Below are positions 1-23,602 of a stretch of DNA of 23,602 nt, one piece after another. The position numbers and the translations under genes were made by a program. Under the pieces are notes generated by a model. It ran no database searches and was not told where the DNA came from. It saw only the letters and a list, made by a program, of their open reading frames with translations. Origin of the DNA: a virus; IMG/VR virus record IMGVR_UViG_3300041409_000161, positions 1-23,602 of that record, one strand, 5' to 3'. Within the stretch, counting starts at the first letter, position 1. Each line of letters starts with the position of its first letter.

Positions 1-40
1 TGTCTTTTCTCTCTCGGCCACACAGCGTCATGGGCGCCCG

Positions 41-1645
41 GTGACCGCCACCCGCACCCGCCGCGCCCTCGTGGGCAAAACCGTGCCCCGGATGTGGACC
101 CGTCCGAGGCGCAGATTGACCCCGAAGACGTCGCGCGGGTACGCGGCGATCGCGTTCGCCGAGATGCTCGGGATCTCGCTGTTTCCGTGGCAAAAGTGGC
201 TGTTGATCCACGCTCTCGAGCTGAACCCGGATGGTTCGTACCGGTTCCGGATCGTGATTGTGCTGGTTGGCCGGCAGAACGGGAAGACCACGGTTCTGCA
301 GGTGCTGACGCTGTGGCGGATGCTCGAGGATGGCGCACAGACGGTGGTCGGTACGTCGACGAACCTCGAGTACGCGCGGATCGCGTGGCAGGCGACGGTC
401 GATCTGGCCGAGGAGCGCGACCTGCGGCTTGCACATGAGCGGGCCGTAGAGGGCGGTTCTGAGGATCTTGAGGACGATCGGCTGCTCCTGCACTACCTGC
501 CCCCCGCAGATCGGTGGGTGCGGGAGGTGAAGCGCAACGCGGTGAACACGTCGCTGACGTTGCGGGTGCCGGGCGGGCATCGCCGGGGGCACGTGTACCG
601 GACGGCGTCGGCGTCGCGGACGGGCGGGCGGTCGCTGTCGGTGGATCTGGGGCTTGCGGATGAGCTGCGGGAGCACCGGGCGGCGGGTGCGCTGACCGGG
701 TGGGAGGCGTGGGACGCGCTGGACGGGGCGACGACGGCCCGGTTCAACGCGCAGATGTGGGGGCTGTCGAACGCCGGCGACTACGGCTCGATCGTCCTGA
801 ACCACTTCCGGGATCTCGGGACGGCGTTCATCGAGACTGGGGAGGGTGACGACACGCTCGGCATGTTCGAGTGGTCGGCCGAGGACGACTGCGACGTGAT
901 GGACCGTTCGCAGTGGGCTCAGGCGAACCCGGCGCTGGGGTACGGCACGATCACCGAGGCGACCTTGCTGAGCAAGTCGCGGCTGCCGGTGGCGTCGTTC
1001 CGGACCGAGCATCTGTGTCAGGGGGTGCCGACGCTCAAGGCGGCGATCGACTCGAACTCGTGGCACACCTCGGCGGACCGGCACGGCAATCTGGACGGTC
1101 TGCGCTCGAGGGTGGCGCTGTGCGTGGAGGTGTCGGAGGATCTCGAGCACGTGACGCTGATCGCGGCGGGGGTGACGGCGGACGGCCGGACCCGCGGCGA
1201 GGTGGTGGCTGCGTGGACGTCGGTTGAGGCGGCCCGCTCGAGCAGCCCGGGCGCCCCGTCGATGTATGACCTGATCCGCAAGATCCGGCCGCGGGTGATC
1301 GGCTGGTTCCCGGATGGCCCGGCGGCCGTGCTGGACGTCGAGCTGACCAAGGCGTACCCGGCGGACATGGGCAGGGTGCGGGGCCGGCGGCTGGTGGGCA
1401 GCGAGGTGCGGATCTTGTGCCAAGGGATGGCCGAGCAGGTGAAGGCCGGGCGGGTGCTGCACCCGGATGACCCGCTGGTGAACGCTCACGTTCTGGGCGC
1501 GTCGAAGAAGACCGTGGGTGACGGGTGGCGGTTCGTGCGTCGCGACGCCGGCCACGTCGATGCGGCGTACGCGTTCGCCGGGGCGGTCCATCTGGCCCGC
1601 CAGATCCCGAAGCGCCGTACACCACAGATCATCACGGCGGCATAA
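41..1645 (+). CDS. Terminase large subunit (TerL), probably 5'-incomplete in this window
   Basis: TerL is the ATPase-nuclease motor that packages DNA into the prohead. The ATPase half shows a Walker A motif VGRQNGKTT (residues ~76-84, K82), a Walker B-like LGLADELREH (D207/E208) and the SNAG coupling region (~243-246). The C-terminal RNase H-like nuclease half shows VEVSEDLEHV, a central WFPDG and HVDAAYAFAG near the end. The first nuclease acidic residue appears to be Glu where Asp is usual in the family. GTG at 41 is a weak start with no ribosome binding site, and the frame is open leftward to base 2. The real start is probably outside the left edge, possibly the ATG at 23550 if the molecule is circular; that would give about 565 aa. 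It is followed by a long inverted repeat and the portal gene. The family assignment is secure; the start is not. Confidence 0.93.
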   Translation: MTATRTRRALVGKTVPRMWTRPRRRLTPKTSRGYAAIAFAEMLGISLFPWQKWLLIHALELNPDGSYRFRIVIVLVGRQNGKTTVLQVLTLWRMLEDGAQTVVGTSTNLEYARIAWQATVDLAEERDLRLAHERAVEGGSEDLEDDRLLLHYLPPADRWVREVKRNAVNTSLTLRVPGGHRRGHVYRTASASRTGGRSLSVDLGLADELREHRAAGALTGWEAWDALDGATTARFNAQMWGLSNAGDYGSIVLNHFRDLGTAFIETGEGDDTLGMFEWSAEDDCDVMDRSQWAQANPALGYGTITEATLLSKSRLPVASFRTEHLCQGVPTLKAAIDSNSWHTSADRHGNLDGLRSRVALCVEVSEDLEHVTLIAAGVTADGRTRGEVVAAWTSVEAARSSSPGAPSMYDLIRKIRPRVIGWFPDGPAAVLDVELTKAYPADMGRVRGRRLVGSEVRILCQGMAEQVKAGRVLHPDDPLVNAHVLGASKKTVGDGWRFVRRDAGHVDAAYAFAGAVHLARQIPKRRTPQIITAA

Positions 1646-1660
1646 CGCAACACGCCGGAG

Positions 1661-1708
1661 ACGGCAAGATCTTCTGTTCGGTGCCCGGGAAACAGGAGAT
1701 CTTGCCGT
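1661..1708. repeat. 18-bp inverted repeat between TerL and portal
   Basis: The arms at 1661-1678 (ACGGCAAGATCTTCTGTT) and 1691-1708 match at 17 of 18 positions; the one mismatch is a G-U pair in RNA. The loop is 12 nt. This occupies most of the only sizeable gap in the structural operon. There is no T-tract, so it could be a U-less actinobacterial terminator or attenuator, an RNA-processing site, or a DNA-level binding site. The only good Shine-Dalgarno candidate near the portal gene (AGGAG at 1694-1698) lies inside the right arm. Confidence 0.85.
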
Positions 1709-1720
1709 ACCCTCCGCCTT

Positions 1721-2947
1721 GTGGGCATCTTCGGGAGGCGTCGCAAGCCGGTAGCCAGTCGTCGCTACACCTTGGACATCCCGCCGGAGATCTCCGGTCT
1801 GCTGAAGATGGCCGACATCTCGCCCCGGGTGTTCCGCCGTGAGGCGCTGCAGGTCCCCGCCGTACTGGCCGGTCGCAACCGGATCTGTACGACGCTGGCG
1901 ACGCTGCCGCTGAAGCTGCACGCGCCGGACCGCTCCGAGCGGCCGTGGCCGCTGTTCTCGCAGCCGGACCCGAACATGCCGCCCTCGGTCACGTGGGCGC
2001 TGACGTACGAGGATCTTCTGTTCGAGGGTGTCGCGTGGTGGCAAGTCATGGCGCGGGACTCCCTGGGCTGGCCGACCGAGGTCCGGCACGTGCCGGTCAC
2101 GTCGGTGTCCCCGCAGCCGTTCCCGTGGCGCGGCCCGGCCGACGTCGTCACGCCTGACCTGCAGATCCCGGAGAACCCGAACGGCGTGTACGTTGACGGC
2201 GCGTTCGTGCCCAACCGGGACATCATCCGGTTTGACTCGCCGAACCCGCCGTTGCTGGTGCACGCGGCCCGCGCGATCCGCACGTGCCTGCGGCTGGACG
2301 CGACCGCGGCCCGCTACGCCGATGAGCCGGTAGGTATCGGCTACTTCGAGTCCGTCGACGGCGCGGACCCGTTCGAGGACGAGGACGACCCAGACACCGC
2401 GGTGGCGTCGTTCCTGCACAAGTGGGGCGCGGCCCGCCGCAACAACGCGTGGGGCATGATCCCGCCGGGCGTGAAGCTCGGTCAGGGGATCGGGTTCTCG
2501 CCGCGTGACCTGCAGTTGGCCGACGCCCGCCAGCACGCGGTGCTGGAGATTGCCCGCGCGATGCTGATTGACCCGGAGGATCTGGGGGTCAGTACGACGT
2601 CGCGGACCTACAACAACCGTGAGGACCGGCTGCGTGACTTCCTCAACGTCACGCTCGGCGGCTACATCAGCGCGGTGCAGGACCGGCTGTCGATGAAGGA
2701 CGTGACCCCGCGCGGGTCCTATGCCCGGATCAAGCTCGACGGCTTCCTGCGCTCCGACGTCATGACCCGGCTGCAGGCGTACGCGCTCGGCCGGACGGTC
2801 GGTGTCTACGACGATGAGCGGATCGCCGAGCTCGAGGACATCCCGGACGCGGTCCCTGAGCCTGCCGTCGAGTCTGCCGCCACGACCGGGCCGACCGGCC
2901 TGGTCCCGAACCTCGAGGACCAACCGAAGGGCGGGCAGGTCGCATGA
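1721..2947 (+). CDS. Portal protein (HK97 gp3-like)
   Basis: The portal forms the dodecameric ring at the capsid vertex through which DNA enters and to which the connector binds. The 408-aa length, position directly after TerL, basic N-terminus MGIFGRRRKP, the region around AVLAGRNRICTTLATLPLKL and the C-terminal third containing ILIDPEDLGV-like and TSRTYNNREDRLRDFLN sequences fit HK97/lambda-like phage portals. The start is GTG at 1721, chosen because MGIF-plus-basic is a common portal beginning. However, no Shine-Dalgarno lies within 15 nt; AGGAG is about 22 nt upstream and buried in the inverted repeat. An in-frame ATG at 1808 is the alternative. The end overlaps the next gene by ATGA (2944-2947). 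The acidic C-terminal tail is variable in this family. Confidence 0.9.
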   Translation: MGIFGRRRKPVASRRYTLDIPPEISGLLKMADISPRVFRREALQVPAVLAGRNRICTTLATLPLKLHAPDRSERPWPLFSQPDPNMPPSVTWALTYEDLLFEGVAWWQVMARDSLGWPTEVRHVPVTSVSPQPFPWRGPADVVTPDLQIPENPNGVYVDGAFVPNRDIIRFDSPNPPLLVHAARAIRTCLRLDATAARYADEPVGIGYFESVDGADPFEDEDDPDTAVASFLHKWGAARRNNAWGMIPPGVKLGQGIGFSPRDLQLADARQHAVLEIARAMLIDPEDLGVSTTSRTYNNREDRLRDFLNVTLGGYISAVQDRLSMKDVTPRGSYARIKLDGFLRSDVMTRLQAYALGRTVGVYDDERIAELEDIPDAVPEPAVESAATTGPTGLVPNLEDQPKGGQVA

Positions 2948-4743
2948 CCACCACCGTTACCTCTGCCGTCGTACCGGCCGGTTTGAAGTTCAACCCGTCC
3001 ACCGATCCCGCGCGGCGCCGGCACCTGGTGCTGGCGATGCCCTGGGGTGCCGCCATCGATCCGCGGCACGTCGAGTCCGGCGGGCACGTCCTGCAGCGCG
3101 GCGACGTGCTCGTGGATCGTGAGCTCGCTCAGCAAGGGTTCGTGAACATCGACCACGAGCCGGGCTCGGTCGGGACCATCGTCGACGCGCTCGAGGACGA
3201 CATCGGCGTGTGGGCGATCGTCGATCTCACCGAAGAGGGCGAGCAGGCGTTCCTCGCCGGCAACGGTGACGTGTCCGCCGAGATCATCCAGCCCGGGCTT
3301 CGGTGGTACTTCACCGGCCTCGCGCTGATCAGCCCCAACGAGACTCCCGCTATCCCCGGATCGCGGGTGGTGTTCAACACCAAGCAGTACGCAACTTTCG
3401 CCGTACGGACCGAGGAGAACCAGATGAGCACCACAGCCCCCGAGGGAACGGGCACCCCGCCGGCGGCAGGTGCGCCGGCCGTCGACTTCCAGGCGTTCAC
3501 CACCAAGATGGCCGAGACGCTGGCCGACTCCCACACCAAGCTCGCTGAGGGCTTGACCAAGACCATGACCGACTCGATGACGGCCGCGTTCACGGCGTCG
3601 CTGCAGGCGCTGCCGAACCCGCAGGGGGAGCAGGGCCCCGGCGAGATCCGCGCCGCGCGCTTCCAGGTCACCCGCGAAGAGCCGGTGTACATGTTCAACG
3701 GCACCGGTAACTCGCTGGTGCGCGACGCCTGGTACTCGGCGCGTGAGCGCGACCACGACGCCACCGAGCGCATCCGCAAGTACCGCCTGCAGTCGGAGGA
3801 GGTCGCGAAGCTCGCCGCGCACCAGGTCGCCACGCAGGCGTTCGCCACGTCCACCACGGGCAACTCCGGGCAGATCATCCCGCCCGGGTACCGCCCGGAC
3901 CTGTACGTGCCGCAGCTGCAGCAGGGCCGGCCCCTGGTCAACATGTGCTCGCAGGGTGTCATCGCGAACGCGACCCCGTTCACGGTGCCGGTGTTCACCT
4001 CGATCACGGGCGGCGCACAGGATCACGTCGAGGGCAGCAACCCGACTGACGGGACCCTGGCGTTCGGGACCAAGACGGTCACGCCGGGCGCGATCGACGG
4101 CAAGCTGATCCTGACCCGCGAGATCGTCGACAGCTCGAACCCGGCGATCGACCAGATCGCGTTGGCCGCGATGCGCGAGTCCTACGCCCGGCAGACCGAG
4201 GGCAAGGTCTACACCCTGCTCAACGGCGCCAACGGTGCGGGCGGCGTCATCACGGCCGGCTTCGTGCCGTCCGGTGCGCAGGCGTCGACGTACGTCGGGT
4301 CGACCGGCACCCCGCCGGCCGCGATCGCCGGCATCCGCAAGGAGCTCGCGCGGTACCCGTTCAACCGGTTCGCGTTCCCGACCAAGGCCGCGATGGGTCA
4401 GCAGGCGGTTCAGTACGTCGCCGGCGCCGTCGACACCACCGGGCGCCCGATGTTCCCGTGGACCTTCGGTGGCCCGAACAACGCTGCCGGTATGGCTCAG
4501 CAGGACGGCTACCTGATCGACAACCTGGTGTTCCAGCCGGCGTGGTCGATCTCCGGTGTCGCCGCGGGTGACTCGCAGGTGATGATCCTCAACCAGATGG
4601 ACGCCTGGGTGTGGGAGTCGCCGCTGCTCACCTTCCGGTTCGAGGAGAAGTCGGGCCCGGCGCTGATCGAGCTGGCGCTATTCGGCTACTTCGGTACCCA
4701 CCTGCTCCGGCCGGTGGGCCTGTCGGGAATCCGGCTGACCTGA
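2944..4743 (+). CDS. Capsid maturation protease - major capsid protein fusion
   Basis: This is one 599-aa ORF containing two head functions normally split between genes. Residues ~1-155 resemble a prohead serine protease: NIDHEPGSVG (candidate catalytic His71), a strand pair typical of the fold, and GDVSAEI (candidate Ser111). Residues 161-599 are an HK97-fold capsid protein: a helical, scaffold-like delta region (~175-215, rich in MTDS/LAEGL-type heptads), then the shell domain from about 250 (GNSGQIIPPGY) to the C-terminus. In the HK97 pathway the protease removes the delta domain. A Shine-Dalgarno GAGGAG (3412-3417) sits 6 nt before an in-frame ATG at 3424, so free capsid protein may also be made. 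Protease-capsid fusions occur in some small actinophages. The gene begins in ATGA overlap with the portal. Confidence 0.9.
   Translation: MTTTVTSAVVPAGLKFNPSTDPARRRHLVLAMPWGAAIDPRHVESGGHVLQRGDVLVDRELAQQGFVNIDHEPGSVGTIVDALEDDIGVWAIVDLTEEGEQAFLAGNGDVSAEIIQPGLRWYFTGLALISPNETPAIPGSRVVFNTKQYATFAVRTEENQMSTTAPEGTGTPPAAGAPAVDFQAFTTKMAETLADSHTKLAEGLTKTMTDSMTAAFTASLQALPNPQGEQGPGEIRAARFQVTREEPVYMFNGTGNSLVRDAWYSARERDHDATERIRKYRLQSEEVAKLAAHQVATQAFATSTTGNSGQIIPPGYRPDLYVPQLQQGRPLVNMCSQGVIANATPFTVPVFTSITGGAQDHVEGSNPTDGTLAFGTKTVTPGAIDGKLILTREIVDSSNPAIDQIALAAMRESYARQTEGKVYTLLNGANGAGGVITAGFVPSGAQASTYVGSTGTPPAAIAGIRKELARYPFNRFAFPTKAAMGQQAVQYVAGAVDTTGRPMFPWTFGGPNNAAGMAQQDGYLIDNLVFQPAWSISGVAAGDSQVMILNQMDAWVWESPLLTFRFEEKSGPALIELALFGYFGTHLLRPVGLSGIRLT
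3424..4743 (+). CDS. Predicted stand-alone major capsid protein from internal in-frame start
   Basis: This is an alternative product of the fusion gene. ATG 3424 is residue 161 of the fusion and is preceded by GAGGAG at a 6-nt spacing, a better initiation context than many genes here have. It lies exactly at the junction between the protease-like and delta/capsid regions. The product would be 439 aa: MSTTAPEGTG..., a low-complexity linker, the delta-domain helices, then the HK97 fold. Making most capsid subunits from this start and a minority as protease fusion would give the low protease-to-capsid ratio that HK97-like heads need. The signal is visible in the sequence; its use is inferred. 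It could be a relic of two genes that fused. Confidence 0.6.
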   Translation: MSTTAPEGTGTPPAAGAPAVDFQAFTTKMAETLADSHTKLAEGLTKTMTDSMTAAFTASLQALPNPQGEQGPGEIRAARFQVTREEPVYMFNGTGNSLVRDAWYSARERDHDATERIRKYRLQSEEVAKLAAHQVATQAFATSTTGNSGQIIPPGYRPDLYVPQLQQGRPLVNMCSQGVIANATPFTVPVFTSITGGAQDHVEGSNPTDGTLAFGTKTVTPGAIDGKLILTREIVDSSNPAIDQIALAAMRESYARQTEGKVYTLLNGANGAGGVITAGFVPSGAQASTYVGSTGTPPAAIAGIRKELARYPFNRFAFPTKAAMGQQAVQYVAGAVDTTGRPMFPWTFGGPNNAAGMAQQDGYLIDNLVFQPAWSISGVAAGDSQVMILNQMDAWVWESPLLTFRFEEKSGPALIELALFGYFGTHLLRPVGLSGIRLT

Positions 4744-5006
4744 TGCCTCGCAAGCCGTCATCCGCCGCGCCGGTCGAGTCGAAAGCTGACTCGGCCGGCC
4801 CGGTCGTGCAGGAGGAAACCCCCGTGGACGCTCCGAACGAGAACAGCTCGAGCGAAACCATGGTCGTGCTGCCCGCCCCCGACGAGCCGGTCCGCATGGG
4901 CGGGCACGTCCTCACCGAGGCGGGCTGGGTTGTCGAGACTGATCCGGTCCCCGGTGCCACCGAAGACACCGAGGCCGAGTCCGGCCCGGCACCAGAACAG
5001 GAGTAG
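4743..5006 (+). CDS. Small acidic protein downstream of capsid, unknown function
   Basis: An 87-aa protein, unrecognised. It is Ser/Pro/Glu-rich and acidic, with one compact hydrophobic patch (VRMGGHVLTEAGWVVETD) between disordered ends. ATG 4743 overlaps the capsid stop as TGATG, suggesting coupled translation. A second in-frame start, GTG 4824, has a much stronger site (AGGAGG at 4810-4815, 8 nt spacing) and would give a 60-aa protein beginning MDAPNENSSS. Either or both may be used. Its place between the capsid gene and a decoration-like gene suggests a head-associated or head-completion role, but no family is recognised. Confidence 0.6.
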   Translation: MPRKPSSAAPVESKADSAGPVVQEETPVDAPNENSSSETMVVLPAPDEPVRMGGHVLTEAGWVVETDPVPGATEDTEAESGPAPEQE

Positions 5007-5009
5007 GTC

Positions 5010-5327
5010 ATGGCCGCAATCACACTTCAGCAGGTCGGAATTCTCGGCCTCGACATCGGTGCACTGGCTGCCGCTTCCGGCGGTGGCGACACCGTGCAGG
5101 TCACTGCCAACGAGATGGGCGGCTGGGATGTTGCCCCGGCTGCTCTGGTGTTCCGCAACGGTGACGCGTCGGCGAAGACGGTCGCGATCAACGGCGCCAC
5201 CCCGGTGTCGGTCGCTGCCGGCGCGATCGGGATCTTTCCCCTCAAGACCGGGTACGGCGGCGCGAACATCACCGTGGCCTACTCGGCCGTGACCGCCTGC
5301 ACCGTGGGCGCCTTCCAGCTCCCCTAA
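5010..5327 (+). CDS. Beta-rich small head protein, possible capsid decoration protein
   Basis: A 105-aa protein with no Cys-rich or enzymatic motif; it consists of alternating hydrophobic strands and Gly/Ala turns. The central ALVFRNGDASAKTVAINGA followed by ITVAY suggests a beta-sandwich. AGGAG at 4999-5003 precedes ATG 5010 by 6 nt. The gene sits between capsid and connector, where decoration or head-stabilising proteins are commonly coded. The same NG-x-AS pattern with flanking strands occurs in the protein at 5979-6314, so the two may be divergent paralogues on either side of the connector gene. Decoration is inferred from fold type and position only. Confidence 0.6.
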   Translation: MAAITLQQVGILGLDIGALAAASGGGDTVQVTANEMGGWDVAPAALVFRNGDASAKTVAINGATPVSVAAGAIGIFPLKTGYGGANITVAYSAVTACTVGAFQLP

Positions 5328-5358
5328 CCAACCACCACACGAAGGGAGGTAGCAGACG

Positions 5359-5964
5359 ATGCCCTGGGCACCTGACTACGTCACCACGGCCGAGCTGAAG
5401 TCGTTCCTGCGGATCGACACCGGCGACGTCGTGGATGACACGCAGCTGGCTATCGCGATCACTGCTGCCTCCCGCGCCGTCGACGACGTCACCTACCGGC
5501 AGTTCGGTCAGGTCGCCGCCCCCGAGGCGCGGCTGTACACGCCCTGGTGGGACACCTCCCGCGGCAAGTGGGTCATCACCATCGACGATCTGCAGGACGC
5601 GACGGGGCTGACCGTGGTGAACGCTCAGGGCGCCGTGACGCTGTACTCGAAGCAGCCCGGCAACGCTGCGCTGCGCGGCCGCGTCTGGACCAGGCTGGTC
5701 ATCGACTTCGCGAACACCGTCCTGATCAAGGGCACGGAGAACGAGTTCACCGTGACTGCCCGGTTCGGGTGGTCGGCTGTGCCGGTGACGATCAAGCAGG
5801 CGACCCTGCTGCAGGCGTCGCGGCTGTTCAAGCGCCGGGATGCCCCCTTCGGTGTGGCGGGTTCGCCGGACGCCGGCAGCGAGGTTCGCCTGTTGGCCCG
5901 CGTCGATCCCGACGTTGCGGTCACGCTACGGCCGTACACCCGGTACCGGCTCGCGGTCGGGTAG
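5359..5964 (+). CDS. Head-tail connector/adaptor protein (HK97 gp6-like)
   Basis: A 201-aa protein that would form the ring docking under the portal. The N-terminal helical part (YVTTAELKSFLRI, then TQLAIAITAASRAVDDVTYR) matches the usual pattern of gp6-type adaptors: a short helix after VTTAEL, an acidic loop, and a long helix bearing aromatic/basic residues. It continues into strand-rich sequence and a helix with ATLLQASRLFKRRDAPFG, a common signature near the end of this family. GGAGGT at 5345-5350 lies 8 nt before ATG 5359. It is longer than minimal connectors (~100 aa) because of the central beta insertion. Confidence 0.78.
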   Translation: MPWAPDYVTTAELKSFLRIDTGDVVDDTQLAIAITAASRAVDDVTYRQFGQVAAPEARLYTPWWDTSRGKWVITIDDLQDATGLTVVNAQGAVTLYSKQPGNAALRGRVWTRLVIDFANTVLIKGTENEFTVTARFGWSAVPVTIKQATLLQASRLFKRRDAPFGVAGSPDAGSEVRLLARVDPDVAVTLRPYTRYRLAVG

Positions 5965-5978
5965 GAAAGGAATCTCTC

Positions 5979-6314
5979 ATGGCCACTCTCACCGCGACCG
6001 TGCCTAGCCGGCTCGGCACGCTGTCCCCGGGCAACGCTGTCGCCTCTTCGGACGTGATCCCCGCCTCGGCGCTGGGTGTGAACGGCGCCCTGCTCGAGAT
6101 CCTGAACGGCGGCGCTTCGCCGGACGCGATCACCATCTCGGACGGTGGCTCGTCGCCGGTCGGTACGCCGGTCGTGACCTACCCGGCGACGGTGACGAAC
6201 GGGACGAACAAGACATTCACGCTGTCGCCGAAGCAGGCGGATGCCTCGGGCAACATCACCATCACCCACTCGTTCATCACCACGGTGACGTACAAGCTCT
6301 ACCCGCTGGGCTGA
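5979..6314 (+). CDS. Beta-rich small structural protein, possible paralogue of the 5010-5327 product
   Basis: A 111-aa protein with AGGAAAGG (5963-5970) before ATG 5979. The sequence is Thr/Ser/Gly-rich and strand-forming: LEILNGGASPDAITISD, then TFTLSPKQADASGNITIT. The first block lines up with ALVFRNGDASAKTVAI of the protein at 5010, and both end in short aromatic/hydrophobic strands (GAFQLP versus YKLYPLG). This suggests a shared beta-sandwich fold. It lies between the connector and the tail terminator, so it may be a head decoration, stopper or neck protein. It lacks recognisable stopper signatures, so the function stays open. Confidence 0.55.
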   Translation: MATLTATVPSRLGTLSPGNAVASSDVIPASALGVNGALLEILNGGASPDAITISDGGSSPVGTPVVTYPATVTNGTNKTFTLSPKQADASGNITITHSFITTVTYKLYPLG

Positions 6315-6318
6315 GCAC

Positions 6319-6720
6319 GTGGACCTCGCCGCGGTCATGCAGGAGGTAGCCGACCGGCTCGACACGATCGCCGGTCTGCGGGTGTACGCGCACCCGGTGG
6401 ACAAGATCGAGCCTCCGACCGCGCTGGTGTCCCTGCCGGTGATCAACTTCGACGAGACGTACGGGCGCGGCACGGACCGGTGGACCATGCCGGTGATCCT
6501 CGCGGTGGGGAAGGTCGTCGATCGGGCGGCACGCAACAACCTCGCGCCGTTCATGAAGGGCTCCGGCACCTCGTCGATCAAACAGGTGCTCGAGACGTTC
6601 GCCCCGGTCAACTTCGACTCGCTGCGCGTGCAGAGCGCCACACCAGACGTCATCACATGGAGCGGGATCGACTACCTCACCTACGCATTCACCCTGGACA
6701 TCATCGGAAACGGAGCCTGA
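6319..6720 (+). CDS. Tail terminator / tail completion protein
   Basis: A 133-aa protein. The opening helix VMQEVADRLDTIAGLRVYAH, the following proline-rich strand PPTALVSLPVI, and the later WTMPVILAVGKVVDRAARNNL helix fit the gpU/gp10-type neck proteins that cap the tail tube and join it to the head. The gene directly precedes the tail tube gene, the normal position. The start is GTG 6319, four bases after the previous stop, with a poor Shine-Dalgarno; the in-frame ATG at 6337 would give a protein six residues shorter and lose part of the first helix. The assignment rests on length, pattern and order. Confidence 0.7.
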   Translation: MDLAAVMQEVADRLDTIAGLRVYAHPVDKIEPPTALVSLPVINFDETYGRGTDRWTMPVILAVGKVVDRAARNNLAPFMKGSGTSSIKQVLETFAPVNFDSLRVQSATPDVITWSGIDYLTYAFTLDIIGNGA

Positions 6721-6721
6721 T

Positions 6722-7123
6722 ATGGCGAAGCAACACGGCAAAGTGACCGTGATCAAGGTCGGCGCGGTCGACATCTCGACGTACGCGAACACCTCCGAGT
6801 TGAACCGGACGGGCGACAGCCACGACGTCACCACGTACGGCAACAACTCGCACCGGTACAACGGCGGCCTGCTCGACGGCAAGTTCACGATGGCCGGGTT
6901 CTACGACACGACGGCCGGTACGGGTCCGCGGGCGGTGCTGCGGCCGGCGCTGGGGACCACGGTGGTGATCACCCGGCAGGTTGAGGGCACGGGGGCGGGC
7001 AAGCCGCAGGACGTGTTCTCTGGTGTGCTCAAGTCGTACGTCGAGTCCAACCCGACCGCGGACATGATCACGTGGTCTGCGGAGCTCGACATCGACGGAG
7101 ACGTCAACAGCGCGGTGCAGTAG
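6722..7123 (+). CDS. Major tail (tube) protein
   Basis: A 133-aa tube subunit, among the shorter ones known for siphoviruses. Supporting features are the KVTVIKVGAVDISTYANTSEL opening strands, NRTGDSHDVTTYG, a central LLDGKFTMAGFYD, and TADMITWSAELDIDGDV near the end; alternating beta hairpins with an acidic DxDGD-like end are typical of actinophage tail tube proteins. GGAG at 6711-6714 precedes ATG 6722 by 7 nt. It is flanked by the tail terminator and the chaperone pair, which is the canonical order. No Ig-like C-terminal domain is present. Confidence 0.82.
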   Translation: MAKQHGKVTVIKVGAVDISTYANTSELNRTGDSHDVTTYGNNSHRYNGGLLDGKFTMAGFYDTTAGTGPRAVLRPALGTTVVITRQVEGTGAGKPQDVFSGVLKSYVESNPTADMITWSAELDIDGDVNSAVQ

Positions 7124-7148
7124 CCGCTCTACACAGGAGGCAAGACCG

Positions 7149-7499
7149 ATGACCGATGTGGATCTGAAGAACGCACTGCTAGCCGGAGACCAGTCGCCCG
7201 GCGAGGAAACCCGCGAGGTGAAGACGTACGGCGGTGTCGTGGTGGTCCGGGCCCTGACCCGGGCCGAGGTGCTGCGGTTCAAGGGACTGCGTGCCTCGGG
7301 TGAGCTCGACGTCGCCGAGTACGAGGCGCAGATGATCTCGGTGGCGCTGGTGTCCCCGCGGATGACTCCGGCCGAGGTGGCGCAGTGGCAGGGCGTCGAC
7401 AAGGCCGGCGGCGCGATCGGCGAGGTGTCGGACGCGATCACGGATCTGTCCGGACTCACGCAGGGCGCCGACAAAAGCAGCGTGGCTAGCCCTAGCTGA
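7149..7499 (+). CDS. Tail assembly chaperone, short form (G-like)
   Basis: A 116-aa protein made without frameshifting. Such chaperones coat the tape measure during tail assembly. It is acidic with helical blocks: a basic/hydrophobic strand EVKTYGGVVVVRALTRAEVLRF near residues 23-44, then VAEYEAQMISVALVSPRMTPAEVAQW. AGGAGG (about 7135-7140) lies 8-9 nt before ATG 7149. The last few codons before TGA 7497-7499 overlap the frameshift window. It sits between tail tube and tape measure, as expected for the G gene of the lambda G/GT type. Confidence 0.8.
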   Translation: MTDVDLKNALLAGDQSPGEETREVKTYGGVVVVRALTRAEVLRFKGLRASGELDVAEYEAQMISVALVSPRMTPAEVAQWQGVDKAGGAIGEVSDAITDLSGLTQGADKSSVASPS

Positions 7500-7665
7500 G
7501 AATGAAGATGACATCGAATTCGAGCATTACCTAGCGCTGAAACTGTCGATGACGGTGGGCGAACTCCGGGCGCGAATGTCGCACCCGGAGTTTGTGCGCT
7601 GGGGGATGTATTTCGCCCGGATAGCGCAGGCTCGGGAGATGCAGCGCCAACAGCAGGGAGAGTGA
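7149..7665 (+). CDS. Tail assembly chaperone, frameshifted long form (GT-like)
   Basis: The long form is made when some ribosomes move from frame 0 to the +1 (equivalently -2) frame near the AAAA run at 7473-7476. The new frame reads KAAWLALAENEDDIEFEHYL, then KLSMTVGELRARMSHPEF and WGMYFARIAQAREMQ, and stops at TGA 7663-7665. This T-domain is helical, aromatic and charged like others of its kind, and it lacks a good start of its own. The -1 frame is ruled out close to the run because it meets TAG at 7487-7489. If the shift is at the A-run, the product is about 171 aa. The short and long forms together are the usual way to set chaperone stoichiometry. Confidence 0.78.
7470..7490 (+). other. 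Programmed frameshift site (+1 or -2) in tail chaperone gene
   Basis: Frame 0 reads GAC-AAA-AGC-AGC-GTG; the downstream T-frame reads AAA-GCA-GCG-TGG from 7474. The run C-AAAA-G lets an AAA-decoding tRNA re-pair after +1 (or -2). There is no classic XXXYYYZ heptamer, and -1 would stop at 7487. The overlap of the two open frames extends upstream, so this exact slip point is a best guess. Confidence 0.6.
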
Positions 7666-7666
7666 C

Positions 7667-8071
7667 ATGGCGGACGCGATCCGGATCGCCGGGCTCAAGG
7701 AGTTCGTGCGTGATCTGAAGAAGCTCGACGCCGAGCTGCCGAAGGTGCTCCGGGTCGCGTTCAACGCTGCGGGCGAGGACATCGTCAAGGACGCGCAGGC
7801 GAAGATCCCGGCCCGGTCGGGGCGGGCGCGCGGCTCGATCAAGATGAAGTCGACGCAGAAGGAAGCGCGGATCGTCGGCGGCTCAGCCAAGGTCCCCTAC
7901 TACGCGTGGCTCGACTTCGGCGGGAAGCTCCCACGGGGCGGCAAGCGGCCGTTCATCCGGGAGGGCCGGTACATCTACGCGGCGTACTTCCGGCAGCGCG
8001 CCGGGGTTGCTGTGAAGCTCGAGGCGGCACTACTGGACGCGGCTCGCGCCGCCGGTGTGGAGGTGGAGTGA
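7667..8071 (+). CDS. HK97 gp10-like protein
   Basis: A 134-aa protein. IRIAGLKEFVRDLKKLDAEL, then VKDAQAKIPARSGRARGSIK and a later YYAWLDFGG...RPFIREG are the signature of the HK97 gp10 (head-tail joining / minor tail) family: an N-terminal helix, a P-x-R-[ST]-G-x-L/A-R loop, and an aromatic WLDFGG turn. A GGGAG element precedes ATG 7667, one base after the chaperone stop. The position is odd: in HK97 the family member lies upstream of the tail tube, whereas here it sits between chaperones and tape measure. The tail-terminator role seems taken by 6319-6720, so this may be an extra neck or tail-tube-associated protein. Confidence 0.75.
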   Translation: MADAIRIAGLKEFVRDLKKLDAELPKVLRVAFNAAGEDIVKDAQAKIPARSGRARGSIKMKSTQKEARIVGGSAKVPYYAWLDFGGKLPRGGKRPFIREGRYIYAAYFRQRAGVAVKLEAALLDAARAAGVEVE

Positions 8072-8072
8072 G

Positions 8073-9131
8073 ATGGCAGGCAAGAACCAGGTAACCCTGA
8101 CGCTGGCGGGTGACGCCTCGCAGCTGGAGAAGGCGTTCGCGTCGGTGGGTGACTCGTCGGCGAAGATGGCGACCGAGGTGGGGGCGAGCTCCCGCAAGGT
8201 CGGCAAGGAGACGGCGGACGGGTTCGACAAGGCGGCCGAGGCGTCGGACAACACCTACTCGAAGTTCGATGCGCTGGAGTCGGTCGGCCGCGGTACGACG
8301 GACACGATGTCCGGTCTGGGCGCGATCATGAAGGGCGACATCCTGCAGGGGTCGACCGACCTTGCGGGCGGTGTGGCTGCCCTGGCTGACGGGTTCACGG
8401 GCGCGCTGTTGCCGGCGATCAAGGGGATCTCTAAGGGGATGATCGGGTCGGCGATCGGTACTGCCCGGCAGACCGTTGCCTTGGGTATCCAGAAGGTGGC
8501 CATGGTCGGCTCGGCGATCGCTACCAACGGGATGGCAATCGCGCAGAAGGCACTCAACCTCGCGATGCGGATGAACCCGATCGGGCTGATCATCACGGCG
8601 CTGCTCCTGCTCGGGACCGGGCTCGTGTTGGCGTACAAGAAGTCGGCCACGTTCCGGGCGATCGTGCAGGGCGCCTTCGCCGGGGTCAAGACCGCGATGG
8701 GTTGGGTGGTCACCGCGGGCGGGAAGGTGTGGGAGTTCTTCAAGTTCATCGGGCCGAAGATCGGCGCCGCCTTCAAGGGGCTCGCTGCCACGATCACCGC
8801 TCCCTTCCGGGCAGCGTTCGACGGCATCAAGTGGCTGTGGAACAACACGATCGGTGGCAAGGGGTTCTCGGTCCCGTCCTGGGTCCCGGAGATCGGCGGC
8901 AAGGGCTTCACGATCCCGTACTTCCACACTGGCGGGATCGTGCCGGGTTCGCTGGGCTCGGAGACGCTGGCCGTGCTGAAGGCCGGTGAGCGGGTCACTG
9001 GGGGCTCGAACTCGGCGTCCGGCGGCACGGTCACGTTCCGGGCTGACGGGCTGTGGGCGCGGCAGCAACTGCAGATGCTGAAGCACCAGATCAAGATCGA
9101 GGGCGGCCTCAACGTGGTGTTCGACGTATGA
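8073..9131 (+). CDS. Tail tape measure protein (short)
   Basis: A 352-aa protein; tape measure length sets tail length, so the tail should be unusually short (about 50 nm at 1.5 angstrom per residue). The N-terminal third is Ala/Ser/Lys-rich amphipathic helix with regular spacing. A hydrophobic, membrane-like segment (PIGLIITALLLLGTGLVLAY) lies near residues 170-190 and is followed by W/F-rich helices. The C-terminal FHTGGIVPG...LAVLKAGERV motif is the common C-terminal tape-measure signature (GG-x-V/I-P-G then L-x-x-GE). No lysozyme or peptidase domain is seen. GGTGGAG precedes ATG 8073. The stop overlaps the next start by ATGA. Confidence 0.88.
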   Translation: MAGKNQVTLTLAGDASQLEKAFASVGDSSAKMATEVGASSRKVGKETADGFDKAAEASDNTYSKFDALESVGRGTTDTMSGLGAIMKGDILQGSTDLAGGVAALADGFTGALLPAIKGISKGMIGSAIGTARQTVALGIQKVAMVGSAIATNGMAIAQKALNLAMRMNPIGLIITALLLLGTGLVLAYKKSATFRAIVQGAFAGVKTAMGWVVTAGGKVWEFFKFIGPKIGAAFKGLAATITAPFRAAFDGIKWLWNNTIGGKGFSVPSWVPEIGGKGFTIPYFHTGGIVPGSLGSETLAVLKAGERVTGGSNSASGGTVTFRADGLWARQQLQMLKHQIKIEGGLNVVFDV

Positions 9132-11986
9132 AGAACAACCTGCTCCTCGAGCTGCAGCAACCGTCCGGCGATTGGATGAACGTGTCTGGTTACCGGTACG
9201 ACCGGGACCCGATCACGATTACGCGGGGCCGGTCGTCGGAGGACACCAAGGCGTCGCCCGGTACGGCGAACTTCACTCTCAACAACACCACCGGCTTGTT
9301 CTCCCCGCGCAACCCGTCCAGTCCGCTGTTCGGTCTGGTGAAGCGGAACACGCCTGTCCGGATCTCGCGGGGGACGGGCGCGTTCGGGATGGTGACGTCC
9401 GGTATCGACCAGTCGGCCGGCCGGGTGTTCAGCAACGATTCGGCCGCTGTGTCGATCGTCGGGGACATCGACATCCGGGTGGACCTCGAGCTGCTCGCCG
9501 CGCCGATCTCCGAGGTCAACTCGAGCTGGCTCACGGGCAACTTCGATTACTGCTCCAAGTTCGATGACCTCGACGCGAACCGGTCGTGGACCCTGTTCAA
9601 CGTGGGCGGCAAGCTGCGGTTCACCTGGTTCGCGCTGGGCACGGTGGCGTCGTACCGGTTCGCTGAGTCGTCGGTGTTCCTGACTGGTCTCGCGAAGGGG
9701 CGCCGCGCGATCCGGGTCACGATGGACGTGGACAACGGGGCGGCCGGTACGACGGTCACGTTCTACACGGCGACGTCGCTTGCCGCGGGCAACGCGGGCG
9801 GCTGGGTGCAGCTCGGTACCCAGATCGTCTCGGCCGGTACGACGGCGATCCTTGATGGCGCTGGGTCGCTGCGGGTCGGCGGCAACCCGGTGAGCTCGCT
9901 GTACACGTGGGGTGAGTCGGCTGCGGCGACGTTCTACGCGTTCGAGCTGCGGAACGGGATCGGCGGGACCGTGGTCGCCTCGTGCGACTTCGCCTCGCTG
10001 CCGCTGGACCCGACCCCGATCGGGCTATCGGATTTCACCGATGCTCAGGGCAACCCGTGGGGGTTCGCCGGCGCCCCGGATGCGGCCCGGATCTGGTGGG
10101 GGAACGTGGATGTCCGGTTCGTGGGGGAGCTGTCGTCGCTGCCGCCGCGGTGGGGCCCGTCGCACAAGGACAAGTACATCCCGCTTGTCGCGTCGGACGT
10201 GCTGCGCCGCTACCAGCAAGGAACCTCGCCGGTCTCGACGGGCCTGCGTGACTACGTCCTCGCCACCCAGACGGCGCTCCTGTCGTACTTCCCGCTGTCG
10301 AGCCAGGAGGGCACCCAGTCCGAACTCAACCTCGCGAACACGAACAAGGGTTACCCGTTCTTCCCCGAGACGTTCTCGGCCAAGCCGGTGTTCAAGTACG
10401 GCGTCGACATGGGTGTGCCGTGGATCGGTTCGGGGATGGAGCTCGAGCGCACCACCGGCGGCTACATGCGGGCGAACACGGCGTCGTCGGACGGCAACGT
10501 CGCGTTCGACTTCGTATGGCAGTCCAACGCCATGGGCGGCCTGACGGTGAGCCTGTACGACTACTCGGACGGCGTGTGGACTCTGGACCTCAACGACATC
10601 GCGGACTCCGGTCTCGGGGTGGTGTCGTACACGGACCCGGCGACTGGGCCGATCGCGTTCACGTCGTTCGCGGTGCCCGAGGTCAACGACACCGACATGC
10701 ACATCGGTCGCCTGCAGATCACGAACAACGCCGGCAACGTCGACTTCGCGGTGTACATCGACGGCACCCTGCGCAAGTCCGGGACCCAGCCCGGCGTGAC
10801 CACGGTCGGCGCCGCGGTGTTCCGCATCCAATACGTGCACGCGAACACCGGTCAGGTCGCGATCAACCTCGCGCACCTGATCACGTGGGCGAACGCGAAC
10901 GCTGCCCTGATCCCGACCGCTGCCGCCGTGGCCGGCGCCGCGCTCGGGTACGCGGGGGAGGCGGCCGGGCGCCGTATCCAGCGGGTGGCCGCCTCAGGCT
11001 CGCTGCCGATCGTGTTCGTGGGCGACCTCGACAAGACCACGCATATGGGTGTGCAGTTCGCCGAGTCCCGGATGGCGCAGATCCGCGACGCCGAGGCGAC
11101 CGACTTCGGGATGCTCGCCACCTCCCGCACGGCGAACAGCCTGCGGTACCGGACCCGGCAGTCGCTGTACAACCAGACCGCGGCGCTCGTGCTCGACTAC
11201 TCGGCCAAGGTCGTGGCGCCACCGTTCGAGCCTGTCGACGATGACCAGACCACCCGGAACAACATCACGGCCACGCGTCGCGACGGCGGCTCGTACCAGG
11301 TCGTGAAGTCCTCTGGTCCGCTGGCCGCGATCGACCCGCCGGTGGGGATCGGGCAGTACGAAGACCAGGTGGACGTCAACGTCGAGACTGACGCTCAGCT
11401 CACCGGCATCGCCGTGTGGTTCCTGAACTGGGGGACGCTGGACGCGGCCCGGTTCCCTTCGGTGTCGGTGAACCTCGAGGCGCTCCCGCAGATGATCGGG
11501 CAGGTGGCGGCCGACGCGCTCACGGCGCAGGTGCTCGCGGCCGACCTCGGCGACCTGCTGCAGGTCAACAACATCACGGCCGCCGACATCCCCGACAACC
11601 TCGAGCTGCTCGCCCTGGGCTACACCGAGATCATCACGAACACCACGTGGATGTGGACCGCGAACTGTGCCCCGTTCGATCTGTACCGGGTCGCGGTGTT
11701 CGGTGCCGGGAAGTACGACGCGGCCGGGTCGGTGCTGACGGCCGCGGTCACGGCCGGGGCCACGAGCTTCCAGGTGTCGCAGACCGGCTCGTCGATCTGG
11801 ACGATCCTCGCGCCGGCGTTCCCGTTCGACATCTACGTCAACGGTGAGCGGATGACGGTCACGAACATTACCTCGGCCACCTCACCGCAGACCTTCACCG
11901 TGACCCGCGCGGTCAACGGCGTCTCGAAGGCACACCTGATCAACACCCCTGTACGCCTGTGGTCCACGCCACGGTTCGCGCTGTGA
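9128..11986 (+). CDS. Large tail tip / minor tail protein with concanavalin-like domain
   Basis: A 952-aa protein starting in ATGA overlap with the tape measure. The N-terminus (LLLELQQPSGDWMNVSGYRY, then ITITRGRSSEDTKASPGTA and FTLNNTTGLFSPRNP) is typical of actinophage minor tail proteins with a distal-tail-like beta fold. Residues ~385-585 (SYFPLSSQEGT..., VAFDFVWQS, then VDFAVYIDGTLRKSG) look like a LamG/concanavalin-type carbohydrate-binding jelly roll. The last ~150 residues (LGDLLQVNNI, ILAPAFPFDIYVNGERMTV, FTVTRAVNG) form a C-terminal module often seen in Streptomyces phage tail proteins. It probably combines distal tail, hub and receptor-binding roles, because only one further tail-tip gene follows. 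Confidence 0.8.
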   Translation: MKNNLLLELQQPSGDWMNVSGYRYDRDPITITRGRSSEDTKASPGTANFTLNNTTGLFSPRNPSSPLFGLVKRNTPVRISRGTGAFGMVTSGIDQSAGRVFSNDSAAVSIVGDIDIRVDLELLAAPISEVNSSWLTGNFDYCSKFDDLDANRSWTLFNVGGKLRFTWFALGTVASYRFAESSVFLTGLAKGRRAIRVTMDVDNGAAGTTVTFYTATSLAAGNAGGWVQLGTQIVSAGTTAILDGAGSLRVGGNPVSSLYTWGESAAATFYAFELRNGIGGTVVASCDFASLPLDPTPIGLSDFTDAQGNPWGFAGAPDAARIWWGNVDVRFVGELSSLPPRWGPSHKDKYIPLVASDVLRRYQQGTSPVSTGLRDYVLATQTALLSYFPLSSQEGTQSELNLANTNKGYPFFPETFSAKPVFKYGVDMGVPWIGSGMELERTTGGYMRANTASSDGNVAFDFVWQSNAMGGLTVSLYDYSDGVWTLDLNDIADSGLGVVSYTDPATGPIAFTSFAVPEVNDTDMHIGRLQITNNAGNVDFAVYIDGTLRKSGTQPGVTTVGAAVFRIQYVHANTGQVAINLAHLITWANANAALIPTAAAVAGAALGYAGEAAGRRIQRVAASGSLPIVFVGDLDKTTHMGVQFAESRMAQIRDAEATDFGMLATSRTANSLRYRTRQSLYNQTAALVLDYSAKVVAPPFEPVDDDQTTRNNITATRRDGGSYQVVKSSGPLAAIDPPVGIGQYEDQVDVNVETDAQLTGIAVWFLNWGTLDAARFPSVSVNLEALPQMIGQVAADALTAQVLAADLGDLLQVNNITAADIPDNLELLALGYTEIITNTTWMWTANCAPFDLYRVAVFGAGKYDAAGSVLTAAVTAGATSFQVSQTGSSIWTILAPAFPFDIYVNGERMTVTNITSATSPQTFTVTRAVNGVSKAHLINTPVRLWSTPRFAL

Positions 11987-11999
11987 GAGAGGAAACACC

Positions 12000-12701
12000 A
12001 TGCCCGGTCAAGATGCAGGCGACACGATCGTTGCCCCCGGCGACCCCAACGTGCAGCTGTTCTCCGGGTCGGGAACCTGGACCAAGCCGTCAGGGTTCCG
12101 CGGGATCATCGTCGAGTGCTACGGCTCCGGTGGTGGCGGCGGCGGCGCTGGCGCGGCGGCGGCCGGCCAGAACTCGAAGGGCGGCGGCGGCGGGTCCGGC
12201 AGCTACACGCGCAAGTTTCTGCGGGCCGATCAGCTGACGTTGGCGTCGTACTCGGTCACGGTGAACGCGGCCGGTGCCGGCGGGGTGGGCAACGCGAACG
12301 GCAACAGTGGCGGCACCGTGCAGTTCGGGTGGACCACGCCGGTCCTCGCGAACGGTGGCGGCGGCGGGATCTCGGCCGGCTCGAGCGCGGCGGCCGGGTT
12401 CGCCGCGGCCGGTGGCGGCGGCGGCAACCCCGGGTCGGGTGGTGACGTGCTCGCGGCCGGTAACACGGGCGGGCAGGGTCAGGGTTCGGGCACGCTCGGC
12501 AACGGCGGCATCGGGGCCAGCTCGCTGCTCGGTGGCGGCGGTCAGGGTACGACGTCGGCCGGTGTGGCTGCGGCGCTGGCCGGTGGTGCGGGCCGGGCGT
12601 ACGGCGCCGGTGGTGGCGGCGCCCTGTCGACGTCGACCGGTGCGGCTGCCAACGGCGGCGCCGGGTCAGTCGGGTGCTGCATCGTCAGCACGGTCTACTG
12701 A
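12000..12701 (+). CDS. Glycine-rich tail tip protein (adhesin-like)
   Basis: A 233-aa protein. A short strand-rich head (NVQLFSGSGTWTKPSGFRGI) is followed by long Gly-rich blocks of five to seven glycines alternating with Ala/Ser/Asn segments and short strands such as YSVTVNAAGAGG. The GTWTKP opening and Gly-rich body are common in phage tip proteins with a 'glycine-rich domain'; related tip adhesins fold as polyglycine-II sandwiches and bind receptors. GAGAGG (11987-11992) lies before ATG 12000. It is the last gene of the tail module, consistent with host recognition. Receptor binding is inferred. Confidence 0.7.
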   Translation: MPGQDAGDTIVAPGDPNVQLFSGSGTWTKPSGFRGIIVECYGSGGGGGGAGAAAAGQNSKGGGGGSGSYTRKFLRADQLTLASYSVTVNAAGAGGVGNANGNSGGTVQFGWTTPVLANGGGGGISAGSSAAAGFAAAGGGGGNPGSGGDVLAAGNTGGQGQGSGTLGNGGIGASSLLGGGGQGTTSAGVAAALAGGAGRAYGAGGGGALSTSTGAAANGGAGSVGCCIVSTVY

Positions 12702-12728
12702 GGTGCTGGGGGCACAAGGAGATGCGAC

Positions 12729-13028
12729 GTGAGCGATCTACCGGCGATCATCGGGGCCTTGGGCCTGCTGATCGGTACCGTGTTCGGGGGGATCGCTGCC
12801 CTCGATCGGCGCCGAGACAGACTGAACGGCGATGCCTCGGCCGAGCTCGAGGACTACCAGCGGTGGCATCCTCGGATCGTGCGGGCGCTCACCCTGTGCC
12901 GTGCGGTCATCGCCGCGACGGACGGGGCGACCGAGCCGGACGCGGTGGCCGAGCTCGCGAAGTGGCCGCCCCCCGCACCACCACCGAAACATTCCCGAGT
13001 CGAGGTGTCCGCAGATGATCCGCGGTAG
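12729..13028 (+). CDS. Small single-TM protein, possibly lysis-associated
   Basis: A 99-aa protein. GTG 12729 has AAGGAG (12716-12721) at 7 nt. The N-terminal segment [22 protein letters not shown] forms one transmembrane helix, followed at once by a basic patch (DRRRDRL). A soluble helical part follows, then a proline-rich tail ([10 protein letters not shown]). A short N-terminal TM with a charged soluble tail in front of the lysis genes is compatible with a pinholin-like or lysis-regulating protein, but no family is recognised. The end overlaps the next gene by 14 nt. Confidence 0.6.
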
Positions 13029-13707
13029 GTGGGTTCCGGCGGTCGCGATCCTGGGTGTGCTGCTCGGCGCCGGCGGGTTGATCGTGACGACGGTGCAGAA
13101 GCAGACGGCCGAGGACGGGCAGGCGGCTACTGCTGTCGAGCTGGCTGATCTGGCGGCGAAGAACCAGGCGGCGTGCAAGCGGCTCGGGGTGGCGGCTGCG
13201 GAGAAGGCGCTGGGTGCGGGTGTGTGTCAGCAGACCAAGCAGATCGTTGAGCGTCCCGTCGAGGGTCCGCGGGGTGCGACCGGTGCGCGGGGTGTGATGG
13301 GGCCGACTGGTCCGGCGGGTCCGGCTGGGCCTGCGGGCCCGGCGGGTGCGCCTGGTCCGGTGGGGGTTGCCGGGAAACCTGGTCCGGCTGGGTCCTCGCC
13401 GGGGTGCCTGATCCTCGTCAGCCAGTGCCGTGGACCTCAGGGCCTCCCGGGCGCCGAGGGGCTTACAGGGCCACAGGGGCCCGCTGGTGCTACGGGAGCT
13501 ACCGGGCCGGAGGGCCCGACCGGCCCAAAAGGCTCGGACGGCCCGGCGGGACCGACCGGGCCATCGGGCCCGCAGGGTATCCCTGGGCCCGCTGGGCCAG
13601 CCTGCGAACCGGGCTCGACACTGCAGAAGCAGCACGTACTCACGACTGAGCAACCCGTCACCGGCGTGTGGATACTGGCGTGTGTGCTCGACGACCAGAA
13701 CCCATAG
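13015..13707 (+). CDS. Membrane-anchored collagen-like protein
   Basis: A 230-aa protein. Residues 7-26 ([20 protein letters not shown]) form a signal-anchor helix. A helical, Cys-containing stalk follows (~30-80), then two Gly-X-Y tracts: 84-127 and 139-197, both rich in [10 protein letters not shown] triplets. They are interrupted by a hydrophobic, two-Cys insert (GCLILVSQC). The C-terminus ([19 protein letters not shown]) is short and hydrophobic. Collagen tracts form trimeric rods; with an anchor, the protein would project from the host membrane or be carried on the virion. It lies between tail tip and endolysin, so lysis, surface modification or fibre roles are all possible. The start is ATG 13015 inside the preceding gene, with GAGGTG about 8 nt upstream. 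Confidence 0.7.
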
Positions 13708-13722
13708 CCTCAGGAGGGCCCG

Positions 13723-14430
13723 ATGGCGCTGAAGCGGATCTCGTACCGCGGCGTACTGCTGAACCAACGCACGATCGACATGCTCGAGGCGGCCGAGGCG
13801 ATCTACGGTCACCGGTTCGTGCTGTCGCAGGGCTCGTACCATCCCGGCACCTCGGCCTCGGCCGGGACGCACGACGGCGGCGGCGCGGTCGACATCGACG
13901 TCAACAGTCTCGACACCCTCAGCCGTGGCGCCATCCGGAACGCGACCCGGCAAGTCGGGTTCGCTTCGTGGGTGCGGTCGCCGGCCGAGGGCCCGTGGAC
14001 CAAGTGGCACGTGCACGGGATCGCGATCGGTGACGAGGAGCTCGCGCCAGCTGCCGCCCGTCAGGTCGTGGCGTACCACGCCGGCCGCAACGGTCTCGCG
14101 AACGGCGGCAAGGACTCCGGGCCCGGCACGTGGCGCACCATGACGTGGGAGAAGTACCAACAGGAGGAGGAACTCACGATGACCCAGATTCAGCTGATCA
14201 CCGATGAACTGAAGCGGCAGGGCGACGCGACCCGGCAGGAGGTGCGCCGGCAGGCAATCTGGATGCTGCGGTACGGAGTGCAGATCGCCGATGACCTCGA
14301 GTCGGCCGCCACCAAGTACGACGCTGCCCGCGCCGCCGGCAAGACCGAGGCCGAGGCCGAGGCGATCTACTCGGCCTCCATGTCCGCGGTCACGGCCGAC
14401 CTCGAGAAGCGGGCTCGGACCAATGGTTAA
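13723..14430 (+). CDS. Endolysin, peptidase M15-like
   Basis: A 235-aa cell-wall peptidase. GTHDGGGAVDID gives the zinc pair His50 and Asp57 (H-x6-D), and KWHVHG gives His96/His98; this is the M15 (D-Ala-D-Ala carboxypeptidase / L-Ala-D-Glu endopeptidase) pattern. The catalytic domain covers ~1-145. A linker YQQEEEL leads to a C-terminal helical region (~153-235) with no recognised PG-binding signature. No signal peptide is seen, so release needs the holin. An in-frame ATG at 14179 (Met153) with AGGAGGAGG at 14162-14170 could produce the C-terminal region alone. CAGGAGG precedes ATG 13723 and the stop overlaps the holin start. Confidence 0.78.
   Translation: MALKRISYRGVLLNQRTIDMLEAAEAIYGHRFVLSQGSYHPGTSASAGTHDGGGAVDIDVNSLDTLSRGAIRNATRQVGFASWVRSPAEGPWTKWHVHGIAIGDEELAPAAARQVVAYHAGRNGLANGGKDSGPGTWRTMTWEKYQQEEELTMTQIQLITDELKRQGDATRQEVRRQAIWMLRYGVQIADDLESAATKYDAARAAGKTEAEAEAIYSASMSAVTADLEKRARTNG
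14179..14430 (+). CDS. Possible C-terminal endolysin product from internal in-frame start
   Basis: ATG 14179 is in the endolysin frame and lies 8 nt after AGGAGGAGG (14162-14170), the strongest ribosome binding site in the lysis region. It begins exactly after the Glu-rich linker. The product would be 83 aa, MTQIQLITDELKRQ..., highly helical and coiled-coil-like (KRQGDATRQEVRRQAIWM; ATKYDAARAAGKTEAEAEA). Several endolysins of Gram-positive phages are known to make extra cell-wall-binding subunits from internal starts, giving hetero-oligomers; this fits that pattern. The alternative is that the Shine-Dalgarno is a by-product of the Gln-Glu-Glu-Glu codons. Confidence 0.5.
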   Translation: MTQIQLITDELKRQGDATRQEVRRQAIWMLRYGVQIADDLESAATKYDAARAAGKTEAEAEAIYSASMSAVTADLEKRARTNG

Positions 14431-14701
14431 GGTGATCGCTGCGTTCCGGCGCCGCCCGGTTCGGGTGTACCTGTACGGCCTGCTGTTCCCCGGGTTCGCG
14501 CTCGCGATCGCCTACGGGCTGACCACGGCCGACAAGGCGGCGCTGTGGATTGCGTTGGGCGGCGGCGTCCTCGTCGTTAGCGGGGGCGAGCTGGCCCAGC
14601 GCAAGACCACACCGGTTGCGGACCCGCGCACCACGGACGGCAAGCCCGCCTACCTCGCCACCGATACGCTGCCCGAACCCGACGTAGAGAGGTGGACCTG
14701 A
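14423..14701 (+). CDS. Holin, two transmembrane helices
   Basis: A 92-aa protein. Basic N-terminus (FRRRPVR), TM1 VYLYGLLFPGFALAIAYGL (~14-33), a short charged turn (TTADKA), TM2 ALWIALGGGVLVVSGGELA (~40-58), then a basic AQRK and a soluble Pro/Asp tail. This is the layout of two-TM phage holins, which form membrane holes to release the endolysin. The start ATG 14423 overlaps the endolysin stop by 8 nt; the gene ends in TGATG with the next. The adjacent endolysin supports the call. Confidence 0.75.
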   Translation: MVKVIAAFRRRPVRVYLYGLLFPGFALAIAYGLTTADKAALWIALGGGVLVVSGGELAQRKTTPVADPRTTDGKPAYLATDTLPEPDVERWT

Positions 14702-14892
14702 TGCAGCACGGAACCCACGCGACCGACCTGGTGGTGCAGAACGGTCAGCTGCACTGCACGGTGTGCGACAAGGATGTGTGCGCGCTCGCACCCGAGTGGC
14801 TCGAGCACAACACCGACGTTGAGGGCGAGGCGGCCCCGGCGGCCACCGAGGACACGGCGCCGGTCGGCCCGGAACCTGTCCAGCCGTCGTAG
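14701..14892 (+). CDS. Small Cys-containing acidic protein, unknown
   Basis: A 63-aa protein, unrecognised. HATDLVVQNGQLHCTVCDKD contains a C-x2-C-x4-C cluster with nearby His, like half of a zinc ribbon. An acidic Ala/Pro/Glu-rich tail (VEGEAAPAATEDTAPV) follows. ATG 14701 is preceded by AGAGAGG at 8 nt and overlaps the holin stop (TGATG), so it is translated with the lysis genes. An in-frame GTG at 14692 is a worse start. It is the last gene before the terminator of the late operon. Confidence 0.6.
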   Translation: MQHGTHATDLVVQNGQLHCTVCDKDVCALAPEWLEHNTDVEGEAAPAATEDTAPVGPEPVQPS

Positions 14893-14916
14893 CCTGTAAG
14901 TCCCCTCGAGTGAACG

Positions 14917-14955
14917 CAGCTCACCCCCCGGATCGGTGGTCCGGGGGGTGAGCTG
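14917..14955 (+). terminator. Intrinsic terminator at end of late operon
   Basis: A perfect 16-bp stem (14917-14932 with 14940-14955, CAGCTCACCCCCCGGA and its complement) encloses a 7-nt loop and is followed by TTT. It lies 25 nt after the last late gene and 41 nt past the end of the leftward operon (14996), so it may stop transcription from both sides, though a T-tract exists only on the + strand. Confidence 0.9.
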
Positions 14956-14995
14956 TTTCAGGAGGCGAGCACCGATGGTTACCCGCCTGGTCAGG

Positions 14996-15142
14996 CTAGC
15001 CGCACTTTCCCCAGTGGCCCGCCTTCTTGGTGCACACGCGCGGCTTGCCCTTCTTGTCCACGTACCGCTTCTGGCAGTACCGCTTCGACGTCTTGCCGAG
15101 CTTGTCCAGGTACCGGTCCGTGGCGTCCTCGTCGCTGCCCAT
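14996..15142 (-). CDS. 48-aa basic protein, last gene of leftward operon
   Basis: This small gene is easily missed by length cut-offs. ATG (15142-15140) overlaps the upstream stop as TGATG, and a GAGGT element sits about 8-9 nt before it. The product is 48 aa, strongly Lys/Arg-rich: an acidic start MGSDEDATDRYLDKLG, then KTSKRYCQKRYVDKKGKP and a Cys/Trp/His end (VCTKKAGHWGKCG). Three cysteines plus His could bind metal. It looks like a tiny nucleic-acid-binding or host-interaction protein; no family is recognised. The opposite strand also holds an ORF here, judged to be a shadow because the leftward genes are tightly coupled. Confidence 0.65.
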   Translation of the reverse strand: MGSDEDATDRYLDKLGKTSKRYCQKRYVDKKGKPRVCTKKAGHWGKCG

Positions 15143-15276
15143 CAGTGGCTACCTCGCTTTCCGCAGGTGTGGCGGCCGGAGTGGTTGACATCGTGCACGC
15201 ACCGCTTACCGCAGGTGCAGGCGCCACGGCACCGCGACCGCCCACCCAGACTCAGCAGGTCTTTCAGCTTGCCCAT
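15142..15276 (-). CDS. 44-aa Cys/His-rich protein, fourth gene of leftward operon
   Basis: A 44-aa protein. ATG 15276-15274 overlaps the upstream stop (TGATG) and GAGGGGA lies about 6-7 nt before it. The sequence starts MGKLKDLLSLGGRSRCRG and continues with ACTCGKRCVHDVNHSGRH then TCG. The spacing C-x3-C-x5-H-x3-H, with extra cysteines, matches a motif seen twice in the RecT tail (18696-20189) and once in the 21109-21492 product. It is likely a stand-alone zinc-binding mini-domain; no function is known. Confidence 0.65.
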   Translation of the reverse strand: MGKLKDLLSLGGRSRCRGACTCGKRCVHDVNHSGRHTCGKRGSH

Positions 15277-15482
15277 CAGTTCCCCTCGAGTAGTTCGGGG
15301 TGGGCCCGCTTGAACGCGGCCCACCGGCGTCGCATCAGGTGCAACCGGAGCTGCCGCCGCGTGAGGTCGGTGGCAGCTCCGGCGATCGTGAGTACCGCGT
15401 TGTTGACCGCGGTCAGGGCCCACAGGGCGCAGACGTACACGAGCATGTCGGTGCCGCCTGCTACCCCGATGAAGTCGGTCAC
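15276..15482 (-). CDS. 68-aa single-TM protein, third gene of leftward operon
   Basis: A 68-aa protein. GTG 15482-15480 overlaps the upstream stop by GTGA, so translation is probably coupled; no separate Shine-Dalgarno is seen. After VTDFIGVAGG comes one hydrophobic helix, MLVYVCALWALTAVNNAVLT, then a basic amphipathic tail (LTRRQLRLHLMRRRWAAFKR) that would lie in the cytoplasm. Small one-TM phage proteins with a basic tail often act on the host membrane (superinfection exclusion, toxin-like), but no family is recognised. Confidence 0.65.
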   Translation of the reverse strand: MTDFIGVAGGTDMLVYVCALWALTAVNNAVLTIAGAATDLTRRQLRLHLMRRRWAAFKRAHPELLEGN

Positions 15483-15844
15483 AGCGGGAGGAGACGCGTC
15501 TGCAGTCCCGCGGCGCCCAGCCGGATCAGGATGACGTCCGGCAGCCCGCACAGCCGCGCCCGGTCCGGCTCGTAGCCCATGCCGAACGTGTCCCACCCGG
15601 TCACGGCGAGATCGCCCTTGCCGACCAGCCGCTCCGGCGTGGTGACCCACGGGCCGGTCAGGTAGACATACACCGGTCCGTAGACGTACACCGATCCCTG
15701 GTCCCGGGATCCCTGGTCCCGGGACGCGAGCTCGATCCGCTCGGCAACGAACGTGTGCTCGGGGAAGTTCGGGCTTACCCAGTCGAACCGGTCCTCGCCG
15801 GTGAGGGTGAACTTCACGACAGTCTCTGTGCGTTGGTCGATCAC
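15479..15844 (-). CDS. 121-aa unknown protein, second gene of leftward operon
   Basis: A 121-aa protein. GTG 15844-15842 overlaps the preceding stop (GTGA). The protein is strand-rich (ETVVKFTLTGEDRFDWV; HTFVAERIEL) and carries an internal duplication, RDQGSRDQGS (residues 42-51), coded by a perfect 15-bp tandem repeat at 15693-15722, followed by VYVYGPVYVYLTGP. The C-terminus (PDVILIRLGAAGLQTRLLPL) is hydrophobic. The repeat lies in a surface-loop-like stretch and could vary in copy number. No family recognised. Confidence 0.65.
   Translation of the reverse strand: MIDQRTETVVKFTLTGEDRFDWVSPNFPEHTFVAERIELASRDQGSRDQGSVYVYGPVYVYLTGPWVTTPERLVGKGDLAVTGWDTFGMGYEPDRARLCGLPDVILIRLGAAGLQTRLLPL
15693..15722. 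repeat. 15-bp perfect tandem duplication inside a leftward gene
   Basis: GATCCCTGGTCCCGG occurs twice back to back (15693-15707 and 15708-15722), adding five residues in frame. A second imperfect repeat (GTAGACATACACCG / GTAGACGTACACCG) lies immediately on its left. In-frame repeat units of this sort are prone to slippage. Confidence 0.85.
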
Positions 15845-16092
15845 GAGATGGCCCGGATGGCGATGCCGGCGGTGCAGGAGCAGGACTCGATCACGACACC
15901 GACGCCGGTGTCAACGACTACCTGACCGGTGCCGTCGCAGTAGGTGCAGTCGTCCGGTACGGCGCGGGCAGCGTCCTCGGGGCCGTCGTAGTCCTCCGGT
16001 GACCAGCCCTGAGCCGGGTTGCCGTCCGAGTCGATGAGATCCATATCGGCTAGGCGGGGAGCGTCGTACGGGTTCGGGTTGATGTGGGTCAT
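15841..16092 (-). CDS. 83-aa acidic Cys protein, first gene of leftward operon
   Basis: An 83-aa protein. ATG 16092-16090 has AGGAGG 5 nt upstream on the minus strand; longer readings upstream would cross the control region, so this start is firm. The N-terminal half is acidic and loop-rich (DLIDSDGNPAQGWSPEDYDG). The C-terminal half has CTYCDGTGQVVV then ESCSC: C49, C52, C71, C73. The C-x2-C-x-G-x-G piece is like one half of a DnaJ-type zinc site. Being first behind the divergent promoter it should be the most expressed gene of the operon. Function unknown. Confidence 0.7.
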   Translation of the reverse strand: MTHINPNPYDAPRLADMDLIDSDGNPAQGWSPEDYDGPEDAARAVPDDCTYCDGTGQVVVDTGVGVVIESCSCTAGIAIRAIS

Positions 16093-16122
16093 GGTCGCCT
16101 CCTGAGCGGTTGAGCCAGAAAC

Positions 16123-16176
16123 GTACAACATGTCAAAGCGATCGCACAAGTGCCCGGTTCCTTTGACATGTTGCAC
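16123..16176. promoter_or_regulatory. Divergent operator/promoter inverted repeat of the genetic switch
   Basis: Arms at 16123-16138 (GTACAACATGTCAAAG) and 16161-16176 (CTTTGACATGTTGCAC) are complementary at 15 of 16 positions and stay similar for about six further bases outward (20 of 22 overall). They are separated by 22 bp. Each arm carries TTGACA pointing outward, toward the leftward operon and toward the repressor gene, and an inner ACATGT palindrome. These are likely two -35 regions that double as repressor half-operators. Confidence 0.75.
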
Positions 16177-16192
16177 GGTTCTACCGTACGGT
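16163..16192 (+). promoter_or_regulatory. Promoter of the repressor gene, probably leaderless
   Basis: The -35 TTGACA (16163-16168) is perfect. At 18 nt spacing lies TACGGT (16187-16192), a weak -10 that overlaps the 10-bp palindrome ACCGTACGGT (16183-16192). Seven bases further is ATG 16200, and no Shine-Dalgarno precedes it, so the transcript may begin at the start codon. Confidence 0.55.
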
Positions 16193-16199
16193 CCTCGGC

Positions 16200-16415
16200 A
16201 TGCAGACACTCACCTTGAACGACCGCACGGCGGCCAACATCAGGGCCGAGCTGGCGCGACGGCAGATGACACACGACGAGGTCGCGAAGCGTCTCGGTCT
16301 GGCACGGAACGCCGTCACGGCCATGCTCAACGGCCAGACGAACATCACGCTGTCTCGCCTCGAGGTCATCGCCGATCTCCTCGAGCTCGAGCCGTCCAAG
16401 CTCCTCAACGACTGA
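16200..16415 (+). CDS. Cro/C1-type helix-turn-helix regulator (candidate repressor)
   Basis: A 71-aa protein. Residues ~12-65 form an XRE-type five-helix domain: NIRAELARRQMTHDEVAKRL, then LARNAVTAMLNGQTNITLSR with the recognition helix near residues 36-46, and LEVIADLLELEPSKLL. There is no oligomerisation or peptidase domain, so it is Cro-sized. It sits directly beside the divergent operator and is read away from it, which is the usual place for the switch regulator. No ribosome binding site precedes ATG 16200; a leaderless mRNA is likely. Whether it maintains lysogeny or acts as a Cro-like early regulator cannot be told, as no integrase is present. Confidence 0.85.
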   Translation: MQTLTLNDRTAANIRAELARRQMTHDEVAKRLGLARNAVTAMLNGQTNITLSRLEVIADLLELEPSKLLND

Positions 16416-16460
16416 CCAACCCACCGCTACACGATTCACGTAATCAGGAGACGAACACCC

Positions 16461-17048
16461 ATGAGTGATCCGAACAGCTACGGCCGCGACCACCGCGGCC
16501 CCTACAGCACACCCGAGGGACGCCCGTACGGCCAGCTCCCGCCCATCGTCGGCCCGCCCATCAAGCAGCGCCACCGCGTCAGCCGCATCGTGATCGCGGT
16601 CGTCGGCCTCTGCACGCTCGCGATCATCGGTGTCGTGTCGTGCACGTCGCTGATGTTCGACGGCGCCATCGGAGCGGCCGGCGCCGACAAGGCGCCCGTC
16701 GTCGCCCCACCGAAGTCGGTACCCGGACCGAAGGTGCCGGCGGCCGTGAAGTGGGTTCCGCTCGCGACGTTGACCGGCGGGACCGAGAAGACGTCGGACA
16801 CGATCCGCACCACCGGCGGGAAGATCCGGGTGACGTGGAAGTTCACCCGGGGCGACGCGGTGATGGGTGCGATCTACCTGCTCGACGAGGGCACGGACCT
16901 GCAGCGTGACGGGGGTATCCCGGTGGCGATGATCGATGACGGGTCGCTGTCGGATTCGATCGTGTTGCGGAAGGGCGCGGGGGAGTATTTCGTGCAGGTG
17001 ACGGCTGTGAACTCGAAGTACAAGGTGACTGTCGAGGAGCAGCGCTGA
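16461..17048 (+). CDS. Membrane-anchored or lipoprotein-like protein downstream of the repressor
   Basis: A 195-aa protein. AGGAG (16446-16450) lies about 10 nt before ATG 16461. The first 35 residues are Pro/Gly/Tyr-rich and cytoplasmic-looking; a basic KQRHRVSR precedes a hydrophobic helix IVIAVVGLCTLAIIGVVS ending at Cys61 in a lipobox-like V-V-S-C. A Pro/Val linker follows (~78-98), then an exported beta domain (VPLATLTGGTEKTSDTIRTT, KIRVTWKFTRGD, GAGEYFVQVTAV). Position right after a repressor and an exported domain on an anchor recall superinfection-exclusion lipoproteins, but there is no specific family match. The n-region is long for a lipoprotein signal, so a type II anchor is equally possible. 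Confidence 0.65.
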   Translation: MSDPNSYGRDHRGPYSTPEGRPYGQLPPIVGPPIKQRHRVSRIVIAVVGLCTLAIIGVVSCTSLMFDGAIGAAGADKAPVVAPPKSVPGPKVPAAVKWVPLATLTGGTEKTSDTIRTTGGKIRVTWKFTRGDAVMGAIYLLDEGTDLQRDGGIPVAMIDDGSLSDSIVLRKGAGEYFVQVTAVNSKYKVTVEEQR

Positions 17049-17605
17049 TGGCGACGCCGAACGGGCGCGGCGGGTGGGATCTGACTGACGCCGACGTAGA
17101 CGCGATCGCGGCCGCGTCTGGGTTCGAGGTTGAGCGCGACGTCGAGGTCAAGGCCAACGACCCCGCGACCTACAGCAACGAGGCGCTGAAGCCGCGTACG
17201 TCGGGTCCGATGGATGGCTCCGAGTTCAGCCGCGGCCCGAACGCGATGAGCCAGGAGGACGCGGCCGAGCACGACGAGCGTGTCCGGGCTGCCCTGGCCG
17301 CACAGCGTGCGCAAGACGTACGGCCGGTCCCGCCGTGGTCCGCCGAGTACAAGCTGCGGCACGCGCTCGGCCGCCCCGCCCTCGCGAAGCGCATCACGGA
17401 CGCCCTGCCGCAGCCGCTCGCAGTCGAGCTCGGAGACATCCTCTGGCTGATCCTCGAGCAGCGGGTAGCCGAAGAGGTCCGGGCTGTGCAGGCGGCTGTC
17501 GACCACGTGGTGCGGGAGAAGCTCGAGTGGTACGAGATCCAGGCGCAGCAGAAGCGAGAGGAGCTGACCCATGAGCGATTCGGACGCCCAACCCGTCTCG
17601 ATTAG
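17048..17605 (+). CDS. Unknown early protein, helical C-terminus
   Basis: A 185-aa protein, unrecognised. TGATG overlap with the preceding gene shows operonic coupling. The N-terminal third is polar (GWDLTDADVDAIAAASGFEV), the middle is disordered and charged (SRGPNAMSQEDAAEHDERV), and the C-terminal ~90 residues are strongly helical (LAVELGDILWLILEQRVAEE, AVDHVVREKLEWYEIQAQQK), likely a coiled coil. The next gene begins inside its 3' end. It lies immediately before the recombination genes, so a role in early replication or regulation is possible. Confidence 0.6.
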   Translation: MATPNGRGGWDLTDADVDAIAAASGFEVERDVEVKANDPATYSNEALKPRTSGPMDGSEFSRGPNAMSQEDAAEHDERVRAALAAQRAQDVRPVPPWSAEYKLRHALGRPALAKRITDALPQPLAVELGDILWLILEQRVAEEVRAVQAAVDHVVREKLEWYEIQAQQKREELTHERFGRPTRLD

Positions 17606-17900
17606 GCGGACCCGGCAGGAGTGGCAGAAGCTCGCGGACGTCCTGCGAGACGGCAGCCTGAACGACGCCTGGGCCAACTGGGGGCAAGACCTCGAGGCCG
17701 AGCTGCCGCGCGTCTCCCATCCGGGCGAACTGGTGCTGTACGTCGACGCCCGCGGCCACAAGCAGTCCGCCGTGTTCCTCGGCGGTAAAGGGCTGTACAC
17801 GTGGTACGACGTCGTCAACTGCCACGCCGTCTCGGCCGAGGACATCCCGAGCAACGCCGACGTGATCCGTCCGGGGGTGCCGCTCCCATGGCACGCCTGA
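17571..17900 (+). CDS. Unknown early protein
   Basis: A 109-aa protein, unrecognised. GAGAGGAG lies upstream of ATG 17571, which is 35 nt inside the previous gene. A helix TRQEWQKLADVLRDGSLNDA is followed by a strand-rich part (ELVLYVDARGHKQSAVFLGG, LYTWYDVVNCHAVSAEDI). It is an independent small alpha/beta domain by appearance. Its 3' end overlaps the exonuclease start by 13 nt. Confidence 0.6.
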   Translation: MSDSDAQPVSIRRTRQEWQKLADVLRDGSLNDAWANWGQDLEAELPRVSHPGELVLYVDARGHKQSAVFLGGKGLYTWYDVVNCHAVSAEDIPSNADVIRPGVPLPWHA

Positions 17901-18706
17901 GGCGCAACAACTTCGGCAAAGGCGGCCACGCCTACCGCCTCGACTGCGACTGTCCCGGCCGCTACCGCAAAGACGACCGCCACAAAATCACCGGCGTCAC
18001 CACTGCGCTCGGCGTGCTGGCCAAGCCGGGCCTGACTGGCTGGGCCGGGCGCGTGACCGCCGAGTACGCGATCGACAACTGGGACCGCCTCGGCGAACTC
18101 CCACTGTCCGAACGGCTCGACGAACTGCGGGGTGTCCAGTACCGCACCAAGACCAAGGCCGCCGTGAAGGGCAACAAGCTGCACGAGATCGCCGAGCAGC
18201 TGGTCAAGGGTGAGGACATCTACGTGCCCGAGGAGGCACGGCCAGAAGCCGAACGCCTAGCCCGCTGGCTCGATCGTGAGCAGTACGAAGGATGGGGCGG
18301 CGAGGTGCCCTGCGTGAACATCGAGAACCAGTACGGCGGCACCCTCGACAACGCAGGCATCCTGCACCGGCGCGGCGAACGGGTCCTCATCGACTTCAAA
18401 CGGACCCGGGCGATCTACGAGGAGAACGTGTACCAGCTGGCCGCCTACCGGCACTGCGACCTCTGGCAGCCCAACGGCGAAGCCTCCGAGCACGCAATGC
18501 CCGAGTTCGATGCGACGTACGTCGTACACATCACCCCGGACTCGGTGAACCTGGTGCCGGTTGAGGCTGACCGGTCGTGTTTCGAAGAGTTCTTGTACAT
18601 CCTGCAGGTCCACCGGGATCAGCAGGCGGCGAGTGACGATTCCCGGATCGGGGCGCCGTTGCCGGCGTTCCGCGACGACGAGGAGGAGATCCCCGATGGG
18701 GAGTGA
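17888..18706 (+). CDS. PD-(D/E)XK exonuclease, Cas4/RecB-like
   Basis: A 272-aa protein. The nuclease core is readable: KGNKLHEIAEQL (His99), GTLDNAG (Asp154), RVLIDFKRTR (Asp169, Lys171; the D-x-K pair) and ENVYQLAAY (Gln183/Tyr187, the Q-x3-Y motif). This is the RecB/Cas4-type fold used by phage recombination exonucleases to resect double-strand ends. An early Cys/His pair (CDCPGRYRKDDRHK) is present, but the four-Cys iron-sulfur set of true Cas4 is not evident. The start ATG 17888 overlaps the preceding gene; a RecT gene follows in 11-nt overlap, forming the usual exonuclease-annealase pair. Confidence 0.82.
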   Translation: MARLRRNNFGKGGHAYRLDCDCPGRYRKDDRHKITGVTTALGVLAKPGLTGWAGRVTAEYAIDNWDRLGELPLSERLDELRGVQYRTKTKAAVKGNKLHEIAEQLVKGEDIYVPEEARPEAERLARWLDREQYEGWGGEVPCVNIENQYGGTLDNAGILHRRGERVLIDFKRTRAIYEENVYQLAAYRHCDLWQPNGEASEHAMPEFDATYVVHITPDSVNLVPVEADRSCFEEFLYILQVHRDQQAASDDSRIGAPLPAFRDDEEEIPDGE

Positions 18707-20189
18707 ATTGATGCACGTCGAGGACGACGGCGGGCAGGTCGGACAGCTCGCGATCGAGATCCGCAACGAGCACACGGACGGATGGATCAGGGTTCTCGAG
18801 CCGGTCGGCACGCTGGCCAACGCGCTCGCGGGAACCGAGTTCGTGCCGAAGGCGCTGCGCAACAAGCCGGAGGCTGTGACGGCCGCGATCCTGTTCGGCC
18901 GGGAGCTGTCGATGCCGCCGTTGCAGGCGCTCGCGCAGGTCCACATGGTTGAGGGCAAGGCGACGTTGTCGGCCGAGCACATGCGCGCCATGGTGTTCGC
19001 TGCCGGGCACGAGATCACGTACCCGGTGCTGAAGGGGTCGCAGGTGATCGCGCGTGGCCGGCGCCGGTACGCGGACGGCACGTGGTCGCAGCCGACCGAG
19101 GTTGAGTGGAATCTGGCGATGGCCGAGTACGCGGGGCTGTCGCGGAAGGACAACTGGCGGAAGTATCCGCGGGCGATGCTGGAGGCGCGTTCGACGGGTG
19201 AGCTGTGCCGCCTGGTGTTCCCGGACGTGACGCACGGGATGCTGACCACGGAGGAGCTCGAGGACGGCGGCGACGTACCCGAGGGCGGGATGCCGACCTC
19301 GGCCGATGCTCCGACCACGAAGGTTTCCAGGGCGCCGCGCAAGGGGACCGGGAAGGCCGCACCGGCGCCGGCGATTGAACCCCCCGTGCAGTCGTCGGCG
19401 GCCGGTGCGCCACCGCGTCCGCCGCTCCCGGCCGCTAAGGTGGCGTCTCGTGGGTCGGCTGGTACCTCTGGGGAGGGGCCGGTTTCTGCACCGGAGGACG
19501 TCCAGTCCGAACCGGCCGACCCCGAACCGCCGTACGTCGAGCCGGGCCAGTGCCCTGCGCTGAACGAGTTCGACTCGCAGTGCAAGTACGACCCGGGCCA
19601 CAAGGGCGATCACCTGTTCGGGTCGCTGCCGACTCCGCGGAACCCCGAGGTGGCTGAGCTGCCGGAGCCGAAGCAGTGCCAGGCGCTCTCGAACGGCCAC
19701 CAGTGCCGCTATGCAGCCGGGCACGAGGGCAAGCACACGTACGGCGGCGGACTGCAGGACCCGGTCGGCCTCAGGCACTGCGACCTGGTCAACGAGCACG
19801 AGCCTCACGCGTGGAACCCGCGCAAGGGTGAGTGGTACTCGTGCTCGGGTACGGCGGTCATCTCCGAGGGAGACGGGTCGCCGGACGACATGGCGGCCAC
19901 AGGCGGCCCGATCCCGGATCGGCCGGACGGCATCGGGCCCGGACAGAAGCGGGCACTGGAGGCCGCGTTCAAGTCGCTCGGGGTCGTGGACCGTGCCGAG
20001 GTCCACCACACCTGCTCGGCGCTCCTCGGCCGCAAGGTCGAGACGCTCAACCCGATCGGTGGCGGCAAGGCCGGGCTGACCTCGGACGACGGCTCGAAGC
20101 TGTTGACAGCGTTGGCCAAGGTTGAGGACCGCGAAGCGCTCGAGGCGCTGATCCAGCGCGCGGCCGAGGAATGGGGCCGAGATGCCTGA
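18696..20189 (+). CDS. RecT-family single-strand annealing protein with zinc-finger-like C-terminal extension
   Basis: A 497-aa protein, clearly longer than the usual 250-330. ATG 18696 has AGGAGGAG (18681-18688) at 7 nt. Residues ~30-205 form the annealase domain: GTEFVPKALRNKPEAVTAAI, LSMPPLQALAQVHMVEGKAT, LSAEHMRAMVFAAGHEI and a conserved WRKYPRAMLEARSTGELCRL. A Pro/Ala linker (~215-280) leads to three Cys/His repeats: CPAL...QCKYDPGHKGDH (from 286), CQALSNGHQCRYAAGHEGKH (from 328), and a degenerate third (HCDLVNEHEPHAW, from ~361). The C-terminal ~85 residues (GPGQKRALEAAFKSLGVVDR ... GRKV ... SKLLTALAKV) resemble a helical module found at the end of some phage recombination proteins. It is paired with the upstream exonuclease. 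The finger tail is unusual and may add DNA or protein contacts. Confidence 0.8.
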   Translation: MGSELMHVEDDGGQVGQLAIEIRNEHTDGWIRVLEPVGTLANALAGTEFVPKALRNKPEAVTAAILFGRELSMPPLQALAQVHMVEGKATLSAEHMRAMVFAAGHEITYPVLKGSQVIARGRRRYADGTWSQPTEVEWNLAMAEYAGLSRKDNWRKYPRAMLEARSTGELCRLVFPDVTHGMLTTEELEDGGDVPEGGMPTSADAPTTKVSRAPRKGTGKAAPAPAIEPPVQSSAAGAPPRPPLPAAKVASRGSAGTSGEGPVSAPEDVQSEPADPEPPYVEPGQCPALNEFDSQCKYDPGHKGDHLFGSLPTPRNPEVAELPEPKQCQALSNGHQCRYAAGHEGKHTYGGGLQDPVGLRHCDLVNEHEPHAWNPRKGEWYSCSGTAVISEGDGSPDDMAATGGPIPDRPDGIGPGQKRALEAAFKSLGVVDRAEVHHTCSALLGRKVETLNPIGGGKAGLTSDDGSKLLTALAKVEDREALEALIQRAAEEWGRDA

Positions 20190-20448
20190 GCTCCCGCCCG
20201 AGGACCAGGCGTACATCGAGACCATCAACAACACCGCGTGCAACTGCGGGCACGCACACAGCGGGGTCGTGCAGGCGCCATCCGGAACGGTTTACTTCGT
20301 GATCGCGGACAAGGCCACCATCACGTCACTTCCGCTCGCTAGCCACATCGAGCTCCGCGGTATCGCGGGCATGATGCTCGACGCGGCCGACGAGTGGGAG
20401 CTGCGGGACCGTCGGCGCCGCGAGCGCGACAAGGCGCGGGAGAACTGA
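20182..20448 (+). CDS. Small unknown protein
   Basis: An 88-aa protein, unrecognised. ATG 20182 overlaps the RecT end by 8 nt. The N-terminal part has CNCGHAHSG, a possible metal site, then strands (VYFVIADKATITSLPLASHI) and a long charged helix (WELRDRRRRERDKAREN). It ends in TGATG with the next gene. Position between RecT and RusA places it in the replication/recombination operon. Confidence 0.6.
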   Translation: MPELPPEDQAYIETINNTACNCGHAHSGVVQAPSGTVYFVIADKATITSLPLASHIELRGIAGMMLDAADEWELRDRRRRERDKAREN

Positions 20449-20768
20449 TGAAGCGGCCGAAGCGGCGCCTGCCCCCGTACCCGCCCTGGGACCGGATCGA
20501 ATGCGAACTGTGCGCCGCTCCGGTCCGCAAAGTCTGGCTGACATCGACAGACACCGCAGAGGTCGGGATGAAGCCAGCACCCGGCAACGACCGCCGAGCC
20601 AGAGTGGCCGCACACCCCATGAACAACCGGCTTGAAGGCCGGTTCCTCGGACCACACCAGAGGCCCGAGGAGCACGAAACGCTGTGGATCCTGCACGAGG
20701 ACATCTGTCCAGAGGTACCGCGGCCCCAACAACTGGCACTGCCAGTGGATCAGGAGAGCGACACGTGA
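20448..20768 (+). CDS. Small basic Cys-containing protein
   Basis: A 106-aa protein, unrecognised. It starts in TGATG overlap. Sequence marks are KRPKRRLPPYPPWDRIECEL followed by C-A-A-P, so a C-x2-C pair near residue 20, and a second pair-like HEDIC near residue 88; together they could hold one zinc. The rest is basic and loop-rich (APGNDRRARVAAH), with no clear fold. It overlaps the following GTG start by GTGA. Confidence 0.6.
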   Translation: MKRPKRRLPPYPPWDRIECELCAAPVRKVWLTSTDTAEVGMKPAPGNDRRARVAAHPMNNRLEGRFLGPHQRPEEHETLWILHEDICPEVPRPQQLALPVDQESDT

Positions 20769-21109
20769 GTGCGAAAGTCAGGCTGGGCAGCAAGCTCCCC
20801 GGCGGCGAGGAGTGGAACGGGCTCGATCACTACGCGCCCGACATCGTGGACGCGATGCGCAAGGGCGACACGATGATGCTCGGATGCTGGGTGGTGCTCG
20901 ACGCACCGAAGGGCACCGTGGACGTCGACGCCGGCACCCTCACGCCGTCGATGCGGGTTCGCCAGATCGAGGTCATCACCACCGACGGGTCCGTGCCGGA
21001 CGGGGAGATGCGGCGGACCGTGGAGAAGGCGTTCTACGAGCGGACGGGCAAGATGCCGCTCCCGCTCGACGAGGCCGAGGGCGGCGCGATCCCGGACGGG
21101 GCCGAGTAG
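20765..21109 (+). CDS. Unknown early protein
   Basis: A 114-aa protein, unrecognised. GTG 20765 overlaps the preceding stop (GTGA) and has AGGAG at 9 nt. It is a compact alpha/beta sequence: VRLGSKLPGGEEWNGLDHYA, then KGDTMMLGCWVVLDAPKGTV and RVRQIEVITTDGSVPDGEMR, ending with a helix (RRTVEKAFYERTGKMPL) and an acidic tail. There are no catalytic motifs. It sits in the recombination operon and could be a nucleic-acid-metabolism accessory. Confidence 0.6.
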   Translation: MSAKVRLGSKLPGGEEWNGLDHYAPDIVDAMRKGDTMMLGCWVVLDAPKGTVDVDAGTLTPSMRVRQIEVITTDGSVPDGEMRRTVEKAFYERTGKMPLPLDEAEGGAIPDGAE

Positions 21110-21492
21110 TGGCGCAGAAGCGGTTGACCATCGGGCGGAAGGCGGTCGCGGTCGCGATCATCGCCGAGCTGCTCGACGTCGCAGCCGAACGGGCCCTCGA
21201 GCTCGCCGGCCACGATCCCAGCGCGCAGGAGGTCGCTGAGGCGATCGTCACGCTCGCCTGGGATGTCGAGTACAAGCCGAACGCTGACCGGCTCGTGATC
21301 GTGCTCGACGCGTCCTTTGAGGCGCCACAGGGCCCGGACGCGGCACGCTCGACACCGGAGGACGTGCCGCCGCGGCCGTGCGCGTACATCTCGAACGGGA
21401 AGCAGTGCTCCCGAGCGGATGGCCATCAGCCGCCGCACGTGGTGCCTGAGGACGTGACGGTGATCGAGGACGCTGGACACAACCTCGGTTAG
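21109..21492 (+). CDS. Unknown protein with C-terminal CCHH mini-motif
   Basis: A 127-aa protein. GTG 21109 shares its G with the preceding TAG stop; no strong Shine-Dalgarno, so coupling is likely. The N-terminal ~65 residues are helical (AVAVAIIAELLDVAAERALE; AQEVAEAIVTLAWDVEYK), followed by a strand (ADRLVIVLDASFEA). The C-terminus holds CAYISNGKQCSRADGHQPPH, C-x8-C-x5-H-x3-H, the same spacing as the second RecT finger. It is the last gene before a strong hairpin, so it ends the first early transcript segment. Confidence 0.65.
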   Translation: MAQKRLTIGRKAVAVAIIAELLDVAAERALELAGHDPSAQEVAEAIVTLAWDVEYKPNADRLVIVLDASFEAPQGPDAARSTPEDVPPRPCAYISNGKQCSRADGHQPPHVVPEDVTVIEDAGHNLG

Positions 21493-21501
21493 ACGAGAAG
21501 C

Positions 21502-21534
21502 GGGGCCCGGCGGATCGCGGATTCGCCGGGCCCC
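21502..21534 (+). terminator. GC-rich hairpin, terminator or attenuator
   Basis: A perfect 11-bp stem GGGGCCCGGCG (21502-21512) pairs with 21524-21534 around an 11-nt loop, 9 nt after a stop codon and just before the RusA ribosome binding site. There is no T-tract, as is common for actinobacterial terminators; partial read-through into RusA is likely because no promoter is visible in between. Confidence 0.7.
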
Positions 21535-21558
21535 ACCACCCACACAGGAGGCTAGACC

Positions 21559-22065
21559 ATGCGCCAACTCACCAAGGGATGGGCATTCAAGGTGTACGGC
21601 GAACCCCAGCCCAAAGGTTCGATGAAGTGCATCGGCTCCCGCGGCTCCTCGAACCATCAGCTCATCGAAGACAACAAGGGCGCCGGCCCGTGGCGTGACC
21701 AGATCCGCACCATGGCCGCACAACCCTCAGTCGTAGGCGAGGGCGCGGCCGAACACCAAGCCGTCATGCTCGAAGTCACGTCGACGCTGCCCCGGCCGAA
21801 GACGCACTACGGCACCGGACGCAACGCACACGCAATCAAGGCGTCCGCGCCGAACTGGCCCACCAAGCACGGCACCGGCGACGTCGACAAGCTCGCCCGC
21901 CTGATCCTCGACGCCCTCGAGGACGCGCACGTGCTCACCAACGATGCGCAGGTCGTCGAGGTGCGCACCTACAAGTGCTACCCCGGCTCGACACCTGCTC
22001 TCGCACGCGGGTACGACGTGCTTGACCGGCCCGGCGTGGTTGTCCGCGTCCGTCCGGTCGACTGA
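21559..22065 (+). CDS. rusA: RusA-family Holliday junction resolvase
   Basis: A 168-aa protein that resolves branched DNA made during recombination or late replication. The family marks are present: an N-terminal strand with GEPQPKGSMK, a KASAPNWPTKHGTGDVDKL stretch with Asp108 and Asp110 and Lys103, RLILDALEDAHVLTNDAQVV with Asp129, and strands at the end. These are the catalytic acidic residues of RusA. AGGAGG at 21547-21552 precedes ATG 21559. It is slightly longer than E. coli RusA (120 aa). Codons shift to C-rich third positions from here to the right end. It overlaps the next gene by TGATG. Confidence 0.88.
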   Translation: MRQLTKGWAFKVYGEPQPKGSMKCIGSRGSSNHQLIEDNKGAGPWRDQIRTMAAQPSVVGEGAAEHQAVMLEVTSTLPRPKTHYGTGRNAHAIKASAPNWPTKHGTGDVDKLARLILDALEDAHVLTNDAQVVEVRTYKCYPGSTPALARGYDVLDRPGVVVRVRPVD

Positions 22066-22406
22066 TGGGATACCGGCTCGCCAACGTCGTGTCCGTCACC
22101 TGGGCGCACCTACCCGAACGCCAGTTCAAGGTGCTCAACCGGATGGCCCTCATGGCGCTGGACACCCCCAACAAACGCGGACAGCCCGCCTGCGTCTACT
22201 TCGGCGGCTGGGAGTCCCTGTCCATGGCCCTCGCCCGCGACGTACCCGACGAATCACCCGACCCCGAGACCACCCGGCGACGCAAGCAGCTCTGCGACGA
22301 GGCATCCAAGATCGTCGGGCAGTTGATCGCTGCGGGGGCGGTCAAGAAGCCATCCGACCGGGCCCGCAAAGGCCACCAACAGTCCTACGTCCTCACCGTT
22401 TCCTGA
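22065..22406 (+). CDS. Winged-helix-like DNA-binding protein, candidate replication initiator
   Basis: A 113-aa protein beginning in TGATG overlap with rusA. SVTWAHLPERQFKVLNRMAL (a helix with a typical replication-gene 'F-K-V-L-N-x-M-A' pattern), YFGGWESLSMALARDVPDES and DEASKIVGQLIAAGAVKK followed by QQSYVLTV suggest a winged helix: three helices and a C-terminal beta wing. This layout is common in phage and plasmid replication initiators. It is short, with no helicase-loading domain. Its last codons run into three copies of a 17-bp repeat (22405-22494), the classic arrangement of an initiator beside its iterons. The initiator role is inferred from fold and context. Confidence 0.6.
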   Translation: MGYRLANVVSVTWAHLPERQFKVLNRMALMALDTPNKRGQPACVYFGGWESLSMALARDVPDESPDPETTRRRKQLCDEASKIVGQLIAAGAVKKPSDRARKGHQQSYVLTVS

Positions 22407-22494
22407 CTGTACGAATTGACCAGTCAATAGCAGACGATTTGTACGCCACTGACTGTACGAATTGACCGCCACTGACTGGTCAATTCGTACAGTC
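22405..22494. repeat. Three 17-bp iteron-like repeats, last two forming a large inverted repeat
   Basis: GACTGTACGAATTGACC occurs without mismatch at 22405-22421 and 22451-22467 on the + strand and at 22478-22494 on the - strand. Copies 2 and 3 make a 17-bp perfect stem with a 10-nt loop (GCCACTGACT), and that decamer also precedes copy 2's core. Copy 1 contains ATTGAC-CA-GTCAAT, a smaller inverted repeat. The block is AT-richer than its surroundings. Confidence 0.9.
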
Positions 22495-22496
22495 CT

Positions 22497-22523
22497 AGGA
22501 GTATCAGGAGTATTAGGAATAAG
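22497..22523. repeat. 9-bp tandem repeats in an AT/purine-rich stretch
   Basis: AGGAGTATC, AGGAGTATT and AGGAATAAG follow one another with 9-bp period directly after the iteron block. Low GC for this genome and short direct repeats are features of DNA-unwinding elements. Confidence 0.65.
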
Positions 22524-22562
22524 GGGAGGACAACATCGTTCCGTAGCGCCCACCCACAGGTG

Positions 22563-22583
22563 TGATCCACACCCTGTGGACAA
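22563..22583. promoter_or_regulatory. Pair of convergent DnaA-box-like sites
   Basis: TGTGGACAA at 22575-22583 is, on the - strand, TTGTCCACA, the preferred Streptomyces DnaA box. TGATCCACA at 22563-22571 on the + strand is one mismatch from TTATCCACA. The two share a palindrome-like arrangement (TCCACACCCTGTGGA). They lie between the repeats and the next gene. Confidence 0.6.
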
Positions 22584-22605
22584 CCGATCTCAGGAGGATC
22601 GACCG

Positions 22606-22827
22606 ATGCCACACAACCACCCCCCGCTCTGCTGCTGCCAACTCCACCCCGACGACATCCGCCCCTACGACCTCAAGCCATACGAGTCCGGCCAGATCCA
22701 CCCCCTCACCCGCTGCCCTTCCTGCGTCGAACACGGCGACCTCGCACAACCCCAATGCTGGGAATGCCACGCCCTCGTCGGCCGGCCCCACACCGACTAC
22801 TGCTCAGAACAAGGCACGGTCCAGTGA
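22606..22827 (+). CDS. Cys/His-rich small protein
   Basis: A 73-aa protein. AGGAGG (22592-22597) lies 8 nt before ATG 22606. CCCQLHPDD, CPSCVEHGD, CWECHALVG and HTDYCSEQ give four to five Cys/His pairs (C-x2-C spacing twice), a likely two-zinc treble-clef or zinc-ribbon domain. No enzyme motif. It is the first gene after the origin-like region and overlaps the next gene by TGATG, so it may be the promoter-proximal gene of a new transcript. Function not recognised. Confidence 0.65.
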   Translation: MPHNHPPLCCCQLHPDDIRPYDLKPYESGQIHPLTRCPSCVEHGDLAQPQCWECHALVGRPHTDYCSEQGTVQ

Positions 22828-23264
22828 TGAGACTCGACTTCGGCGAGTACGACGTACCCGACTACCCCAACCCAGCCAACGACCTCGCGCTGTGGAACGC
22901 GTACTGCGCCGCCTGGAACCACTACTGGGATATCCGCGCGCTCTGTGCGCCCGAGGACTTCCCCGCGTCCAGGCAGCTCACCCAGCACGCCTACCCCGGA
23001 CAACCCGCACGCCAAGCCGAACACGTACCCCTGCGCTGCACCTGCACCTACTGGGCTGCCTACGGCCTCGTCTGGGAGATCAGCACCCGCCGCCCCGTCC
23101 AGCCAGACCGCACAGCCCACGCATCCGGCTTCACCATCGACCCCGCCTGTCCGCACCACGGACACCTCGCCCACACCCACCTCATCGAACGCATGTGGGA
23201 ATCGCCCTACCAGTACGGCCTACTCCGCGACCCATACGACCTCGACGACGACGAGCGCCGATGA
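22827..23264 (+). CDS. Unknown aromatic-rich protein
   Basis: A 145-aa protein, unrecognised. It starts in TGATG overlap. It is rich in Trp, Tyr, His and Pro: DLALWNAYCAAWNHYWDIRA, then RCTCTYWAAYGLVWEISTRR and CPHHGHLAHTHLIERMWESP. C-x-C and the CPHH/H/H cluster could bind metal. It ends with an acidic tail (DPYDLDDDERR) in ATGA overlap with the HNH gene, so it is co-translated with it. Confidence 0.6.
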   Translation: MRLDFGEYDVPDYPNPANDLALWNAYCAAWNHYWDIRALCAPEDFPASRQLTQHAYPGQPARQAEHVPLRCTCTYWAAYGLVWEISTRRPVQPDRTAHASGFTIDPACPHHGHLAHTHLIERMWESPYQYGLLRDPYDLDDDERR

Positions 23265-23524
23265 GCAAGGGCTGGGCAGGCGGATCAACCAGAGCATGGC
23301 GCTCACTGCGCGCCGCCGTACTGAAGCGCGACGGCGGCATGTGCACCATCAAGCTCGACGGCTGCCAGACCTACGCCAACCAAGTCCACCACCTCGACGG
23401 CGTGGGCGCAGGCAAGGTCACCAACCCCGACCGCCTCACCGCCGCCTGCTGGTCCTGCAACACCAAGCTCGGCGAACCAACACGCACCGACCCCGAACCC
23501 AACGCACCACGCACCAACTGGTGA
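23261..23524 (+). CDS. HNH endonuclease, packaging-associated type
   Basis: An 87-aa protein. WRSLRAAVLKRDGGMC leads the domain; C28/C35 and C63-x2-C66 form the structural zinc site, VHHLDG holds the catalytic His pair (H43/H44), and N55 and CNTKLGEP complete the H-N-H. It is short, with no extra DNA-binding domain. HNH enzymes of this size next to TerL are needed for cos-type DNA cutting in many HK97-like phages. It starts in ATGA overlap. Immediately downstream is the ORF at 23550 that may be the start of TerL. Confidence 0.85.
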   Translation: MSKGWAGGSTRAWRSLRAAVLKRDGGMCTIKLDGCQTYANQVHHLDGVGAGKVTNPDRLTAACWSCNTKLGEPTRTDPEPNAPRTNW

Positions 23525-23549
23525 ACAACGCCAACAAGGAGGCGAACCC

Positions 23550-23602
23550 ATGCAGATGTCACAGGCAGTCACCGTTTTTCCCCATGTCTCACCACCTGGA
23601 CA
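23550..23602 (+). CDS. 5' end of a gene cut by the window edge, probably the TerL N-terminus
   Basis: AAGGAGG (23536-23542) lies 7 nt before ATG 23550, the best start context at this end. It codes for MQMSQAVTVFPHVSPPG and continues out of the window. The last two bases (CA) plus base 1 (T) complete a codon, and the reading frame then passes without a stop into the TerL frame at 41. If the molecule is circular, this is the true TerL start. If not, it is a separate partial gene such as a small terminase. Confidence 0.6.
   Translation, partial: MQMSQAVTVFPHVSPPG

Follow-up and report, generated by a model that had tools for sequence, protein, structure and literature searches.

How small actinophages without a polymerase or helicase of their own start replication is largely unmapped, and the locus described here offers a candidate origin with its putative initiator. 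The window, that is, the whole stretch of DNA that was analysed, is 23,602 bp in length and falls into the 'linear' class of IMG/VR records. The best reading of the phage is a small tailed phage of roughly 23.6 kb and of actinobacterial type. Its host is likely an actinobacterium because of the G+C content, the related annotated phages and the DnaA box. The large terminase (41-1645) comes first, followed by genes for the portal, capsid and tail and then by an early module: an exonuclease, RecT, RusA, a winged-helix (wHTH) protein of 113 aa (22065-22406), two small genes and, last, an HNH gene. The original prediction described a genome without visible polymerase or helicase; indeed, none of the early genes scanned was recognised as a polymerase, helicase, primase or helicase loader.

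The contig ends of the window are homologous to those of L128 (a contig of the identical phage), L129, L130 and L208, which suggests that these are true genome termini and that the complete genome is about 22-24 kb. The window is likely complete and near full length because its ends match the ends of the relatives. The left ends (window 1-60, compared with the ends of L128, L129, L130 and L208) read CTGTnTTTTC, and at the right ends (window 23560-23602) the sequence CGTTTTTCCC is located 30-32 bp from the end in two contigs. The relatives differ in other parts of the genome. The large terminase (41-4743 region compared) is about 74% identical to that of L129 and L130 and only about 26% to that of L208; the portal and capsid proteins are similarly distant from L208, and the tail and early genes match it at roughly 40-70%. 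Judged from these identities, the head genes appear to be the product of modular exchange. A glycine-rich tail-fibre-like protein (12000-12701) is followed by an ORF with a long collagen-like Gly-X-Y stretch (12832-13707).

The region 22405-22583 together with the gene 22065-22406 is probably a phage replication origin with its initiator, to which we assign a probability of about 0.82. The features of the locus are:

21559-22065, + strand: RusA-like Holliday junction resolvase, immediately 5' of the wHTH gene (PF05866, E 5.6e-8; phrog_140, E 3.9e-18)
22065-22406, + strand: putative replication initiator, a 113-aa stand-alone winged-helix protein (from homologues and an AlphaFold model)
22405-22421, + strand: iteron 1, dyad centre 22415, overlapping the stop codon of the wHTH gene
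22433-22446, - strand: iteron 2, degenerate, dyad centre 22438, core GTACAAATCG at 22435-22444
22451-22467, + strand: iteron 3, dyad centre 22461
22478-22494, - strand: iteron 4, dyad centre 22484
22494-22535, + strand: putative unwinding element, a purine-leaning AT-rich tract starting CCTAGGAGTA (from AT content and a conserved step)
22563-22571, + strand: DnaA-box-like site TGATCCACA, 8/9 match
22575-22583, - strand: perfect DnaA box TTGTCCACA, 9/9 match, immediately 5' of the ribosome site that serves the next gene

The 17-bp repeat GACTGTACGAATTGACC is present in three perfect copies (iterons 1, 3 and 4). No further match with up to three mismatches was found in the 23.6 kb, and only 0.02 such matches would be expected by chance in the whole window. 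Chance does not account for the repeats. The original prediction placed three perfect repeats directly downstream of the winged-helix gene. All three were confirmed, the first of them overlapping the stop codon; however, a fourth, degenerate copy had been overlooked, and it was revealed between the first two by comparison with the relatives. Four near-palindromic sites are therefore located within 90 bp after the wHTH gene, alternating in orientation, with the centres of their imperfect dyads exactly 23, 23 and 23 bp apart. A matrix built from the L208 and L210 sites alone ranked the four window sites 1, 4, 5 and 6 of 47,186 positions, and iteron 2 was the top-ranked position. In the central registers the 90-bp segment outscored all 2,220 other intervals; the site register was chosen after the genome comparison, and the result holds over neighbouring registers. 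The converse test was weaker, with the sites of the relatives ranking 3-79. When viral contigs were searched for a 14-mer from the repeat, the matches were scattered and unrelated, and about as frequent as chance predicts.

Next to the array, the predicted AT/purine-rich stretch was found with its three 9-bp units TAGGAGTAT, CAGGAGTAT and TAGGAATAA at 22496-22522, and the two predicted DnaA-box-like sites are present in convergent orientation. AT content over 40 bp is highest, within the whole contig, in the segments starting at 22482-22483. Its maximum is at the tract in L210 as well, and in L208 and the L222 locus the tract shares the highest value. The perfect box TTGTCCACA is the only perfect TTRTCCACA in the window, and this sequence is a high-affinity DnaA box in Streptomyces coelicolor and M. 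tuberculosis (PMC4285127). Perfect boxes number three in L208 (two at the locus) and two in L210 (both at the locus). The second perfect box in these two genomes, TTATCCACA, is inside the wHTH gene (L208 11098-11110; L210 6290-6302), about 196 bp upstream of the first box, and is absent in the window and L222. The segment 22496-22522 can also be read as a series of nine triplets whose middle letter is A; all other runs of this kind in the window are shorter. The DnaA-trio basal unwinding system is characterized by at least three (.A.) trios no more than 16 bp from a DnaA box (PMC8287927). Membership in this system is not claimed because the nine trios lie outside this limit, 40-52 bp from the DnaA boxes, and abut the iterons instead.

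Three relatives with a short wHTH protein were compared with the window: L208 (22,389 bp), found via RecT; L210 (21,916 bp), found via a two-sequence wHTH alignment; and L222, found via an exonuclease alignment. Their proteins share 37-67% sequence identity with the window protein (L208 38%, E 3e-23; L210 39%; L222 67%). All four genomes have the wHTH gene and sites that start at or just before its stop codon. In L222 the array, again with a 23-bp period, consists of four direct repeats; three sites, spaced 23 and 25 bp, are present in L208 and in L210. In all four genomes, a CCTAGGA/CCTAAGA tract follows exactly 10 bp after the centre of the last dyad. A perfect DnaA box (TGTGGAYAA) is located downstream of the last iteron, just before the ribosome site of the next gene, at 91 bp in the window, 95 bp in L222, 86 bp in L208 and 85 bp in L210. 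The letters of the sites themselves diverge, being GTACGAATTG in the window, CCACGAATTG/CCACGAATCG in L222 and CTACGAATCG/CTACAGATCG in L210. Relatives that keep the gene and replace the repeats with unrelated sequence would have spoken against an origin. This is not the case: in the relatives with the gene, the sites can still be recognised despite their divergence, and their period, the 10-bp distance to the AT-rich tract and the DnaA box are all preserved. The short type is known from only three lineages, because L208 and L210 are close relatives. A small Cys-rich protein is encoded just 3' of the putative origin in the window (22606-22827), L208 (11322-11612) and L210 (6515-6805); the C-terminus C..C....GRPHT..C is common to all three, and the N-terminal halves differ.

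A turn of the cumulative GC skew at this locus had been proposed as a check, and the result is mixed. The turning point is at 21500 in the window, 21200 in the L208 genome and 20800 in the L210 genome. It is near the locus in L208 and L210, but 1 kb upstream of it in the window; moreover, it is a maximum in all three, opposite to the minimum expected at bacterial origins. The genes on both sides of the turn are on the same strand in these genomes.

The wHTH gene itself starts within the stop codon of RusA (TGATG). Its AlphaFold model (pLDDT 79.9, pTM 0.75) has a helix-strand-HTH-wing topology, and the winged-helix DNA-binding domain, a feature of initiators at lambda-O-type origins, is assigned by this predicted topology only. 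No direct match of the window protein was found in Pfam, PHROG or NCBIfam. Foldseek with the model returned generic wHTH proteins only (MarR, Orc and plasmid initiators), none below E 0.001, and the PDB searches were not discriminating. Searches with the protein alone against viral, genome, phage and plasmid collections gave nothing useful, and tblastn in plasmids gave no match.

There are also longer wHTH homologues. L253 and L261 were both found at E ~3e-12 with a three-sequence profile, and L265 at E 1.6e-6 with a six-sequence profile that excluded L265. In all of them, the gene itself contains direct repeats, which directly follow the wHTH part: L253 has six copies of 22 nt, L261 has three, and L265 has four CGTACGACGG sites, spaced 23, 22 and 22 bp. 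Behind each in-gene array comes a purine-rich stretch, ranking first or second among the 50-nt windows of its own locus. In lambda O, the iterons are likewise within the gene after the DNA-binding domain and are followed by an AT-rich tract (PMC7466680); the arrays of the three long homologues have this lambda-O-like layout. A perfect DnaA box was found just upstream of the gene in L261, and none was found in the L253 and L265 loci. L261 also matches two PHROG families, phrog_270 (E 4e-4; 'replication initiation protein') and phrog_391 (E 0.0095; 'O-like'); the link of the window protein to phrog_270 runs via this one distant homologue, at a modest E-value. In Arthrobacter phage Abidatro, a phrog_270 initiator (gp45, 2e-44) is encoded immediately behind the RusA gene. 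This wHTH initiator directly follows RusA in a RecE-RecT-RusA cluster, as in the window; however, gp45 has 264 aa with a C-terminal part, compared with 113 aa, and BLASTP between the two proteins gave nothing significant.

The best reading of these comparisons is an iteron origin whose lambda-O-like initiator has kept no more than the DNA-binding domain. The initiator-dependent origin layout of the original prediction gains support from the conserved array, the AT tract, the DnaA box and the lambda-O-like homologues. The window shares with the lambdoid O/ori-lambda system a DNA-binding-domain initiator and four to six iterons next to an AT-rich tract (PMC7466680): the array has a 23-bp period, and the AT-richest 40 bp are adjacent. 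There are also differences from lambda. The window protein ends after the wHTH, and the C-terminal helicase-loader-binding domain is absent. The iterons begin at the stop codon, whereas the long homologues L253, L261 and L265 keep lambda-like iterons inside the gene. The window also has near-palindromic iterons that alternate in orientation at a spacing of 23 bp, with a perfect DnaA box downstream of them, and no gene for a P-like loader was recognised.

Other known systems can be compared as well. Iteron plasmids of the RepE/RepA type (PMC4980987) also have iterons, an AT-rich unwinding region and a DnaA box beside the initiator gene, and a DnaA box and an AT-rich region are indeed beside the iterons in the window. 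Compared with those plasmids, the window protein is far smaller and has no detectable match to a Rep family (no Pfam match), and its sites alternate. In the Streptomyces plasmid pWTY27 (PMC3583192), the initiator acts on a discontinuous inverted repeat of about 105 bp made of opposed repeats; this is a likeness, although the window protein and repeats differ from its repA and iterons. The RepA-type mycobacteriophage prophages (PMC7157519) are also comparable, as their initiator is encoded by an actinophage and is sufficient for autonomous replication. However, that RepA is a protein of 320-350 aa, and repeats, unlike in the window, were not identified at those origins.

A mechanism can be proposed on this basis. 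The 113-aa wHTH protein would bind the four near-palindromic iterons on the same face of the DNA, their 23-bp spacing corresponding to about two helical turns, and form a nucleoprotein complex. The complex would then open the adjacent AT/purine-rich tract. Host DnaA at the perfect box, which lies 91 bp beyond the last iteron, might assist in loading the helicase of the host. DnaA is the probable route by which the host replisome is recruited, because the box is conserved in the members with the short protein, the C-terminal domain is missing, and no helicase, loader or primase was recognisable. This DnaA step is the least certain part of the mechanism. More tentatively still, a lambda-O-like initiator may have been cut to a bare wHTH, with the in-gene origin moved past the stop codon and the conserved host DnaA box taking over helicase recruitment from the lost C-terminal half; we consider this history possible but somewhat short of an even chance. 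In the loci compared, all four with the short protein have a perfect box at a fixed place, and of those with a long protein L253 and L265 have none and L261 has one just upstream of its gene.

The serious rival to a replication origin is a transcriptional role, in which the wHTH protein would be a late activator or repressor and the sites would be operators for the operon 22606-23524 and, once the genome is circular, for the terminase and late genes. In some phages, late regulators are encoded between RusA and HNH/terminase, and the wHTH gene is located there. The generic wHTH fold, like that of MarR proteins, and the position of the sites upstream of the next gene also fit a regulator. We regard this explanation as unlikely, since no sigma-70-like promoter was found in this region, L222 or L210, and conservation of the sites extends to the AT/purine tract and the perfect DnaA box. 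Moreover, sites inside the longer homologues' own gene suit an origin better than an operator, and one homologue (L261) matches an initiation family.

A structural role is much less probable. The alternating orientation of the sites creates a 90-nt palindrome that is predicted to fold very stably (-52.5 kcal/mol, z -6.65) and could be an RNA or DNA hairpin acting as a transcription terminator or as a single-strand structure. The terminator alternative had also been raised originally, but it fares poorly: the fold is no better than expected in L208 (z -1.34) and only mild in L210 (z -2.66), and L222 has direct repeats in place of the palindrome. The site has no T-tract and no terminator call, and does not qualify as an intrinsic terminator. 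The giant hairpin is an incidental by-product of the alternating sites. Rfam matches in the palindrome were rejected as sub-threshold microRNA models triggered by the near-perfect hairpin.

A packaging (cos/pac) site, the other alternative originally offered, is more improbable again: an HNH gene is located 0.7 kb downstream and HNH genes are common near cos sites, but the homologous contig ends place the likely cos at the termini, about 1 kb from the locus. There is equally little to recommend a parS-like centromere array for the partition of an extrachromosomal prophage, which would explain repeats beside a small DNA-binding protein and resembles the repeat arrays of mycobacteriophage parABS prophages (PMC7157519), as no ParA-type ATPase was recognised among the window genes scanned, the DnaA box and AT tract are conserved, and the longer homologues show the lambda-O layout.

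The locus is a compact, testable candidate origin of about 540 bp (22065-22605) with a putative cognate initiator of 113 aa. Its relatives form a natural series in which the protein and the sites have diverged together, which suits specificity-swap experiments. A possible use is as a minimal replicon for actinobacterial vectors. If the reading as an origin is true, the locus would also suggest a way for a phage initiator to lose its helicase-loading half, through reliance on host DnaA.
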